The translations under genes and the position numbers were made by a program. Below, in pieces: positions 1 to 64,000 of a stretch of 64,000 nt of DNA (positions are counted from its first letter, which is position 1; each line of letters begins with the position of its first letter). Under the pieces are notes generated by a model, which saw only the letters and a list, made by a program, of their open reading frames with translations, did not search any database and was not told the DNA's origin. Location: the NCBI RefSeq assembly GCF_900176355.1, contig NZ_FWXI01000001.1:310001-374000 (forward strand). The letters are read 5' to 3'. Source of the DNA: Sporomusa malonica (GTDB lineage: Bacteria > Bacillota > Negativicutes > Sporomusales > Sporomusaceae).

Positions 1-191
1 ACTGTAACAAAGGCGTCACCGGGAATGCCGCCCAAAATATCTTGCTAAACCATGGCTTTAAGCAGGTGTTTAATCTCTCGGATGGATACAAGAATTACGG
101 TAAACAACATCAAAGCTCGCCCATCAACCATCCGAATAAGTGTTTTTCGAGATCAGCTCATCGATACAACCTGAGAGATCCCCACGCTTAG
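1..191 (+). CDS. C-terminal part of a rhodanese-domain protein (5' end outside window)
   Basis: The reading frame starting at base 3 is open from the window edge to a TAG at 189-191 and encodes about 62 residues. It begins with CNKGVTGNAAQNILLNHGF, the catalytic-cysteine loop and following helix of a rhodanese domain of the kind fused to pyridine-nucleotide disulfide (CoA-disulfide) reductases. The remainder (NLSDGYKNYG) is the usual last strand, followed by a non-conserved tail. The stop codon lies inside the downstream terminator hairpin. Whether this is a free rhodanese or the end of a longer flavoprotein cannot be decided because the rest is outside the window. Confidence 0.75.
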   Translation, partial: CNKGVTGNAAQNILLNHGFKQVFNLSDGYKNYGKQHQSSPINHPNKCFSRSAHRYNLRDPHA

Positions 192-207
192 CGGGGATCT
201 CTTTCTT
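175..207 (+). terminator. Intrinsic terminator after the rhodanese gene
   Basis: GAGATCCCC (175-183) pairs perfectly with GGGGATCTC (193-201) and is followed by TTTCTTA. It overlaps the stop codon of the partial gene and directly abuts the dispersed repeat at 209. Confidence 0.8.
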
Positions 208-208
208 A

Positions 209-297
209 TCCTGTAAGAAAGTATAACTTTCCGTCTGGATAAGGGCAACATCGGCTTCCGCTGTCGCTAAGGCTCGGCGCAAGCCGTGTTTTCTTTA
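209..297 (+). repeat. Dispersed intergenic repeat, copy 1 (full length)
   Basis: About 89 bp running from TCCTGTAAGAAAGTATAACT to CAAGCCGTGTTTTCTTTA. Near-identical copies lie at 30727-30814 (opposite strand) and 45325-45413, and a 3' half copy at 32377-32419. It contains short self-complementary pieces (GAAAGTATAACTTTC; GGCTCGGCGCAAGCC). It lies immediately after a terminator hairpin, as does copy 4. No protein reading is supported. Confidence 0.85.
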
Positions 298-335
298 TCG
301 TTTAGTTGAGGATGTACGGAAAGTAAGATACGATC

Positions 336-806
336 TCACTCAGCACCAGCCTTTTTAAAAACTTGGTATAAAGCAGTACTAAAGATTTGAATTCCTTCCA
401 GTGTTGTATCACGCTTTTCCTTGGGTATATTCTCCAATATAGCTTCAAAATAGCGATCCGAGTTTAGCTCGATCTCTTTAAAAGTAAGTTTTCCTCTTTC
501 TGTAAGTTCGATATCCACATATCTGCGGTCATCAGAGTTAGGTTTTCTCTGAAGATAGCCCTTATTTACTAAGTCTTCCACGGTTCTACTTACTGCACTT
601 TTACTAATGTTTAATCGGCCTGCTAGCTCATTTACCGAGATCTTTTTCTCTTGCGCGGTTTCCCAAATAACATGGCATTGGGCATATGTACAATCGTAGC
701 AAAATGTTTTTTTGCCTTCCAGTACACCTAAACTTCTCATAAAAATTTTTATAGTATTTCTCACAATCGAAATATTAGTAGGCTCCTTTGTCATTGCATC
801 TACCAT
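336..806 (-). CDS. MarR-family transcriptional regulator
   Basis: A winged-helix repressor of about 156 residues. The middle carries a clear MarR DNA-binding core: helix-turn-helix AGRLNISKSAVSRTVEDL, then the wing with GYLQRKPNSDDRRYVDIELT, then a long C-terminal dimerisation helix. Two cysteines in the N-terminal third (FCYDCTYAQC) form a Cys cluster that could sense redox state or metal, though this is only inference. The start is uncertain: the frame opens at a TTG at 836, but ATG codons at 806 and 794 are more plausible and none has a strong ribosome-binding site. It is divergent from the cysteine desulfurase gene at 1014, which is a likely target. The intergenic region holds an imperfect palindrome GTTGACTATGTTAAC near 842. 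Confidence 0.85.
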   Translation of the reverse strand: MVDAMTKEPTNISIVRNTIKIFMRSLGVLEGKKTFCYDCTYAQCHVIWETAQEKKISVNELAGRLNISKSAVSRTVEDLVNKGYLQRKPNSDDRRYVDIELTERGKLTFKEIELNSDRYFEAILENIPKEKRDTTLEGIQIFSTALYQVFKKAGAE

Positions 807-1013
807 CTTTCTATTAGTATGATTAATTAACAACAAAAACTGTTGACTATGTTAACTATCGATGATATGATTTGATTATACATATAATTCCAGAAGATGT
901 AAATAGAGTTGATGCTTTTTATACAAATCTTTGTTAAATCACACACGGATAAGCGAATGGTATGAAGTGTTCCTGGCGATGGATTCATCGAAATGAACAA
1001 AAGGTGGTTGACT

Positions 1014-2162
1014 ATGCCTATCTACCTTGATAATGCAGCTACATCCTACCCAAAGCCTGACGCAGTAGCCGACTCTGTGTATCATTTTATGAAGCATATT
1101 GGTGCTAATGCAGGTCGGGGGGCATACGCTAGGGCGAGAGACGCCGACGATAGGGTCTATCAAGTTAGAAAGCTGCTTTGTCGGTTATTTAACCATACTG
1201 ATCCAGAGCATGTTATTTTTGCATCCAATGTGACTGAGGCCATTAATTTAGCGATACGCGGTATTGTTAAGCCCGGAGGACATGTCATTACCAGTAGTAT
1301 TGAGCACAATGCGGTCTGGCGGTGCTTAAAGATGTTGGAACGGGACTACGATATCCGAATTTCTACTGTTCCTTGTGATAGCAGTGGCATGACTGACGTT
1401 GGGATGATTGAAGCACTGGTACAGCCAAACACCCAGCTTTTTGTATTTACTCACGCTTCCAATGTACTGGGAACTATCCAGCCTATCCGACAAATTGGGA
1501 GAATTGCTAGGCAGCATGACATTCTGTTCTTAGTAGATAGTGCTCAGACTGCTGGTGCCTACCCAATTGATATAGAGGAAGATTATATTGATATATTGGC
1601 TTTTACCGGCCACAAGAGTTTACTGGGCCCTATGGGTACCGGGGGACTTGTGGTAAATTATGAGGGAATGATTCGTCCACAAAAAGCAGGAGGTACAGGG
1701 AGAGACTCAATTTCACCATATCAACCTGACTATCTCCCCGATGGTTTAGAGGCAGGTACTCTTAATGTAGGTGGAATTATCGGATTGGGGGCAGCGGTAA
1801 GTTTTATTCTGGATGAGACTGTTGAAGAAATCAGAAAGAAAGAGCGGTTCTTGACTCACTATGCACTTAAACAATTGCAAGATCTAGACCAAGTAATAAT
1901 ATATGGGCCAGGTGATCCAGACAAGATGGTAGGAGTAATTTCTTTCAATTTACTAGACACTCCGGCGGTTGAGGTAGCTTATATATTAGATGAGGTATAC
2001 GAAATTATGGTCAGGGCTGGATTGCATTGTGCGCCGACTGCTCATCGATTAATTGGCACGGAATTGGTTGGGACTGTTAGGATGAGTTTCGGATACTTTA
2101 ATGAGAAGGAAGATATTGATATTATCATGTCTGCTCTAGCACAGATCATTTCGAAATTATGA
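1014..2162 (+). CDS. Cysteine desulfurase family protein (aminotransferase class V fold)
   Basis: A PLP enzyme of 382 residues expected to remove sulfur (or selenium) from cysteine (or selenocysteine). It starts with the family signature YLDNAATSYPKP, has the PLP-lysine in FTGHKSLLGP (Lys201) and a candidate catalytic cysteine in GLHCAPTAH (Cys339). The protein resembles the compact CsdA/SufS-like group rather than IscS. The start at 1014 is preferred over an ATG at 993 because AAAGGTGG ends 6 nt before it. Two small genes follow closely, suggesting an operon. The sulfur acceptor is unknown; the thiol-rich locus after 2865 and the selenoenzyme at 54296 are possible contexts, but nothing in the sequence proves a link. 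Confidence 0.9.
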   Translation: MPIYLDNAATSYPKPDAVADSVYHFMKHIGANAGRGAYARARDADDRVYQVRKLLCRLFNHTDPEHVIFASNVTEAINLAIRGIVKPGGHVITSSIEHNAVWRCLKMLERDYDIRISTVPCDSSGMTDVGMIEALVQPNTQLFVFTHASNVLGTIQPIRQIGRIARQHDILFLVDSAQTAGAYPIDIEEDYIDILAFTGHKSLLGPMGTGGLVVNYEGMIRPQKAGGTGRDSISPYQPDYLPDGLEAGTLNVGGIIGLGAAVSFILDETVEEIRKKERFLTHYALKQLQDLDQVIIYGPGDPDKMVGVISFNLLDTPAVEVAYILDEVYEIMVRAGLHCAPTAHRLIGTELVGTVRMSFGYFNEKEDIDIIMSALAQIISKL

Positions 2163-2178
2163 AAGGGGATGATGCGAT

Positions 2179-2349
2179 ATGGGCAAAGTGTTTGTATCGT
2201 TTGATGAGTCTGAGCAATTATTGCTAAAAAGCATCTATTACGATGAAGACCCTGACGAAGCCCTGGAATTCGTTCTAAAACACATTATACCTAAGGTTAA
2301 AAAAGATATGTCTTGCCTGGCGAACACGTTGTCGGCCCAGAAAGGGTAA
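2179..2349 (+). CDS. Small hypothetical protein (56 aa)
   Basis: An ATG at 2179 preceded by AAAGGGG (spacing about 10 nt) opens a 56-residue frame, MGKVFVSFDESEQLL to a TAA at 2347. The product is acidic in the first half (YYDEDPDEALEF) and predicted helical, with one cysteine. It begins 17 nt after the cysteine desulfurase stop, so it is probably co-transcribed. No family was recognised. A role as a partner or sulfur acceptor of the desulfurase is possible only by position. Confidence 0.55.
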   Translation: MGKVFVSFDESEQLLLKSIYYDEDPDEALEFVLKHIIPKVKKDMSCLANTLSAQKG

Positions 2350-2372
2350 AAAGCGATAGGGGGCTTGCGAAT

Positions 2373-2600
2373 ATGTCAATCAAATGTGTAACTTGTGGTA
2401 TTGCAGATAAAACACCTGATGGTAAGTTATGGTGTATTAAGTACAAATTTGAGATATCTGACGAAACTGCAGCAAACAGGTCTGATTGTTATTATTTTAT
2501 TAAACCTCAGTTCGAAGATGGGGAGCCTATGTCTGTGTTACAAAATCTGATGATCAAGGAATGCGAACTTTCGTCTAGGCGAATGCGAGGCCCGGTTTAG
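2373..2600 (+). CDS. Small Cys-containing protein (75 aa), possible zinc-ribbon-like
   Basis: The ATG at 2373 follows a purine-rich GGGGG stretch and is preferred over an upstream ATG at 2313, which lies inside the preceding small gene. The 75-residue product starts MSIKCVTCGIADKTPDGKLWC, with a CxxC pair plus a later Cys and a further Cys in SDCYYF. This looks like a small zinc or iron-sulfur binding fold. It is third in the apparent operon with the cysteine desulfurase. No family name is claimed. Confidence 0.6.
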   Translation: MSIKCVTCGIADKTPDGKLWCIKYKFEISDETAANRSDCYYFIKPQFEDGEPMSVLQNLMIKECELSSRRMRGPV

Positions 2601-2753
2601 AATTCGACGTCTAGTATGAATGTATGTCTACGTTTTCGCTGGATGGTGCGGACATCCAATGCAATTGGCAAAAGAATTACATGATAATTTTTGATAGAGT
2701 CATTCGTGCCTATGAGTAACTGTGATGATAAGAGCATAAGTGGGCAAATCAAT

Positions 2754-2793
2754 AGGGGGTTGCTGAAAGCAATCCCCCTGTTTGTTTTTTATT
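2754..2793 (+). terminator. Intrinsic terminator
   Basis: AGGGGGTTGCT (2754-2764) pairs with AGCAATCCCCCT (2768-2779) with one bulge, followed by GTTTGTTTTTTATTT. It ends the cysteine desulfurase operon, lying about 150 nt downstream of the last gene. Confidence 0.8.
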
Positions 2794-2864
2794 TCAAGTT
2801 CCTTGACATGCGCATCGTGAATAATTGTTTGATTTTACAGGTCTTACATATCACTAACGAAAAT

Positions 2865-3395
2865 TTACTTACACGGAGAGCAACTACAGCAACTAGGGGC
2901 TAAAGTGCTCACGTTGATATCATTTCCTTGAAATTTCGTTTGTTGAACATGATCGGCAACCTTTTGTGCGTATTGATCTATTTCGGCCCTGGGCATGTCG
3001 AAAATTTCAAAGTATTTATCGCGATCGAAACTATAGAGCCGAATAGCTTCTACAATCGTTGGGTTAAAGTCGGGAATACGTGTTTTCATGATTTGTGTAC
3101 CGCAGTGCAGGAAGCACCCTTCAATAACGATGGTTTCAGGGGCTTTTTTCACTAAATCTACAAAACCGGAGTCGCCAGTAACCGCATCTCCCAGGCAGAT
3201 CCTGACTGAAGCATCTCTTTCCGATTGGTAAGCCAAAATATTAGCGGCAACACGAGCTATTTCACCCTTGATACAACCGCCTTCACAAGCCATTATGGCT
3301 GTTTTGGGCGAACCGCGCAACACCTTTTCTACATAGCGTGCACCTTCGGCACAGATTCTTCTTCCTCCGGTTAATTCTCCACACCCATTTGACAA
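2865..3395 (-). CDS. Putative zinc-binding protein, DGC-domain family, with Cys-rich tail
   Basis: A 176-residue cytosolic protein of the DGC family (named for a conserved Asp-Gly-Cys; annotated as putative zinc-binding). It contains conserved cysteines in ACEGGCIKGEIARVAAN, an RICLGDAVTGDSGF segment and VIEGCFLHCG. The function of this family is not established. The C-terminus carries an added cysteine-rich tail, APSCCSCSPCK, that looks metallothionein-like. The start is a TTG at 3395, chosen because GAGGAGG lies 8 nt upstream. It follows the AhpD-like gene by about 50 nt and the sigma factor gene further up, all on the same strand. Two more DGC genes lie at 5172 and 5585. Confidence 0.85.
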   Translation of the reverse strand: MSNGCGELTGGRRICAEGARYVEKVLRGSPKTAIMACEGGCIKGEIARVAANILAYQSERDASVRICLGDAVTGDSGFVDLVKKAPETIVIEGCFLHCGTQIMKTRIPDFNPTIVEAIRLYSFDRDKYFEIFDMPRAEIDQYAQKVADHVQQTKFQGNDINVSTLAPSCCSCSPCK

Positions 3396-3446
3396 CTGCT
3401 ATTCCTCCTCAGATAAACTTGTAATAATGAATTAATATACTGCGAA

Positions 3447-3719
3447 TTAGCAACAAGAACCACCGCTGCAATCACATACATTGCCTGTCGAACCAGGGTT
3501 TGCTGACGGCTTACCTTGTAGGGCAGCGGCATGTTCATCCATTTTAAAAGCGGCACCTTTTCTCACTGTTTTGCCAATGTTGATTGCGGCACTTATTTCT
3601 TGTTCACTGGCGCCATGATCTTTTGCCTTGTTGACATGATAGTCAAGACAAGGTTGGCAGTTTGCACCAATTGACGCCCCAATAGCGATAAGTTCAGTAA
3701 GTTTTTCATCAAAAACCAT
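3447..3719 (-). CDS. AhpD-like / carboxymuconolactone decarboxylase family protein with Cys-rich tail
   Basis: A 90-residue protein with the AhpD fold signature CQPCLDYHVNKAKDHGAS, where the CxxC and the following histidine form the peroxidase/thiol-reductase site. Typical members are about this size. The last residues (NVCDCSGGSCC) are an unusual Cys-rich extension similar in character to the tail of the neighbouring DGC protein. A very strong ribosome-binding site (AAAGGAGGTGA) precedes the ATG at 3719. Co-directional with the ECF sigma factor gene upstream. A role in thiol or metal(loid) stress is inferred. Confidence 0.88.
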   Translation of the reverse strand: MVFDEKLTELIAIGASIGANCQPCLDYHVNKAKDHGASEQEISAAINIGKTVRKGAAFKMDEHAAALQGKPSANPGSTGNVCDCSGGSCC

Positions 3720-3778
3720 TCTGCGTCACCTCCTTTTATTACTATAGACGGAAGTCACGCCGAAAAGGATACAACAAA

Positions 3779-4432
3779 TCAAGTACTTTTATTTTTTAAT
3801 GGCCCCTTTGGTTCGCATGCAAGTACATTTCGCTCATCCCGGTAGAAGTTACAGTTTTTTGAGTAATCTTCCTTGAGCTTGGCCTTTGCCCGGTGAAGGC
3901 GGATTTTTACCACATCCAGACTAAGACCTAAAACTTCAGCAATTTCTTTGTTTTTAAGTCCCTCGAGTTCACTTAGAATAACTACAGTACGATACATTTC
4001 GGGTAAATTGTCGATGAACGAGCGTATGCATGAATTCATTTCTTTATAAATAAGTTGCGATTCTGGCAAAGAACTTTTTGGAACTTCGGCTAGTTTATTA
4101 ATGTCTATATCAATCTCAATAGCCTCTTCTTGAGGCCTGGGTTGTTGTATTGTTTTCCTAACTTCTCGGCTATAGGGGGCACTACGCATTTTGTCAATAG
4201 CAGCATTGGTGGCAATGCGGTAAATCCAGGTAGAAAGCTGAGATTCGTTTCGGAAGGTATCAACTGACTGACCAATTTTAATGAAGATTTCCTGAGTTAA
4301 ATCCTCTGCTTCCTGGTGGCCGACTAGCTGGGTGACATAGCGATGTATTTTAGGCCAAAATGATAAATAGATGTCCTCGAAGTTGACTGGTGTTGAGCAG
4401 TTAGTTATCTCTGCGTCTTTGTCCCTGTTCAC
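3779..4432 (-). CDS. ECF-type RNA polymerase sigma factor with C-terminal Cys extension
   Basis: A 217-residue sigma-70 family factor of the extracytoplasmic-function type. Region 2 is seen in AEDLTQEIFIKIGQSVDTF and STWIYRIATNAAIDKMR; region 4 in KNKEIAEVLGLSLDVVKIRLHRAK. After region 4 there is an added segment, CNFYRDERNVLACEPK, with two cysteines. No anti-sigma gene is adjacent. By analogy with CorE-type sigma factors, which carry a regulatory Cys-rich C-terminal segment, this tail may be the sensor; that is inference. The GTG start follows AAGGAAGG. It heads the sigma/AhpD-like/DGC gene set. Confidence 0.9.
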   Translation of the reverse strand: MNRDKDAEITNCSTPVNFEDIYLSFWPKIHRYVTQLVGHQEAEDLTQEIFIKIGQSVDTFRNESQLSTWIYRIATNAAIDKMRSAPYSREVRKTIQQPRPQEEAIEIDIDINKLAEVPKSSLPESQLIYKEMNSCIRSFIDNLPEMYRTVVILSELEGLKNKEIAEVLGLSLDVVKIRLHRAKAKLKEDYSKNCNFYRDERNVLACEPKGPLKNKST

Positions 4433-4650
4433 TTAGACACCTTCCTTCTTTTAAATATATTTACTGGAGGTAGTTCCCAAAAAATTCAACTAATGAAGTC
4501 AAAAGTCCTTTCGGTGTTGAAGAAGAAATGGCAAAGATTATCGTTCGAGAATTGAGGGTCTAAGACCTGAGAGCATCGTAAAAATTATTAAGTTTTTTAC
4601 TACAGTAAGAATTAGATTACAGGGTATTGACCCGCCTGGAATATAATGTT

Positions 4651-4676
4651 AATATATTATAAATTAATAATATATT
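4651..4676. promoter_or_regulatory. Inverted repeat, candidate repressor operator
   Basis: AATATATTAT (4651-4660) is exactly repeated in inverse at ATAATATATT (4667-4676) with a 6-nt centre. It lies about 27 nt upstream of the first small gene before the mini-thioredoxin. AT-rich dyads of this form are typical of ArsR/SmtB-type operators, but no ArsR gene is in the window, so the identity of the binding protein is unknown. Confidence 0.45.
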
Positions 4677-4702
4677 GATGGATAGTACGAAGGGGTTACT
4701 CT

Positions 4703-4768
4703 ATGAGTAGATGTACCTGTGGAGCAGCCCAAGAGGTGTCTGAACTACTAGGGGGGATTGCGGAATGA
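4703..4768 (+). CDS. 21-residue Cys-containing leader-like peptide
   Basis: ATG at 4703, preceded by GAAGGGG, encodes MSRCTCGAAQEVSELLGGIAE. It overlaps the mini-thioredoxin start by ATGA, indicating translational coupling. It carries a CxC motif. It may be a real microprotein, a leader that couples translation, or a remnant of a longer protein; the sequence cannot decide. Confidence 0.4.
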   Translation: MSRCTCGAAQEVSELLGGIAE

Positions 4769-4998
4769 AGATTGAAGTATTAGGCATGGGTTGCGCAAAA
4801 TGCCATACTCTTACCGGGCTGGCTATGGAAGCGGTTGCGGAACTGGGTATTACCGCCGAAATTGTTAAAGTTGATAACATGAAAGACATTATGGCCTATG
4901 GGGTCATGACAACTCCGGCGCTTGTTATTGATGGCGTTGTTAAAGTTAAAGGGAAAATTCCAAGTAAGGATGAGATTAAAGCATTTATTAAAGGCTAA
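4765..4998 (+). CDS. Mini-thioredoxin (thioredoxin-family redox-active disulfide protein)
   Basis: A 77-residue protein of the small thioredoxin-fold group common near arsenic and metal resistance genes. It begins MKIEVLGMGCAKCHTL, with the active-site CxxC (Cys10, Cys13), and has the cis-proline region TTPALVID. At half the size of classical thioredoxins it matches the family's usual 75-80 residues. It probably reduces disulfides in a dedicated partner; none is proven here. The ATG overlaps the stop of the upstream 21-residue frame. An intrinsic terminator follows. Confidence 0.9.
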   Translation: MKIEVLGMGCAKCHTLTGLAMEAVAELGITAEIVKVDNMKDIMAYGVMTTPALVIDGVVKVKGKIPSKDEIKAFIKG

Positions 4999-5056
4999 AC
5001 CATAAACAGTAGTGCTTTTTTGCAGCAAAAGTGTATTGCTTCATAGAAAGCATAGT

Positions 5057-5098
5057 GAAAAGACCAGTAAATTCAAATAGATTACTGGTCTTTTCTTT
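5057..5098 (+). terminator. Intrinsic terminator after mini-thioredoxin
   Basis: GAAAAGACCAGTAA pairs with TTACTGGTCTTTTC around an ATTCAAATAGA loop, followed by TTTGATTTT. Strong stem of about 14 bp. Confidence 0.85.
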
Positions 5099-5171
5099 GA
5101 TTTTAATTGACAGAATTTTTAAACGCAAATAATATGGTATTAAACAGAGATATATAAGGGGGAGGGAAACT

Positions 5172-5588
5172 ATGGCAGACTGGGATAGGATAAAGCTAAT
5201 TGCCTGTGGCGGGCAGGATAAAGTTAATGGATTAATTGCTCATGAAGCAATAGTGCAGGCTGGGGCTGAGCTAGCCGAAAATCAGGCCGAAGTCATGTGT
5301 CTAGCAAGAATTGTTGTGGGTAATATTGAGGCTATTGCTAAGCTTGATGGAGTAGCGTGTATAACAGTAGATGGCTGCGCGAGAAAGTGCGCATCAAAAA
5401 ACGTAGAGATCTACGGCGGGGATATCAGGCGGCAGATTGTAATAGCTGATACACTTGTAACATTAGAATCAGAAGATGTAGGCTCAATTGCGGGATTAAA
5501 CCAACGAGGGTTGTCATTGGCTGGAATAGTCGCTCAGGATGTGGCGGCTGCTGTCAAAGAATTGGGACCAAAAGGAGGAAATGTATGA
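5172..5588 (+). CDS. Putative zinc-binding protein, DGC-domain family
   Basis: A 138-residue member of the same family as the product at 2865. It shows LIACGGQDKVNGLIAHEAI at the N-terminus, a central CLARIVVGNIEAIAKLDG and VDGCARKCASKNVEIYGG, the family's Cys pair. It lacks a Cys-rich tail. The ATG follows GGGGGAGGG. Its stop overlaps the start of the next DGC gene (ATGATG), so the two are translationally coupled. Function of the family is unknown; metal binding is suggested by the conserved cysteines. Confidence 0.85.
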   Translation: MADWDRIKLIACGGQDKVNGLIAHEAIVQAGAELAENQAEVMCLARIVVGNIEAIAKLDGVACITVDGCARKCASKNVEIYGGDIRRQIVIADTLVTLESEDVGSIAGLNQRGLSLAGIVAQDVAAAVKELGPKGGNV

Positions 5589-6100
5589 TGGAGAGCGGCG
5601 CTTTCCGCGTTGGTATAGTTGCTTGTAGTGGTGTTGACTGTCTGGGCGGGGTAATAGCCAGGATGGCGGCAGGGAAAGTCATTAGCGAACTACGGCCTGG
5701 ACAGACTGTGGGTCAGTGTCTGCCGCTCTTTTTAACTGGGAACATGAAAGAACAGGAATTTGCCAGGATTTATCCAACAATAACGGTGGAGGGATGCAGT
5801 CAGGCTTGCGCCTGTGGTGTGGTGGAAAAATATAGTGGCAAAGTTATTGTTTCCGCATCAGTGCCCGATGTTCTCGGGAGTGAGATCGCTGCTTTGCCGG
5901 CTGCAACAGAGGCGGTTGTCGCTAGCACATATGCAGAAAAGGTTAATGCAGTTATCAGCGATGTAACAGCTAAGGTTGATGGATTGCTGGCAATGTTGGC
6001 GCGTATGACCGGGGAAAAAAGTAAACATACTTGTAACTGTGGCTGCGGTAGTGCTGACAGCAAAAATTGTGATTGTAGCAATGGCTGTAATTGTATATAA
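5585..6100 (+). CDS. Putative zinc-binding protein, DGC-domain family, with long Cys-rich tail
   Basis: A 171-residue DGC-family protein overlapping the previous gene by 4 nt; the second ATG at 5588 is equally possible. It has ACSGVDCLGGVIARMAAGK near the N-terminus and VEGCSQACACGVVEKYSG in the middle. The last 25 residues are metallothionein-like: CNCGCG and CDCSNGCNCI supply nine cysteines in about 22 residues. This is the largest of the Cys tails in the locus. A metal or metalloid chaperone or sensor role is inferred, not shown. Confidence 0.85.
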   Translation: MMESGAFRVGIVACSGVDCLGGVIARMAAGKVISELRPGQTVGQCLPLFLTGNMKEQEFARIYPTITVEGCSQACACGVVEKYSGKVIVSASVPDVLGSEIAALPAATEAVVASTYAEKVNAVISDVTAKVDGLLAMLARMTGEKSKHTCNCGCGSADSKNCDCSNGCNCI

Positions 6101-6140
6101 GCTGAAGATGCAACTGAATTTGTCTATGTCAAATGGAGTA

Positions 6141-6176
6141 AAAGAGTAGTAAACTGGAGTTTACTACTCTTTTTAT
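6141..6176 (+). terminator. Intrinsic terminator after the DGC pair
   Basis: AAAGAGTAGTAAACT (6141-6155) and AGTTTACTACTCTTT (6158-6172) form a perfect stem followed by TTAT. Confidence 0.85.
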
Positions 6177-6313
6177 ATGGAAAAAAAGTCGAAGATTCGG
6201 GAAAGAGCAAGAAGTTTATATAATTTCATCAAATTTATCAAGGGAATCTTAGCTTAAAAAACGAAATCAACATATATTGAGAAAATTCAAAATATATGTT
6301 GGAGGTCGAATTG

Positions 6314-7366
6314 ATGAGTACAAAAGTAGTAGATCAGAGTCAAGGTTTGGACAATTCCAACACCGTTAAATTGCAGGACATTATCGATATGGACTTTCTG
6401 CAAAAGTTCCAGGATACTTTTGCAGAATCTTTAGGAGTGGCAAGTATCACCGTTGATATGGAGGGCAACCCTGTTACTAAGCCCAGTAATTTTACCAGGT
6501 TTTGCATGGAATACACCAGAGGATCAAAAACTGGCCTTGCCCGTTGTATGGAGTGCGACCGCAAAGGCGGAGAGGAATCAGCAAGAACCAATAAACCTGC
6601 TATCTATGACTGTCATGCCGGACTAGTTGACTTTGGTGCACCCATTATGTTGGAGGGACGGCAAATTGGTTCTATCCTGGGCGGACAAGTTTTGACCTCG
6701 GTTCCAGATGAGTTCTATTATCGCAAGGTTGCGCAGGAAATCGGCGTTGACCCTGACGAATACATAGCCGCGTTACGCGAAGTGAAACAAATATCGCGAA
6801 AGAGTCTTGAATCGGCAGCTACTATGTTATATCTGGTTGCTAACACACTCTCTAAGACTTGGTATCAGCAGCATAAACTCAAGCACATGGCAGGATTAAT
6901 CAATGATAGTGTGATTCAAATATCGGCAACAATGGAAGAATTAGCGGCCTCGGCCAGTGATGTGAGCAATAACCAAAATACCTTGAATGCGGAAATCCAG
7001 AATGTAAATATTGTTTCAGGTAAAATTAACGAAGTTATGGACTTTATTAAAGAGATCGCTGATGAAACCCGGCTATTAGGTCTTAACGCCGCCATTGAGG
7101 CCGCTAGGGCTGGGGATGCCGGCCTGGGCTTCGGTGTGGTAGCACAGGAAATCCGGAAACTCTCTGGTGATTCCAAGCAAACGGTCGGCAAAATAAAAGA
7201 GTTTACCACTATTATTCAGGAATCAGTCAATAAGACTGTGACTATGGGGCAGGCTACCTCAGTAACCGTAGAACAACAAGCTGCCGCCATCGAGGAAGTG
7301 ACTGCAAGTATCCAGGAAGTAACAACAATGGCCGAGCAGTTACACACAATGGCAAATGAAAAGTGA
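6314..7366 (+). CDS. Soluble chemoreceptor with PocR sensory domain
   Basis: A 350-residue methyl-accepting chemotaxis protein without membrane segments. Residues about 20-190 form a PocR-type ligand domain ([19 protein letters not shown]; cysteines in [17 protein letters not shown] and YDCHAGL). This domain binds small ligands in regulators such as PocR of propanediol utilisation. Residues about 200-350 are the signalling hairpin with [17 protein letters not shown] at its tip. The start at 6314 is preferred over an ATG at 6296 because GGAGG at 6301 lies between them. A cheW gene follows after 21 nt, so receptor and coupling protein form a dedicated pair. The ligand is unknown. Confidence 0.9.
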
Positions 7367-7387
7367 TAGGTGAAGGGAGGGGGCATA

Positions 7388-7861
7388 ATGGCACGTATTC
7401 AAATGGTTGTATTTGATATTGACGGTAGAGAGTTTGGCATTGATGCAAAACTTGTGAATGGTATTATGAGAGCGAATAAAGTCAGTATTCAAACAGTCCC
7501 AAGTTCTTCTGATGCCATTGAGGGAATGATTAACTGGCGCGGAAAAGTCAGTTATGTACTCAATCTGCGCAAGAAGTTCAAGCTGGATAGGCAGTCTTTC
7601 GCAGAGGAAAGAAAAATAATGATGGCATATGCCAATGATTCAATAGTGGGATTCTTAGTTGACGAAGTGACAGATATTATCACATTTAATTCAGAAGAGA
7701 TTGAGCCGGCTCCTTCATTTATCCAGCAGTCTTTAAATCAATGTATAACAGGCATCGGAAAAATCGAGGATAGATTAGTTGTTATGTTGGATCTGGATAA
7801 AATTCTGGTTAGTGGAGAAGTCGATTCAGCATTACTAGGTAGTCTTATTGTTAGTTCATGA
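7388..7861 (+). CDS. cheW: CheW-type chemotaxis coupling protein
   Basis: A 157-residue CheW domain protein that would link the adjacent receptor to a CheA kinase encoded elsewhere. Family features are VVFDIDGREFGIDAKLVNGI, INWRGKVSYVLNLRKKF and VGFLVDEVTDII. The ATG at 7388 has GGGAGGGGG upstream; an ATG at 7370 would place the ribosome-binding site inside the gene. No CheA, CheB or CheR is nearby. Confidence 0.92.
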   Translation: MARIQMVVFDIDGREFGIDAKLVNGIMRANKVSIQTVPSSSDAIEGMINWRGKVSYVLNLRKKFKLDRQSFAEERKIMMAYANDSIVGFLVDEVTDIITFNSEEIEPAPSFIQQSLNQCITGIGKIEDRLVVMLDLDKILVSGEVDSALLGSLIVSS

Positions 7862-7877
7862 ACCATATCCTTGCATG

Positions 7878-7900
7878 CCCCGCACCTCCAAGGTGCGGGG
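7878..7900. terminator. GC-rich hairpin after cheW, possible terminator
   Basis: CCCCGCACCT (7878-7887) pairs perfectly with AGGTGCGGGG (7891-7900) with a 3-nt loop. There is no U-tract after it on either side, so it may act as a pause or mRNA 3' end rather than a classic terminator. Confidence 0.4.
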
Positions 7901-8026
7901 TTAGTGCGTCTTATATAGTAATCGAGAGACTGAAAGGCTAGAACGAACATGAGATTTTTTGTTGTGTATTGACGAAATTGCGAGAATAATGTAGAATTGG
8001 CATAGAGTGAGATAGAGGGAATGAGC

Positions 8027-8479
8027 ATGAATCAACTTGATCGGCCGTTTATGGCGGAGAGTATCAAAAGTGTTGGGACGGCTGCAATGCTGTTGGCGTT
8101 AACTAGAACCATGGCAGATGAAGACTTTGTTAAAAAGATGCTTGCTGCTCAGGGCTATAAAGTTGTTGTGACTGAAGTGGGCGGAAATTCGGCATTATCC
8201 GAATTTCAGGGAAAGGTTACTAAGGCGGTACTTGGTGCTGCGCTTAATACTGGAATAATCTCTAAAACGCCAACAAACTACCACGCGTTGCTTCATGCGA
8301 CAGATGAAGCTAAGCGCGGAGTCATGGTCAACGTAGCCAGCAGTGCCAGTATCGCTGTCAAAATAGCCATTGTTCGAGATGACCAGTGGGTTGCGGTTGC
8401 TTTGTTCGGGGAATCGGCTATTCATCCGTTGACTAACCATGAACGAGCTGGGCTGGGAATTATGCACTTAGGCGTATAA
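8027..8479 (+). CDS. Divergent HutP-family protein
   Basis: A 150-residue homologue of the RNA-binding antiterminator HutP. It keeps the metal/histidine-ligand motif pattern: NYHALLHATDEA matches the HALYHxT motif of HutP, and NHERAGLGIMHLG matches the C-terminal His-Glu region. It differs in the stretch after the first motif (VMVNVASSAS replaces the usual GTxLRSxG). ATG at 8027 has GAGGGA 6 nt upstream. It is a paralogue of the canonical hutP at 37012 but is not beside hut genes; a CoA-transferase gene follows after a hairpin. It may sense a ligand other than histidine; this is inference. Confidence 0.75.
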   Translation: MNQLDRPFMAESIKSVGTAAMLLALTRTMADEDFVKKMLAAQGYKVVVTEVGGNSALSEFQGKVTKAVLGAALNTGIISKTPTNYHALLHATDEAKRGVMVNVASSASIAVKIAIVRDDQWVAVALFGESAIHPLTNHERAGLGIMHLGV

Positions 8480-8499
8480 AACTATATAAGAGTGAATGA

Positions 8500-8545
8500 G
8501 GGACAGAGTGGAATGTATATTCCATCTGTCCCTTTATGTTTTTAA
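8500..8545 (+). terminator. Terminator between hutP-like gene and CoA-transferase, preceded by spaced GAG triplets
   Basis: GGGACAGA-TGGAAT (8500-8514, one bulged G) pairs with ATTCCA-TCTGTCCC (8519-8532), followed by TTTATGTTTTT. Three GAG triplets at 8490, 8498 and 8506 are spaced 5 nt apart and run into the left arm. A HutP-like protein encoded immediately upstream makes this a candidate antitermination site, although known HutP sites use 4-nt spacers. Confidence 0.7.
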
Positions 8546-8588
8546 CCCTCTATACCACGGTAATTTATTGATAAGGGAGAGATCTATT

Positions 8589-9770
8589 GTGAAAGCACTT
8601 GAAGGAGTTCGGGTATTGGATTTAAGCCGGGTGTTGGCTGGTCCATACTGCACCATGATGTTAGCTGATTTCGGAGCAGATATTATAAAAATTGAACCAC
8701 CGCAGGTAGGAGATGATTCCAGGGCATTTGGGCCTTTTATTGGTAAGGAGAGCGCTTACTTTATGAGTCTGAACAGAAATAAACGCTCTATTACCTTGAA
8801 TTTTAAACGTAAGGAAGAGTGTGATCTATTTAAAGAATTAGTAAAACATGCTGATGTAGTTGTGGAGAATTATCGGCCTGGCACTATGGAAAAATTTGGG
8901 CTTGGTTATGAAGAACTAAAAAAGATTAATCCCAAGCTGATCTATGCTGCATGTTCTGGTTTTGGCCATACCGGGCCTTACCGTGATAAGCCTGCCTATG
9001 ATATCATCGTACAAGCCATGGGGGGAATTATGAGCATTACCGGTGCAGAAAACGGGGAGCCCACTCGTATTGGCGCCTCAGTAGGTGATGTTATTGCCGG
9101 TATGTTTACCGCATATGGCGTTATGCTTGCCATGTATCACCGGGAACGGACAGGCGAAGGGCAAAAAGTCGATGTTGGTATGCTGGATTGTCAGTTGGCT
9201 ATATTGGAAAATGCCATAGCCCGTTATGTTACATCTGGCGTGGTACCCGGACCGTTAGGCAACCGTCATCCTTCTATTACGCCTTTCGCATCCTATACCG
9301 CCGAGGACGGTTTTATTATTGTCGGCGCTGGTAATGATCGCCTGTGGGAGCGTCTGTGTAATATTCTAGGCCGTTCAGATCTAATAAAAGATGCCCGCTT
9401 TGATACTAATTCTAATCGTACCGCTAATGCCAAAGAATTGGGTAACATCCTCAATGAAATCTTTAAGGTTAAGACAATTAATGAGTGGCTTGAGATTCTA
9501 GAGGAGGCAGGGTTGCCTTGCGCCCCGATAAACACCATTGATAAGATCGTCAATGACCCTCATATTAAGGCCAGAGAGATGATTGTAGAAGTAGAACATC
9601 CGGTAGCAGGCAGTCTTAAAATGCCTGGCGTACCTGTTAAAATGTCAGCTACTCCCGGATCTGTCGAAACCCATGCGCCGCTCTTAGGGCAGCATACCAG
9701 TGAAATATTACAGGAAATACTCGGTTGGGATCAAGCTCAAGTTGATGAATTTTTTAACAACAAAAGCTGA
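8589..9770 (+). CDS. CaiB/BaiF family CoA-transferase
   Basis: A 393-residue class III CoA-transferase, which moves CoA between carboxylic acids. It opens with ALEGVRVLDLSRVLAGPYCTM and shows the family segments ADFGADIIKIEPP, NRNKRSITLNFK, the catalytic-aspartate region MLDCQLAILENA, and DPHIKAREM near the end. The GTG at 8589 with AAGGGAGAG upstream is the supported start; the open frame upstream is not part of the protein. The substrate cannot be told from sequence. It may be controlled by the hairpin at 8500 and the upstream HutP-like protein. Confidence 0.92.
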   Translation: MKALEGVRVLDLSRVLAGPYCTMMLADFGADIIKIEPPQVGDDSRAFGPFIGKESAYFMSLNRNKRSITLNFKRKEECDLFKELVKHADVVVENYRPGTMEKFGLGYEELKKINPKLIYAACSGFGHTGPYRDKPAYDIIVQAMGGIMSITGAENGEPTRIGASVGDVIAGMFTAYGVMLAMYHRERTGEGQKVDVGMLDCQLAILENAIARYVTSGVVPGPLGNRHPSITPFASYTAEDGFIIVGAGNDRLWERLCNILGRSDLIKDARFDTNSNRTANAKELGNILNEIFKVKTINEWLEILEEAGLPCAPINTIDKIVNDPHIKAREMIVEVEHPVAGSLKMPGVPVKMSATPGSVETHAPLLGQHTSEILQEILGWDQAQVDEFFNNKS

Positions 9771-9795
9771 TTAGCTGCCAGATGACAAGGAATTC

Positions 9796-9828
9796 AAAAG
9801 CTCCCGGATTACTCGGGAGCTTTTTGAT
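9796..9828 (+). terminator. Intrinsic terminator after CoA-transferase
   Basis: AAAAGCTCCCG (9796-9806) pairs with CGGGAGCTTTT (9814-9824) and continues into a T-run. Confidence 0.9.
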
Positions 9829-9902
9829 TATTAAAAAACACATATTGTCATATTTCCACAAGCATGACATAATTAGGTAAACTAGCCACGAGGTGATCGG
9901 TA

Positions 9903-11891
9903 TTGAGTACAAAATATAAACTGGCCGCAGGTTATGTTTTAATTGTTGTTGTGGTTCTAATCTCGGGCTTACTTAGTTATGGTGATTTCGTAGAACTTGA
10001 GCAGAATGTTGATCAAATCCAAGTAAATCATATGCCGAGTGTGGAGGCATTGGGCCGGATGAGTATTACGGCCTCTGCGATTCAACGCCTGTTATATGAC
10101 CTGACAACTGAGCAGGATAGCCTGAAAATTGAAGAAGCACGCCGAAAATCACTGGATATTATGACTGAAGTCAATTCCCGGCATATGATTTATAGTTTAC
10201 GATATATCAGTAGTTTGGAAGAACAGAGACTGTTTGATGAGGTTAAAAAAGCCTGGGATAAATTTTTACCTGAAGCAAAAGCAATAGCATCAGATCCCTG
10301 GTCGGCAGCACGCTGGAACGATTCGACGCAGTTGAGCCAGTTGATGGGGTATTGGCAGCAAATTGATGAGAAGATCATGTCCCTTATTGAATACAATGCC
10401 GCAGAGTCTAACAAAGCCACTAAGGATTCGGCAGAATTGGTAAGAGCAGTCAAGGGAAAATATTTGGCCGGTGCATCAGTTGTTATTATACTCATATTAA
10501 TTATCTGGATTGTAACCTCCAGAATTATTACCCGGTCAGAAGAGCGGTTGTACAGGTATGCGTATTATGATAGCTTGACAGGTCTCCCGAACGCTAGCCA
10601 CTTCAGTGAAAACGTGTCTGTTGCATTGGCCAAGAAAGAATTGGTTAGGGGCGGATTATTCTATATTGATCTTGATAACTTTAAACTTATTAATGATTCG
10701 TATGGCCATGACTGGGGTAATTTAGTCCTGATTGCCCTGGTAAAGCGGGTTGAACAGGTTATGCCGCCGAACGGGATTTTTGCTCGCTTAGGCGGTGATG
10801 AATTTGCGATATCGCTGCCAGGCGTTTCTCAGGAAGAGGCGGTTGCATTTGCTAAAAAGATTGTAGCTGTGATGCACGAACCTTTTGAAATTAAAAATAC
10901 CTTGTTTTTTACTACGACAAGCATTGGGGTTGTGTTATATCCTGAACATGGCAGGGATGTTGCCGGATTGCTGCGTAAGGCAGATATGGCTATGTACCGG
11001 GCTAAAGAATCAGGAAAGAACAGTTTTTGTCTGTTCGACAGCTTTATGGAGGCCGTGGTCATGGAGAGACTCGCGATAGAGAGCGGTCTTAGGCAGGCGC
11101 TTGTCAATAATGAACTGGCGCTGCACTATCAGCCAATTATTAATTTGGCAGATAACCAGGTCACAGGATTTGAGGCATTGCTCCGCTGGAATAGTAAGGA
11201 CCTTGGTTCTGTGCCACCGCTAAAGTTTATTCCGGTAGCTGAAAGTACCGGAATGATTATTCCTATTGGTGAATGGGTCATAAGGCAGGCGTGCGGGTTT
11301 ATTAAGAAATTGCATGAGGCCGGCTATGCGGATTTGAAGATTGCAGTAAACATTTCGGTTAACCAGTTGGTTGTGGGCAACGTAATTGAGAATGTTAAAG
11401 AAACTCTGCAGGAGTTTCAGCTTGAACCCTGGCTCTTGGAGCTGGAGATAACCGAATCCATTTTAATGGAGTCCTCGGGAACAAGCCTCAAACAGCTTGA
11501 CGAGCTTGCCACCATGGGTGTAAGTCTGGCGTTAGATGATTTTGGCACTGGGTATTCCTCGCTGACGTATTTGCGGCAATTGCCTATCTGTACACTAAAG
11601 TTGGATAAAACTTTCGTAGATAATCTGCCGCAAGTGAATAATACCGCGACTAGGGCCATTGTTGAAGGTATTATTACCATGGCTCATAAGCTTGGGCTGA
11701 TTGTTGTTGCCGAAGGTGTTGAAACAGGGGAGCAACTGAGTTATCTGTATCACCATAGCTGTGATTTTGCTCAGGGCTATTACATTAGCAGGCCTATACC
11801 GGAGAATGAGGTTAATGTTTGGCTTATCAATCGAAAATTTCTGAATAATAACGCTTGCCAAAATAGTGAACTTATGTTATTATCTAAGTAA
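9903..11891 (+). CDS. Membrane GGDEF-EAL protein (c-di-GMP turnover) with periplasmic four-helix sensor
   Basis: A 662-residue signalling protein. Two membrane helices (about 8-26 and 188-206) flank an all-helical extracytoplasmic region resembling the four-helix-bundle sensor of chemoreceptors. The GGDEF domain (about 220-380) has the intact motif RLGGDEFAI, indicating diguanylate cyclase ability, without an evident RxxD inhibitory site. The EAL domain (about 395-650) keeps FEALLRWN, ELEITES, DDFGTGYSSL and AEGVET, indicating phosphodiesterase capacity. Start is a TTG with GAGGTGATC upstream. Related in domain plan to the protein at 26032. Confidence 0.93.
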   Translation: MSTKYKLAAGYVLIVVVVLISGLLSYGDFVELEQNVDQIQVNHMPSVEALGRMSITASAIQRLLYDLTTEQDSLKIEEARRKSLDIMTEVNSRHMIYSLRYISSLEEQRLFDEVKKAWDKFLPEAKAIASDPWSAARWNDSTQLSQLMGYWQQIDEKIMSLIEYNAAESNKATKDSAELVRAVKGKYLAGASVVIILILIIWIVTSRIITRSEERLYRYAYYDSLTGLPNASHFSENVSVALAKKELVRGGLFYIDLDNFKLINDSYGHDWGNLVLIALVKRVEQVMPPNGIFARLGGDEFAISLPGVSQEEAVAFAKKIVAVMHEPFEIKNTLFFTTTSIGVVLYPEHGRDVAGLLRKADMAMYRAKESGKNSFCLFDSFMEAVVMERLAIESGLRQALVNNELALHYQPIINLADNQVTGFEALLRWNSKDLGSVPPLKFIPVAESTGMIIPIGEWVIRQACGFIKKLHEAGYADLKIAVNISVNQLVVGNVIENVKETLQEFQLEPWLLELEITESILMESSGTSLKQLDELATMGVSLALDDFGTGYSSLTYLRQLPICTLKLDKTFVDNLPQVNNTATRAIVEGIITMAHKLGLIVVAEGVETGEQLSYLYHHSCDFAQGYYISRPIPENEVNVWLINRKFLNNNACQNSELMLLSK

Positions 11892-12193
11892 GCACCATCC
11901 TTATAGCGCCGTAGATTCAACCCAGTGCAGTAGGTAGGAAACTTTCCGTTTTCCGTTTGTTGCAAATAGGTTCGTTAATCTGGCAGGGTAGTGTTTTTTG
12001 TTTACCCAAAAAGTATTTAAACCGCGTTTGTTCCATCCAAGGTACGTGAATTGCAGGTGTACGAATAATTATCCAGTTTCGGGAAGTAAGTGGTGTAAAT
12101 CTGGTAAGTATCGTGTGTCATGAATGCTATAGGGATGGGCGCTCTGGTTAAGAGGGGAAGGCTTTAGGAGCCTTCCCCTCTATTATTGTATCT
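11892..12193. other. Intergenic stretch without a recognised gene
   Basis: Between the GGDEF-EAL gene and the convergent LUD gene. Apart from the terminator at 12151 I see no coding frame with a ribosome-binding site and no riboswitch or RNA I can name. Confidence 0.5.
12151..12186. terminator. Bidirectional terminator between convergent genes
   Basis: AGAGGGGAAGGCT (12151-12163) pairs perfectly with AGCCTTCCCCTCT (12169-12181), followed on the + strand by ATTATTGTATCTTT. Confidence 0.8.
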
Positions 12194-12817
12194 TTAATAT
12201 CCTAATTCTTCGCCAACCACCCAGACATGAATATCTGATGCCGGCGGACGCTTGTGAATGATGGTAGTAACATTGCAAAGCCGCGTTGGGCCTTGGCAAT
12301 CCACACAGTAACCGGTTTTTACACAGGGATTAGGGCGATTTAGGCGTTTGTTGTTAAGTGGTGCTGCTGTCGTCCGGATACGCTCTTGTGCCTCATTCAG
12401 GGTATCTACAATTTTGTTAACGCCTGCAAGAATAATAACCTTTTTGGGGCCAAATATCATTGCCGCAACCCTGTTTCCGGTCGCATCGGTATTGACTAGG
12501 CGGCCATCTTCTGTGATCGCATTGGTGCTTGTCAAAAACACGTCGCAGGTAAGCTGCTTACGGCGTATGTCCAATACTTCCTCTGGGCTTAAGCCGGGTT
12601 TATGATGGCAAAAAACCGTATTCCCACGTGCCTCTAACTTTTCAACTAACTCAAGCTGAATCAATGTCCAAGAACCACCAATCCCAACCGTTGCATTTGC
12701 TGGAATTGCGGAAAAGAGTTGTTCCAAAGCCTCTTGAGCAGTCTGAAAATACGCAGAAGCGAATCTGTTTTTTTGTAAAGCCTCAACTGTTTTTAAGGCA
12801 AGTGTCTCATTATGCAT
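12194..12817 (-). CDS. LUD-domain protein (lactate-utilisation LutC/YkgG-type family)
   Basis: A 207-residue protein of the LUD (DUF162) family. Features are VGIGGSWTLIQLELVEKL, VFLTSTNAITEDGRLVN and VIILAGVNKIVD, with a C-terminal part containing CVKTGYCVDC and RLCNVTTI cysteines. Stand-alone members of this type are common in anaerobes and their reaction is unknown; LutC itself is part of a lactate oxidation complex. GGGAGGAATACAAG precedes the ATG. It is divergent from the LysR gene at 12958, which may regulate it. Confidence 0.88.
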   Translation of the reverse strand: MHNETLALKTVEALQKNRFASAYFQTAQEALEQLFSAIPANATVGIGGSWTLIQLELVEKLEARGNTVFCHHKPGLSPEEVLDIRRKQLTCDVFLTSTNAITEDGRLVNTDATGNRVAAMIFGPKKVIILAGVNKIVDTLNEAQERIRTTAAPLNNKRLNRPNPCVKTGYCVDCQGPTRLCNVTTIIHKRPPASDIHVWVVGEELGY

Positions 12818-12957
12818 CTTGTATTCCTCCCTAAATATAGCGATATTTATTGGTGTTCTGTAGTTGTTGATATGTTTAATGTATCATGGTATGATAATAT
12901 TTGTAAAATTAATTGTAAAAATATATACTATATAAAATTTTTATCGAGAGGATTGTC

Positions 12958-13851
12958 ATGGAATTTAGGCAACTACAATCACTGATTGCTATAACGAAAA
13001 AGGGCAGCTTTGCACAGGCGGCAGAGTTTTTGGGTTATACACAGCCTACCCTAACAACCCATATTCAATCCTTAGAAAAAGAGCTAAATGTCAAATTATT
13101 TGATCGTCTTGGTCATCGCGTCCGCTTAACCCGAGAGGGAGAATGTTTTCTAGGATATGCAGAACGAATCCTCAAACTTACCGAAGAAGCTGCCGACGCA
13201 GTATCTGCCGAAAAAACGCCATATAGCAAAATTATCATTGGGGCAAGTGAAACTTTTTCGGTGGTTCGACTTCCTGGATTACTCAAGGAGTTTCGCCAAG
13301 AGCATCCAAGTATTCATATTGAATTAAATTTTGGTGATATTGCTAAGTTTCATGATGACTTAAAAAATAATGTCATCGATATAGCGTTTATTTTTTCGGG
13401 TAAAGTCCCATACCCTGATCTCACTGCAGAAATACTATGCCCAGAGACTATGGTATTTATCGCTTCTCCTGAGCATTCTTTGGCACAACAGACTGAGATT
13501 GAGGTATCAGATTTTGCGATAGAAGATTTCATTGTACCTCAAGCAGGGTGTGCTTATAGAGCATTCATTGATGATTTATTAAACAGTAACAATATACTGC
13601 CCAGGTCATTTATGAAAGTGAAAAATATTGAGGCAATTAAGCAGTTTGTAATAAGTGGACTGGGTCTTGCTATTTTGCCAAGGATTTATGTAGAAAAAGA
13701 ATTAGCGAATAATCTTTTGATTGAGCTGCCTTGGCCGAACCCCAATGGTGGGATGTATACCCAAATTATTTACCATAAAGACAAATGGCTATCTCCAACA
13801 TTAGAAAATTTTCTACAGTCAACTCGACGTAAGTTTGCCGACAAGAACTGA
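12958..13851 (+). CDS. LysR-family transcriptional regulator
   Basis: A 297-residue LysR regulator: N-terminal winged helix-turn-helix with FAQAAEFLGYTQPTLTTHIQSL, a linker helix, then a substrate-binding domain beginning around residue 90 (IIIGASETFSVVRLPGLL). The length is typical. It is divergent from the LUD gene with about 140 bp between them, the usual LysR target arrangement. The inducer is unknown. Confidence 0.93.
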   Translation: MEFRQLQSLIAITKKGSFAQAAEFLGYTQPTLTTHIQSLEKELNVKLFDRLGHRVRLTREGECFLGYAERILKLTEEAADAVSAEKTPYSKIIIGASETFSVVRLPGLLKEFRQEHPSIHIELNFGDIAKFHDDLKNNVIDIAFIFSGKVPYPDLTAEILCPETMVFIASPEHSLAQQTEIEVSDFAIEDFIVPQAGCAYRAFIDDLLNSNNILPRSFMKVKNIEAIKQFVISGLGLAILPRIYVEKELANNLLIELPWPNPNGGMYTQIIYHKDKWLSPTLENFLQSTRRKFADKN

Positions 13852-13890
13852 AAGCCGCTAAACTCTCGAAGGAGGTTAGCGGCTTTCAGA
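13849..13890. terminator. Hairpin between convergent lysR and EFR1 genes
   Basis: CTGAAAGCCGCTAA pairs with TTAGCGGCTTTCAG in a perfect 14-bp stem that includes the lysR stop codon. No strong U-tract follows, but it likely ends transcription from both sides. Confidence 0.65.
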
Positions 13891-13944
13891 GATGGTTTTT
13901 CAAGATGAATATTCTAGAGCTGGTGGCAATTTGCCGTTAGTCTA

Positions 13945-14979
13945 CTATTTGTGAATATCATTAAGGGAAACCCCTGGTGCTTTGTAGCGTCTAAAATACT
14001 TTGTATGCGATAGGCCGGCCAGCAACGCCGCAACAGGCTTTATTCGCAGAACATGGTGCAGTATCCAGCACACAAGCGCTACACTGATAAGTGTATAGAG
14101 ATATTGTACCGCGAACTGGATTATTCCGGGTGGATTTGTCATTAATACATAACCAATCTTACCAGTTATCCAAGTAGTTACTGGGAATGAGAGCACATAA
14201 GAAAAGAGAAAGACTGTTAGCGGACTAACCTGAATTGCTTTTTGCGGACAATAATTCATACAGGCCATACAACTGTCGCATGAATATGTCCAATGTGGTT
14301 TATTGCCTAGCATTTTTATCGATTGTTTTGGACAGATTTTTTGGCACAACCTACAGCCGTTACATGTGTTTGAGGCAAAGAAGAGCTTAGATAAAACTAA
14401 TTGCGCAATAATTAAATACATAAAAGAGATACGTGCTAGCAAAATTCCAAGGATAAGAGGAATAAAACCACTGTAAAATGAATGCCCTGATAATACTGTA
14501 TTGGCAATCCTTGTTACTTTTGCTTCCCCTTTAGCTGATATAACCCGGACATTCTCATCAGTTAAACCCCAGTGAACGGCTGTCCAATTAGAGGGCATAT
14601 CAACAGCCGCTACTCCTTTTACTTTGTATCCTCTCAACAAGAGGAGTAGAGCAATAAGATATCCTGCCGTTCCCTCCATTCCCGGTAATGACAAGCCAAG
14701 TATTCTTGTACCCGCCCGCGTCGGCAGCAGTACTACATGAGTACCGTTGCCTTTTGGCAGCCGAAATATATGCTTCATCATTAACCAAGGAGCCGTAAAT
14801 CCATGGGTAGGGTAACTGAAAACTAATAAATTATTTTCTCCGATACGAAAGTCTGCTGGTTTTTCTCTTACTTGATAAAGCTCGGTTTTAACTTTATCAA
14901 CAGACGCTAAAAACCAGTTTGCAACTTTATAAGAGTTGCCTGTTCCTGTCATAAAGAATGCAATTATTTTAGTGTACAA
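13945..14979 (-). CDS. EFR1-type flavodoxin-ferredoxin membrane protein
   Basis: About 344 residues. The N-terminal part is flavodoxin-like, with the FMN-phosphate loop MTGTGNSYKVA and VFSYPTHGFTAPWLM. Hydrophobic segments follow around residues 170-200. Then come two [4Fe-4S] motifs, CNGCRLCQKICPKQS and CDSCMACMNYCPQKA, and two to three further membrane segments. This matches the EFR1 family of membrane-linked electron carriers whose redox partners are mostly unknown. Start: the frame opens at a GTG that overlaps GAGGTG, so the TTG three codons later (14979) is preferred. It is divergent from the ABC importer genes at 15218. Confidence 0.85.
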   Translation of the reverse strand: MYTKIIAFFMTGTGNSYKVANWFLASVDKVKTELYQVREKPADFRIGENNLLVFSYPTHGFTAPWLMMKHIFRLPKGNGTHVVLLPTRAGTRILGLSLPGMEGTAGYLIALLLLLRGYKVKGVAAVDMPSNWTAVHWGLTDENVRVISAKGEAKVTRIANTVLSGHSFYSGFIPLILGILLARISFMYLIIAQLVLSKLFFASNTCNGCRLCQKICPKQSIKMLGNKPHWTYSCDSCMACMNYCPQKAIQVSPLTVFLFSYVLSFPVTTWITGKIGYVLMTNPPGIIQFAVQYLYTLISVALVCWILHHVLRIKPVAALLAGLSHTKYFRRYKAPGVSLNDIHK

Positions 14980-15217
14980 GCTACTCACCTCGCTATTATT
15001 ATATAATAATTCAGCAATCGTTGTTATAATGTTTTACCAGATAATAACAAATCATATACTCTTTAAGACAAAAATCCCAAGGAATTTCGTTAGAGGTAAG
15101 AGAACTGTAATTGTCGAATTATATTTATTGAAATATTCTATGAGGCAGTTAGTAAAAACTAAGCTTCCTTAAAGAAGGATGAGGAACAACCACTCTAAAA
15201 TGAAAAGAGGAGAAACA

Positions 15218-16171
15218 ATGAAAAGATCAATCAGTATACTCATTATCTCGATGCTGCTGCTTGGTTTAGCAGGTTGCGCCAGCAACAAGCAGGAAAGCTC
15301 AGGGCAAAAACAGGTTCAACTACAGAATATTAATCTTGGGCTTATGCCTGATGTAGATTCTATTCCTTTTATCATCGCACAAGAGAAGGGATATTTTAAA
15401 GAAGAAGGTTTAACAGTAACCCTGAAACATTTTAAAAGTGCTATGGAGCGCGACAGTGCGCTTCAAAGCGGCAACTTGGACGGAGCTGTCTCTGATATGT
15501 TGGCCGAGGCCTTTGCCAAGGCTGGCGGATTTGATACGGTTATTACCTCTTTGACAACTGGAAGCTATAAGCTGGTTGTGAACAAAGATGAGAAAGCCGC
15601 ATCAATCCAGGACTTGAAGGGCAAAGATGTGGCGATTTCTAAGAATACGATTATTGACTATGTAACAGATAAAGTTGTGACCGAGGGTGGCTTAACCTCT
15701 GCCGATATCAATAAAGTTGTTATCCCTCAGATTCCGGCCCGCTTGGAAATGCTGCAAAACGGCAAGATTGCCGCAGCAACTTTGCCAGACCCTTTGGCAA
15801 CAATTGCTGTTAAAAATGGCGCAAAGGTGATAAAGACTTCAGAACAATTGGGGCTAAACCCGGGAGTTTTGCTATTTACTACCAAGGCTGTGAAAGAAAA
15901 AGAGAAAGAAATTCAGGCCATGTATCGAGCTTATAGCAAAGCGGTTGATTATTTATCGCGCGAGCCAATGGACAATTATATTGACCTGCTAATCGAAAAA
16001 GGCGGTTTTCCTAAAGACGTTAAAGGGGTGCTAGTGCTGCCACAATATAAAAAAGCGGCAGCACCTCAGCAAAAAGATGTTGATGATGTTGTAGCCTGGC
16101 TCCAGGCAAGACAGCTGATTCAGAAGAAGTATTTGTATACAGACTTGGTCGATACCCGGTTTGTAAGATAG
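15218..16171 (+). CDS. ABC transporter substrate-binding lipoprotein (NMT1/SsuA-like)
   Basis: A 317-residue lipoprotein with signal peptide and lipobox LLGLAGCAS (lipidated Cys about residue 20). The mature part is of the NMT1/THI5-like type: NLGLMPDVDSIPFIIAQEKG, YFKEEGLTVTLKHF, and IPARLEMLQNGKIAAATLPDP. Such proteins feed NitT/TauT-type importers for nitrate, sulfonates, thiamine precursors or similar compounds; the ligand is not evident. ATG at 15218 follows AGAGGAG. It is first in a three-gene operon with its ATPase and permease. Confidence 0.9.
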   Translation: MKRSISILIISMLLLGLAGCASNKQESSGQKQVQLQNINLGLMPDVDSIPFIIAQEKGYFKEEGLTVTLKHFKSAMERDSALQSGNLDGAVSDMLAEAFAKAGGFDTVITSLTTGSYKLVVNKDEKAASIQDLKGKDVAISKNTIIDYVTDKVVTEGGLTSADINKVVIPQIPARLEMLQNGKIAAATLPDPLATIAVKNGAKVIKTSEQLGLNPGVLLFTTKAVKEKEKEIQAMYRAYSKAVDYLSREPMDNYIDLLIEKGGFPKDVKGVLVLPQYKKAAAPQQKDVDDVVAWLQARQLIQKKYLYTDLVDTRFVR

Positions 16172-16177
16172 CTAGTT

Positions 16178-16930
16178 ATGATTCGAATTAAAGATTTGAC
16201 CATGACTTACGAATCTGGAGGGGCCTGCTACGATGCTCTCAGAGATATTAGCCTGGAGCTTTCCGCAGGAGAAACCTGTGCGATCATTGGCCCTTCAGGC
16301 TGCGGTAAATCAACACTGTTAAAAATACTGGCCGGAATTATTACAGACTTTGACGGAACTGTTGAAATTAATGGGCAGCCTGTTATGCCCAAACAGCAAA
16401 TCATTGGCTTTATTCCTCAAAATTACGGTCTGCTGCCATGGAAGAATGTATATGAAAACATTCGCCTAGGCGTAAAGATAAAGCATAAGAAGCATCATGA
16501 GCAAGAAGAACACTTAGCTTCGATGGTTCAACTGCTGGGTCTAGGTGGTTTGGAATACCGGTTTCCAGGGGAGTTAAGCGGTGGTCAGCAGCAACGGGTT
16601 GCTTTGGCTCGAGCCTTTCTTTTAAAGCCTGATTTGCTATTGATGGATGAACCATTTTCCGCCTTGGACGCAATGACCAGGGAGGAGATACAGAATGTAT
16701 TTTTAAGTGTTTGGAGAAAACATTCGGTTTCAACCATCCTCGTCACCCATCATATGGAGGAGGCCGTTTATTTAGGCCGGAAAATTGTAATTCTATCTGC
16801 TGCTCCTGGGAAGGTCAGTAAAATAGTGGACAATCCTCTATTCGGAGTAGATGATGTTCGAAATCATAAGGATTTTTTTCAGCTATGTGTAGAGCTGCGC
16901 AAGATGATAAAAGAGGATTGGTCAATGTGA
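16178..16930 (+). CDS. ABC transporter ATP-binding protein (NitT/TauT type)
   Basis: A 250-residue ATPase with Walker A GPSGCGKST, Q-loop region FIPQNYGLLPWKNV, signature LSGGQQQRVALARA, Walker B LLLMDEPFSALD and the switch histidine in LVTHHMEEA. Starts 7 nt after the binding-protein stop and ends overlapping the permease start. Confidence 0.95.
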   Translation: MIRIKDLTMTYESGGACYDALRDISLELSAGETCAIIGPSGCGKSTLLKILAGIITDFDGTVEINGQPVMPKQQIIGFIPQNYGLLPWKNVYENIRLGVKIKHKKHHEQEEHLASMVQLLGLGGLEYRFPGELSGGQQQRVALARAFLLKPDLLLMDEPFSALDAMTREEIQNVFLSVWRKHSVSTILVTHHMEEAVYLGRKIVILSAAPGKVSKIVDNPLFGVDDVRNHKDFFQLCVELRKMIKEDWSM

Positions 16931-17673
16931 AAGAAAAAGGCCCGGGAGTTTGGTATATTTATGGTATATTAATTTTTCTAGCCCTGTGGCAGGTTATTTC
17001 CAGCTGGGTCCAGCTGCCGATTATTCCGCCTCCTGGGAAGGTAATGGAAAACTTAATAGCCATCTTTATGTCTCAAATCGCTATTCATGGTTTTTACAGT
17101 TTGTGGCGCATTATTGCTGGGGTTTTTCTGGCAGTGGTTGTTGGTATTCCGCTCGGCCTCTGCATGGGTTACTTTCCAGGTTGGGACAGGCTGTTATCCC
17201 CAATCGTTTATCTGACTTACCCAATTCCTAAAATTGCTCTTTTACCTGTGATGATGCTGCTTTTTGGTTTGGGAGAGCTGTCAAAGATACTGATGATATT
17301 CCTGATTGTTGTTTTTCAAGTCATCATTGCCGTACGGGATGGGGTTAAGGGGATTCCCAAGGAAACCTATTACCCCTTATACTCGCTGGGGGCCGGTTTC
17401 TTGGACGTATTTAGGGAAATCCTTATTCCGGGCTCGATGCCGAAGTTCTTAACATCGCTGCGGGTGGCTATGGCCACGGCTGTATCTGTACTGTTCTTTA
17501 CCGAAACCTTTGGGACAAAATACGGCATGGGGTTTTTTATCATGGACGCATGGATGCGGGTGAACTATCTGGAGATGTATTCTGGTATTGTGGTTTTAAG
17601 TAATATAGGGCTGATCTTATTTGGCGCCATTGATTATCTCGAACGAAAAAAATGTAGCTGGCAGTATAAATGA
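16927..17673 (+). CDS. ABC transporter permease (NitT/TauT type)
   Basis: A 248-residue inner-membrane protein with about six membrane segments and the EAA-like coupling loop YYPLYSLGAGFLDVFREILIPGSMP. The GTG at 16927 overlaps the TGA of the ATPase gene, with GAGGATTGG upstream; an earlier ATG inside the ATPase gene is not supported. It completes the importer. A hairpin follows at 17740. Confidence 0.93.
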   Translation: MKEKGPGVWYIYGILIFLALWQVISSWVQLPIIPPPGKVMENLIAIFMSQIAIHGFYSLWRIIAGVFLAVVVGIPLGLCMGYFPGWDRLLSPIVYLTYPIPKIALLPVMMLLFGLGELSKILMIFLIVVFQVIIAVRDGVKGIPKETYYPLYSLGAGFLDVFREILIPGSMPKFLTSLRVAMATAVSVLFFTETFGTKYGMGFFIMDAWMRVNYLEMYSGIVVLSNIGLILFGAIDYLERKKCSWQYK

Positions 17674-17739
17674 CATGAAAATCGGGTCAAACTCTCATAT
17701 TTGAATTGCCTTTGGTGAAAAATTGATCATCTGAAAAAC

Positions 17740-17780
17740 AGAAAGACTGAGTAATCTTCGACTACTCAGTCTTTCTGCAA
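17740..17780 (+). terminator. Hairpin after ABC importer operon
   Basis: AGAAAGACTGAGTA (17740-17753) pairs with TACTCAGTCTTTCT (17763-17776). The U-tract is weak. Confidence 0.65.
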
Positions 17781-17813
17781 GTTCAATAAAGCGAAATGGG
17801 GAGTCGAGACAAA

Positions 17814-18236
17814 ATGTTCAATGCCTATTTGTTTGCCGGCGTAGCAATGCTGTTTTGGGCTATTGCTCCGATCTTTGGGAAATTAGGGTTAAATGGTATA
17901 CAACCGCTAGCTGCACTGACTATTCGCAGCCTAGTGATTAGTGCAATTCTATTAATAGCAGTGACTGCAGCAGGGCAATGGGGAAGTGTCACATCAGTAA
18001 CCACAAAAAACGCTGTATACATTGCGCTTGAAGGCATCTGTGCAGCGCTATTAGGACAACTGGCATATTATTACGCATTAAAGTTTGGGGAAGTAGGTCG
18101 TGTATCACCGATCGTAGCAGCATTCCCCCTAGTTGCCCTGTTATTCGCGATCCTATTTTTGGGAGAAAAGCTGACATTGTACAAAGTTGTTGCAGCCCTT
18201 CTCATTGTTGCAGGAATAGCTCTGCTAAAATACTAG
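17814..18236 (+). CDS. Half-size EamA/DMT transporter
   Basis: A 140-residue membrane protein with four to five helices and one EamA domain. It ends in the typical AFPLVALLFAILFLGEKLTL motif followed by a last helix, VVAALLIVAGIALLKY. Classical DMT transporters carry two such repeats, so this one should work as a dimer like other single-domain members. The start at 17814 has GGGGAG upstream. Substrate unknown. Confidence 0.85.
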   Translation: MFNAYLFAGVAMLFWAIAPIFGKLGLNGIQPLAALTIRSLVISAILLIAVTAAGQWGSVTSVTTKNAVYIALEGICAALLGQLAYYYALKFGEVGRVSPIVAAFPLVALLFAILFLGEKLTLYKVVAALLIVAGIALLKY

Positions 18237-18351
18237 ATAGGCCGGAAGTTTTGCCAATATCAAGAAATTCAGGGCTCGACATTAACAGGATTATTCTCAG
18301 ATAACGGCGAATCTTCTGGCAAGTAGGAAACCATGTTTAGGAGTGACATTA

Positions 18352-18804
18352 ATGACTTTGAACCCCAAAAATTGGTCTCTGCCAGATATTCCAATGCTAA
18401 AATCGTTTGGACAGCAGTTAACTGAGTTCAATCAGGCTTATACTGCAAAAAATATCTTCAATCAACTTGTTGAGCGTGTCCAAGATTTTGAAGCAAAGCT
18501 TGATCAAGAGCATGAGGTCGGTATGCGCCTCGTGAGTTTTGGCAAGTCAACTGAATTCAGTGTAGCTCGTATCGGTTATATGGACCCAAGCCTAATTTGG
18601 TTTCAGGGGACTTTGTCTGATGGATCTGATGTTGAACTTGTTCAGCATGTTAATCAAATTAGTTTTATGCTGATTAAAATTAAGCGCGAGTCGCCTCAGG
18701 AGCCTCGCTGTCCAATTGGCTTTTGTTCAAATCTGCCATTACAAGAGACACCGGATTCGGAGCTTGATGAGCCTATCAAGGTGCAGCCCATGGCAAAAGG
18801 CTAG
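18352..18804 (+). CDS. DUF6173-like hypothetical protein
   Basis: A 150-residue soluble protein. The central part, EHEVGMRLVSFGKSTEFSV followed by GYMDPSLIWFQGTLSDGS and VQHVNQISFMLI, resembles the uncharacterised family DUF6173; I recall the family from memory, so the name is tentative. The C-terminal tail contains two cysteines and is acidic. ATG at 18352 is preferred to a GTG at 18343 because TAGGAG at 18338 overlaps the latter. Function unknown. Confidence 0.65.
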   Translation: MTLNPKNWSLPDIPMLKSFGQQLTEFNQAYTAKNIFNQLVERVQDFEAKLDQEHEVGMRLVSFGKSTEFSVARIGYMDPSLIWFQGTLSDGSDVELVQHVNQISFMLIKIKRESPQEPRCPIGFCSNLPLQETPDSELDEPIKVQPMAKG

Positions 18805-18850
18805 TTATCCGATTGTGGCTAAAAAGTTATGTTAGCAGGAGGTTTGCACA

Positions 18851-19426
18851 ATGACTAAAATATTGGCGCTGATAGGAAGCCCCAGAGCTAATGGTACAAA
18901 CAGTCAGGTTGTAGATGAAATACTTCGAGGGGCGGCTTCGTGTGGGAACGTAGAAGTTCATAAAATTTTACTGCACCAACTCAAGATCGTACCCTGCCAG
19001 TCCTGTAACAGGTGCTTTAAAACCGGACGCTGCCATTTGCATGATGACATGGAGCTTATTTATGAAAGAATACTAGATATGGATGCATTTATTTTGGCTG
19101 CACCTATTTATTTTAACGGCATAAGCGGCCAGGCAAAACTGGCGATAGACCGCTGCCAACCTTTCTGGTCGGCAAAGTATGTCATGAAAACAGATGTGTT
19201 TGCCGGCAGGAAACGACCAGGCCTTTTTATAGCAACTGGTGGACAGCCACTTTATGACGGGCAGTTTATCGGTTCGCTGCATGTAGCGAAGCTGCTTTTC
19301 AAGATGATCGGTGTGAAGATGATTGGTGACCTTACTTTGCCTGACCTTGACGCAAGACCGTTAGCAGCGCGTCCTGACGACTTGGCGCAGGCCTTTGAAT
19401 TTGGCCAGAAGTTAATGAGAGAGTGA
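18851..19426 (+). CDS. NAD(P)H-dependent FMN reductase / flavodoxin-family protein
   Basis: A 191-residue flavoprotein. The phosphate-binding loop GSPRANGTNSQVVDEIL is at the N-terminus. A cysteine cluster, CQSCNRCFKTGRCHLHDDM, is the form seen in iron-sulfur flavoprotein (Isf)-like members, where compact cysteines bind a [4Fe-4S] cluster. AAPIYFNGISGQAKLAIDR is the FMN-edge motif. The GCAGGAGG before the ATG supports the start. Likely an electron-transfer or reductase protein; partner unknown. Confidence 0.88.
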   Translation: MTKILALIGSPRANGTNSQVVDEILRGAASCGNVEVHKILLHQLKIVPCQSCNRCFKTGRCHLHDDMELIYERILDMDAFILAAPIYFNGISGQAKLAIDRCQPFWSAKYVMKTDVFAGRKRPGLFIATGGQPLYDGQFIGSLHVAKLLFKMIGVKMIGDLTLPDLDARPLAARPDDLAQAFEFGQKLMRE

Positions 19427-19444
19427 TTGCTGAATAGCTGTAAA

Positions 19445-19495
19445 AAATGACGACCTTTCGCACAGGTGCTGTGTGAAAGGTCGTCATTTCTTTAT
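19445..19495. terminator. Strong bidirectional terminator
   Basis: A 20-bp stem (19445-19464 with 19470-19489, one G-U pair) around GGTGC, with A-rich and T-rich flanks. Lies between convergent genes. Confidence 0.88.
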
Positions 19496-19543
19496 CTGCC
19501 AAATAAGCTGAGTGTTAAAAATGCCGTTATAAGAATAATTGCG

Positions 19544-20551
19544 CTAGATCGTCTCACTAACAATGGCAGACCAGTTCTTTCCTTTATATGCATTGTAACC
19601 ACGTGTGCGGGCATAGCCATAAATTTTAGTATTGCCGCGAGCATCTTTTTCTATGGTGTATCCGTAAGTTTCACCACTCATAGCGCACTGCGATGCCTTA
19701 AGGGAACTTAAGTTATCCACTAAAATACCTTTTCGGCTGGGGCAGGCAATAACATAGCCGTCCTTATTAATGATCGCTATGTCTCCCTTATTGCCGATGC
19801 GCGCTGAATCCAGAATGTCGTAAATATATTCCCAATTAAAGCGGGAAGAAAAATAGCCTACAATCTGCCCGGCATCACTGCGGATCGGACAAGAATACGC
19901 AACAGTATGGCGATTTTCAACAGAAGAAAAATACAGATCTGTGACAGATATGGCATTTGCTGCCTTAACTTCCTGAAACCAGCCACGATCAGACATGTTT
20001 TTGCCAATAAGCTCGCGGTGTACACCGGCTGCTACGATTACACCTTCAGTATCAAATACATATAGATCAAAGTAGACTTCATAAATATCAACAAGTGTTT
20101 TTAGCAGGTTGTTAGCCTGCTCAATACGATCAGCGGCGGTAGAGCATAAGGCATTTTTTACTTGAGTAAAACCTGCCCAGGCCTGGGCATCACAATTGCG
20201 CTCAAAAAGGTTGCGGTCAATTTTGTCTATTGTATCATAAGCTACGTCAGCTGTTCGTGCGGCCATAACTTCATTGGCCTTTGATTGAATATTTTCGATG
20301 ATTTTGGTGCTTTCTTTTGTTGTAGTGAAGCTGCGGGTAGCTAACTTTTTAATTTCTTCTGCTACAACGCTGAATCCCCGACCAGCTTCTCCGGCCCTTG
20401 CCGCTTCAATGGCTGAGTTTAAAGAGAGAAGGTTGGTTTGTTGTGCAATTTGCTGGATAGTGTTTATAACTTTGCTCATTTCATTGTTCGCATATTTAAG
20501 GTCACTTAGTAGGACTGATGCATCAATGATCTTATTGTTTTCGCTAGACAT
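19544..20551 (-). CDS. Soluble chemoreceptor with inverted order: signalling tip first, Cache-like sensor last
   Basis: A 335-residue protein with no membrane segment. Residues about 15-100 are the methyl-accepting signalling core, with the tip [19 protein letters not shown] and [13 protein letters not shown]. Residues about 140-335 form a Cache/PDC-like sensor ([30 protein letters not shown]-like [37 protein letters not shown]). Normal receptors have the sensor first and outside the cell, so this order is unusual and implies cytoplasmic sensing. The signalling hairpin also looks short. GAGGAGG precedes the ATG at 20551. No che genes are adjacent. Confidence 0.85.
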
Positions 20552-20692
20552 TTTTCCTCCTCATAAAACGCAAAAAAGGCATTCTGAATAACAGAAGGCC
20601 TCTTTGCCATACACAGATTCATTATAATAGGAATTTAGTATACTGGTCAAGCACTATAAATAATATTGTCTTAAAGGGAGTGACAATTGTAA

Positions 20693-20735
20693 TTTTAATC
20701 ATAAGTTTGCCGTTTCGGCAAGCTTATGATTAAAA
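20693..20735. repeat. Long perfect-like hairpin of unknown role
   Basis: TTTTAATCATAAGTTTGCCG and CGGCAAGCTTATGATTAAAA form a 20-bp stem with a single G-T pair and a 3-nt loop. It lies upstream of the inverted-order receptor gene and of the recombinase remnant, where no transcript is expected to end. No U-tract follows on either strand. Confidence 0.7.
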
Positions 20736-20794
20736 ACGCATTGACAATTTGATTATGTTAAAGTGTTTTACCAAGGATGATATCATAAGACATA

Positions 20795-20914
20795 ATGACT
20801 CAAGTTGAATGCTTTTATCAACATTTTGCTTTGATAGAAAAGATATCGGTTTATGATGGGGGCAGATTAATTGTAAGTTTGCTTGATGGTACTGATATAG
20901 AGTGCGTAATTTAA
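20795..20914 (+). pseudogene. Serine-recombinase C-terminal remnant, copy A
   Basis: A 39-codon frame from ATG 20795 ends in FALIEKISVYDGGRLIVSLL followed by DGTDIECVI and a stop. This resembles the end of large serine site-specific recombinases. A second related fragment ends at 24648. No ribosome-binding site lies at a proper distance, and the catalytic part is missing, so it is treated as a remnant. Confidence 0.5.
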
Positions 20915-21157
20915 TAAAGGTAGAAAAAATCTGGTTGGGTGAAATCAGTCACCGTAACCGGATTGTGGCTTAGTGTGCGGTTATACTGTTCAATAACTTC
21001 CCCTGGCCTAGGGTAATGTATTTATTCATGAAGAATAGATGAATAATATTAACCATAACATTGAATAACATGAACTTTACTAAATTGTAATCTTTTTTTA
21101 TAATGATAATAAGTAAAGACACAATTTTATATCAAATTATGAGAAGGAGGTGCTACT

Positions 21158-22024
21158 ATGGCACAGAAAAAAACTATTTTAGATTTGTGCAAGATGAAAG
21201 CGACTGGCGAAAAAGCGGTATGGGTGACGGCTTATGACTGTTGTTTCGCAGCCTATGCAGAAAAAGCAGGTATGGACATGATCCTGGTTGGTGATTCAAT
21301 GGGAATGGTCGTATATGGATATCAGGGAACCATTCCAGTAACGATGGATATGTGTATTAATCATTGTCAAGCTGTACGACGCGGTGCACCGAATACGTAT
21401 ATAATCGGCGATATGCCTTTTGGTTCATACCATGAGAGCGTAGGAGACGCAGTACACAATGCTATTCGTTTTGCAAAAGAAGCGGATGTTGACGCTATTA
21501 AATTGGAAGGCGGCGTTGCTGTAGCGGACGTAATAAAAGCGATTGCTCAAGCAGGTATCGTTGTTTTCGGTCACATTGGTTTAACACCTCAAAGTTCAGC
21601 TGCTATGGGCGGCTTCAGAGCGCAGGGGCGTACCGCTGACAGTGCACGGGGCGTTATTGAGGATGCTATCGCTGTTTATGAAGCAGGTGCACGTGCTGTA
21701 TTGGTGGAAGGTGTTCCAGAAGAAGTATGTACCATCATTCATAAGACTCTTCCCATCCCGGTATATGGTATTGGTGCAGGTTCCGACACAGACGGACAAG
21801 TATTGGTTGTTGGCGATGCTTTAGGTATGTTTGAAGCTTTCAAGCCTAAGTTTGCAAAGAGATATGCGGATATAGCAAGTGTTGCAACAAAAGCTTTTGC
21901 CCAATTTATTAAAGAAACAAAAGAAGGATCATTTCCTGCATCTGAACATAAATACAGTATTTCAGGAGATTCTGCAGAGTTCAAAACATTATTTAAGGAA
22001 ATGGAAGCCAAATTCAAAGGATAA
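21158..22024 (+). CDS. panB: 3-methyl-2-oxobutanoate hydroxymethyltransferase
   Basis: A 288-residue PanB, which adds a hydroxymethyl group from methylene-tetrahydrofolate to 2-ketoisovalerate in pantothenate synthesis. Family motifs are VTAYDCCFAAYAEKAG, ILVGDSMGMVVYGY, DMPFGSYH, the catalytic-Glu segment VLVEGVPEE and YGIGAGSDTDGQVLV, with FKPKFAKRYADI near the end. AGAAGGAGGT precedes the ATG. It is not next to panC or panD; the neighbours are a LysR gene, ridA and phzF. It might therefore serve a specialised rather than housekeeping role. Confidence 0.93.
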   Translation: MAQKKTILDLCKMKATGEKAVWVTAYDCCFAAYAEKAGMDMILVGDSMGMVVYGYQGTIPVTMDMCINHCQAVRRGAPNTYIIGDMPFGSYHESVGDAVHNAIRFAKEADVDAIKLEGGVAVADVIKAIAQAGIVVFGHIGLTPQSSAAMGGFRAQGRTADSARGVIEDAIAVYEAGARAVLVEGVPEEVCTIIHKTLPIPVYGIGAGSDTDGQVLVVGDALGMFEAFKPKFAKRYADIASVATKAFAQFIKETKEGSFPASEHKYSISGDSAEFKTLFKEMEAKFKG

Positions 22025-22099
22025 AATTCACGCATATACGTTAAACGTCGTCGTTTTTTTAAGAAACAAAAATTTTGTTTACTTGTGTACTCATTAGTG

Positions 22100-22990
22100 T
22101 TACACGTTTATTATTTTATTATCTTCCAGGTATTTTAAAATATAATTTTGAAGCCTTGAGGCAGCAGGAGATAAAAGTTGCTTGTTTATTGAAGCTAGGC
22201 CGAGTATCCGGTATTCTTCCGGCTTAAAGATGTAGGCATCCACATTACTAATATGCAAATGTTTGATTGCCAGTTCCGGCATAATACTAATTCCAAATCC
22301 GCTTTCTACCATCGCAATAAGGGATTGGTCGTCTACGATATGGAATTGAGTAGTTACTGTTAGACCATGTTTGTTTATAAACTCTTTGGTTTCAGTATCA
22401 TAACCTTCACGTTGGCGGACGATGTTTTGATTTTCCATATCTTTGCTGGTGATGTAGCCGGAATGTAGCGATTGAAATCCCTTTGGCACGATGCACAGCA
22501 ACTGGTCTTTGTAGACGGGAGTTACCTGGAGAGAATCGGCGTGGGATATGGAAATAAACCCGATATCTACGGTGTTGGAGTGCAGCCAGGAGACAACATC
22601 ATCATAACCGCCTTGAAATATATTAAGTTCGATCCTGGGATAGAGTTTTGAAAAAGAACGGATGATATCAGGAAGCCAACTCACGCAAACGCTGTTAATG
22701 GTGCCGATTCTTACAGTGCCTTTTTCCAGTCCATTTAATTGAGCTACTCGTTGATTGAGGTTTTCAACATCACTAAGAATTGTGCGAATATAAGGAAGCA
22801 GTTCTTCACCGCTGTTTGTCAAGTGGGCTCCGGTTTTACCTCGGATAAATAGGGGAAAGCCAATCGTGTTTTCCAACTTAGAGATCGAGTGGCTGATTGC
22901 CGATGGTGAGAGCTTTAATATCTCTGATGCGCGTAAAAAACTTTGGTGTTTAACGACAGCTTCAAAAATTTCATAATTTATTAATGACAT
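22100..22990 (-). CDS. LysR-family transcriptional regulator
   Basis: A 296-residue LysR protein: HTH with FLRASEILKLSPSAISHSIS near the N-terminus, then a substrate-binding domain (VRIGTINSVCVSWLPDIIRS). AAAAGGAGAG precedes the ATG. It is convergent with panB and divergent from the ridA-phzF pair, which is its likely target. Confidence 0.93.
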   Translation of the reverse strand: MSLINYEIFEAVVKHQSFLRASEILKLSPSAISHSISKLENTIGFPLFIRGKTGAHLTNSGEELLPYIRTILSDVENLNQRVAQLNGLEKGTVRIGTINSVCVSWLPDIIRSFSKLYPRIELNIFQGGYDDVVSWLHSNTVDIGFISISHADSLQVTPVYKDQLLCIVPKGFQSLHSGYITSKDMENQNIVRQREGYDTETKEFINKHGLTVTTQFHIVDDQSLIAMVESGFGISIMPELAIKHLHISNVDAYIFKPEEYRILGLASINKQLLSPAASRLQNYILKYLEDNKIINV

Positions 22991-23152
22991 AGTACTCTCC
23001 TTTTTACAGGTGAATCTCTTTCACTATAAAGGTCATAACAATTTATTTTATAGAAATATAGTATACTAAAATTAGCAAAAAAAACAATGGACTTTTACTC
23101 AAGTTACGTACAAAAGTGGCTCTATAGTCACAAATAGAAATAAGAGAGGAAG

Positions 23153-23536
23153 ATGAAAATGAAAAAAAATCAAATTCACACAGACAAAGCGGGTAAAGCC
23201 GTAGGACCTTATTCACAAGCGATTGAGTACAATGGTATCATATATGTTTCTGGAGTTACTGCCATTGATCCTCAGACAGGCGTTCCATCTGGTACAGTTG
23301 AGGAGCAAGCAGAAAAGATTCTGACCATCATTGAGGCGATTCTTGAAGCAGCGGGTAGTTCTATGGATAACGTACTTAAGGCAACAATATTCCTCGACGA
23401 TGTGAATGATTTTGCAAAAGTAAATGCAGTTTACGGGAAACATTTTAGAGAACCATATCCAGCACGCATCTGCGTGCAGGCAGCAAAAATACCATTCGGT
23501 GCATTGGTTGAAATAGATGCCGTTGCACATAAATAG
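23153..23536 (+). CDS. RidA-family protein
   Basis: A 127-residue member of the RidA/YjgF/UK114 family, which hydrolyses reactive enamines and imines released by PLP enzymes. Motifs: AVGPYSQAIEYNGIIYVSG and the catalytic arginine region PYPARICVQAAKIPFGALVEID. Start may be 23153 or 23159; both have AGAGGAAG upstream. It is followed after 16 nt by the PhzF gene, suggesting an operon for amine or amino-acid derivative metabolism. Confidence 0.92.
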   Translation: MKMKKNQIHTDKAGKAVGPYSQAIEYNGIIYVSGVTAIDPQTGVPSGTVEEQAEKILTIIEAILEAAGSSMDNVLKATIFLDDVNDFAKVNAVYGKHFREPYPARICVQAAKIPFGALVEIDAVAHK

Positions 23537-23552
23537 CTAAGGGGGAAGAGAT

Positions 23553-24350
23553 ATGCTGAAATATTATGTAGCCGATGCATTTGCGGATAATATTTTCGAA
23601 GGAAATCCAGCGGGAGTATGCGTAATGGATGAATGGATTCCTATAGAAAAGATGGAGAAAATAGCAATAGAAAACAACCTGTCAGAAACAGCTTTTGCTG
23701 TAAAGGAAGGAGATACATATGGATTAAGATGGTTTACTCCTGGTGGAGAGATAGACCTTTGCGGTCATGCAACCCTTGCAACGGCTTATATTTTATTTAG
23801 GTTCGTCGAAACTGATACCAATGTACTCCATTTCAATACCCAAAAAATGAATCATCATTTGCTGGTTACCAAGAAGGATGATTTATATGAAATGGATTTT
23901 CCAACCATCATACCTGAAAAGTATCACTTGACCGATCTGATGGTTGATGCATTAGGTGCGGTTCCAATAGAGGTACTTAAGACTAGTAGGGATTTAATAT
24001 TTATCTTTGATTCTGAGGATACTGTGAAGAATCTAACTCCAGATTTCTCAAAGATAAGGCAATTTCCAGAAGGTTTATCTGTGTATATAACCGCAAAAAG
24101 TGAGGAATTTGATTTTGTTGCTAGAGCATTTTGGCCAAAGCTAAATATTGATGAGGACCCTGTGTGTGGTACAATGTACTGTTCTCTTATTCCGTACTGG
24201 AGAGAAAGAAATGGACTTGATAAAATGGTCGCGAGACAGGTATCTAAGCGTGGTGGCACGGTTTACTGTGAGTTCTGTGGCGAAAGAGTGAAACTCAGTG
24301 GTAGAGCAGCTCTTTATGCCATTGGAAATATCTGTGTTGATGAAAAATAG
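23553..24350 (+). CDS. PhzF-family isomerase/epimerase
   Basis: A 265-residue PhzF fold protein. FADNIFEGNPAGVCV is the N-terminal signature, the catalytic glutamate lies in NLSETAFAV, and LRWFTPGGEIDLCGHATLAT is the family's most conserved block; a second lobe has DEDPVCGTMYCSLIPYW. Slightly shorter than typical 280-300 residues but complete. PhzF-like enzymes act on small acids or amino-acid derivatives; the substrate is unknown. AAGGGGGAAGAG precedes the ATG. Confidence 0.9.
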   Translation: MLKYYVADAFADNIFEGNPAGVCVMDEWIPIEKMEKIAIENNLSETAFAVKEGDTYGLRWFTPGGEIDLCGHATLATAYILFRFVETDTNVLHFNTQKMNHHLLVTKKDDLYEMDFPTIIPEKYHLTDLMVDALGAVPIEVLKTSRDLIFIFDSEDTVKNLTPDFSKIRQFPEGLSVYITAKSEEFDFVARAFWPKLNIDEDPVCGTMYCSLIPYWRERNGLDKMVARQVSKRGGTVYCEFCGERVKLSGRAALYAIGNICVDEK

Positions 24351-24561
24351 ATAATCGTAAATTTCTTTGAGAACGCGCATTCTGGCAATTTAAAAATGTC
24401 TAAAATGTAATACTGTAATGAATTTTAGCTGCGTACGTTACACTATCCGGAAGCGTTATCACTGTATGCTCAAAGGTAGCTAACCAGGCGGGAGCATATA
24501 GAGGAATTTTCGCCGGAAGTATGGTTATCATAATTTTTCTCATTCGCGATTATCGTACTAG

Positions 24562-24648
24562 CTCTCAGTATTTAACGAAGTATTAGATAGCGAGCGATTG
24601 ATTGTGAGTTTGCTCGATGGTACAGATATCAAATGTAAAATTGAATAG
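24562..24648 (+). pseudogene. Serine-recombinase C-terminal remnant, copy B
   Basis: An open frame after a stop at 24559-24561 reads LSVFNEVLDSERLIVSLLDG then TDIKCKIE and stop. RLIVSLLDGTDI is identical to copy A at 20795-20914, and the DNA is also similar (AGTTTGCTYGATGGTACWGATAT). No start or upstream catalytic domain exists. Confidence 0.5.
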
Positions 24649-24657
24649 TGATAAGCG

Positions 24658-24702
24658 AAGAGCAGATTGAGGTGACACCTTTATCGGCTCTTTTTATTAT
24701 CC
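24658..24702 (+). terminator. Branched terminator-like structure
   Basis: AAGAGC (24658-24663) pairs with GCTCTT (24687-24692), enclosing an AGGTGACACCT palindrome, followed by TTTATTATCC. Confidence 0.55.
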
Positions 24703-24846
24703 TGTGTCAATGTTCCTTAAAGTGAAGTGGATAAGGGGACAGATAAAATGCTTGATTGAATAGAAATAATTACTTGAAAAATACTGGAAAATTAATTATA
24801 ATTAATAAAATTAAATATAAAACATTGCAAAGGAAGGAAGAGTGGT

Positions 24847-25305
24847 ATGAATACTAATGATTTGAAAGTAATACAGCGGCTTATGGAACAAGCTCGAGCA
24901 ACATGGGCAGAGCTAGGAACACTGCTTGGGCTATCGGCTCCTGCCGCCGCTGACAGGGTCCGTAAGTTGGAAGAGTTAGGAGTAATTAAAGGTTATGCCG
25001 CTTTAATAGACCCAGATGCAATCGGCTGTGGCTTAGCCGCTTTAATATCGGTAACTTTAGACCGACCTGAACAGAAGTTAGAGTTTTTGGAGACGGTTAA
25101 TCGGTTGGCAGAAATACAGGAGTGTCATCATATCGCTGGTGCGGAGGACTATGTTCTGAAAGTACGGTGCGCAAGTACTCGCGACCTTGAACGATTAATC
25201 ACGGAAGAGATAAAGTCTTTGCCAGGTACTCGAACTCGAACAACCGTAATTTTATCTACTGTTAAGGAGACTCCGATATTACCACTAAAAATCGAGAGAA
25301 GGTAG
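24847..25305 (+). CDS. Lrp/AsnC-family transcriptional regulator
   Basis: A 152-residue feast/famine regulator: N-terminal HTH (TWAELGTLLGLSAPAAADRVRKLEELGVIKGYAA) and C-terminal RAM ligand domain (ECHHIAGAEDYVLKVRC). AAAGGAAGGAAG precedes the ATG. The LysE exporter gene starts 8 nt after its stop, the common Lrp-LysE pair, so it probably controls amino-acid export in response to an amino acid. Confidence 0.93.
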   Translation: MNTNDLKVIQRLMEQARATWAELGTLLGLSAPAAADRVRKLEELGVIKGYAALIDPDAIGCGLAALISVTLDRPEQKLEFLETVNRLAEIQECHHIAGAEDYVLKVRCASTRDLERLITEEIKSLPGTRTRTTVILSTVKETPILPLKIERR

Positions 25306-25312
25306 ATATACT

Positions 25313-25927
25313 ATGGAGTTGTATTTTTTTATTAAAGGTATAGTCTTAGGGTTTTCTATAGCCGCCCCAGTAGGGCCCATCGGAGTTCTTTGTATTCGGC
25401 GGACTCTGTCAAATGGGATGTTAAGTGGTTTTTTGTCAGGCTTAGGCACAGCAACTGCTGATGCTTTATACGGCTGCATAGCTGCTTTCGGCTTGACGGT
25501 TATTTCTACGTTTCTAGTAGATAACCAATCATATTTTCGTTTGATTGGAGGACTATTCTTGCTCTATTTGGGTTACACAACATTTAGATCAAATCCTCCG
25601 GAGTTAGCTGCTGCGGACGGGAGCGGCAAAGGGTTTTTAGGTGACTATGTATCTGCTTTATTTTTAACATTGACGAACCCAATGACTATAATATCATTTG
25701 CAGCTATTTTTGCCGGATTAGGAGTAGGGCAAACTGCTGGAAACTACATGCTGGCAGGCTTATTAGTTTTTGGGGTTTTTGTCGGTTCAATGCTTTGGTG
25801 GCTGATATTAAGCAGAATGGTAATTGTACTTCGTTCGAGATTTGACCAAAAACGGCTTAAATGGGTTAATCAGTTTTCAGGGATTATTATTGCTGCCTTT
25901 GGGATAATGAGTTTAATTATGGTTTAG
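25313..25927 (+). CDS. LysE-family amino-acid exporter
   Basis: A 204-residue membrane protein with about six helices. The N-terminal signature GIVLGFSIAAPVGPIGVLCI and the SGLGTATADALYGCIAA motif are characteristic of LysE/RhtB exporters; NPMTIISFAAIFAGLG is the second-half motif. Co-transcribed with the Lrp regulator. Confidence 0.93.
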   Translation: MELYFFIKGIVLGFSIAAPVGPIGVLCIRRTLSNGMLSGFLSGLGTATADALYGCIAAFGLTVISTFLVDNQSYFRLIGGLFLLYLGYTTFRSNPPELAAADGSGKGFLGDYVSALFLTLTNPMTIISFAAIFAGLGVGQTAGNYMLAGLLVFGVFVGSMLWWLILSRMVIVLRSRFDQKRLKWVNQFSGIIIAAFGIMSLIMV

Positions 25928-26031
25928 TTAAAAAAAAAATCTGCCAAACAAGGTGTTTGTCGTTAAATATCGAAAAAATGATGTAAGTGGAATAATCGCA
26001 GGTCGAAAGTTTTAGGAGAAGAGGTATTTTT

Positions 26032-28656
26032 GTGCAAGCTTTGGCATTGTGGTTAGACAAAACCTTGAGCAGAATTTTACTTGCCTTGCTGATATTTGTA
26101 TCAGGATTATTGTTTGCTGTCGGTTTTATCACAAATAAATTTGAGGCAAATATCTATGATTATCGCCGGCAAGAGCTTAAACGCATTGTCGAGGTTGCCC
26201 GGCATTCGATAGATCCTGTTATTATTCAGTACCGTGCTGGGCTATTATCCCGCCAGGCGGCGTTAGACAAAGTTAGGGACAATGTTCGTAGCATGACTTA
26301 TAGCGATTTATTTGGAGCAAATTATGTATTTATGAGCTCTTACCAAGGTATTATGCTTGTACAGCCTTTTGAACCAAGTCTGGAAGGCAGTGATCAAAGT
26401 CAACTTAAAGATGCGTATGGCTTACCCATCATTACCTCGCTTATTGACACAGCGCGTCAAGGCGAGGGCTATGTTACCTACTACTATCATCCACCTGAAC
26501 GCACCACCCAGCCTCAACAAAAGGTGTCTTATGTAGTGGGTATTCCCGAGCTTGAAGCTTATATCGGTACAGGTATGTACGTAGAAGACATTCAAAAAAG
26601 CTACAAAGCGTTTCAGCTAAACCTTCAAGGAATATTCTTGATCTTCTTTATGCTGATAATGGCGGCGCAATATACCCTGCTCCGGCCGATGTTTAGTAGC
26701 TATCAGTTGTTAATTCAGGCTTTTGACCGGCTAAGGAATAATCCGGATACAGCCCTGCTGCTTTCGCCCTTAATCTATCGTAAGGGTTCGGAAGCCGAAC
26801 GGCTAGTTACCGGTTTTAATGCCTTGCTTGCCGACATGTGGGCGAAAAGCGCGGCCATGCAGCAGGCTCATGAGGAATTAACCCAAAGTCACGAAGAGTT
26901 AACAGCTGGCAATGAAGAGCTTATGGCTTTGTACACACAATTAACAGACGCTAATGAGTTACTCCGAAAGAGTGAAGAACGGTACCGCTTGGCGATGGAA
27001 GGAGTTAACGATGTTATCTATGATTGGGATTTGCGCAACAATAAAATAGAACTGTCAGCACGCTTAAATGATATACTGGGCTTGTCTGGTGTCGAGGGCG
27101 GGGACGGTTATACACAGTGGGCAGCAAGGATACACCCCGAGGATAAAGGCGTCAGGGAGCAGGCGATGCTCGATCATTTTGCCGGGAAAACTCCCTATTA
27201 TGCTGCTGAATTTCGTGTTATGAGCCAGGCAGGAGAATACCTCTGGGTATTATCACGGGGAAAAGCTCTGTTTGATACAGCCGGCAGAGCAATCCGCATG
27301 GCAGGCTCTTTTACTGATATTAGTGAGCATAAAAAGCGAGAGGCAGAAATATGGAGATTGGCATACCGGGATCCACTAACCGGACTTGCTAACCGGCGGT
27401 TGTTAACCGAGCGGCTCAGGAGCGAGCTGGTAATGGCTCAAGGTGGTCAAGTCTGTGGCGCCATGCTCTATCTTGACCTGGACAATTTTAAGCTTGTTAA
27501 CGATTCTTGCGGCCATCTGCAGGGAGACCAACTGCTTATTGAGGTTGCAGATATGCTTGGCAAGGTAGTTGACGAACACCACCTAGTAGCCCGTTTGGGT
27601 GGTGATGAATTTGTAGTACTATTGACAAATGTTTGCCAGACTGCAGATATTGTCCAGTATGCAGAAAAACTGCTTAAAGCCTTATCAAGAGAGGTTAATT
27701 TGTGCGCGCATTCTTTCTTTTTGTCGGTGAGCATTGGTATTGTATGTTATCCGCTTCATGGCGCTGAAGTTGACGAGATCCTAAAAAAAGCCGATACGGC
27801 ACTTTACGCTGCTAAAAATGCGGGTAAGAATGGCTACCGCTTTTATGAAGCCTCCATGCAGGAAACACTGATTCATAAACTCAATATGGAGCGCAGTTTG
27901 CGGGCCGCAGTCAGTAATGAAGAGTTTTTGCTGTATTTTCAGCCGATAGTGTATTTGGAAACAGGACTGGTTTCCGGATTTGAGGCCTTATTACGATGGA
28001 ATAATCCTCAACAAGGCTTGGTAGCACCGGGAGAATTTATTCCGCTGGTGGAAGAGTCGGGGCTTATTGTCCCCATTGGTAAATGGGTTATGCGGGCAGC
28101 CTGCGCTTTTGCCCGCAAGTTGACTAACATGGCTTATGCCGATACTTATGTTGCAGTTAATGTTTCGGTTAAACAACTTGCCAGTGAAGACTTTGTGCCG
28201 ATGGTTAGGGCAGCTTTGCACGAGGCGGCTGTACCACCCACGATGTTAGAGCTTGAGATTACTGAAACAATCCTGATGAATTCAGAATGCCTTACTACCA
28301 ATATCGCCAAACTGAAGGAGCTAAAAGATATGGGAGTCCGTATTGCCCTTGATGATTTTGGCACAGGCTATTCCTCATTAACTTATCTGAAACAATTGCC
28401 TATTGATGTTGTAAAGATCGATAAGGCATTTGTGGATGATTTGACTGAGGGGGGGAAAAATGGCCCGCTTATGGGTTCTATTATTGCTCTGGCACATAAC
28501 TTGGGTCTCAAGGTAGTGGCCGAAGGTGTAGAGACCGAGGAGCAACGAAAATTGCTGAGGGAGTGGCAGTGCGATTCTATCCAAGGATATTTAATCAGCC
28601 GCCCTGTGCCGGAAGCCGAGGTGTTGAAGGTCTGCATGAAATCTAAGGATTCATAA
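26032..28656 (+). CDS. Membrane Cache-PAS-GGDEF-EAL protein (c-di-GMP turnover)
   Basis: An 874-residue signalling protein starting at a GTG with AGGAGAAGAGG upstream. A membrane helix (about 10-35), an extracytoplasmic Cache-type sensor (about 40-200, with DLFGANYVFMSSYQG and VSYVVGIPELEAYIGTGMY), a second helix (about 202-222), a coiled-coil region rich in EELT repeats (about 280-315), a PAS domain (about 315-440), GGDEF (RLGGDEFVVL) and EAL (FEALLRWN, ELEITET, DDFGTGYSSL, AEGVET). Both catalytic motifs are intact; no RxxD inhibitory site is seen. The ligand is unknown; Cache domains commonly bind small metabolites. Confidence 0.93.
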   Translation: MQALALWLDKTLSRILLALLIFVSGLLFAVGFITNKFEANIYDYRRQELKRIVEVARHSIDPVIIQYRAGLLSRQAALDKVRDNVRSMTYSDLFGANYVFMSSYQGIMLVQPFEPSLEGSDQSQLKDAYGLPIITSLIDTARQGEGYVTYYYHPPERTTQPQQKVSYVVGIPELEAYIGTGMYVEDIQKSYKAFQLNLQGIFLIFFMLIMAAQYTLLRPMFSSYQLLIQAFDRLRNNPDTALLLSPLIYRKGSEAERLVTGFNALLADMWAKSAAMQQAHEELTQSHEELTAGNEELMALYTQLTDANELLRKSEERYRLAMEGVNDVIYDWDLRNNKIELSARLNDILGLSGVEGGDGYTQWAARIHPEDKGVREQAMLDHFAGKTPYYAAEFRVMSQAGEYLWVLSRGKALFDTAGRAIRMAGSFTDISEHKKREAEIWRLAYRDPLTGLANRRLLTERLRSELVMAQGGQVCGAMLYLDLDNFKLVNDSCGHLQGDQLLIEVADMLGKVVDEHHLVARLGGDEFVVLLTNVCQTADIVQYAEKLLKALSREVNLCAHSFFLSVSIGIVCYPLHGAEVDEILKKADTALYAAKNAGKNGYRFYEASMQETLIHKLNMERSLRAAVSNEEFLLYFQPIVYLETGLVSGFEALLRWNNPQQGLVAPGEFIPLVEESGLIVPIGKWVMRAACAFARKLTNMAYADTYVAVNVSVKQLASEDFVPMVRAALHEAAVPPTMLELEITETILMNSECLTTNIAKLKELKDMGVRIALDDFGTGYSSLTYLKQLPIDVVKIDKAFVDDLTEGGKNGPLMGSIIALAHNLGLKVVAEGVETEEQRKLLREWQCDSIQGYLISRPVPEAEVLKVCMKSKDS

Positions 28657-28658
28657 AA

Positions 28659-28790
28659 ACACCAGTGGAGATGGTTGAATACTACAATAGGCTGGTGGAA
28701 GAATATCCAATAGTCTCTATTGAGGATGGCGGCGAGAGCTGATCGGGACTGCTGGGCTTTGATTAAGCTGTTTAAAGAAAGGACGCTGCT
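28659..28790 (+). pseudogene. Enolase fragment (frameshifted remnant)
   Basis: The frame from 28659 reads TPVEMVEYYNRLVEEYPIVS and IEDG, matching the conserved enolase stretch that ends with the catalytic EDG motif. After EDG the similarity continues in the next frame (ARADRDCWALIKLFKE), so a single base change in length broke it. The rest of the enolase gene is absent. The remnant runs into the ribosome-binding site of the HAD gene. Confidence 0.7.
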
Positions 28791-29633
28791 ATGGCGTATA
28801 AACTAGTCTGTATTGATGTTGACGGGACGCTTTTGAATAATAAGCATGAAATTACAAAAAGAACGAAAGAAATACTGTTAAAAGCACATAAGCTGGGCGT
28901 TCATATAGTGATAAGTACCGGACGAATGTATACTGATGCCGAATATTATTCTAATCTTATTGGTGTAAAATCCCCGGTGATCGCATCAAACGGAGCTTTC
29001 ATAAAAGAAAAGGATAATGGTAAGGTTATTTACCAGGATGCTCTCGGCGAAAGCTTGTCACTAGAACTGCTGGAGATATTTTATAAACACCGCACAAAGC
29101 CGTATTTTTGTACTCCGCATAAATTTTATTATGGAAATATTATGTTTAAACTTTTTTATATTGCAACTAAAATATTAGGTAGCAGAAGCAATAATCTAGA
29201 TATGGAATATGTTTTCTCCTGGCAGCAATGGCGAGAAATATTATGTAAAGAAAAAGATAATATTGTAAAATGCGAGATTATCTATAGAGATGCAGCATTA
29301 ATTTACGAACTGCGGAATGAACTAAAGAAGATAGAACAGCTAGAAATCGTAGATTCTTCCAAGTATAATATTGAAATTACGCGTAAAGGGGTCTCCAAAG
29401 GAAAAGCTGTAGCAATGCTGGCGTCACTTTATAATCTGAAGAGTGAAGATATAATAACCATAGGCGATAGTGAAAATGATTTATCGATGATAGAATATGC
29501 CGGCCTGGGCATCGCTATGGGAAATGCTTCGGATAGCGTGAAACAAAAAGCAGATTACATAACCGATTCTAATGATCACGAGGGAGTCGCTAATGCTATC
29601 GAGCGGTTTGTTTTAGAAAACCGTTCATCCTAG
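28791..29633 (+). CDS. Cof-type HAD phosphatase
   Basis: A 280-residue hydrolase of the haloacid-dehalogenase superfamily, Cof subfamily. Motif I is CIDVDGTLLNNKHEITKR with the nucleophile Asp; motif II ISTGRM; motif III Lys in SKGKAVAML; motif IV ITIGDSENDLSMIEYAG. The inserted C2 cap lies between residues about 85 and 200. Such enzymes dephosphorylate sugar phosphates or flavin precursors; substrate unknown. AAAGAAAGGACG precedes the ATG. Confidence 0.93.
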   Translation: MAYKLVCIDVDGTLLNNKHEITKRTKEILLKAHKLGVHIVISTGRMYTDAEYYSNLIGVKSPVIASNGAFIKEKDNGKVIYQDALGESLSLELLEIFYKHRTKPYFCTPHKFYYGNIMFKLFYIATKILGSRSNNLDMEYVFSWQQWREILCKEKDNIVKCEIIYRDAALIYELRNELKKIEQLEIVDSSKYNIEITRKGVSKGKAVAMLASLYNLKSEDIITIGDSENDLSMIEYAGLGIAMGNASDSVKQKADYITDSNDHEGVANAIERFVLENRSS

Positions 29634-30119
29634 AACAAGTGTCATATCAAACCACTGAGATCCACCATGGGTTGATCCTGAGATGCCGTTATTGACATAG
29701 CCAAATGACTCATAGTAATGAACTAACCGTTCCTTGCATGTTAGAATAACGCTTCTTCGACCAGTGTCTTTGGCCAGTTGAATAAAATGATTCATTAACT
29801 GGGCCGCAATTCCCAGGTTGCGGTATTCAGGAATTACATCCAGGCCAAAAACAGTTAAGTTCTTACCATCCGGTATATGGTGCGACGTACTATGAAATAG
29901 CTCGTCATAGATAACTGCGCTGTTGGTGACGCAGCCATTGATAAAGCCAATCAAGATTCCATCTGCTTCAGCTACCAGGAAGTATTCAGGGAAAGCTGCA
30001 ATCCTCTCCCTGAACGACTCCCGCTGTGCTGCTTCAGTCGCAGGAAAACAGACTGACTCGATTTCAGTTATACGATCCAAATCTTCTGGCCGAACTCCTC
30101 GAATTGTTATCTCTATCAT
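29625..30119 (-). CDS. GNAT-family N-acetyltransferase
   Basis: A 164-residue acetyltransferase. VRPEDLDRITEIESVCFPA opens the domain; the acetyl-CoA loop is in FGLDVIPEYRNLGIAAQLM and the later ILTCKERLVHYYESFGYVN is the characteristic C-terminal part. GGAGGATACC precedes the ATG. Convergent with the HAD gene, overlapping by 9 bp. The acceptor is unknown. Confidence 0.92.
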   Translation of the reverse strand: MIEITIRGVRPEDLDRITEIESVCFPATEAAQRESFRERIAAFPEYFLVAEADGILIGFINGCVTNSAVIYDELFHSTSHHIPDGKNLTVFGLDVIPEYRNLGIAAQLMNHFIQLAKDTGRRSVILTCKERLVHYYESFGYVNNGISGSTHGGSQWFDMTLVLG

Positions 30120-30290
30120 ATGGTATCCTCCATTTCATAATCTCAAGAGTACAGATCAAAACTAACATTCATTATATCATGGATCGTTATTATTGCATGC
30201 AATGTCTCAACTATTAGCATTTCTGTCAGCGCACATTCAGTGCTTCAAGCATACAATAGGATAGATATACCTATTAAAGGAGGAGTTTTG

Positions 30291-30416
30291 ATGGATAATC
30301 GACAAAATTTTATCGGTCAGAATTTCTTTAATAATAATGGTAACTTTATTTGGGTTATCCTTATTATTATCAGTTTCTTTTTCTTATTCTGCGGAGATAA
30401 CGACACCACTTTCTAA
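30291..30416 (+). CDS. Membrane microprotein A (41 aa)
   Basis: An ATG at 30291 with an excellent AAAGGAGGAG site encodes 41 residues: a short polar start (MDNRQNFIGQNFFNNNGNF), one membrane helix (IWVILIIISFFFLFC) and a tail GDNDTTF. A second gene of the same plan lies at 30603. The pattern resembles the small hydrophobic proteins (YjcZ-like) of sporulating bacteria; expression during sporulation is inferred only. Confidence 0.7.
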   Translation: MDNRQNFIGQNFFNNNGNFIWVILIIISFFFLFCGDNDTTF

Positions 30417-30472
30417 GCAGTTAAAAAGCACATGCTCTGTCCCACTAAATCGAGTAAACATACCTCCTTCCA

Positions 30473-30515
30473 CTTAAGAGATAGCAATCTGCAGATTGCT
30501 ATCTCTTAAGTTTTC
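30473..30515. terminator. Terminator between the microprotein genes
   Basis: A perfect 38-nt palindrome (30473-30510, CTTAAGAGATAGCAATCTG centre GCAG) is followed by TTTTCC. It separates the two microprotein genes into distinct transcripts. Confidence 0.8.
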
Positions 30516-30602
30516 CTGTAAGTTATGCGGTAACATGATTACCGGCTTTAGAATAGTATAAAGTAGAATACAAAAAATTGTCTTGGCAAAGGAGGAGTTA
30601 GG

Positions 30603-30701
30603 ATGTTTTTTGGTACTAATAGAGAGCTCTGGTTTGTCATTTTGGTTATTAGTCTATTCATCTTATTATTCCCTGACTTCGGGGATGATTGTACCACTTG
30701 A
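30603..30701 (+). CDS. Membrane microprotein B (32 aa)
   Basis: ATG at 30603 with AAAGGAGGAGTTAGG upstream encodes MFFGTNRELWFVILVISLFI and LLFPDFGDDCTT. It shares with microprotein A a tryptophan at the membrane entry, a single helix and a terminal D-x(0-2)-DDxTT-like acidic tail. Too short for ordinary gene finders but the two tandem copies with the same strong ribosome-binding site support both. Confidence 0.7.
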   Translation: MFFGTNRELWFVILVISLFILLFPDFGDDCTT

Positions 30702-30726
30702 TAATCCATAATTATGGTGTCCTTAT

Positions 30727-30814
30727 AAAGAAAACACGGCTTGCGCCGAGCCTTAGCGAAAGCGGAAGCCGATGTTGCCCTTATCCAGACGGAAAGTTAT
30801 ACTTTCTTACAGGA
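30727..30814 (-). repeat. Dispersed intergenic repeat, copy 2 (full, reversed)
   Basis: The reverse complement matches 209-297 with only a few differences. It sits next to the hairpin at 30820 on the side corresponding to the repeat's start, as in copies 1 and 4. A 60-residue frame crosses it but is explained by the repeat. Confidence 0.85.
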
Positions 30815-30819
30815 CATTA

Positions 30820-30850
30820 AAACCGCGCTGAAAATTCAGCGCGGTTTATC
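30820..30850. terminator. Strong hairpin beside repeat copy 2
   Basis: AAACCGCGCTGAA (30820-30832) pairs with TTCAGCGCGGTTT (30835-30847). T-rich tracts exist on both sides. Confidence 0.7.
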
Positions 30851-30954
30851 TTTCTGGGATAATTTTCTAAAGGAAATAGCTTTTTTAAGGTGGAATTTCT
30901 CAAGAGAAGAGCAGGTAAACTAAATGCAGGTCTAAGCGTGAAGGGAGTCTATCT

Positions 30955-32376
30955 GTGCAGGAAAAATTGCAAAATTTGAGCTACTATAAATGGTTGATCT
31001 TCGGCGTAGTTTCTACCGGAACGTTTATGGCAACAATGACCGCATCCATTGTCAATGTTGGTTTGCCGCCGATTACGACGGCACTCGATACAAATATTGC
31101 TACAGCACAGTGGGTGGTAACTGCCTATTTACTTGTCATTACCAGCTTGCTGCCGCTGGTAGGACGACTTGGCGATATCTGGGGGCGGCGGAAGGTATAT
31201 GGCTTTGGCTTTATCGGCTTTACCGCCGGTTCTTTGTTATGCGGTATTGCCGACTCGATCGGTCTCTTAATTGGGTTTAGAATACTTCAAGCCATAGGTG
31301 CGGCTGCTCTAATGGCCAATGCCATGGCCATTGTGACTGGGAGTTTTCCTCAGAACGAGCGAGGCAAGGTATTGGGGATGATTGGCACTATCGTAGCGCT
31401 AGGCAGTTTAAGCGGGCCAGGCTTGGGCGGGGTGCTTGTTGAACATTTTAGTTGGCATGCCATATTTTTCGTTAATATTCCGATCGGGTTATTAGGGTAT
31501 GCTGGGGTGCATTATGTCTTGCCTTTTGACCAAGAACTGCGTCAGGAAAAAATTGATTATTTGGGGGCCGCACTGTTTACGACTAGTGTGGTAAGTTTTC
31601 TCTTGGCCTTGAGCTATGGGACCGAGTGGGGCTGGGCTTCGCCTAGTACCATAGGCTGTATTGGTTTTGCGCTCATTGTGTTTGGAGTTTTTATCAGGTA
31701 TGAAAAAAAGATTGATCAGCCCATGCTGGAATTAGCAATTTTCAAGAATAGGGCATTCTCAGCAGGAAATTTAGCTGGGCTTCTTTCGTTTACAGCCATG
31801 TTTACCAGCACTATGTTATTGCCGTTTTTTCTTCAGAATATCCTTGCCTTTGCACCAGCCAAAACCGGATTGATTATGTCCGCTTTTCCTTTAGTTATGG
31901 CGATAACAGCGCCGGTCAGTGGTATACTGTCAGACAAAGTGGGCTCGGGGACTTTAACAACCGTCGGTTTGGGGTTGATGGCTTTAGGCTTGGTACTGAC
32001 AGCTAAACTGCATGTGGATGCTACGCTATGGCTGATTATGGGCTCACAGGCGCTCATGGGATTGGGGAACGGCTTGTTTCAGTCACCCAATAATAACAGT
32101 GTAATGAGTGCTGTAGAACCCCGGCAATTTGGCGTGGCTGGTGGTATTAATGCGCTGGCTCGGAACTTTGGCATGGTTTGCGGTACGGCATTGGCTGTAT
32201 CTATTCTGGAATACCGGCGTGCGGCCAGTCTGAGTGGGATTAGTCAGCCAACGGCTGATCAGCAGGTAACCGCATTTATGGCTGGCTATCAGGAAGCGTT
32301 GCTTGTTGGCGCCTGTTTAGCTGTGCTTGGTGTGGTCATTTCGCTGAAACGTGATGGAAAGCCAGCCAAGAAGTAG
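30955..32376 (+). CDS. DHA2-family MFS multidrug exporter (EmrB/QacA type)
   Basis: A 473-residue membrane protein with about 14 helices. Motif A is GRLGDIWGRRKVYGFGF, and the antiporter motif C is around LGSLSGPGLGGVLVEHFSWHAIFFVNIPIG. The GTG start follows GAAGGGAG. It probably exports toxic organic compounds by proton antiport. No regulator is adjacent. The partial repeat copy 3 begins right at its stop. Confidence 0.92.
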   Translation: MQEKLQNLSYYKWLIFGVVSTGTFMATMTASIVNVGLPPITTALDTNIATAQWVVTAYLLVITSLLPLVGRLGDIWGRRKVYGFGFIGFTAGSLLCGIADSIGLLIGFRILQAIGAAALMANAMAIVTGSFPQNERGKVLGMIGTIVALGSLSGPGLGGVLVEHFSWHAIFFVNIPIGLLGYAGVHYVLPFDQELRQEKIDYLGAALFTTSVVSFLLALSYGTEWGWASPSTIGCIGFALIVFGVFIRYEKKIDQPMLELAIFKNRAFSAGNLAGLLSFTAMFTSTMLLPFFLQNILAFAPAKTGLIMSAFPLVMAITAPVSGILSDKVGSGTLTTVGLGLMALGLVLTAKLHVDATLWLIMGSQALMGLGNGLFQSPNNNSVMSAVEPRQFGVAGGINALARNFGMVCGTALAVSILEYRRAASLSGISQPTADQQVTAFMAGYQEALLVGACLAVLGVVISLKRDGKPAKK

Positions 32377-32419
32377 CTTCCACTTCGCCGGAGGCTCGGC
32401 GCAAGCCGTGTTTTCTTTA
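32377..32419 (+). repeat. Dispersed intergenic repeat, copy 3 (3' half only)
   Basis: CTTCCACTTCGCCGGAGGCT onwards to GTGTTTTCTTTA matches the last half of the full repeat. It lies between the convergent DHA2 exporter and secreted-protein genes. Confidence 0.75.
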
Positions 32420-33160
32420 TTGATTTATAGTGACGGTGGGTTTAGTGGGTTTAAACGACTGGATGATTTTTCGCACCAGTGGGTCCCAGTAACTCCGTTC
32501 GCTGTCGGTAGTTAACAGGAAAGCGGCAGACAAAAAACCGTCGGCATCAAAGGCATACCCTTTTAAATAATACGGTATGGTTATTCCATACATCGAAACC
32601 ACAGATCTGGCGCTCAGGCCGTAGGCTTGTTTGTTATTGATTTGTAGGTAATCAGGGCGGCTAACATCCAGAAAAGTTACACCGACATTGGTTTGTTTGT
32701 AACTGAGGTCAAGCTGCTTTTTCATTAATTGAACGGAAGAGTCGATTTTGGTCTCCATCTTTTGTTTTTGCTCATTGGAAAGTTTTTTGGAAAAGTACAG
32801 TTTGCCTTCAAGGCTTAAGGGTTTATCGTCCCGGTAAAAGGCCATGAACGCCGTGCGGTAAGCCTTACCGTCGTTCATGGTAACTTGGTACATTTGATAG
32901 TTGATATTTTTCAGTAGGGCGAACGGGTCGACCGGCGGCACTGGCAGAGGTGTTGCCGGCGTTTTTGCTGTTGCATTAGCTTCTTTCATGATTGTCGCCA
33001 ATACCTGTACCAGATCTGCTGTTTGCCAGCCCTCTGGGACGGCAAATGCGCCGATCTTTTGAACTTGCCAGTCGACTTGATCTGAAGCGTGGGTACTGCT
33101 GATGCCGGTAAAAAGAATCAGGCAAGCTAAAAACATTGTGAGAAACCAGTTTCTGTTCAT
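32417..33160 (-). CDS. Secreted/periplasmic hypothetical protein
   Basis: A 247-residue protein with a signal peptide (MNRNWFLTMFLACLILFTGI, cleavage after THA-S). The rest is soluble, with a proline/alanine-rich stretch around residues 60-75 and beta-rich segments (YAFDADGFLSAAFLLTTDSE). No family recognised. GGAGGG precedes the ATG. Single gene, convergent with the exporter. Confidence 0.75.
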   Translation of the reverse strand: MNRNWFLTMFLACLILFTGISSTHASDQVDWQVQKIGAFAVPEGWQTADLVQVLATIMKEANATAKTPATPLPVPPVDPFALLKNINYQMYQVTMNDGKAYRTAFMAFYRDDKPLSLEGKLYFSKKLSNEQKQKMETKIDSSVQLMKKQLDLSYKQTNVGVTFLDVSRPDYLQINNKQAYGLSARSVVSMYGITIPYYLKGYAFDADGFLSAAFLLTTDSERSYWDPLVRKIIQSFKPTKPTVTINQ

Positions 33161-33307
33161 CGGTCAATCCCTCCGGTGATTTTTTTTCAAATGGGGCAAT
33201 TTGTACGATTGTGATTCGTTATTCTAATTATTCAAGAAAATACAGCAATTCCCTGCCTGCGGTCAGTTTTATCAGCTAAGAAAGTCGCATTGTACTCCAG
33301 GAAAACA

Positions 33308-33337
33308 TTGACAAGCTCTATGTACTTAATTTATAAT
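33308..33337 (+). promoter_or_regulatory. Predicted sigma-A promoter of the permease gene
   Basis: TTGACA (33308-33313) and TATAAT (33332-33337) match consensus fully, with 18 bp between. The expected transcript start is about 40 nt before the NAG triplets. Confidence 0.75.
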
Positions 33338-33384
33338 ATATTTAAAGTTAAGAAAATTACATCAATGAATTATAGGAATGCCTA

Positions 33385-33441
33385 CAGCTATTAGATATTA
33401 GGGGGCAAAACTCTATTTGAGTTTTGCTCCTTTTTATTTTT
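33385..33441 (+). promoter_or_regulatory. HutP-type antitermination leader of the permease gene
   Basis: Three NAG triplets, CAG 33385-33387, TAG 33392-33394 and TAG 33399-33401, are separated by exactly 4 nt each. The last abuts a 12-bp terminator stem (33402-33413 with 33419-33430) followed by TTTTTATTTTT. This is the established HutP recognition pattern (NAG triplets with 4-nt spacers) placed to block a terminator. With hutP in the same locus, histidine-dependent antitermination is strongly suggested. Confidence 0.75.
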
Positions 33442-33514
33442 CAGAAGACTTTTGCCAAGGCTCTGAAATCCCGGGATAAACTGGCAAACTTAATAACAGA
33501 GAGGAGAAAACAAA

Positions 33515-34930
33515 GTGTCCGAAAATTCCCAAGATGAAAGCTTGCAAAGAGGATTGAAAAACCGGCATATTCAGTTGATTGCCTTAGGAGGGGCTATTGG
33601 CACAGGGCTATTTTACGGATCAACCAAAGCGATTCAAATAGCAGGGCCAGCAGTAATGCTTTCCTATCTTATCGGCGGTATCATCATTTTTTGGATTATG
33701 CGCCACATGGGCGAAATGCTTGTTGATGAACCCGTATCAGGCTCGTTTAGTCATTTTGCTTATAAGTACTGGGGGGATTTCCCGGGTTTTCTGTCAGGGT
33801 GGAACTATTGGATCGCCTATGTGCTGGTCAATATGGCGGAACTGACGGTAGTCGGGAAATACGTCCAGTTCTGGTGGCCGGATATTCCTGTTTGGGTTAC
33901 TGCCCTGGTATGCTGGGCTTTTCTTACAGGGATTAATCTGATTCATGTTAAGTTATATGGAGAATTTGAATTCTGGTTTGCCATTATCAAAGTAGTAGCC
34001 ATTATCGGTATGATTGTTTTTGGTACGATGATCCTTCTCAACGGACAGGCGGGTGCCAGCAGCGGTGTGGGCAATCTCTGGAATTATGGCGGCTTTTTCC
34101 CGAATGGGCTGGAAGGTTTCCTCTGTTCTTTGGCGATCGTCATGTTTGCCTACGGCGGGACTGAATTGATTGGGGTCACGGCCGGGGAAGCGGATAATCC
34201 TAAAAAGACCATCCCCATGGCCATTAATCAAGTGATGTGGCGGATCTTGATTTTTTATGTGGGTGCCCTGTTGATCATATTGATGATCTATCCCTGGAAT
34301 CAGCTGGGTGCTGGTGGCGCAGAAGGCAGCCCGTTTGTACAGATTTTCTCGAAAATAGGCATTTCCTCTGCAGCGGCTCTGTTGAATGTCGTCGTGATTA
34401 CCGCAGCTCTTTCCGCTTATAATAGCGGTCTTTACAGCAATGGACGTATGCTTTACAATTTGGCGCAGCAAGGGAACGCCCCGAGCATGTTTAAAAAATT
34501 AAACAAGGGCGGAGTGCCGGTAGTGGGAGTACTGTTTTCATCCTTCCTTATGGGATTGGTGGTATTCTTAAACTATCTTATTGAAAGTCAGGTCTTCACC
34601 TATCTGATGGCCCTGGTTGTCTCTGCGGATATTATTAGTTGGGTGATGATCAGCGTCAGCCATATGAAATTTCGCCAGGCAAAGATAGCAGAAGGGGCAA
34701 AGATTGAATTTCCAGCGGTATGGTATCCTGTTACGAACTATATTTGTATCGGCTTTTTAGCGATGATATTTGCCGTGATGTGGTATTTAGGCGAGGACTG
34801 GCGAATTTCTATGTACCTGACACCTATTTGGCTTGTTATTTTGTGGATTGGCTATAAATGCAAACCACAGGCTAAGCAAGCACGAATCCTCAACGATAAC
34901 GAGATGAACGAGATAATGCTGAAAGAATAG
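33515..34930 (+). CDS. Amino-acid permease (APC superfamily, AAT type), probable histidine uptake
   Basis: A 471-residue transporter with 12 predicted helices. The N-terminal KNRHIQLIALGGAIGTGLFYG is the classic AAT signature and SYLIGGIIIFWIMRHMGEM follows; SIAGFAYGGTEL-like FAYGGTELIGVTAGEADNP lies mid-protein. The GTG start follows GAGAGGAG. Histidine specificity is inferred from the HutP-type leader and the neighbouring hutH and hutP, not from residues. Confidence 0.88.
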   Translation: MSENSQDESLQRGLKNRHIQLIALGGAIGTGLFYGSTKAIQIAGPAVMLSYLIGGIIIFWIMRHMGEMLVDEPVSGSFSHFAYKYWGDFPGFLSGWNYWIAYVLVNMAELTVVGKYVQFWWPDIPVWVTALVCWAFLTGINLIHVKLYGEFEFWFAIIKVVAIIGMIVFGTMILLNGQAGASSGVGNLWNYGGFFPNGLEGFLCSLAIVMFAYGGTELIGVTAGEADNPKKTIPMAINQVMWRILIFYVGALLIILMIYPWNQLGAGGAEGSPFVQIFSKIGISSAAALLNVVVITAALSAYNSGLYSNGRMLYNLAQQGNAPSMFKKLNKGGVPVVGVLFSSFLMGLVVFLNYLIESQVFTYLMALVVSADIISWVMISVSHMKFRQAKIAEGAKIEFPAVWYPVTNYICIGFLAMIFAVMWYLGEDWRISMYLTPIWLVILWIGYKCKPQAKQARILNDNEMNEIMLKE

Positions 34931-34977
34931 CAAGAGCATTATAGATTCATTTATGGTTACCCATGTTATGCGAGATA

Positions 34978-35018
34978 AGGGGTAGACTTAGCAATGAGTG
35001 TGCCCCCCCTTTTTTTTA
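34978..35018 (+). terminator. Terminator after permease gene
   Basis: GGGGTAGACT pairs with AGTGTGCCCC (one mismatch and one wobble), followed by CCCTTTTTTTTATA. Its flanks resemble the hutH leader, but the upstream triplets are not regularly spaced. Confidence 0.8.
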
Positions 35019-35114
35019 TATATTTCAGAACGGGTTACTCCCCTGTGAAATGAGTAAATAAGCATGAACGAATTTATTGCAAAAAAATAAAAAAGCAGCT
35101 AAATAATATTAGGC

Positions 35115-35143
35115 TTGACTTTAGCAGTTTTGTCAACTATTAT
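35115..35143 (+). promoter_or_regulatory. Predicted sigma-A promoter of hutH
   Basis: TTGACT (35115-35120), 17-bp spacer, TATTAT (35138-35143). The leader from here to the NAG triplets is about 110 nt. Confidence 0.65.
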
Positions 35144-35262
35144 GAATATAAGTTGCCTTCCTTAGATGCGAGAGATGAGAGTGTGGCAGGCAAGCTGGTT
35201 CGATATAAAGTAGTTTTACCGGTTTGTATGAGGATGCAATTTTTACTTGAATAGCTTGCCCA

Positions 35263-35320
35263 TAGTTATGAGATATTAGGGGGTAAACTCATTAATGAGT
35301 GTTATCCTCTTTTTTATTTT
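35263..35320 (+). promoter_or_regulatory. HutP-type antitermination leader of hutH
   Basis: TAG 35263-35265, GAG 35270-35272 and TAG 35277-35279 are NAG triplets with exact 4-nt spacers. A terminator follows at once: GGGGGTAAACTC against GAGTGTTATCCTC (one bulge, two wobbles), then TTTTTTATTTT. The layout repeats that of the permease leader. Confidence 0.75.
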
Positions 35321-35345
35321 CCAAAAAAAATGGAGGTATAGAGTT

Positions 35346-36875
35346 ATGATATTATTAGACGGATATGCTTTAACTTTAGAGGATGTTGTAAAAGTAGCCA
35401 GAGAATATGAGGAAGCAGGCTTAAGTGATCAAGGCCGTAAACAGATTGTGGATAGCCGTGCAATCGTGGATAAAATCTTGGATGCCGAGAGTCCGGTATA
35501 TGGCATTTCCACAGGTTTTGGTGATTTCAGCCAAATCTTTATTTCTAAAGAGAAAAGAGAAAAATTGCAAAAGAATCTAATTCTTAGCCATGCTACCGGC
35601 GTGGGCGAGCATCTGCCGGAAGATGTTGTTCGTTCAGCTATGCTGCTGAGGGCTAACTCATTGGCTAAAGGATACTCGGGGATTAAGCTCTCGACGGTGG
35701 AGATGCTGCTGAACCTGTTGAATCGGCGCATATGTCCGGCTATTCCGGCGAAAGGCTCGGTAGGAGCCAGCGGTGATTTGGCGCCTCTTTCTCATATGGT
35801 GTTAGTCATGCTGGGAGAAGGGCAGGCATATGTCAACGGTAAGTTAATGAGTGGGGCTGAAGCGCTAGCGGTGAGTGGGCTAGAACCGATAGCCTTGGGA
35901 GGTAAAGAAGGACTAGCCTTAATCAATGGTACCCAAATAATGACTGCTGTCGGATGTATGGTCTGGCAGGATGCCGTGAATCTAATGAAGAGCGCCGATG
36001 TTGCAGCTGCTTTGTGTATCGAAGCCTTGAGGGGGACCCGCACTGCTTTTGATCCGCGCATTAGTCAGGTTAGACCTCATATCGGTCAGGTGGCTACCAC
36101 TGAAAATATGCTGCGATTAACGGAAAACAGTCCCATTATTGAGTCACATGTCAATTGTTCCAAAGTACAGGATGCTTATTCTTTGCGCTGTGTTCCTCAA
36201 GTACATGGCGCTTCCAAAGATGCTTTACGGCGCGTGGAAGAAACCCTTACCATCGAGATCAACGCCGCCACCGATAATCCGTTAATTATGCCAGATACAG
36301 GTGAAGCCATTTCTGGCGGTAATTTTCATGGACAGCCGATTGCACTGGTGATGGATTATTTGAAATTGGCCTTAGCTGAAATTGGTAACATTTCTGAACG
36401 GCGCACCAATCGCTTGCTGGATGCACATTTGAGTGAACTGCCGCCGTTCTTGACTGCCTATCCGGGAGAAGATTCAGGGTTAATGATTACTCAGTATACG
36501 GCAGCTTCTTTAGTATCAGAGAATAAAGTACTGGTCCACCCGGCAAGTGCTGATTCGATTCCTACCTCGGCCAATCAGGAAGATCATGTCAGCATGGGAA
36601 CGATAGCGGCCCGTCAAGCGCGGGAAATTCTGGAGAATGTCCGCTATATTCTTGCGATTGAGTGTTTGGCAGCTGCGCAGGGTATTGACTTCTTAGCCCC
36701 GCTAACCCCAGGTGTTGGTACAGGTGCAGCACATAAAGCCATCCGCCAAGCGGTACCACACTTGGACGAAGACCGGATACCGGCACCAGATATCCAGAGT
36801 ATATATCAGTTAATCGCCGATGGCTCCCTGATTAAAGGTGTAGAGACTGCTATTGGTCCCATGAAAATCTATTAA
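35346..36875 (+). CDS. hutH: Histidine ammonia-lyase
   Basis: A 509-residue enzyme that converts histidine to urocanate and ammonia. The cofactor-forming Ala141-Ser142-Gly143 lies in KGSVGASGDLAPLSHMVLVM. Other family blocks are YGISTGFGDFSQIF (in place of the common GVNTGFG), NAATDNPLIMPDTG, and QEDHVSMGTIAARQA. ATG at 35346 has GGAGG 9 nt upstream; an earlier GTG at 35295 lies in the leader terminator. hutU, hutI and hutG are not in the window. Confidence 0.96.
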   Translation: MILLDGYALTLEDVVKVAREYEEAGLSDQGRKQIVDSRAIVDKILDAESPVYGISTGFGDFSQIFISKEKREKLQKNLILSHATGVGEHLPEDVVRSAMLLRANSLAKGYSGIKLSTVEMLLNLLNRRICPAIPAKGSVGASGDLAPLSHMVLVMLGEGQAYVNGKLMSGAEALAVSGLEPIALGGKEGLALINGTQIMTAVGCMVWQDAVNLMKSADVAAALCIEALRGTRTAFDPRISQVRPHIGQVATTENMLRLTENSPIIESHVNCSKVQDAYSLRCVPQVHGASKDALRRVEETLTIEINAATDNPLIMPDTGEAISGGNFHGQPIALVMDYLKLALAEIGNISERRTNRLLDAHLSELPPFLTAYPGEDSGLMITQYTAASLVSENKVLVHPASADSIPTSANQEDHVSMGTIAARQAREILENVRYILAIECLAAAQGIDFLAPLTPGVGTGAAHKAIRQAVPHLDEDRIPAPDIQSIYQLIADGSLIKGVETAIGPMKIY

Positions 36876-36895
36876 GCGATTACGCATGCTATAAT

Positions 36896-36930
36896 ACTAG
36901 GAACAGGAGCAACTCCTGTTCCTAGTTTAG
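36896..36930 (+). terminator. Intrinsic terminator after hutH
   Basis: ACTAGGAACAGGAG (36896-36909) pairs with CTCCTGTTCCTAGT (36913-36926). The following tract is only TTAGTTGATT, so efficiency may be moderate. Confidence 0.75.
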
Positions 36931-37011
36931 TTGATTATATACAAGGATTTAGAAAGAAACTGTTATTATGAGTTTCTTCAGGTAAGATGGTGAGAGAAAG
37001 GTGGATGAGCT

Positions 37012-37464
37012 ATGTTTAGTATAGAAAAAAACGGTAGCCTGGGAAAATTGGCAATTCTAACGATCATGTCTTCTGGTGAGGATGAAGCGGACTTGAAAAG
37101 ACAAGGGGAGAAGTTTGGCTATCGGCTGTATAAGGGTAAAGTAGGGTCAATGGATTCTGCCAAAATTTTTGCGGCAGTAGAGACGGCAGCCAAGAAAGAA
37201 GGTTTAATTGACGAGCGTTACCGGGAAGAGCATGCCCTCTATCATTCTGTATTTGAAGCCTATAACGGCATGTGCCGAGGACAGATCGGGCTTGGCACCG
37301 TGTTGCGCAGTGCCGGCTTATTGTTTTGTATTGTTCGCGGCACTAAATTGCCGGGAAATAATAATGATGGTGAGTGGATCGCGGTGGCTTTATACGGTAA
37401 TATGGGGGCGCCGATTAAGGGTTATGAACATGAAGTACTAGGCCTGGGAATTAACCCAATTTAA
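37012..37464 (+). CDS. hutP: HutP, histidine-responsive RNA-binding antiterminator
   Basis: A 150-residue protein that, with histidine and a divalent metal, binds NAG-triplet RNA and prevents terminator formation. It has KGKVGSMDSAKIFAAVETA, the metal-binding HALYHS motif (His74, His78), TVLRSAGLLFCIVRG, and APIKGYEHEVLGLGIN with His140. GAAAGGTGG lies upstream of the ATG. Its own mRNA follows hutH after a hairpin, unlike Bacillus where hutP comes first. Target leaders are proposed at 33385 and 35263. Confidence 0.95.
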   Translation: MFSIEKNGSLGKLAILTIMSSGEDEADLKRQGEKFGYRLYKGKVGSMDSAKIFAAVETAAKKEGLIDERYREEHALYHSVFEAYNGMCRGQIGLGTVLRSAGLLFCIVRGTKLPGNNNDGEWIAVALYGNMGAPIKGYEHEVLGLGINPI

Positions 37465-37625
37465 AGTCTCAGAGAAAAGCTAAGTTAGGTTTTACTATTC
37501 AATCCAGCTCAAGTCCGTGAAACACCTATTTCCATTACTGTTGCTAACTCTTATAGAATCTTTTTTGATATTATAGCAAATAATATACTTAGGTTCGCCT
37601 TCAAATAAATAGGGAGGTGCTTCTA

Positions 37626-37829
37626 TTGGGAAAAGGTGTAATGTCGGAGAAATTGAAATATGAATTAGCCCATGACTTAGGTTTTGCTGAGAAGGTCGAG
37701 GATAGAGACTGGAGCGACGTTACGACGGGGGAAGTTGGTTCCATGGTTCGTGAAGCCATTAAGCGAGGAGAACAGGCGATGGCCGAGGAAGCCAGGGCCA
37801 GTGGCATAGTGCACCAAAACGCACAGTAA
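37626..37829 (+). CDS. Alpha/beta-type small acid-soluble spore protein
   Basis: A 67-residue protein with the SASP pattern seen in Negativicutes and Clostridia: SEKLKYELAHDLGFAEKVED, then WSDVTTGEVGSMVREAIKRG. Such proteins coat spore DNA and protect it from damage; they are made in the forespore. The start is the TTG at 37626, with GGGAGG 8 nt upstream. The divergence from Bacillus SASP is clear, but the core helix-turn-helix arrangement is retained. It is the best direct sign that this organism sporulates. Confidence 0.82.
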   Translation: MGKGVMSEKLKYELAHDLGFAEKVEDRDWSDVTTGEVGSMVREAIKRGEQAMAEEARASGIVHQNAQ

Positions 37830-37840
37830 ATAAGGACGTG

Positions 37841-37879
37841 AAGCCGAAAGTTTTAATCCAGACTTTCGGCTTCTTTTTT
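37841..37879 (+). terminator. Intrinsic terminator after the spore protein gene
   Basis: AAGCCGAAAGT (37841-37851) pairs with ACTTTCGGCTT (37862-37872), followed by CTTTTTTAG. Confidence 0.9.
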
Positions 37880-38033
37880 AGAAATAGATTAGGTAAGAGA
37901 ATTACTGAAAAATGCAAAAGGATATATTTCCCCTTTTGCCAAAGAAATTTAGTCTTTCCCATAAAAAATAAGCAGGAGCTATATGCCATTGTTGTAACAT
38001 GACAACAATATCTTGAGGAATAGCAATTGCAAC

Positions 38034-38058
38034 AAAAAAGCCGCTTTAAATGCGGCGG
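38034..38058 (-). terminator. Terminator for the membrane gene on the minus strand
   Basis: GCCGC (38040-38044) pairs with GCGGC (38052-38056), and six A residues at 38034-38039 give a U-run on the minus strand. It lies 13 nt past the stop of the gene at 38071. Confidence 0.75.
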
Positions 38059-38070
38059 CAATCGAATAGT

Positions 38071-38616
38071 CTATTCACTTTTTTCATTATCTTGATCTTC
38101 GGGTAATGGCTTGGTTGCTGCTGGTTGTAAATTTGAAGAATAGCTAGCTGATTTGATTTCGGAACGTGCGAAGATTCCCTCTTGCCACATTTGATAGCCA
38201 TATGCTAAAACACCATCGAAAGTAACAATTAACGCGTTTTGTAAAGGAGTAATACCGACCTCGTGAAAAAGCCCTCTACTGCCAAGAAAATAGACATGAA
38301 ATAAATATATGAATCCAAAGTTTAGTACTGTATCTATTATAATATATCGCCAAAATCGACCATATAAAAAATTGAACAACCACATAGTAATGACGATATT
38401 TAATCCGAAAATAATATATGAAGGTGTTCTTAGTGGATAAGCAGTTTCTCCATAAATAAACCACCCAAGATTTTCTCCTAACTCTACTGCTAATACACTA
38501 GTAAGTGCAGAGAATAAAGCGATAGGCATCCACCTTTTGATATTTTCTTTCGGCATAAAGAATAAAGTTAACCAAGGTAAAATCAACATCGACCATAAAA
38601 GTACTTGATTACTCAT
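38071..38616 (-). CDS. Membrane protein of the CBO0543 family
   Basis: A 181-residue membrane protein with about five helices. The aromatic- and proline-rich pattern (YPLRTPSYIIFGLNIVITMW, LGSRGLFHEVG) resembles the CBO0543 family found in sporulating Firmicutes; function unknown. The C-terminal 35 residues are polar and cytoplasmic-like (KPLPEDQDNEKSE). The start at 38616 is chosen because GGGGGAC lies 9 nt upstream; the longer frame from 38670 has none. Confidence 0.75.
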   Translation of the reverse strand: MSNQVLLWSMLILPWLTLFFMPKENIKRWMPIALFSALTSVLAVELGENLGWFIYGETAYPLRTPSYIIFGLNIVITMWLFNFLYGRFWRYIIIDTVLNFGFIYLFHVYFLGSRGLFHEVGITPLQNALIVTFDGVLAYGYQMWQEGIFARSEIKSASYSSNLQPAATKPLPEDQDNEKSE

Positions 38617-39115
38617 TATGTAGTCCCCCGGATTTTCAGTATAATATATTATTTCTAGGCATGAGCCCATTTATTCTTTTGGTAATATTTCCAGTAGACT
38701 TCAAGGCATCCAAGACCATGCCCGAAATTGATACTTTGTTAATATTCATTTGTTGATTGGTATTATATGGCCCCCCAATAGCTTTCGCAGTAAAATTGGT
38801 CGCAACACGTATTCTAAATCAATTTTTCTTCCTGGTTTTGCAAATATTATAAAAATCGTTTCATGGCAGGTGAGGCATGATGGATATTCTTTAATACAAC
38901 ACCAAGCTTTCGAAAAGCGGGGGTGCTCAATTCTTTTTTTACGATATTATAGGGGGTACGGTGTAATACAAGCTCTGGCCTTGATGTGAAGCAAAGGGAC
39001 GTTCATTTTGCTTCACACAGCAGATTATGATCAAATAAATCAAATAAATCAAATAAGAAGGAAAAGGATAGCCAAAACCCGAAGTACACTGAATTACAAA
39101 AAAGTGAGGATTGCG
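38617..39115. other. Intergenic stretch upstream of the LuxR-type gene
   Basis: A 79-codon frame at 38750-38989 lacks a ribosome-binding site and family resemblance and is not accepted. Two to three tandem copies of AAATAAATC lie at 39032-39058. A weak hairpin (CACCAAGCTTTCGAAAAGCG) followed by a T-run lies near 38902. Confidence 0.45.
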
Positions 39116-40570
39116 ATGCGAATCGAATTAACAGGATTGAAGGGTAGGCTTAGTCAACAAAATCTGTCTGTACTGTGTTTTTCCCTGTTTTTCGGGTGGT
39201 TGCTTGCTTTTCCATTTGAAGGACCGGTATTATATGCATTATCTGCGGAACGGCAGATCAATGCAGTTGGTTTGAATTTGACATCTGTGTTTTCCCATTT
39301 TATAGGCTTGATAACAGCTGGGCTGTTTGTAAATAGTCTTTATCGGGCAAAGCTGGTGCAGAGACTGGTTTGCATAATATGCTTTGCAGGTACCATAATG
39401 TTCATATTGTTGCCAGAACTGTTTTGGCTGCCGGTGTTGACGGTGATTTCCTTTTTTTCCGGTTGGGTAGTAGCAGCTTGGGGCTATTATGCAAAATATC
39501 TTTTCCAAGGCTTTGACAAGGTCCGGCTGTTTTCTGATATCTTGATTTATTCCAATATATTTTTAGTAGTGGCGGGGATGCTGGCAAGAAATGTTTCAGC
39601 ATTCGCCGGCATGACCTTCATCCTGATGGGATTGCTGGTTTGTTTCACTTTTGCCCGCTGGCTTGTTGACAAGCCTTCTGATTCACCTGAGACGATATCG
39701 CTGACTATCAATCGATTTGGTCTGCCTTTTCTGTTGTTATGCATGTTCGTATTTGTCATTACGATCAATTCCGGTATTATGTATCAAGTTGTTTATCCAG
39801 CTTATGTAGGTTTTGATTTATTGATAAGTTTTTACCAAGTAATTCCGTATATTGTTGCAATCTGGCTATTGCGTCTGCATGCGACTAAAATTCGACAGTT
39901 CCATATTCTCTATATCGGCTTGGCTTTATTGGGGTTAGCATATGCTTTTTTTATCCTGCTTGACCGCTCGCTAGGCAGTTTTTTAGTTGTTGACACACTG
40001 ATGCTGGCCGCCTGCGGCGTGAATGACCTGTTCTGGTGGGGCATCTTAGGCGCTATGTTGAATTATGCCTCTAACCCAGCGCAGATATTAGGAATCGGTC
40101 TATCGATGAATGTTCTTGGTGTTTGGTGCGGCGGTTTGTTGGGTACACACATTATGGCTACTCAAAAGGGGCATCTTGTTGCTGCTGGTATTGCATTAGT
40201 CATTATCTTTATTGCCATGTTCATCATTCCTGTGCTCAATAAAAAATTGCTCCACTTACTTAAGGAGCATGTCTTTTTAATGCGCTTAGCTGTGATGATT
40301 GAAGGCGAACAAGATATGATGTTTGACAATTTAAAAATAGATAAACGTTTAACAGACCGGGAGATGGAGATTATCCAGTTGCTGTTGAAAGGGTATACCT
40401 ATAAGGTTATGGCAAAACAATTATTTATTAGTGAAAATACATTGAAGACCCATATAAAGAATATTTATGTAAAACTAGAGATTCACTCACGGATGGAGCT
40501 GATCCAAATATTAGAGGGTGAATTGCCGAAAGCGGAAGTCGGGGCGACTCGAGAGCGCCCCTCACTGTAA
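39116..40570 (+). CDS. Membrane-anchored LuxR-family regulator with MFS-like N-terminal half
   Basis: A 484-residue protein. Residues about 15-400 contain roughly 12 hydrophobic helices in a transporter-like arrangement (LCFSLFFGWLLAFPFEGPVL; later GILGAMLNYASNPAQILGIG). Residues about 420-480 form a LuxR/FixJ DNA-binding domain: LTDREMEIIQLLLKGYTYKV followed by MAKQLFISENTLKTHIKNIY. The fusion implies a membrane sensor acting directly on DNA. It resembles the MFS-LuxR regulators numerous in some anaerobes. ATG at 39116 has GTGAGGAT upstream. Targets unknown; the membrane/secreted cluster at 40849 follows after a terminator. Confidence 0.88.
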   Translation: MRIELTGLKGRLSQQNLSVLCFSLFFGWLLAFPFEGPVLYALSAERQINAVGLNLTSVFSHFIGLITAGLFVNSLYRAKLVQRLVCIICFAGTIMFILLPELFWLPVLTVISFFSGWVVAAWGYYAKYLFQGFDKVRLFSDILIYSNIFLVVAGMLARNVSAFAGMTFILMGLLVCFTFARWLVDKPSDSPETISLTINRFGLPFLLLCMFVFVITINSGIMYQVVYPAYVGFDLLISFYQVIPYIVAIWLLRLHATKIRQFHILYIGLALLGLAYAFFILLDRSLGSFLVVDTLMLAACGVNDLFWWGILGAMLNYASNPAQILGIGLSMNVLGVWCGGLLGTHIMATQKGHLVAAGIALVIIFIAMFIIPVLNKKLLHLLKEHVFLMRLAVMIEGEQDMMFDNLKIDKRLTDREMEIIQLLLKGYTYKVMAKQLFISENTLKTHIKNIYVKLEIHSRMELIQILEGELPKAEVGATRERPSL

Positions 40571-40611
40571 CCGGCGCAATTCGATAATCACGACTTTCAG
40601 CATAAACAATC

Positions 40612-40647
40612 AAACCAGCCGGCAATTTTGCCGGCTGGTTTTTTTGA
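40612..40647 (+). terminator. Intrinsic terminator after LuxR-type gene
   Basis: AAACCAGCCGGCAA pairs perfectly with TTGCCGGCTGGTTT, followed by TTTTG. Confidence 0.92.
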
Positions 40648-40848
40648 CTACCAAAATGTAACCTTCGAAGATAATGTATTTCCACAAGGCCACAGAGGTT
40701 GCCCGAGGACTGAGAGGGAGGGCATATTACGGCAAAATCCTGTTTTTGAGGCAAAATCACCCGAAAAAGGTGATGGGTTATGCCGTGAATCGCCTTTATA
40801 ATAATAAAGTAAAGAGAAAATTAGGCCGAATAAAAAAGGGGGATGGTA

Positions 40849-41925
40849 ATGATCCCGGGAATTGGCTGCAAGCTGATGCGAATATTTATTACTCTGCTTG
40901 GCGCGGCGTTTATGCTACAGGCCGTAGGTAGTGTTGTGCTGGGGTTATCAGGTGAGCGAACACTGGCGGTGATCACTGCTATCAGGCGAGAGCTTGGCGA
41001 ACGCGGCGAAAGTGTTCCCAACCGGTATACCTATATAATTAGCTATACGTTTACAACGCCGGACGGTCAGGTTGTGGACGCTTCCACCCGTCGCATCGGC
41101 AGTTCGGTTTATGTTAAAGCAACCGGCCAACAGCAGGTTCCGGTCAGATATTTTCAGCAACTCCCTGTGTTTAACCAATTGGAGCAAGATACCCGATTGT
41201 CCTGGGGGTCTGCCATCTTGTTGGCGGCAGGTGTCTTTCTTGTTGTTGCCATGAATAGGCCATGTGGCAGCGAGAAGTTTGCCTCCGCTAAAGTCTGCAG
41301 GAAACACGGCACTGCACCGGCCATGCCGCAGCCTGGCAAACCTACAGGCGGTTTGATTGGGTTTTCACCCAAAATCAATGATCCGGCGTTTGTCCGCTAT
41401 GTGAACGATACAAGCCGCTGGGCGTTTCTGTTTTCATTTATTCTCGCAGTTATTGTTATTGCCGTGTTCTATATTTATGGTGAAACCAGCCGGGAAATGA
41501 GCAATCCGGAGGCACTGTACATCGGGTTTGGTATTGGCGGCATGTTTATCGCTATCGCGGCCCTGCAAGAGACTGGCAGACAGAGAACCAAGAACTGGGA
41601 CGGGGTGGTGGTTAACAAAAAGATCGAGCAAAAACAGCGCAAGCGTGACTATGGCAATAACGACTATGTTTGGGAAGCGTATACCCTGTACGCGGTTGCC
41701 ATTCGCAGCGACGCCGGCGAGACATACACCATCAGTGCGGAGGATGACGTCACACGCTATCAGTATTATCAGATCGGCGACAGGGTGAGGTATCATAAAG
41801 GGCTAAACTCGCATGAAAAATACGACAAATCAAAGGACAACATTATTTTTTGCAATGCCTGTGCCAGCCTAAATGACATCCAGGACGACGTTTGCTTTCG
41901 CTGTAAGTGTCCGCTATTGAAGTAA
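40849..41925 (+). CDS. DUF3592-like membrane protein with C-terminal zinc-ribbon
   Basis: A 358-residue protein: an N-terminal helix, an extracytoplasmic beta-rich region (YTYIISYTFTTPDGQVVDAS, with VPVRYF typical of DUF3592), a second helix near 125, two helices near 190-245, another soluble DUF3592-like region (YAVAIRSDAGETYTISAEDD), and a C-terminal CNACASLN...CFRCKCPLL ribbon with two CxxC-type pairs. The start at 40849 is preferred over 40843 from spacing to AAAAAGGGGG. First gene of a four-gene run of membrane and exported proteins. Function unknown. Confidence 0.75.
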   Translation: MIPGIGCKLMRIFITLLGAAFMLQAVGSVVLGLSGERTLAVITAIRRELGERGESVPNRYTYIISYTFTTPDGQVVDASTRRIGSSVYVKATGQQQVPVRYFQQLPVFNQLEQDTRLSWGSAILLAAGVFLVVAMNRPCGSEKFASAKVCRKHGTAPAMPQPGKPTGGLIGFSPKINDPAFVRYVNDTSRWAFLFSFILAVIVIAVFYIYGETSREMSNPEALYIGFGIGGMFIAIAALQETGRQRTKNWDGVVVNKKIEQKQRKRDYGNNDYVWEAYTLYAVAIRSDAGETYTISAEDDVTRYQYYQIGDRVRYHKGLNSHEKYDKSKDNIIFCNACASLNDIQDDVCFRCKCPLLK

Positions 41926-41945
41926 ATTTGTGGAGGGCGAGACTC

Positions 41946-42542
41946 ATGCCTAATAATATGACGCGAGAGCTTAACAAAACTGAGTGGGAAATTTCTGTGC
42001 CAATTTTTTGCAACCCCATCATTTTGCGCCAGCTGGCAATCGCAATAGGCCTGCCGTTCGGTTTTTTGGTTGTTTTGCTGATTTCTTCCAGCAAAAATCC
42101 ATTCACCGCAGATTCGTTATATGCCCTGGGACTAATTGGTGCTTTGTTGTTATTAACATATATCTTCATTATGACCGTGTATGGCGGGAATTACGCTGCA
42201 GCGTTCGTGATCGACGACAAAGGCATACGCTGTTATACACAGAAGAAACAGGCTAAAACAAACCGGATCATAAACGGGCTGACTGTTATACTAGGATTGC
42301 TGTCCCGTAATCCTGCCGCCGCCGGCGCTGGACTGTTGGCCCAGTCACGGCAGTCGGTCTTTCTAAAATGGAGCAGCATTCAAAAGGTGGACTATCAGCC
42401 CAAACGGCACATCATCATGGTAAGAGGTAATGTTGCCGAATCGATAGCGGTCTTTTGTACGCAGGACAACTATGGGGAAGTGGCGGCACTGATATGCCAG
42501 CAAGCCCGGACAAAAAATAGTGGAATGGAGGGATCAACATGA
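41946..42542 (+). CDS. Membrane protein with PH-like/YcxB-like C-terminal part
   Basis: A 198-residue protein with two membrane helices (about 28-48 and 58-80) followed by a soluble beta-rich region (AAAFVIDDKGIRCYTQKKQA, VFLKWSSIQKVDYQPKRHII) that looks like a small PH-type domain as in YcxB-like proteins; the name is tentative. GGAGGG precedes the ATG. It overlaps the next gene by ATGA, so they are translationally coupled. Confidence 0.65.
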   Translation: MPNNMTRELNKTEWEISVPIFCNPIILRQLAIAIGLPFGFLVVLLISSSKNPFTADSLYALGLIGALLLLTYIFIMTVYGGNYAAAFVIDDKGIRCYTQKKQAKTNRIINGLTVILGLLSRNPAAAGAGLLAQSRQSVFLKWSSIQKVDYQPKRHIIMVRGNVAESIAVFCTQDNYGEVAALICQQARTKNSGMEGST

Positions 42543-44164
42543 TCCGGTTTTTTTTCAGTCAGACCTTCCGGCGTCGCGCCAGCATCTTGACGATTCTTGC
42601 GCTGGCAATATCCAGCCTGTTTTTTATGTCTCCTGCCAATGCCGCGGAAGTGCTTTACTTCTCAGCAGGTGATGGGAAATCGTTCATCCAATACTCCACC
42701 CGCCTGGACCTGACACGTGATTTCTACAGCATGAACATTGGGGGCGGCATACGGCCCTATTCATTCAGCATGACCAAGCCGATTGTGACCATAACGCCAT
42801 TTTATCCGGGGGCGCAAGTGGCCTTTAAAGTGATTCCCAAGTCGGTTGGCACCACCATACTCACCATTAAAGACACGAAAGGAAATTCTATTAACCGCGA
42901 ACTCGTGGTGTATGACCCAGGCGCACAGCCGCTTAGTCTCGGTGCGCTACCGAACGCAACCAACCCGGTGGCTGTGGGTCAGGGGCGTGGGTTTGGTGTG
43001 TTAGGCGGCAAAGCACCGTATAAAGTTGTGTCTGCTAATCCTGGCATTGCCCGTGTTGAACCCAGCGGTGTCATCTACGCGGTCTGGGGAGTGGCATCCG
43101 GGATGACCCAGATTACCGTCACTGATGCGGCTGGTGCAAAGATACAAGGCACCGTGTACGTCGGCATGATCAAATCTCTCGTTATATCAGCAGACTCCAC
43201 ACTGTTGCCGGCAGGTAAAGGTGAGCTCACCATCAGCAGCGGCAATCCGCCGTACACGGTTACAACCAGTTCAAATCTGAACGCAACCTTAAAGGGCAAT
43301 GACTCCTATGGACGTACCATCTATACTCTCACCGCCAAGTCAGCCGGGGCGGGAACGGTGACTGTCAAAGACAGTAAAGGGCTAACCGCAAGCCGGGCAG
43401 TTACTGTCAAAGAATGGATCAGCCTGTCGTTTCCCCAGTTGACTGGAGATCTGCGAACCATAGATGTGGGACAAACGACGAAACTGGTCGTCACAGGCGG
43501 AACTGCCCCGTATACCGTGACTGCCGATAAACCAACCGCCGTGACTATCCAGCAGCAGGGAAGCGGACAGTATACCGTTACCGGCTGTCAGGCTGGGGTT
43601 GTTAGCATTACCGCCAAGGATGGCAGCGGCGCAACCCGCAGTCTCTCGCTCACTGTGCGCGCTCTTCCAACACTGACGCTGGCCGCACCAGATACGCTGC
43701 TGATCGGCACTACTGGCAATCTGACACTGGTTGGCGGCGCAAGTCCGTTTAACGTATCAATATCCGGCAATCAGGTCGTACTGACTAAAGTAGCTGATAA
43801 GAAATACACACTTACTCCTAAACTGCCCGGCAAGACGGCGATCACGGTAAAAGACAGCAGAGGCACAATGGTGCAAAAAAACATCACCGTTACCGCCCAG
43901 GTGTTAAAGTTAGAAGGCTCTACAAGCCCGCTGGAAGTCGGCTCTACCCGCCCCTTTGACATTAAAGGCGGCGTCGGGCCGTATACTCTAACCTTGACCA
44001 ATGCAAACGCTAAGGCAGTGCTGTATACGACAACCACGGCATATACCCGATACAATATTAGCGGCGTTACTCCTGGCATGGTGGATCTTATTGTCAAGGA
44101 CAGCCAGGGGGCAACAGCAACTGCCAAACTGACCATACAGGCGCAACAGCCAGCCAAAGCATAA
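42539..44164 (+). CDS. Secreted protein with Big2/pilus-assembly-like Ig repeats (truncated by frameshift)
   Basis: A 541-residue protein with a signal peptide (core ASILTILALAISSLFFMSPA, cleavage after ANA). It then has about six beta-sandwich repeats of roughly 80 residues, each with GG-x-x-PY-x-V (GGKAPYKVV, GNPPYTVTT, GGTAPYTVTA, GGASPFNVSI, GGVGPYTLTL) and ending in T-V-K-D-x-x-G. This resembles bacterial Ig-like (Big2-type) repeats. A further repeat follows out of frame after the stop, so the gene was probably longer. Likely a cell-surface or periplasmic protein. Confidence 0.82.
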   Translation: MIRFFFSQTFRRRASILTILALAISSLFFMSPANAAEVLYFSAGDGKSFIQYSTRLDLTRDFYSMNIGGGIRPYSFSMTKPIVTITPFYPGAQVAFKVIPKSVGTTILTIKDTKGNSINRELVVYDPGAQPLSLGALPNATNPVAVGQGRGFGVLGGKAPYKVVSANPGIARVEPSGVIYAVWGVASGMTQITVTDAAGAKIQGTVYVGMIKSLVISADSTLLPAGKGELTISSGNPPYTVTTSSNLNATLKGNDSYGRTIYTLTAKSAGAGTVTVKDSKGLTASRAVTVKEWISLSFPQLTGDLRTIDVGQTTKLVVTGGTAPYTVTADKPTAVTIQQQGSGQYTVTGCQAGVVSITAKDGSGATRSLSLTVRALPTLTLAAPDTLLIGTTGNLTLVGGASPFNVSISGNQVVLTKVADKKYTLTPKLPGKTAITVKDSRGTMVQKNITVTAQVLKLEGSTSPLEVGSTRPFDIKGGVGPYTLTLTNANAKAVLYTTTTAYTRYNISGVTPGMVDLIVKDSQGATATAKLTIQAQQPAKA

Positions 44165-44406
44165 CTGTGCAAGTGCCAGCAGTGAATCCGTTACGTGTCC
44201 AACTGTCAGAGAACACTTTGCGACGTGGCCAGAATCTAGAAGTCCGTCTAATAGGCGGAACCGGTCCCTACCGGCTGCAGCAAGAGAGCAGACCACCGTT
44301 GCAGCTTCGTCAAACCAGCGCTGCTAATGTGTTTTTGGCTTCAAGTATTTATTCAGGCCTGTCTGCATCCGGGCGATTGTCGCGAGGGGACAGTATGCAA
44401 CGGTAA
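44143..44406 (+). pseudogene. Out-of-frame last repeat of the Ig-like protein
   Basis: In the frame of GTG 44167 the sequence reads ATASQSITVQVPAVNPLRVQ and, later, LIGGTGPYRLQQES, which is the same repeat type as in the upstream protein. The DNA at 44110-44140 and 44141-44172 is similar (GCAACAGC...), showing that a repeat junction is duplicated with a phase change. This suggests unequal recombination between repeats, leaving the last domain out of frame. Confidence 0.6.
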
Positions 44407-44508
44407 ATTTTGTTATCACGAATTAAGTGAAACCTCTCTGTTCTTTCAAAGATTCATGAGACGGCCAAGGGAAGAAGATCACTTGCCGACGAGAAAGGAA
44501 GGATTGTA

Positions 44509-45258
44509 ATGATGAAAAAAGGTCCTCTGGTTCTGTACCTGTTCAGCATGCTGCTGGCAACGACTCTGCTGCTGGGAACATTTACCGCTCCCGCCTACGC
44601 CCAAACATCTGATTTGCGATTAGAACGCCATTCGTTCCGACCAGGCGAAGAAATCAAGGTTCATTTTGTCGCTTCAACGAACTATCCCGCCAACGCTTGG
44701 GTGGGCATCGTTCCCAGCCATATTCCTCACGGCGACGAGAAGGTAAATGATCAGCATGATATATCCTATCAGTATTTGCATAAGCGTACCCAAGGAACAC
44801 TAATATTCCGTGCCCCCGCTAAACCTGGAGGCTATGATTTCCGTATGCATAACACGGACAATATGGGGAAAGAGATCTGCTTTGTCGGGTTCCGGGTGGA
44901 AGCTGGCATGGGTCAGGGTACCCCGGATCCCCAAAAATCCGGTTTATATCAAGGTGCTACTGGCATAACGTTGCCCAAGAACACGTTTAAATCAGGAGAA
45001 AAAATCACGCTAAGATTCCAGGCGCCGGCGGGTCTGGCAGATAATGCGTGGATTGGGATTATCCCCTCGCGTATCTCGCATGGCAGTGAAGCGGTAAACG
45101 ACAAGCATGATATTTCCTATGAGTATATTAACGGCCGGAGAAGCGGCACGATGACCTTTAACGCGCCAAGTAGCCCCGGTTCCTATGATTTCCGGATGCA
45201 TGACACCGACAATAACGGCAAGGAACTTGACTATATCAAATTCGAAGTCAGGCGCTAG
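44509..45258 (+). CDS. Exported two-repeat beta-sandwich protein
   Basis: A 249-residue protein with a signal peptide (VLYLFSMLLATTLLLGTFTA, cleavage after AYA). Two copies of an about 95-residue domain follow: PGEEIKVHFVASTNYPANAW and SGEKITLRFQAPAGLADNAW; each continues with IVPS/IIPS, HG.E.VNDxHDISY.Y, GGYDFRMHNTD / GSYDFRMHDTD. The pattern (growth of strands plus WVGI) is reminiscent of SKICH-like or Ig-like folds, by inference only. AAGGAAGG precedes the ATG. No annotated family recognised. Confidence 0.75.
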   Translation: MMKKGPLVLYLFSMLLATTLLLGTFTAPAYAQTSDLRLERHSFRPGEEIKVHFVASTNYPANAWVGIVPSHIPHGDEKVNDQHDISYQYLHKRTQGTLIFRAPAKPGGYDFRMHNTDNMGKEICFVGFRVEAGMGQGTPDPQKSGLYQGATGITLPKNTFKSGEKITLRFQAPAGLADNAWIGIIPSRISHGSEAVNDKHDISYEYINGRRSGTMTFNAPSSPGSYDFRMHDTDNNGKELDYIKFEVRR

Positions 45259-45275
45259 CGCTTCGAGATTAGCTG

Positions 45276-45324
45276 AACAGATGAATAGTTGGCCGTACCG
45301 GCTAACTATTCATCTGTTTTTTTA
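45276..45324 (+). terminator. Strong intrinsic terminator
   Basis: A stem of about 18 bp (AACAGATGAATAGTT... with ...AACTATTCATCTGTT) followed by TTTTTTA, directly abutting repeat copy 4. Confidence 0.92.
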
Positions 45325-45413
45325 TCCTGTTAGAAAGTATAACTTTCTTCTGGATAAGGGCAACATCGACTTCCGCTTTCGCCAGAGGCTCGGCGCAAGC
45401 CGTGTTTTCTTTA
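45325..45413 (+). repeat. Dispersed intergenic repeat, copy 4 (full length)
   Basis: Matches 209-297 at nearly all positions (TCCTGTTAGAAAGTATAACT to CAAGCCGTGTTTTCTTTA). Immediately follows the terminator at 45276, the same arrangement as copy 1. Confidence 0.85.
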
Positions 45414-45502
45414 TGATCGTGAGACCAGGGTGTCATTGTTGGAGATGTTTCTGGTTCTTTGCTTACTGCTTGCCAAACTGAAGGTTCTTCCTACTGTTAT
45501 CC

Positions 45503-45952
45503 CTATTTAGTATTTTGCTCAAATTGATTTGTTTTGCTAAGAATGTTAGACCCAACTTTTTCAATCAATTTTAATAATGTTTCTCTTTCTTTGCGATCAA
45601 TATTCTCTAACATTATTTCATTCCAAGAATCTAAAATTCCAAACAAAATGTTTTTAATAGATTCCGCCTTGTCGGTAGCATATAGATTATAAGCACGTTT
45701 ATCGTTCTCGCTTATCTTCCTAATGACATAATTTTCGTTTACTAGCTTTGCAACAGCTCTAGCCGTTGTAGCTTTATCGATTTTTACGATATCTGATAGT
45801 TGCTCCTGACTGATGCCATTATTTTTAAATAAACTAATAAGAAAAATATATTGACCGCTACCTAGATTATATTTTTTTAATTCTGAGTTGAAAAATATTT
45901 GACTGTACCTATAAATCAAAGAAATATGTTTTCCAAATCTGTCTTTTTGCAA
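45503..45952 (-). CDS. MarR-family transcriptional regulator
   Basis: A 149-residue winged-helix repressor: ISQEQLSDIVKIDKATTARA is the recognition region, then LVNENYVIRKISENDKRAYN the wing, then a C-terminal dimer helix. The TTG at 45952 has GGAGGT 7 nt upstream and is preferred to the frame opening at 45967. It is divergent from the broken efflux locus that starts at 46346, the likely former target. Confidence 0.9.
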   Translation of the reverse strand: MQKDRFGKHISLIYRYSQIFFNSELKKYNLGSGQYIFLISLFKNNGISQEQLSDIVKIDKATTARAVAKLVNENYVIRKISENDKRAYNLYATDKAESIKNILFGILDSWNEIMLENIDRKERETLLKLIEKVGSNILSKTNQFEQNTK

Positions 45953-46345
45953 AATAGCTACCTCCAAATTTTTATATATTTACAATTTTCCGTAATGGAT
46001 TTATTCATAATGCCCCTACGCCTAATCTGGCTCCGGTCATGCCCGTGATCAATGTGATTAATAGTTTTAAAGAAGGTTTCATTTGCAACTATATTGGAAT
46101 TATATAAGTAATTTCTAACATAGTAAAGAAAAATTCATTCAAAGTAGCTGTGTTAGCAACTACTTTGCGCTATGATTTTAGTTGAGCGTGCAACTTATTG
46201 CTCATAATTTCTTTAATCTAATTCTAATCTTTGATTAATGATGGTTAACTTAGTGCGGATATTCTTTTAGTATTATCGGTAGTTTTTTCCATATATCTTG
46301 ATGCTATTAATTGAGAAAAAGAATTTTTTTTACAGGAGGTTTAGT
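45953..46345. other. Intergenic control region of the decayed efflux locus
   Basis: Contains the inverted repeat at 46140. Short reading frames in this stretch lack ribosome-binding sites. No further gene seen. Confidence 0.45.
46140..46167. promoter_or_regulatory. Inverted repeat, candidate MarR operator
   Basis: CAAAGTAGCTG (46140-46150) and CAACTACTTTG (46157-46167) are inverted copies with a single mismatch and a 6-nt centre. They lie between the divergent MarR gene and the efflux remnants. Confidence 0.45.
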
Positions 46346-46530
46346 ATGAACAAATGCCAGCAATATTTCGTAATCATTATCCCGATTATCATGCTCATGA
46401 CTGCAGTACAGCCGGTGCTTGCTGCGGTGGAACTGTCGGTAGAAGATTGTACTGCTTTGGCTTTAAAGAATAACTATGAAGAACACCTGAAGCAAAACTG
46501 GAACAGGCCATGGGTTTGCCGGTGAAATAG
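46346..46530 (+). pseudogene. TolC-family outer-membrane efflux gene, internal deletion
   Basis: After GGAGG the frame encodes a signal peptide (YFVIIIPIIMLMTAVQPVLA) and the usual start of a TolC-type protein, VELSVEDCTALALKNN. It then jumps to the family's very end: in the adjacent frame the DNA reads RTPEAKLEQAMGLPVK and stop, the typical last residues. About 400 residues are missing. The remaining 59-residue frame cannot make a channel. Confidence 0.8.
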
Positions 46531-46553
46531 AGGGTAAGCAGGAGGAATGATAA

Positions 46554-46949
46554 TTGGATATCAAGGGTTCGAAGAAACTGTATGTTGGTTTGATTTTTGT
46601 AGTTGCTTTGTTTGGCATTGTTGTTATCCGCAGCGGAATGTTGTCCAAAACTCAGATAAGTAATGCCAACCAGGCCGTAGCGGTAAAGGCTATGCAGGTA
46701 GTAACGAGGGATACGCCTATCAACAGTGAATTTGTGGGACAGGTAAAAGCAAAAAGTGAAGTAAAAGTCATGTCAAAGGTATCTGGTAATGTTGTGGCTA
46801 AAATGGCAAATGGCGGCGATAATGTCTATAAAGGTCAGCCATTGTTTCAAATTGACAATAAACAATATCGGTCAGCGATTAATTCGGCCAGAGCTACACT
46901 GAATAAGTCGCAGGCTTACCGAAACAGTAAGTGCTCAGCCCGGGGTTAA
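46554..46949 (+). pseudogene. RND efflux periplasmic adaptor (MFP/HlyD type), truncated
   Basis: The frame has an N-terminal helix (KLYVGLIFVVALFGIVVI), then VKAMQVVTRDTPINSEFVGQ and the first biotinyl-like part (VSGNVVAKMANGGDNVYKGQ, PLFQIDNKQY) of an adaptor. It breaks off after residue about 120 and runs into unrelated frame. Adaptors are normally 350-400 residues, so two thirds are gone, fused at about 46920 to an RND pump fragment. Confidence 0.82.
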
Positions 46950-47703
46950 AAATACCATGTTGATGCCAAGCCGGGATATACTGGGTGGAGGCTCAAAGCC
47001 TAATGCCGGAGCCATATCTATTTCTCTGGATTCTTGGGATAAGCGGCAATAACCCGAATTACAGTTAAAAGACGAAATAAAACAGACAATCATGAACGGA
47101 GCTCAGTATCCGGAAGGCACAGTAATTGCATTTGCTCCCCCGAGCTTACCGGGATTGGGATCGGTTGGCGGCTTTACCCTGATGTTGCAAGATCGGAGTG
47201 GTGGTTCACTGAATGATTTGGACAGCATGGCCCCAAAATTCGCGGCGGCCGCCAAAGAACGTCCGGAGATTGCTACGATATCGTCTAATTTTAAAGCTAA
47301 TACGCCAGGTTATGAATTTGAGGTAGACCGTGAAAAGGCTGAACAACTGGGAGTGGCTGTTGATGATGTATTTATGGCATTACAAGTATTCCTTGGTGGC
47401 AGCCAGGTTAACGATTTTAACAAATTTGGTCGATCCTATAAAGTTATCGTGCAAGCAGAAAACAAATTCCGTGGTGATGTGGATGCAACCCGTTTTCTTT
47501 ATGTAAAAAGTTCCAATAACGTGATGGTTCCGTTAAACACACTACTTAAACCCAAGAAGATTAATGCGCCAACGATTATTACCCGGTTTAATGGGGTTAA
47601 GGCTGTTCAAATCAACGGCAGACAGGCAGACGGATACAGCTCCGGCCAAGCTATGGCTGCACTCGAAGAGGTGGCACAGCAAACTTTATCTGATGTCAAA
47701 TGA
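46919..47703 (+). pseudogene. RND efflux pump (AcrB type), internal fragment
   Basis: From about 46919 the frame reads TETVSAQPGVKNTMLMPSRD and SISLDSWDKRQ, hits a TAA at 47051-47053, then continues in the same frame as PELQLKDEIKQTIMNGAQYP and through FEVDREKAEQLGVAVDDVFM and VPLNTLLKPKK. This is the second periplasmic loop of AcrB-like pumps. Both ends, including all membrane helices, are missing: roughly 260 of 1000+ residues remain. The longest open piece begins at ATG 47092. Confidence 0.82.
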
Positions 47704-48289
47704 GAAACATAAGGGAATTTTAGAAAAAAAGGTGTTTTCTTATGCATTACTCGTGTTTTTTTAATCTTTGCTTTATAGTGGTATTCTCTCATTCATAGTA
47801 TTATTTGCTAAGGAAATCAGTATAGAAAACTCAGAGGTGTATTTCCTTGCCAACGCTTTAACCTTGATTGTCAGTAGACCATATGCGGGAAGAATTTTAG
47901 ATAAAAAAGGGCCGGTAGATATTATGTGTATCGGATTCCTCACCTTATTTGCTGCCTTTATATGTTTGTTTTTTGCTGAAGGCTACATACTGTTCATATT
48001 GTCTGCTTTGTTCTTAGGAATAGGGTTTGGTATTATCCATTCAACAGCAATAACTTTGGCAATTAACAAAGTCGATGCGTCCAGGCGCGGAGTAGTCAAC
48101 GGAACGATATTAACAGCTTTTGACTTGGGTTTTGGGATTGGTTCAATGCTGCTGGGCGTCTTGGCAAATTATGCAGGGCTGAAAATTATGTATCTGGCAA
48201 GTGGGTTTATGGTTCTTATACCGTTTAGTATTTTTTACATAACACATATGATAAAAAACAAGGAAATAGAGGCTATAAATAATTTTTGA
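47690..48289 (+). pseudogene. MFS transporter, C-terminal half with internal stop
   Basis: From about 47690 the frame reads NEKHKGILEKKVFSYALLVF, meets a TAA at 47762-47764, then continues in the same frame as SLLYSGILSFIVLFAKE and through five or six further helices (DKKGPVDIMCIGFLTLFAAF; NKVDASRRGVVNGTILTAFD). The N-terminal half is replaced by the RND fragment. The open part from 47768 (173 residues) might still be translated but is unlikely to transport. Confidence 0.75.
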
Positions 48290-48303
48290 TAGAGTAGACT
48301 TAG

Positions 48304-48333
48304 CTTCAGATGGGGTTTTAACCCCACCTGAAG
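48304..48333. repeat. Short hairpin of unknown origin
   Basis: CTTCAG-A-TGGGGT pairs with ACCCCA-C-CTGAAG around TTTA. No U-tract. It lies after the MFS remnant and before the bidirectional terminator. Confidence 0.45.
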
Positions 48334-48377
48334 GTTAGTCATCGGATAAATTGGTGCAGTGCTTCGAAACGCTAAAA

Positions 48378-48421
48378 AAATAATTATGCCCGGAACAGCA
48401 ATGTTCCGGGCATAATTATTT
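48378..48421. terminator. Strong bidirectional terminator
   Basis: A perfect 20-bp stem (48378-48397 with 48402-48421) with GCAA loop and A/T-rich ends, between the MFS remnant and the convergent lipase genes. Confidence 0.9.
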
Positions 48422-48451
48422 GAAAAAGTTTGGTCAATTATTGGAGCCAAA

Positions 48452-49300
48452 TTACTTATCTGAACTATTTTCACTGCATATTCCTTTAAACGGAACACAT
48501 AATTCCGTATCGGGACAAAACCCCGGATTTTCATAGCATAATGCTTTGGAAAAATCAGGATTTATGTGACTAAGGTTATTAAAATAGCAGCTAATATAAT
48601 GATTACGGGCTAAACTATTCAGTTGAAAAGAGATCGGATACTTAATGCTTACATGTCGATAATATAAGCCTTCCTCAGTAAACGGAGGTGGATACGCTTG
48701 AGCTGGTAAGGTAGGAATGATGTCATGGACATTGAAAATACGAATGCTATTTTTTACTATTTGGTTGAATCGGGAAACAAAGTCAGGGTCGCCGGTACGC
48801 GGAGAGCCATAAGTATACACGATAGGATTCTTAAACCCGGTGTTCACTGCAACATCTAAAGCCGCTAACACTGCCAAAGGTCCTCCTAAACTGTAACCGG
48901 CAATTAATAGTCTTTTCGTTGTAGAAATTTTGATTAATTTTCTGATCAACATGTCTCTTGTTGATTGATAAATACATGTAAATCCACGATGAGTTTTCCC
49001 CACATTTCTGACAAAAGGATATGGTACTTGATATAAGTCTTGGTCCGACTCATTGTCCCTAAATGAATCGGTTCCTCTAAAAGCTATAACTATTTCATTG
49101 CGTGACTCTGCGACAAAACCGAATGCTTCTACTACTGGATCTTCAACGCCGGCAAGAGCGCGAACGATATATCGAAGCTTAAAGTCTTTTGGTAAGACTA
49201 GCTCTTCCTGTTCAAAAAGCAGATTTGCCTGATGACACATTGCCGCAAGTAATATTGCATCTTCACTATTAAAAATATGCTCTACGCCTAAGGTATCCAT
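48452..49300 (-). CDS. Lipase (class 3-like alpha/beta hydrolase), complete nucleophile motif
   Basis: A 282-residue protein with the lipase class 3 pattern: IVIAFRGTDSFRDN, the nucleophile elbow IAGYSLGGPLA with Ser137, YTYGSPRTGDPDF with the acid residue, and VHDIIPTLP with the later His. A short C-terminal part carries paired cysteines (KALCYENPGFCPDTELC). No signal peptide is evident. The start at 49300 has GAGAGGAG upstream; the frame extends to 49417 but overlaps the paralogue upstream. It is the second of two tandem paralogues. Confidence 0.87.
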   Translation of the reverse strand: MDTLGVEHIFNSEDAILLAAMCHQANLLFEQEELVLPKDFKLRYIVRALAGVEDPVVEAFGFVAESRNEIVIAFRGTDSFRDNESDQDLYQVPYPFVRNVGKTHRGFTCIYQSTRDMLIRKLIKISTTKRLLIAGYSLGGPLAVLAALDVAVNTGFKNPIVYTYGSPRTGDPDFVSRFNQIVKNSIRIFNVHDIIPTLPAQAYPPPFTEEGLYYRHVSIKYPISFQLNSLARNHYISCYFNNLSHINPDFSKALCYENPGFCPDTELCVPFKGICSENSSDK

Positions 49301-49334
49301 TAATGCAGCTCCTCTCTTATATACAAGGCATCGG

Positions 49335-50168
49335 TCACTTGCATGTTCCTTGGAATGGAAAACACATTTCTGTATCGGGACAAAAATCTGGATTTTTATA
49401 GCATAATGCCTTGACAAAATTAGGATTCATTTGGCTGAGATTTTTAAAATAGCAGCCAATCGCATCATTACGCGGGGTATTATTCAGTTGGAAAGTGAGC
49501 GGATATTTTGTTTTCACATGTTGATAATATAATCCCTCCTTTGTAAAAGGAGGCGGATACTCTTGAGCTGGGAAAGTAGGAAAAGAGTCATGAATATTAA
49601 CAATTCGCATACTGTTTTTTACTACTTGGTTGAAGCGGAAAGCAAAGTCGGGATCTCCAACACGTGGACTACCATAGGTATAAATGATAGGGTTTTCAAA
49701 CCCGGTGTTCACCGCAATATCCAAGGCAGCCAGCATTGCCAAAGCTCCTCCGTAGTTGTGACCAGTAACAAGCAGCCTTTTTGTTGTGGATAGTTTGTTT
49801 AACTCCCTGATTAATTTGTTTCTTGTTGATTGATAAATACATGTAAATCCACGTGAGGTTTTGCCCCCATTCCTAACAAAAGGATATGGGACTTGAAGTA
49901 TATCATACGCTGAAATAAGGTCGGCAGGATATGAAGCGTATCCCCTAAACGCTATAATGATTTTATCTTTTGACTCTGCAATGAAACCAAATATTTCTTC
50001 CTTTGGATTCTCTACGTTGGCAAAAGCACGAATGGTATATCGAAGTTCAAAACCTTTTGGTAAGACAAGCTCTCCCATTAGAAATAATGGATATGTCTGA
50101 TAGCTCATGGCTGCAAGCAATATCGCATCTTTACTATTAAAAATATTCTTTGTGCCAGGGATAACCAT
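49335..50168 (-). CDS. Lipase-like paralogue lacking the nucleophile serine
   Basis: A 277-residue protein about two-thirds identical in appearance to its neighbour (same IIAFRG, TYGSPRVGDPDFAF, IHDSFPTFPAQ and CYKNPDFCPDTEMC blocks). The nucleophile elbow reads VTGHNYGGALA: Asn138 replaces Ser. The codon is AAC on the coding strand (49755-49757). It is thus unlikely to hydrolyse esters by the usual mechanism and may be a pseudoenzyme, perhaps a partner or regulator of the active copy. AAAGGAG precedes the ATG. Confidence 0.87.
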   Translation of the reverse strand: MVIPGTKNIFNSKDAILLAAMSYQTYPLFLMGELVLPKGFELRYTIRAFANVENPKEEIFGFIAESKDKIIIAFRGYASYPADLISAYDILQVPYPFVRNGGKTSRGFTCIYQSTRNKLIRELNKLSTTKRLLVTGHNYGGALAMLAALDIAVNTGFENPIIYTYGSPRVGDPDFAFRFNQVVKNSMRIVNIHDSFPTFPAQEYPPPFTKEGLYYQHVKTKYPLTFQLNNTPRNDAIGCYFKNLSQMNPNFVKALCYKNPDFCPDTEMCFPFQGTCK

Positions 50169-50251
50169 ATATAATAACTCCTTTCTTATAGGATAATAAT
50201 ATGCTTTTGTTAATAATGAAGATTAGTTTTAAGTGCCAGTAATGAGGTTTT

Positions 50252-50524
50252 TTAACACTGCCCTTCACACACGTGAACAATCCGTGACATACCAATGACT
50301 TCGCCAAAATAATTCAATGAAGGATCTTCTTCGGTATTGCCTGCATTTGCAAATTCAGAAAGATATGATTCCTGGCCCCATCCAACCAATTGATTTCTGT
50401 TAAATAATAAAAATGGTAATGTTAAAAATTGGTTGTTTAGTAAAATATATTTAATTAATCCCAAAATTGTTACACCTTGGGGCCGAAAATCTTCGCCAGC
50501 TTCTTGTGCTCCGTCCCACTGCAC
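50252..50524 (-). CDS. Uncertain 90-residue open frame, possible gene remnant
   Basis: From a GTG at 50524 the frame reads QWDGAQEAGEDFRPQGVTIL, a hydrophobic stretch, then GWGQESYLSEFANAG and FGEVIGMSRIVHVCEGQC. It has no clear ribosome-binding site and stays open upstream of the GTG for about 15 codons. It is upstream of the two lipase genes on the same strand. It looks coding-like in parts but was not matched to a family; it may be the end of a broken gene. Confidence 0.3.
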   Translation of the reverse strand: MQWDGAQEAGEDFRPQGVTILGLIKYILLNNQFLTLPFLLFNRNQLVGWGQESYLSEFANAGNTEEDPSLNYFGEVIGMSRIVHVCEGQC

Positions 50525-50615
50525 TGATGGAAGTAAGATAAAGAACTGTTGGGCAAAATATTATTAAATGAGCCTGCCGGGAGGCTGGATACCGGACTCA
50601 TTACGCTCCCCGTCT

Positions 50616-50643
50616 TGACTTGATAGTCAAATTTTACTATCAT
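50616..50643 (+). promoter_or_regulatory. Predicted promoter of the DHA2-padR operon
   Basis: TTGACT (50616-50621), 16-bp spacer, TATCAT (50638-50643). Both boxes are covered by the large inverted repeat at 50621-50668. Confidence 0.55.
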
Positions 50644-50668
50644 AGTACTTAGTAAAATTTGACTATCA
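50621..50668. promoter_or_regulatory. Large perfect inverted repeat, candidate PadR operator
   Basis: TGATAGTCAAATTTTACTA (50621-50639) is exactly inverted at TAGTAAAATTTGACTATCA (50650-50668) around a 10-nt centre that is itself nearly palindromic. It overlaps the promoter and lies 16 nt before the exporter's start; the same operon encodes a PadR repressor, so autoregulation is likely. Confidence 0.7.
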
Positions 50669-50683
50669 GCGGGGGAATGTTTT

Positions 50684-52222
50684 ATGACTCATGATGACAC
50701 TCGAAAGTCTGTGATTGGAGGATTGTTACTAGGAATATTAATGACCTCCATGGATAATACCATAGTAGCCACGGCAATAGGCAAAGTCGTGGCGGATTTA
50801 GGCGGGCTGGATCAGATTATTTGGATAACTTCGGCTTATCTGATAGCCAGCATTCCCAGTATGCTGATTTTCGGTCGGTTATCAGATATGTATGGACGAA
50901 AGCTTTTCTATATTACCGGGTTGACCTTATTTATCATTGGTTCTCTACTGTGCGGAACGGCCCAAAACATGTTACAGCTTAGTATTTATCGCGCCATTCA
51001 GGGACTCGGGGGCGGTTCGATCATGCCTATTGCCTTTACTATCATTTTTGATAGTTTCCCGCCAGAGCAGCGTGGTAAAATGTCCGCATTGTTTGGGGCA
51101 GTATTTGGTTTGTCAAGTATTTTGGGTCCTCTCATCGGAGCTCTTTTTGCCGATTATTTAAACTGGCGGTGGATTTTTTACATTAACTTACCTTTGGGAA
51201 TAGGTTCTATGATTCTCATATATAAATTTTATTTTGAGTCTTTTGAACATAAAAAACAAAAGGTTGACTGGTGGGGAGCCTTATGTATGGTTATTTCACT
51301 TGTCAGCTTGTTGTTTGTGCTTGAACTGGGCGGGAAAAAATTCCCTTGGGATTCTGCGCTCATTTTAGGATTACTGGTTTTATCTGTTGTATCCTTTATT
51401 GTATTTATTGCCATAGAGCGGAAGGTTTCATCACCGATCATTCCGTTGGATCTGTTTAAAAACAAGCTGTTTTCAGCTACTCAGGCTGCTGGCTTTTTCT
51501 ATGGTTGTGTATTTATTCTGCCAATCGTATATATTCCCATATATGCGCTTGGTACATTTGGCGGTTCGGCAACCAATGCCGGAATGATACTTATGCCCAT
51601 GATGCTAAGTTCTGTGATCGGAAGCCAAGTCGGGGGATTTTCCCTACGAACTCAATCCTATCGTAATCTTATGCTGCTATCGGTGAGCGTATTATTCAGC
51701 GGGATATTTTTACTCAGTACGTTAAAGGCGACCACATCTATATTCATAGTTGCCGCATATATGTCGATTACCGGACTGGGTATTGGCATCTCATTTCCTG
51801 TGTTGACTACAGCCGCTATTCATGGATTGGACATTCGTCAACGTGGTTCGGCCAATTCGCTGGTTGTTTTCTTTCGAATTATCGGTATGACAATTGGACT
51901 TACGCTGTTAGGCAGCGCGCAAAACATAGAGATGCATGAAAAATTAGCTAAGCTTGTGCCTCCAGACTTTTCATACTTAAATCAATTTGATGAAATCCGC
52001 ACGCTTTTGCAGCCGGAGACACGACTGAACCTGCCTCCGGAGATTTTGAATAGCATGTTAGCTGTGTTGACGGAATCAGTTGTTCATATATTTTTCTGGG
52101 CACTTATTTTTATACTGTTCGCTGCAGCATGTATTATGTTAATGGGTAATTCTAAGATTACTGATTCGCAGTTTCCTGTAGAGGCACGCAAGGAGGCCAA
52201 CGAAGCATGTCAATCAAACTAA
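50684..52222 (+). CDS. DHA2-family MFS multidrug exporter
   Basis: A 512-residue membrane protein with about 14 helices. MDNTIVATAIGKVVADLGG is the D1 motif of DHA2 exporters, FGRLSDMYGRKLFYITG is motif A, and LGPLIGALFADYLNWRWIFY is motif C. GGGGGAATG lies just upstream of the ATG. It overlaps the padR start by 16 nt. It is a drug/proton antiporter by family; the substrate would be the PadR inducer. Confidence 0.93.
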   Translation: MTHDDTRKSVIGGLLLGILMTSMDNTIVATAIGKVVADLGGLDQIIWITSAYLIASIPSMLIFGRLSDMYGRKLFYITGLTLFIIGSLLCGTAQNMLQLSIYRAIQGLGGGSIMPIAFTIIFDSFPPEQRGKMSALFGAVFGLSSILGPLIGALFADYLNWRWIFYINLPLGIGSMILIYKFYFESFEHKKQKVDWWGALCMVISLVSLLFVLELGGKKFPWDSALILGLLVLSVVSFIVFIAIERKVSSPIIPLDLFKNKLFSATQAAGFFYGCVFILPIVYIPIYALGTFGGSATNAGMILMPMMLSSVIGSQVGGFSLRTQSYRNLMLLSVSVLFSGIFLLSTLKATTSIFIVAAYMSITGLGIGISFPVLTTAAIHGLDIRQRGSANSLVVFFRIIGMTIGLTLLGSAQNIEMHEKLAKLVPPDFSYLNQFDEIRTLLQPETRLNLPPEILNSMLAVLTESVVHIFFWALIFILFAAACIMLMGNSKITDSQFPVEARKEANEACQSN

Positions 52223-52779
52223 TTGTTCTGGGCATCTTGATGGAAGGTCAAAAGCATCCTTATGACATGCAGCAGATTATGATCAAGCGAAATATGTCAA
52301 GGTACATTAAATTACAAAAAGGATCCTTATATTATGCCGTAGAACAATTAACAAAAAATGGTCTGACCGAAGTTGTCGACATTGTGAAAGACAGTTCACA
52401 TCCCTATAAGACAATTTATCGTATTACAGAAGCAGGCGTAGAAGAATTTCATAAATTATTACTGGAACAGTTTTTAAACCGTGATAAAATCTATAATCCA
52501 TTACATGCTGGTTTAGCATTTGCCTATCAGGGAAATCAGTCTCGAATAGCAGAAATGCTCGAAAACAGAATTGAAAAATTGGAATCAAATCTAGTGCTGA
52601 TGCAACAGGAATATGCGAATAAGGTCCCGTTTGTCCCACGGAGTGCTCTTTACATCATTGCCAGTGCCATTGAGCACGGGAAAACAGAATTGAAATTATT
52701 GTACAACTTACTTGATGATGCCCGGAATAATCGGTTAGGTGAAATTGGTCAACCGTTTACTTTTGGTATCCAGGAATAA
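52207..52779 (+). CDS. PadR-family transcriptional regulator
   Basis: A 190-residue repressor: N-terminal winged helix (LIVLGILMEGQKHPYDMQQI and LQKGSLYYAVEQLTKNGLTE, with YRITEAGVEEF) and a C-terminal four-helix dimer domain (Vir-like). The start overlaps the exporter gene, with AAGGAGG upstream. It presumably binds the dyad at 50621 and is released by an exporter substrate. Confidence 0.92.
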   Translation: MSIKLIVLGILMEGQKHPYDMQQIMIKRNMSRYIKLQKGSLYYAVEQLTKNGLTEVVDIVKDSSHPYKTIYRITEAGVEEFHKLLLEQFLNRDKIYNPLHAGLAFAYQGNQSRIAEMLENRIEKLESNLVLMQQEYANKVPFVPRSALYIIASAIEHGKTELKLLYNLLDDARNNRLGEIGQPFTFGIQE

Positions 52780-53090
52780 ACAGAAAAAGTATGAGACAGG
52801 TCCAATATTATTTAGGGTTTACATGGTGCTGGGAAATATATTAAAGACACTTGGGGATGTTCCTTATTTGGCATATCGTTTGAACTGAAAGCACTAGTAC
52901 GTCTTTTTGATTCTTTGTTTAATCCCTCACCTTTTAAAGGGCGAACCCTAAGAGATAAGGGGATGGTAGTTGAGTCAAAAAGACATTACCATCGTCCCCT
53001 TGTCCGCATGACCTTCATATATCAAATGAGTAAAGTGCAACATGAATAGTGACCCGAAGTTCTTTGTGACTTCGGGTTAGTTTCTCTTGC
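52780..53090. other. Intergenic stretch with two hairpins
   Basis: Near 52955 GATAAGGGGATGGTA can pair with TACCATCGTCCCCTTGTC (one bulge). A second hairpin is at 53051. No supported gene. Confidence 0.45.
53051..53080 (+). terminator. Hairpin, possible terminator
   Basis: GACCCGAAGT (53051-53060) pairs with ACTTCGGGTT (53069-53078), followed by AGTTTCTC. Confidence 0.55.
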
Positions 53091-53507
53091 TTGGGAGTAT
53101 ATAACGTTTCGGAATTAAAAGAAGATGACTTTGAATTATTGCAAAAGTTTTCAGGAATTAACTCCATACGTTTATACCGGATAGATCCTGTTCATGCCAG
53201 TTATACGTCCAATGTTGTTAGCGTTATCTATCCCAAGGAGACGCCAGTCCTAGATATTATGGATTTACTACCAAAAATGAGTAGGTGGCTTGACGGAACG
53301 CCGCAAAATATGGGAAACTGGATATCTAAAGAATGGCTTATACAAGAACTGACGGCTATACAGAATCAACCAGTTCCAGTTTCAAAAGGAGGTATTCCAC
53401 TGGAACTTGCGAATACGGTGTTACAGAATAACCGGGAACTAATCGTAGTCGGTTTTGATATATTACAAGTACCAAAATATAAAATGACAATTCGCATTAA
53501 ATTTTAG
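53091..53507 (+). CDS. Hypothetical protein (138 aa), possibly 5'-truncated
   Basis: The frame from a TTG at 53091 encodes about 138 residues of soluble character (LKEDDFELLQKFSGINSIRL, TPVLDIMDLLPKMSRWLDGT, NRELIVVGFDILQVPKYKMT). Composition and length look coding, and a terminator follows. No ribosome-binding site precedes the TTG, and the hairpin just upstream leaves no room for a promoter, so the true start may have been lost. No family recognised. Confidence 0.45.
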   Translation: MGVYNVSELKEDDFELLQKFSGINSIRLYRIDPVHASYTSNVVSVIYPKETPVLDIMDLLPKMSRWLDGTPQNMGNWISKEWLIQELTAIQNQPVPVSKGGIPLELANTVLQNNRELIVVGFDILQVPKYKMTIRIKF

Positions 53508-54295
53508 GTGTCGAGCTAAATAAAAAAATTTATGAAAAGAAACTAGCCCGCTTTAACTATGCTGTGGCTAGTTCTTTTTTTTATCTTAAACTATTAAGAA
53601 TTTCTTTCGTTCCCTGTCGAGTTATCAATCGCCTCTACAGCTTTGTTAGAAAATGTTAACTCATCATTCAACGTCAGTATTTTAATGTTCTCCGAAGCAC
53701 TTACAGATTACAGGCTATATAAAAAAACATTCTAAAAATCACGCAAAGTTTTTTGAATGGATATTCGATTTTTATTAGCATAATGCTTGGTAAGTGTGTA
53801 ATCAATATTAGCACATTATGTCGATTTTTATTAAATATGTAAAATGGACAGTTCAGTAAGGCCATGTGCCGGTTCAGAGGGAAAATTTTGATTATTTTTA
53901 ATAGTCGAAGGTATAATTTAGCCAGCAGGCGATTGGAATCTATTGGATGGAGTATGTTGCTGAAAAAAAGTGGTGCAGCATATACAGTGATTCGATTTAA
54001 CGTGAATAGTACGATGTTCTAACAAACAATGAGCGCAGAATGAAAGGAGATTAACATACCTTCATAGTGAAAAAAAGTAACTATATTGGCAGTTAATTTC
54101 ACTAGTATTGGTATGTCAGTTTGCTATCATTTTGTGGCTTCGGCTTCGCACTTCACATAAAAGCAAGTTTCAGAATGTGGAGTGCTATACAAAATGAAAG
54201 AGCGAATTATGAAGGAGGGAGAAAAATCTAGTCAGTGTATCGACAATGTAGAAATTAGAATGATTCGATTTAATGATGAAGGAGGGAATTGCGAA
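53508..54295. other. Long intergenic region upstream of fdhA
   Basis: Besides the terminator at 53541, it holds a direct repeat of TCGATTTTTATTA (53767 and 53822) and AT-rich sequence. An open GTG frame from 54182 runs into fdhA but is not a better start. No riboswitch was recognised, though a Moco-type control was considered. Confidence 0.5.
53541..53584 (+). terminator. Intrinsic terminator
   Basis: AACTAGCC (53541-53548) pairs with GGCTAGTT (53566-53573), followed by CTTTTTTTTT. Confidence 0.8.
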
Positions 54296-57286
54296 ATGAC
54301 TTTATCCAGACGTCAGTTTATCAAATTATCAGTTTCAACAGTTACTGTGCTTTCAGCTAGCTTGCCTTTTGAAGCAGAAAAGGCTCGTGCAGCCGGTTAT
54401 GACCTCAAGCTTCGCGATGCGAAAGAAAACCCTAGTATCTGCCACTTCTGTGCAGGGGGCTGTGGACTGATCGTACATGTTCGTGACGGAAAAGTAATTA
54501 ATATTGAGGGTGACCCCGACAACCCGACAAATAAAGGAAGTTTATGTCCTAAAGCCTTGGCTTGCATACAAGTGCGTGAGAACCCAGTTCGTCCCCTCAA
54601 ACCTCTCTATCGTGCCCCAGGGGCCAAAGAATGGCAGCCGATTTCCTGGGATGAGGCTATTGAGAGAATCGCCCAAAAGATTAAAGAGGTTCGTGACACT
54701 ACATGGATAAACGACGGGACTAACCGTACTGATGCCTTAGGGATGTTAGGCTCAGCGGAGGTAGATAATGAGGAAAGTTATCTGCTGACTAAGTTTATGC
54801 GTACAATGGGTAGCACCTACATTGAACACCAGGCCCGTATCTGACACGGTCCTACGGTGACAAGTTTGTCACCTACATTTGGTCGCGGTGCCATGACAAA
54901 TTCATGGCCAGATATGGAAAATTCGGATTGGTTTTTAATTGCGGGTTCCAATTGCGCCGAAAATCATCCAATTGCCATGAAATATGTACTCCGGGCGCAG
55001 GCTAAGGGCGCAAAGGTTATCGTAGTGGATCCACGTTTCACGCGGACAGCATCGAAAGCTGATCTCTTTGCCCAAATTAGACCTGGTACTGATATCGCGT
55101 ATTTAGGTGCCATCATCAACTATATCCTGCAAAACAATCTTTACAATAAGGATTATTTACTTAATTTTACGAATGCGACCTGCAAAATTAAGCCGGAATA
55201 TAGCTTTAAAGATGGACTCTTTACAGGCTTTGACAGTGCCAAGAAAAGCTATGATAACAGCAGTTGGGGATATGTTCTGGACGAAAGTAACCAACCGGTT
55301 AAGGCTGAATTTCTTGAAGAGGACGGAACCGTATTCTCTATCTTAAAAAAACACTATAGTCGTTACACCCTTGAAATGGCAGCAGCCGTTACCGGCATTC
55401 CGGCAGCAACAATCAAGCAAATTGCCGATACAATGGCCAAAGGCGGCACTGGCTCCATACTATATGCATTAGGCATGACACAGAAAACTACAGCCTCACA
55501 AGGAATTCGCTGTTATGGCATTATTCAGTTTCTACTTGGTAATATCGGTAAGGCCGGCGGGGGCGTCAATGCGTTAAGGGGTGAGCCCAACGTACAAGCC
55601 TCAAGTGATATGGCTAATCTTTCCGATATTATGCCCGGATATATTCCTACGCCGATTGATGCTGATACTACCACTGCAGCATATGGGAAACGAAATGGTG
55701 CCTTTAATCAAAAGCATTTGATCTCTATATTAAAAGCTTGGTTTGGTGACAAGGCTACTGCCGAAAATGATTATTGCTACAACTATCTGCCACGGAGGCA
55801 GACTGGTAAAGACACAAGATATATTTCGATGCTTGAAGATATGGTTCGCGGTCAATTCAAGCTACTGCTCAATGTGGCCATCAATCCGCTGGTCAGTATT
55901 CCTAACAATCAGGTTGTGGCCGCTGCGTTGGCCAAATTAGAGATGATGGTTAATGTCGATATTTTCCAAACCGAAACAGCCAATTTTTGGAATGCGCCTG
56001 GGGTAAAGCCTGAGGACATCAAAACAGAGGTCATTATGCTGCCAGCCGCTTATCTTTACGAGAAAGCCGGCAGCATGACCAATAGCAGTCGTTGGATACA
56101 ATGGAAGACGGCAGCCGTTAATCCTGAGGGAGAAACACTTCCAGACCTGGATATTCTTGATTTGCTCTTTAAGAAAGTAAGGGAACTTTATGCCGGCAGC
56201 TCCAACCCTAAAGATGCTCCTATCCTGAATGCTGTATGGGATTATGGCCATGAACCTGATCCTGAAAAAGTGTTGCAGGAGATTAATGGCTATAATATGA
56301 AAACCGGTAAATTGAATGCAACGCTAGGTGAATATCTGGCTGCGCCAGTAGGTGAAGTTTCGTCCGGATGCTGGATTTATGCCGGCGTATTTGGAAACGG
56401 CAACCTGGCAAAACGGCGGGGCACCAAAGATCCAAGCGGCTTAGGGATGTTCCATGATTGGTCATATGCTTGGCCGGCTAATATACGTATCCTGTATAAT
56501 CGTGCGTCCTGTAATGCGCAAGGCCAGCCGGTGGATGAAAAACGCAAGCTTATCTGGTGGGATGCTTTCAAGGGACAATGGGGAGGCAACGATATACCTG
56601 ACGTTATCGACCGTACCAAGGGACCTGATACACCGGAAGGAAAGCCGGCTTTCCGCATGAATGCCGAGCGAATGGGCCGCTTGTTTCTTGCTCCGTTTGC
56701 GAATAGACCAGTAGGTGCGGAGATTCCGACCGCTGTCTCAGCGATGCTCCCCGATGGGCCTCTGCCTGAACACTTTGAACCTGTTGAAAGTCCTACCGGC
56801 AACGTCCTGCATCCAAATACATCCGCCAACCCGTGCGCGCCAGTGCGTGAAGTTTTAAAAGGTAAACAAGATATCGGCACTAGTGATAAATATCCTTATG
56901 TATTAACAACCTACGGTGGTGGTACCGAGCAATTTTGTTCCGGATCACTCACCCGGAATCTACCTTGGCTGAATGAACTTAGGCCGGAGACTTTTGTGGA
57001 AATGGGTGCTGCCCTGGCCAAAAAATTGGATATCAAATACGGCGAGATAGTGGAAGTGTATTCGGCGAGAGGTTCTATTAAAATTAAGGCGTTAGTGACC
57101 GAGCGAATTCAGCCGCTGAAGATTAACGGCAAAGAAGTTCACACGTTAGGCATCCCGTTCGGTTGGGGACACATAGGAATAGCAACCGGGCCGGGGGCTA
57201 ATGCATTGACTCATGGTGCAGGTGACCCTGCCGCAGGAACACCTGAATACAAGGCCACGCAGGTTAATGTAAGGAAGGTGAAATAA
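54296..57286 (+). CDS. fdhA: Formate dehydrogenase catalytic subunit, selenocysteine-containing (UGA read through)
   Basis: A 996-residue molybdenum/tungsten bis-MGD enzyme oxidising formate. It starts at ATG 54296 (GGAGGG upstream) with a Tat signal (LSRRQFIKLSVSTVTVLSAS), so it acts outside the cytoplasmic membrane. The [4Fe-4S] motif is ICHFCAGGCGL followed by a later Cys in GSLCPKALA. An in-frame TGA at 54842-54844 (codon 183) lies in YIEHQARI-U-HGPTVTSLSP, where FdnG-type enzymes have selenocysteine; the frame then runs open to 57286. A SECIS-like hairpin follows the UGA. The C-terminal molybdopterin domain ends around GAGDPAAGTPEYKATQVNVR. Followed at once by fdhB. Confidence 0.97.
54842..54880 (+). 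promoter_or_regulatory. Bacterial SECIS-like element of fdhA
   Basis: The UGA at 54842-54844 is followed after 11 nt by GGTGACA (54856-54862) pairing with TGTCACC (54867-54873), with an AGTT apical loop. This distance and the GU in the loop match bacterial SECIS elements that recruit SelB. Confidence 0.8.
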
Positions 57287-57287
57287 G

Positions 57288-58106
57288 ATGGCTGATAAGA
57301 TGAGCGCTTTATTTGACGCATCCAAATGTACCGGCTGCCAGGCTTGTTCAGTTGCCTGCAAGCAGTGGAACGAACTGCCGGCAGAGAAGACGACCCATAC
57401 CGGCAGCTATCAGACCCATCAAAACTTCACTCCAAAAACCTGGAGTTTTATTACCTTTAATGAAGTATGGGAAAATAATAAGATGGAGTGGCTGTTTCTT
57501 AAGAAACAGTGTATGCACTGCGCTGACGCTGCTTGCGAAAAAGCTTGTAACAATGGTGCTATTTCCCATACTGACAAGGGCTTTGTTGTCATTGATAAGC
57601 AAAAATGTATTGGCTGTGGCTATTGTGTGGCCAACTGTCCCTTTAATGTGCCGTGTGTTGATCCAAAAACCAACAAGTCCACTAAGTGCACCGGTTGTCC
57701 TGAGCGGGTATCCAATGGTCTTCGGCCTGCTTGTGTTCAAGCTTGCCAGCCTGAAGCACTAACATTTGGATCCAGGGATGAAATCATGGGAATGGCTAAA
57801 AAACGTCTTGACCAAATTAAGCCGAAACATCCCCAGGCCATGATCTATAATGCTCCTAAACTAGAGGGAATCAATTTTACATATATTCTCCTCAGAGATC
57901 CTAAGTATTACGACTTGCCGAATGATCCAACAGTATCGTCAGCAATTAGCATATGGAAAGATATTATCCGTCCGGCCGGACAACTCATGAACATCGGTGC
58001 AATTGCCGGTTTTGCCGCTATATTTGCAGTAAGCAAAGTCATCGGAAGCAAACATAATGATCATCATGAACATCAGGGAGGCGGAAAAGCCGATGCTAAT
58101 AGATAA
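57288..58106 (+). CDS. fdhB: Formate dehydrogenase iron-sulfur subunit
   Basis: A 272-residue electron-transfer subunit with four [4Fe-4S] motifs: CTGCQACSVACKQWN, CMHCADAACEKACNNGA, CIGCGYCVANCPFNVPC and CTGCPERVSNGLRPACVQAC. A C-terminal membrane anchor (QLMNIGAIAGFAAIFAV) and a His-rich tail follow, as in FdnH. It begins 1 nt after the fdhA stop and overlaps fdhC by 14 nt. Confidence 0.96.
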   Translation: MADKMSALFDASKCTGCQACSVACKQWNELPAEKTTHTGSYQTHQNFTPKTWSFITFNEVWENNKMEWLFLKKQCMHCADAACEKACNNGAISHTDKGFVVIDKQKCIGCGYCVANCPFNVPCVDPKTNKSTKCTGCPERVSNGLRPACVQACQPEALTFGSRDEIMGMAKKRLDQIKPKHPQAMIYNAPKLEGINFTYILLRDPKYYDLPNDPTVSSAISIWKDIIRPAGQLMNIGAIAGFAAIFAVSKVIGSKHNDHHEHQGGGKADANR

Positions 58107-58818
58107 TAATTATGTTCATCGTCATGAGAAAGGCTTTATTATCTGCCACTGGATGAACGCAATTTCGTTCATTATGCTGTTTGTGACTGCCCTGCCGCTG
58201 TATACAGATACGTTTAAGTTCCTGTATGATGTTTTTGGCGCATATAATCTTCAGATAATGCATCGTGTATTTGCTGTGATTTTTATCGTGACACCTTTTT
58301 TAGGTTTTTTCATTGCCCGCAAAGGCTTTTCACTTTGGGCAAAAGAGATTTTAACGGTCAATCCTGCTGAGGATATGGCATTTATGAGTAAATTCCCATT
58401 GGAATTGATCGGCCTTCATCCGGAAGGAGTACCGAAACAAGGTTTCTACAATTCTGGTGAAAGAATGAATTCAGCGCTGCAGATAGGTATATGGCTTCTG
58501 CTTGTTGCTTCCGGTCTGGCTCTCTGGGTCGGTAACTCCTATTTGTCACGAGAAACTATGGCTTGGATGGGCCCGTTACACAGTGCTGCTGCAGGTTTGG
58601 GCTTTGCCGCATTCCTGGCACATCTTTATCTGGCAGCGGTTGCTAACCCTGATTCCTTACGCGGCATGAGAAAAGGTAACATCCATGTACGCTACGCCAA
58701 AGCACATCATGAAAAATGGTATGAAGATCTGATTGCCCGCGGCGAATTTACTCGTGAAGAAGCGGAAAAAGCAATAAAGGCCGATGCAATGGGCAAAAGC
58801 GCCTCTGGTTCCATGTAA
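58093..58818 (+). CDS. fdhC: Formate dehydrogenase cytochrome b subunit
   Basis: A 241-residue membrane protein with four helices and conserved histidines for two hemes (VHRHEKGFIICHWMNAISF, QIMHRVFAVIFIV, GPLHSAAAGLGFAAFLAHLY). Motif NPDSLRGMRKGNIHVRYAKAHHEKWYED lies near the end. It would pass electrons from fdhB to menaquinone. The ATG at 58093 has GGGAGG upstream. Confidence 0.94.
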   Translation: MLIDNNYVHRHEKGFIICHWMNAISFIMLFVTALPLYTDTFKFLYDVFGAYNLQIMHRVFAVIFIVTPFLGFFIARKGFSLWAKEILTVNPAEDMAFMSKFPLELIGLHPEGVPKQGFYNSGERMNSALQIGIWLLLVASGLALWVGNSYLSRETMAWMGPLHSAAAGLGFAAFLAHLYLAAVANPDSLRGMRKGNIHVRYAKAHHEKWYEDLIARGEFTREEAEKAIKADAMGKSASGSM

Positions 58819-58854
58819 ATGGTAGCGGAAAGTGAAGCAAGAGGAGAAATTACA

Positions 58855-59583
58855 ATGATAACTCGCACGGAATTTGCTGATATTTTAAAGTTGCTTAAAC
58901 AGAAAATTACTCTTATTAATCTAGATTATTATGGTGATTTAATACATAAACTTTGGCACGAGCGAGTAGTAAAGAGTGAACCTGCTTTGTCAGAAACTGA
59001 GTTTCCCGTCAAAGCCGCAGCTCAACTAGTAGTCGAAGTTATCAGCAATCGCGAAAATCATGTGTTATCAAGTATTCAGGCCGAAGAATTAGTGCAGCAA
59101 TATTTAGCCCAACAGTCTATTCATGTATACTGGCAGCAAACTGGTATTGTTCCTGAACACGGCGATATGTATATACATTTATCCTGTAAAATTGCAGTAG
59201 AGAAACTGGCTGATTTAGTAACAGGTATTATCTCATTAGAAAATTGGGATAAAAATGTATGTCCGGTTTGTGGCGATGTCCCTGGGTTTGGCTGTTATGA
59301 CAAACCGGAAGGAAAGCGTTTATTAGTGTGCGGGGCTTGTTTGACGAAGTGGCGCTATAAGCGTATTGGCTGTGCTTTTTGCCAAGAGGAAGAACCCAAG
59401 CAATTAAAAGTTGCAACTGCTGATGAATTTCCCGGGTGGATAGCTGCGGTATGTCAGACATGCAACGGCTATCTTAAAACAGCAGACTTACGTATGTTGG
59501 CGTCTGAGCCTAATTGGTATGAGGCGGTAATGGAAACGCTACCTCTTGATTATGCTTTGACACGCGACAGCAAAAGTATGTAG
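58855..59583 (+). CDS. fdhE: Formate dehydrogenase accessory protein FdhE-like
   Basis: A 242-residue cytosolic protein with a helical N-terminal half and two rubredoxin-like zinc or iron sites: CPVCGDVPGFGC, CGACLTKWRYKRIGCAFC and CQTCNGYLK. FdhE assists maturation or quality control of Tat-exported formate dehydrogenases. The ATG at 58855 has GAGGAG upstream. It completes the operon. Confidence 0.9.
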   Translation: MITRTEFADILKLLKQKITLINLDYYGDLIHKLWHERVVKSEPALSETEFPVKAAAQLVVEVISNRENHVLSSIQAEELVQQYLAQQSIHVYWQQTGIVPEHGDMYIHLSCKIAVEKLADLVTGIISLENWDKNVCPVCGDVPGFGCYDKPEGKRLLVCGACLTKWRYKRIGCAFCQEEEPKQLKVATADEFPGWIAAVCQTCNGYLKTADLRMLASEPNWYEAVMETLPLDYALTRDSKSM

Positions 59584-59608
59584 AACTCTACAAAAATATG
59601 GTAGGCCA

Positions 59609-59668
59609 CCCCTTAGTAGACAGGAAGTATGATTAAACGTACAACTTGTTACTAAGGGGGTTTTTTAT
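59609..59668 (+). terminator. Intrinsic terminator after fdh operon
   Basis: CCCCTTAGTA (59609-59618) pairs with TACTAAGGGG (59650-59659) over a 31-nt loop, followed by GTTTTTTA. Confidence 0.7.
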
Positions 59669-59723
59669 ATGCCCAGATCCTCAGTGAGGGTATAGATGTT
59701 GGATATTTCTTGTAATATAATTG

Positions 59724-59753
59724 TTGACAAAAAACAAAACGACGTGGTATCTT
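59724..59753 (+). promoter_or_regulatory. Predicted promoter of the ROK-MFS pair
   Basis: TTGACA (59724-59729), 18-bp spacer, TATCTT (59748-59753). The operator-like dyad at 59766 lies just downstream, near the expected transcript start. Confidence 0.55.
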
Positions 59754-59765
59754 AATAATAAATAC

Positions 59766-59796
59766 AACACTTTTTATAAGTATTATAAAAAGTGTT
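59766..59796. promoter_or_regulatory. Perfect inverted repeat, candidate ROK operator
   Basis: AACACTTTTTATAA (59766-59779) and TTATAAAAAGTGTT (59783-59796) form a perfect dyad around GTA, 16 nt upstream of the ROK regulator start and overlapping the expected transcription start. Confidence 0.65.
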
Positions 59797-59811
59797 AGGG
59801 AGGGGGACAAT

Positions 59812-60843
59812 ATGCTTCCAATAGCTAACAATACGATTAGAGTTAAGCAGATCAATGTTGAGCTTGTCAAAACTGCTTTGAAGGCTTTGACAGTTGGAAC
59901 TAAATTAACTATAGCAAATGCAACAGGGTTAAGTGTAGCAACGTGCGGCAACATTCTAAATGAGCTATTAGAACGTGGAGAGGTTATTGAAGCTGATTTA
60001 GAGCAGCCTAATGGTGGCCGTCCGGCCCAGCGTTTTATGTATAATGCAAATTATTCTTATATTGCTTGTATCTTTGTGAGTAATGAAAAAGGAGTCTATA
60101 GAACTATTCATGCAGTTACCAATTTAACAGGTGAGATTATTGAGGAAAATTCGGCTGAGGTAGAAATCATCAACTATGAAGTCATAGATAATCTGATTGA
60201 AAAACTGATTTACAATTACGAGAATATCAAGGCTGTCGGAATTGGCATACCAGGGATTATTCATAGAGGCGTAATTGGTGCTGGCGATATTGAAGAGCTG
60301 GTAAATCTTCCATTAGCTACCCGGTTAAAAGCTAAATATAATCTAAAAATTACAGTTGAAAATGATATGAATCTAACCGCATATGGCTTTTATAAAAAAC
60401 AGAATTATGATGAAGACAAAACGATTGCGGTTGTAACTTTTCCTCAGGATAATTGTTCCGGTGCAGGGATAATTGTTGATGGGCATATTATTAAAGGCAA
60501 TACTAACTTTGCAGGAGAAGTGTCCTATTTGCCTTTTGATCATTCACGAGAAGAGCAAATAAAGCAGATAAATAGTGCAGATGTTTTTTTCCCTTTAATG
60601 GTGAAAACAATTGCATCAATTATAGCAATTATTAATCCTGAAACCATTGTAGTAACAGGAGGCTTAATCCGGTCAGATATGCTTGAAGAGCTTTCTGATG
60701 CTTGCCGGAAAATAATACCTCATGAGCATATGTCACAGATAATTATACAAGAGAATATGCAGGATGATTATATAAATGGCTTGGTTTCTATTACCTTAGA
60801 GAGTCTGACTTGTGATATTCAACTAATAGAAAAAAGAATGTAA
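59812..60843 (+). CDS. ROK-family transcriptional regulator
   Basis: A 343-residue protein with an N-terminal HTH (LTIANATGLSVATCGNILNE, GGRPAQRFMYN) and a ROK domain (KAVGIGIPGIIHRGVIGAGD; VENDMNLTAYGFY; NTNFAGEVSYLP). The usual Cys-rich zinc motif of ROK kinases is missing and the sugar-binding Glu-Gly-His is altered, so it is a regulator, not a kinase. GGGAGGGGG precedes the ATG. The MFS gene follows after 14 nt, suggesting the pair senses and moves one compound. Confidence 0.9.
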   Translation: MLPIANNTIRVKQINVELVKTALKALTVGTKLTIANATGLSVATCGNILNELLERGEVIEADLEQPNGGRPAQRFMYNANYSYIACIFVSNEKGVYRTIHAVTNLTGEIIEENSAEVEIINYEVIDNLIEKLIYNYENIKAVGIGIPGIIHRGVIGAGDIEELVNLPLATRLKAKYNLKITVENDMNLTAYGFYKKQNYDEDKTIAVVTFPQDNCSGAGIIVDGHIIKGNTNFAGEVSYLPFDHSREEQIKQINSADVFFPLMVKTIASIIAIINPETIVVTGGLIRSDMLEELSDACRKIIPHEHMSQIIIQENMQDDYINGLVSITLESLTCDIQLIEKRM

Positions 60844-60857
60844 GGAATTGCAACATA

Positions 60858-62009
60858 ATGAGAATTAGGCATTCTGAATGTCCCGTACCAGGTTTTTGGG
60901 AACAACTTTCCACACGGGTAGCATTTTTTATTGCTGGATTTGGGATCGCAGCATGGGCACCTCTTGTTCCCTACGCTAAGAATCGCCTTGGTATTGATGA
61001 GGGTGTTCTGGGACTTCTTTTGCTGTGCCTGGGTGCAGGATCTATTATTACCATGCCCCTCGCTGGCGCACTTGCAGCGCGCTTTGGTTGCCGTATGATG
61101 ATTTGGGTTGCTAGTTTGCTTATCTGTGTTTCTTTACCACTGCTTGCCATGGTCGCAAGCGTTCCGGCACTCATCATTACACTGCTGATCTTCGGTGCTG
61201 CGATTGGTGCGGTCGATGTGGTAGTCAATATCCAAGCCGTGATTGTTGAGAAAGCCAGTGGTAGAGCAATGATGTCCGGGTTTCACGGGTTATGGAGTGT
61301 TGGAGGTTTCGTTGGCGCAGGTATTGTTAGTGGCCTTCTCGGGGCAGGCGCATCACCGCTGGCAGCAGTGTTTTGTGTCATAGTGGTGATTGTAGGACTT
61401 TTATTAACTTTCGGAAAGCACTTGCTGCCCTATGGGAGTGAAGAAAAGGACGCGCCGTTGTTTGTTCTTCCTAAAGGAATTGTCCTTTTCATTGGAGTTT
61501 TGTGCTTCATTGTTTTTCTTGCGGAAGGATCGATGCTGGATTGGAGCGCCGTATTTTTGTCTTCGCAGAGAGGGGTTGATTTTTCTCATGCAGGACTTGG
61601 CTATTCCCTGTTTTCAGTTGCGATGACGATAGGCAGGTTGAGTGGTGATCGTGTTGTTCAGGCATTTGGCGGAAAAAAGATACTTATCTTCGGGGGGATA
61701 TGTGCGGCGTTAGGATTTACCATTACTATATTCATTCCAACTTGGATAGCCTCGCTTATTGGCTTTGGGCTGGTCGGGTTAGGCGCTTCCAATATTGTGC
61801 CGGTATTGTATTCGGTACTGGGCCGACAGAAAGTCATGCCGGCAAACTTGGCGGTCTCAGCTGTTACGACCCTTGGTTATTCAGGCATTCTGGCGGGTCC
61901 GGCACTCATTGGTTTTATTGCTCATACAACGAGCCTCTCCTTCGCTTTTTTATGTGTCGCCGCAATGCTGCTGATTGTAGCAGTTAGTGCTCGTGTCGCA
62001 ACTGAATAG
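60858..62009 (+). CDS. MFS transporter (12-helix)
   Basis: A 383-residue major-facilitator transporter with 12 predicted helices. Motif A in the first half is around MPLAGALAARFGCRMMIW. Conserved FHGLWSVGGFVGAGIVSGLL and the second-half GRLSGDRVVQAFGGKKILIF fit the YbjJ/FucP-like group. Downstream of the ROK regulator in an operon; substrate likely a sugar or related compound by association only. Confidence 0.92.
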   Translation: MRIRHSECPVPGFWEQLSTRVAFFIAGFGIAAWAPLVPYAKNRLGIDEGVLGLLLLCLGAGSIITMPLAGALAARFGCRMMIWVASLLICVSLPLLAMVASVPALIITLLIFGAAIGAVDVVVNIQAVIVEKASGRAMMSGFHGLWSVGGFVGAGIVSGLLGAGASPLAAVFCVIVVIVGLLLTFGKHLLPYGSEEKDAPLFVLPKGIVLFIGVLCFIVFLAEGSMLDWSAVFLSSQRGVDFSHAGLGYSLFSVAMTIGRLSGDRVVQAFGGKKILIFGGICAALGFTITIFIPTWIASLIGFGLVGLGASNIVPVLYSVLGRQKVMPANLAVSAVTTLGYSGILAGPALIGFIAHTTSLSFAFLCVAAMLLIVAVSARVATE

Positions 62010-62069
62010 TCTAGGCGACTGTAATTTCGTAGTTCACATTAGAATAAAACCATTAGGTTGGTGATAAAC

Positions 62070-62459
62070 ATGGTAAAAGGAGCCCAGATTTTCCGGTTTG
62101 GGGCTTGGCTGAAACTCTTGCGGGATAATGCGGTAATTTTATATTATGCATGGCGTCATCCGTTAACCCCTCAATATGTAAAAGGCTTACTGGCAGCGCT
62201 GCTTGTCTATTTGGTCAGCCCGATTGATCTACTGCCAGATTATCTGCCATTTTTGGGAATTGCAGATGATGCTGCGCTTGTCACTGGGGCTATGATGTAT
62301 TTGACTCATTTGTTGCCTAGTTCAGTACTTGATGAAAGTAAACGCCAGAGCGAGAAATGGGGCAGGCGGCTGCCTTATATTTTCGGTATGCTGGCGGTAG
62401 CGGCAGTGGCCTGGATTGTGTTGGTTATAGCTATATTTAAGAAAGTTTTTTTTGAATAA
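62070..62459 (+). CDS. YkvA-family (DUF1232) membrane protein
   Basis: A 129-residue protein with the DUF1232 core: LAALLVYLVSPIDLLPDYLP and FLGIADDAALVTGAMMYL, then a C-terminal membrane helix (PYIFGMLAVAAVAWIVLVIA). The function of the family is not known. ATG at 62070 with AGGTTGG upstream is preferred over a GTG at 62058. Confidence 0.9.
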   Translation: MVKGAQIFRFGAWLKLLRDNAVILYYAWRHPLTPQYVKGLLAALLVYLVSPIDLLPDYLPFLGIADDAALVTGAMMYLTHLLPSSVLDESKRQSEKWGRRLPYIFGMLAVAAVAWIVLVIAIFKKVFFE

Positions 62460-62510
62460 ACATGGGGTGCATTAGATTTCTATCGCCCATAGCTTGATTT
62501 CTTTGACAAA

Positions 62511-62557
62511 AAAAGGATCGTCAAAAGCCACCTATTGGCTTTGGGCGATCCTTTTAC
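62511..62557. terminator. Bidirectional terminator
   Basis: AAAAGGATCG (62511-62520) pairs with CGATCCTTTT (62546-62555) with an inner AAAGCC/GGCTTT stem; A-rich and T-rich flanks suit both the YkvA gene and the convergent DUF169 gene. Confidence 0.88.
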
Positions 62558-62593
62558 TTGCTGGCAATCGATTGAAGAGCTATTCTGTCAGTA

Positions 62594-63370
62594 TTAATTC
62601 CTGTCTCGAATTTTCAGCCACTCATCTCTTGTCAGGAAACTCTCTTCCACATTGCCTTCCATTTCAAGATACATTGTGTAAGGGACACTGAATGAAAGGA
62701 TATCCTTATCTACTTGTTTACGGGCAGAAACATCGATAAGTCCGACGACCGCTTTCGGCTTAGCCGATTTCCCCTCATGCAAGGGAAGGATGCAGAGGCT
62801 ATGGCAGCCGGCGCCCCAAGGGATGATAACATTATCACCGCCATGTCTGGCATAGTTTGCCAGCACTGTCAAGGCAGAAAGCTGATCAGGTGTAGTAAGA
62901 AAAACTACCACTTCAGGTTTTTCTTCAGGCAGAAGATTCTCCAGCGGTTTAAAAATTACGTATTCAGTAGGCACATCGTAATAGGGGAGGGCATCGGCAA
63001 AGGACTTGGCGAATTCAGGTGTTTTCTTGTATGCTTCACCGTGGCTTAGGGCAGGCCAATTTTTTACTATGTTTTTACCCAGCTCGCTTTCGCAGAATTC
63101 TCTATTGCCCGAAGACAGGAAATATTCTATACCCCCCGGCATACCGATGTAAGTATTACCAAAGCCGAGCCCAGCACCGCCGCCGATACAGCCAAATGTT
63201 TTGCGGTCGAAAACCGCTGTCCGTCCCTTGGCAGCTGCATTCAGCATGGACACTACACAGCCCCAGCGGCCTTCTTTGAACTGTAAAGCTTCTGCGGGTT
63301 TTTCTGCAGCGAATATAATGGCTACGGGAGAATACCTTAGATTAACGGCTGCCGCGATCTTACTTGTCAT
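62594..63370 (-). CDS. DUF169 family protein
   Basis: A 258-residue cytosolic protein of the uncharacterised DUF169 family. Conserved cysteines in RWGCVVSMLNAAAKGRTAVF, TFGCIGGGAGLGFGN and WGAGCHSLCILP suggest metal or Fe-S binding; the family is common in anaerobes and methanogens. It overlaps the upstream MarR gene by ATGA, so both are coupled. GAGAGGTGG precedes the ATG. Confidence 0.9.
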   Translation of the reverse strand: MTSKIAAAVNLRYSPVAIIFAAEKPAEALQFKEGRWGCVVSMLNAAAKGRTAVFDRKTFGCIGGGAGLGFGNTYIGMPGGIEYFLSSGNREFCESELGKNIVKNWPALSHGEAYKKTPEFAKSFADALPYYDVPTEYVIFKPLENLLPEEKPEVVVFLTTPDQLSALTVLANYARHGGDNVIIPWGAGCHSLCILPLHEGKSAKPKAVVGLIDVSARKQVDKDILSFSVPYTMYLEMEGNVEESFLTRDEWLKIRDRN

Positions 63371-63819
63371 TGTGATCCACCTCTCATTTTTTTTAGTAGA
63401 ATTACTAAAGATTCTTTTTCTTGTGCAGAGAGATTCGAAGCTATTTCGGTATTAGCCTTGAGCGATAAACAGGAAACACTGTGCTCTAACCTCCGGCCTG
63501 CTTCTGTCAGGCTTATCATGAAAACCCGTCTGTCTTCCGGATGGGGCGCGCGGTTAACCAATCCCTGGTTTTCAAGACGATCAATGATGCCGCTGATGGT
63601 CGTGCGGTCCATTTCCATAGCTGTTCCCAACTGGATTTGTGACTGTTCGTCTTTTTTCCAGAGAAAAGCCAACATTGAGAACTGAGGTGGTGTGAGATTA
63701 TGAGATGAGAGTTTCTCGCGAAAGATTTGAAAGGCTCGTTGGTGACACTTAGAAAGAAGAAAACCAAGGCTTTCTTCGATGTCATAGCCACCAGTTTTAT
63801 TACTGTTCAATGTATTCAA
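63367..63819 (-). CDS. MarR-family transcriptional regulator
   Basis: A 150-residue winged-helix repressor: QIQLGTAMEMDRTTISGIID recognition region, NRAPHPEDRRVFMISLTEAG wing and a C-terminal helix. TTG start at 63819 with AAAGGAGGT upstream. It is first in a two-gene operon with the DUF169 gene and probably controls it. Confidence 0.92.
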   Translation of the reverse strand: MNTLNSNKTGGYDIEESLGFLLSKCHQRAFQIFREKLSSHNLTPPQFSMLAFLWKKDEQSQIQLGTAMEMDRTTISGIIDRLENQGLVNRAPHPEDRRVFMISLTEAGRRLEHSVSCLSLKANTEIASNLSAQEKESLVILLKKMRGGSQ

Positions 63820-64000
63820 TTGACCTCCTTTCCTTATTTTGGTTAAATTATATCACTGTTATGATTGTTTGTATACTGATTATTTTTTCTGGATTGACTT
63901 AGATATACACATCCATTTCTCTGTAGCCTGCTACAACGGTCAGCAGACTACAGAATTTTATATAGCAGGCAGGAGGAGTTTTATCAGCGGCAGATAACTC
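63820..64000. other. Promoter region at window end
   Basis: AT-rich region upstream of the MarR gene. A GGCAGGAGGAG at about 63967 could be the ribosome-binding site of a gene beyond the window, but no start codon with an open frame is visible. Confidence 0.35.

Follow-up and report, generated by a model that had tools for sequence, protein, structure and literature searches.

On balance, we consider it likely that positions 2865–6100 of the window (the whole 64,000-nucleotide stretch of Sporomusa malonica DNA that was analyzed) contain the ECF-sigma-factor arm of an arsenic-resistance island, made up of a putatively arsenic-gated sigma factor, a cognate promoter and an AhpD–DGC unit, with a separate sigmaA/ArsR arm beside it. 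Bacterial arsenic resistance is usually described as ArsR-controlled; an ECF sigma factor devoted to it, with a promoter and regulon of its own, would provide a second layer of control. If this is true, AhpD-like and DGC proteins would gain a function in arsenic handling, and the metal-gated sigma factors would be extended from copper, cadmium and zinc to a metalloid. The promoter motif allows a direct test of the proposal and may be of use in arsenic biosensors. In the open-access literature, we found no paper tying DGC proteins, or an ECF sigma factor of this kind, to arsenic.

Gene content and Cys tails of the locus

The features of the locus are listed in Table 1. In profile searches, all three DGC proteins exceeded the gathering score of PF08859 (27 bits), with 52.2 bits for DGC1, 40.8 bits for DGC2, and 39.7 bits for DGC3. 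The AhpD protein, in which the CxxC motif is present as NCQPC, scored 47.2 bits with PF02627 (AhpD/CMD; gathering score 23), and the thioredoxin-fold protein scored 106.1 bits with TIGR00412 (cut-off 62). A PDB sequence search with DGC returned no homologue at a useful E-value, and the best PDB match in a fold search with the AlphaFold2 model (80 pLDDT) was not significant (E 0.008, TM 0.39). A plasmid search with DGC3 gave no match. DGC2, the third DGC protein of the locus, was not named in the preliminary description.

The Cys tails of the locus exceed chance and are far above background: at least four cysteines among the last 15 residues were present in three of the seven ORFs of the locus vs. 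one of 719 background predicted genes (from 79 loci not chosen for arsenic). The tails reported earlier on DGC1, the AhpD protein, and DGC3 are all there, but that of DGC3 contains seven cysteines, and not nine as claimed. The sigma factor had been described as ending with CNFYRDERNVLACEPK; the motif is present at residues 194–209, but eight residues remain before the C-terminus. No locus protein matched a metallothionein family in the profile searches, and the Cys tails are appendages on other folds.

Table 1. Features of the locus and adjoining DNA. Positions are those of the window.
Feature	Position	Strand	Remarks
MarR-family regulator with Cys (CYDCTYAQCH)	336–836	−	In many relatives, homologues are neighbors of either ArsM or the sigma gene
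Cysteine desulfurase family protein (TIGR01977)	993–2162	+	With the next two small ORFs, also beside the sigma gene in G009
Small ORF, 56 aa	2179–2349	+	Kept after the desulfurase in G009
Cys-containing ORF, 75 aa	2373–2600	+	Homologues in a C36 ars locus (L001), G009, and G014
DGC1	2865–3395	−	PF08859 DGC domain, invariant core Cys, clade-limited Cys tail PSCCSCSPCK
AhpD/CMD-family CxxC protein (NCQPC)	3447–3719	−	Tail CDCSGGSCC; heads the proposed sigma-dependent unit
Putative ECF-type promoter TGTATC (3773–3768)-N17-CGTCTATA (3750–3743)	3743–3773	−	In the 59-bp gap from sigma stop to AhpD start
ECF sigma factor, 217 aa	3779–4432	−	SigZ sister; invariant C135, C194, and C206
SigmaA-type promoter TTGACC-17-TAATAT, thioredoxin unit	4627–4655	+	Predicted from sequence
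Palindrome AATATATTATAAATTAATAATATATT, 26 bp, candidate ArsR operator	4651–4676	+	Overlaps the sigmaA-type promoter
CxC micro-ORF, 21 codons	4703–4768	+	MSRCTCGAAQEVSELLGGIAE
Thioredoxin-fold protein, MTH895/ArsE family (TIGR00412)	4765–4998	+	Family profile
SigmaA-like promoter TTGACA-17-TAATAT, ahead of DGC2–DGC3	5107–5135	+	Predicted from sequence
DGC2, DGC-domain protein without Cys tail	5172–5588	+	Family profile
DGC3, DGC-domain protein with seven-Cys tail TCNCGCGSADSKNCDCSNGCNC	5585–6100	+	Family profile

Arsenic-resistance genes around the locus

An arsenic-resistance island truncated by the window edge has its right end at this locus. To the left of window base 1, the same contig carries genes for ACR3, a MIP-family (aquaporin-family) channel, an ArsR with a CVCD motif, and an ArsC-type reductase, the last of which ends approximately 37 bases ahead of base 1. 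The ACR3 gene (C27:306473-307531; 400 bits to TIGR00832) was the single copy found in the whole genome. Thus, the earlier statement that the locus lacks a transporter and ArsR is true only within 2865–6100.

Two further ars loci of the same genome are located on contig C36. The first encodes an ArsM–ArsN2 fusion, a Cys-rich MarR, a DGC protein, ArsA, ArsD (ending in the Cys tail GCCCDGGCC), and ArsR, and the second consists of DGC–permease–thioredoxin genes, an ArsR-type gene, and an additional copy of the 75-aa ORF of the window. The gene content of both loci means that the families of the window locus recur in the other arsenic loci of the genome. A selenoprotein SAO system was dropped as a candidate, since the C36 permease scored below the SaoE cut-off.

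Distribution of the sigma factor gene

The sigma factor is patchily distributed. At no less than 48% identity, it is carried by 17 genomes, that of the window among them, out of 100 searched; a profile search found it in 16 of 300 genomes of the class and in 2 of a further 397 from the phylum. ArsM or ACR3 was located within 5 kb of the sigma gene in 14 of the 17 genomes and within 8 kb in 15. The chance of such proximity is about 1% per genome, giving P ~1e-29 if independence is assumed, a value that is too small because the genomes are related. One genome (G048) had neither ArsM nor ACR3 near the sigma gene, and in another (G067) the sigma copy was at a contig edge. The proposal of a metal- or metalloid-handling system in the preliminary description was therefore supported for a metalloid, specifically arsenic, both by the ars island of the genome itself and by the ArsM and ACR3 genes near the sigma gene in relatives.

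The usual gene order in the relatives was sigma–AhpD–(DGC or small membrane protein)–DGC1, and an AhpD orthologue was present in 15 of the 17 sigma-bearing genomes vs. none of the 83 others. The Cys tails, which had been expected to persist in orthologues, did so in part: the tails of AhpD orthologues adjoining the sigma gene remained Cys-rich without conservation of the tail sequence, but the DGC1 tail was kept in only three of ten homologues.

An ECF-type promoter linked to the sigma factor gene

The motif TGTATCYTTT-N13-CGTCTAWA (that is, TGTATC-N17-CGTCTA, with N16 in two cases) was preserved upstream of AhpD. A strict whole-genome scan found one site in the genome of the window, the one at AhpD. 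Strict matches occurred just downstream of the sigma gene in 16 of the 17 sigma-bearing genomes; the 17th (G009) had one base changed, and this variant site precedes a protein of the C-GCAxxG-C-C type. In G025, a SigZ gene lies between the sigma gene and the promoter, and the other strict sites follow the sigma gene directly. The sigma-linked sites scored 21–32 bits, and nothing in 863 kb of control DNA reached 20 bits. The strict scan of ten sigma-less relatives gave three stray matches, all within coding sequence. Two genomes found later elsewhere in the phylum served as a test set, and in both the motif was directly after the sigma gene, exact in one and with changed bases in the other; one of these two sigma genes adjoins ArsR–ACR3.

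Three genomes (G003, G008, and G014) have additional sites, which were located ahead of genes for AhpD, for a DUF2703-like protein bearing CCC/CC motifs, and for small CC membrane proteins, one of which leads a DGC-pair operon. The element has the features of an ECF-controlled promoter, namely a bipartite motif, near-fixed spacing, a CGTC-type -10 region, and a tie to the sigma gene. We strongly infer that TGTATC-N17-CGTCTA is the promoter read by the sigma factor. The comparison of genomes showed the predicted site in the window as driving AhpD–DGC1, with sites of the same kind preceding related thiol-rich genes elsewhere in the sigma-bearing genomes.

Cysteines of the sigma factor and possible arsenic sensing

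In the alignment, C135, C194, and C206 were invariant in all 17 sigma orthologues. C135 is part of an NxCI motif in the helix preceding sigma4, and C194 and C206 are located in a predicted C-terminal beta-hairpin; in the AlphaFold2 model (74.5 pLDDT), the hairpin is formed by strands 194–198 and 204–208, and C135 is in helix 123–141. The tail is short, with two invariant cysteines and three in some orthologues. A tail with at least two cysteines was found in 29 of 114 ECF sigma factors, all of them with C135, and in none of the 81 without C135 (Fisher 4e-23, from proteins that are not independent and show about three origins on the tree, too few for a test). Trivalent arsenic suits a three-thiol site. 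C135, C194, and C206 are compatible with direct As(III) sensing, which they fit but do not prove, structural zinc being the alternative.

We put forward only tentatively, at somewhat below even chances, that the sigma factor is a one-component arsenic sensor, which would bind As(III) or methylarsenite through the three invariant thiols and activate a regulon devoted to Cys-tailed AhpD and DGC carriers of arsenic, in parallel to ArsR. In the overall explanation given at the outset, the signal would be a thiophilic arsenical (arsenite or methylarsenite), and its binding to C135 in the helix before sigma4 and to C194 and C206 in the hairpin may lock sigma4 in the active form, so that rising arsenic would switch on the AhpD–DGC unit. 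The AhpD protein, with its CxxC motif, and the DGC proteins could then reduce, buffer, or pass on trivalent arsenic via their mobile Cys tails, handing it towards ACR3 efflux or towards ArsM and ArsA/ArsD, which are encoded on another contig. The thioredoxin (ArsE-family) unit would constitute the parallel sigmaA/ArsR arm.

It is also conceivable, though we regard it as rather unlikely, that the sigma factor does not sense at all, but is constitutively active and transcribed when needed from a promoter under ArsR or MarR control, its cysteines only holding structural zinc. Since ars operons often include the sigma gene (behind ArsM in G064 and behind ArsR–ACR3 in G205, on the same strand), ArsR-controlled synthesis could account for induction without sensing. 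Such a cascade would also agree with the Cys-rich MarR genes close by and with the lack of an ECF motif upstream of the sigma gene in the window. An alignment of the regions upstream of the sigma genes gave no ECF motif, and what it showed was limited to a short conserved stretch ahead of the start in the Sporomusa loci. However, the sigma gene of the window has no ArsR-type palindrome near its start, and the tail cysteines are invariant although the rest of the sigma sequences are divergent.

Sensing of another thiol stress (copper, cadmium, zinc, mercury, disulfide, or electrophile), with incidental arsenic neighbors, appears improbable. CorE and CorE2 are ECF sigma factors that sense Cu and Cd/Zn (PMC8999054), and the AhpD fold is that of a peroxidase-type thiol protein, but ArsM, ACR3, ArsR, and ArsC repeatedly adjoin the sigma gene, and no copper or cadmium pump was recognized near it in the neighborhoods examined. 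We regard it as very unlikely that an anti-sigma factor has escaped detection and holds the sigma factor, a candidate being the small membrane protein with Cys that belongs to the regulon. Several genomes do encode, in or near the unit, a one-helix, coiled-coil CC protein of 71–82 aa that is itself behind an ECF motif, but a search without positive control found no homologue of it in the genome of the window, and there was no anti-sigma family match beside the sigma gene.

Comparison with known systems

When compared by features, the sigma factor shares with CorE/CorE2 (former ECF44, now ECF238) the lack of an obvious anti-sigma factor, cysteines in the C-terminal extension and between sigma2 and sigma4, and metal-detoxification neighbors. 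The sigma factor may sense directly in the manner of CorE, as the preliminary description suggested. In contrast to CorE-type factors, which have a CXC motif in the sigma2–sigma4 linker (PMC8999054), no such motif was found in the window protein, whose low-confidence linker (residues 92–121) is devoid of Cys and is followed by the helix that carries the single C135. It also differs in having only two to three tail cysteines, placed in a short hairpin, and in its arsenic rather than copper/cadmium context.

SigZ (TIGR02959 / NF007215) is the nearest curated family and the closest among the sampled ECF sigma factors, and the SigZ proteins of the same genomes have a C135 equivalent and CC...C tails and are likewise encoded in ars loci. 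Nevertheless, the two form separate sister clades (SH-aLRT 97) with different tail patterns, and the window protein scored 112.2 bits with TIGR02959, below the cut-off of 168.65. We class it as a variant within the Cys-tail ECF sigma factors, its arsenic setting being new.

The ArsR-controlled ars operons (ACR3, ArsC, ArsR, ArsM, ArsA/ArsD) share with the locus the same island, the same presumed substrate and, in the C36 ArsD, a Cys tail; what the window would add is a second, sigma-factor-based arm with an AhpD and DGC regulon. The ArsM–AhpD fusion selenoprotein (NF041537) and the GSU3128-family AhpD (NF041047) also tie an AhpD-like CxxC domain to arsenic methylation, but the AhpD protein of the window is stand-alone, contains no Sec, and has its best scores under both cut-offs.

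Plus-strand units

The preliminary description had assumed one sigma regulon on both strands. Apart from physical adjacency, no feature was found to speak for this; the PWM scan of the window and its flanks gave a single high-scoring ECF site, at the minus-strand AhpD–DGC1 unit. On the plus strand, the thioredoxin unit is preceded by a different promoter, of the sigmaA type, and by a palindrome. The expected common promoter motif is thus lacking, and a joint regulon is highly improbable. Allowing as many as three mismatches, we found the palindrome at two places in 5.2 Mb, namely at the thioredoxin unit and ahead of the C36 DGC–permease–thioredoxin operon. Since it recurs only ahead of this second ars operon, the thioredoxin unit is probably ArsR-controlled and outside the sigma regulon. 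The ACR3 promoter has a related AT-rich palindrome.

A mini-thioredoxin and a CxC microprotein had been noted earlier, and both ORFs exist. In its leader DNA and start, the micro-ORF can be aligned with the corresponding part of the C36 DGC gene; a functional CxC protein was therefore dropped from consideration, and the micro-ORF is probably left over from the deletion of DGC(-permease) sequence.

Lipoate genes, additional regulators and further promoter sites

A GcvH-like lipoate-carrier domain is fused to a DGC domain in genome G014 (locus L132), and lipoate genes also adjoin the sigma gene, which encodes the ECF sigma factor, in genomes G003 (L118) and G243 (L168); these arrangements suggest a lipoyl-linked thiol chemistry. 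The fusion gene adjoins the LipA and dihydrolipoamide dehydrogenase genes, all in one arsenic neighbourhood. Immediately upstream of the sigma gene, one genus carries a TIGR04317 tungsten-cofactor radical SAM maturase (L124, L125, and L126).

In this bacterial class, ars loci also contain SigZ-type factors with CC...C tails (L096, L114, L124, and L160), one of which, in G009, lies directly 5′ of ArsM. The signal of SigZ may be arsenic too. The window also encodes a Cys-bearing MarR-family regulator (CYDCTYAQCH), and many relatives have homologues with CCG(V/I)T motifs adjoining either ArsM or the sigma gene; these proteins are possible further arsenic sensors. The arsenic genes of the window are directly followed by a gene for a methyl-accepting chemotaxis protein with a PocR domain and by a CheW-like gene, which may point to a link with metalloid taxis.

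In G008, a near-match of the promoter motif still follows a truncated remnant of the sigma gene. In G243, a small membrane protein preceded by the promoter has the C-terminal end NIDCCGGCCR, a further Cys tail on an unrelated fold.

Positions of the features in the window or, for L numbers, within the locus
Feature	Genome	Position
MarR-family regulator	S. malonica	window 336-836
PocR-domain chemotaxis protein and CheW-like gene	S. malonica	window 6296-7861
SigZ-type factor		L096:2155-2700
SigZ-type factor		L124:6080-6640
TIGR04317 maturase		L124:10598-11707
DGC/GcvH-like fusion	G014	L132:13813-14685
Sigma-gene remnant	G008	L116:4520-4734
Small membrane protein	G243	L168:8223-8453
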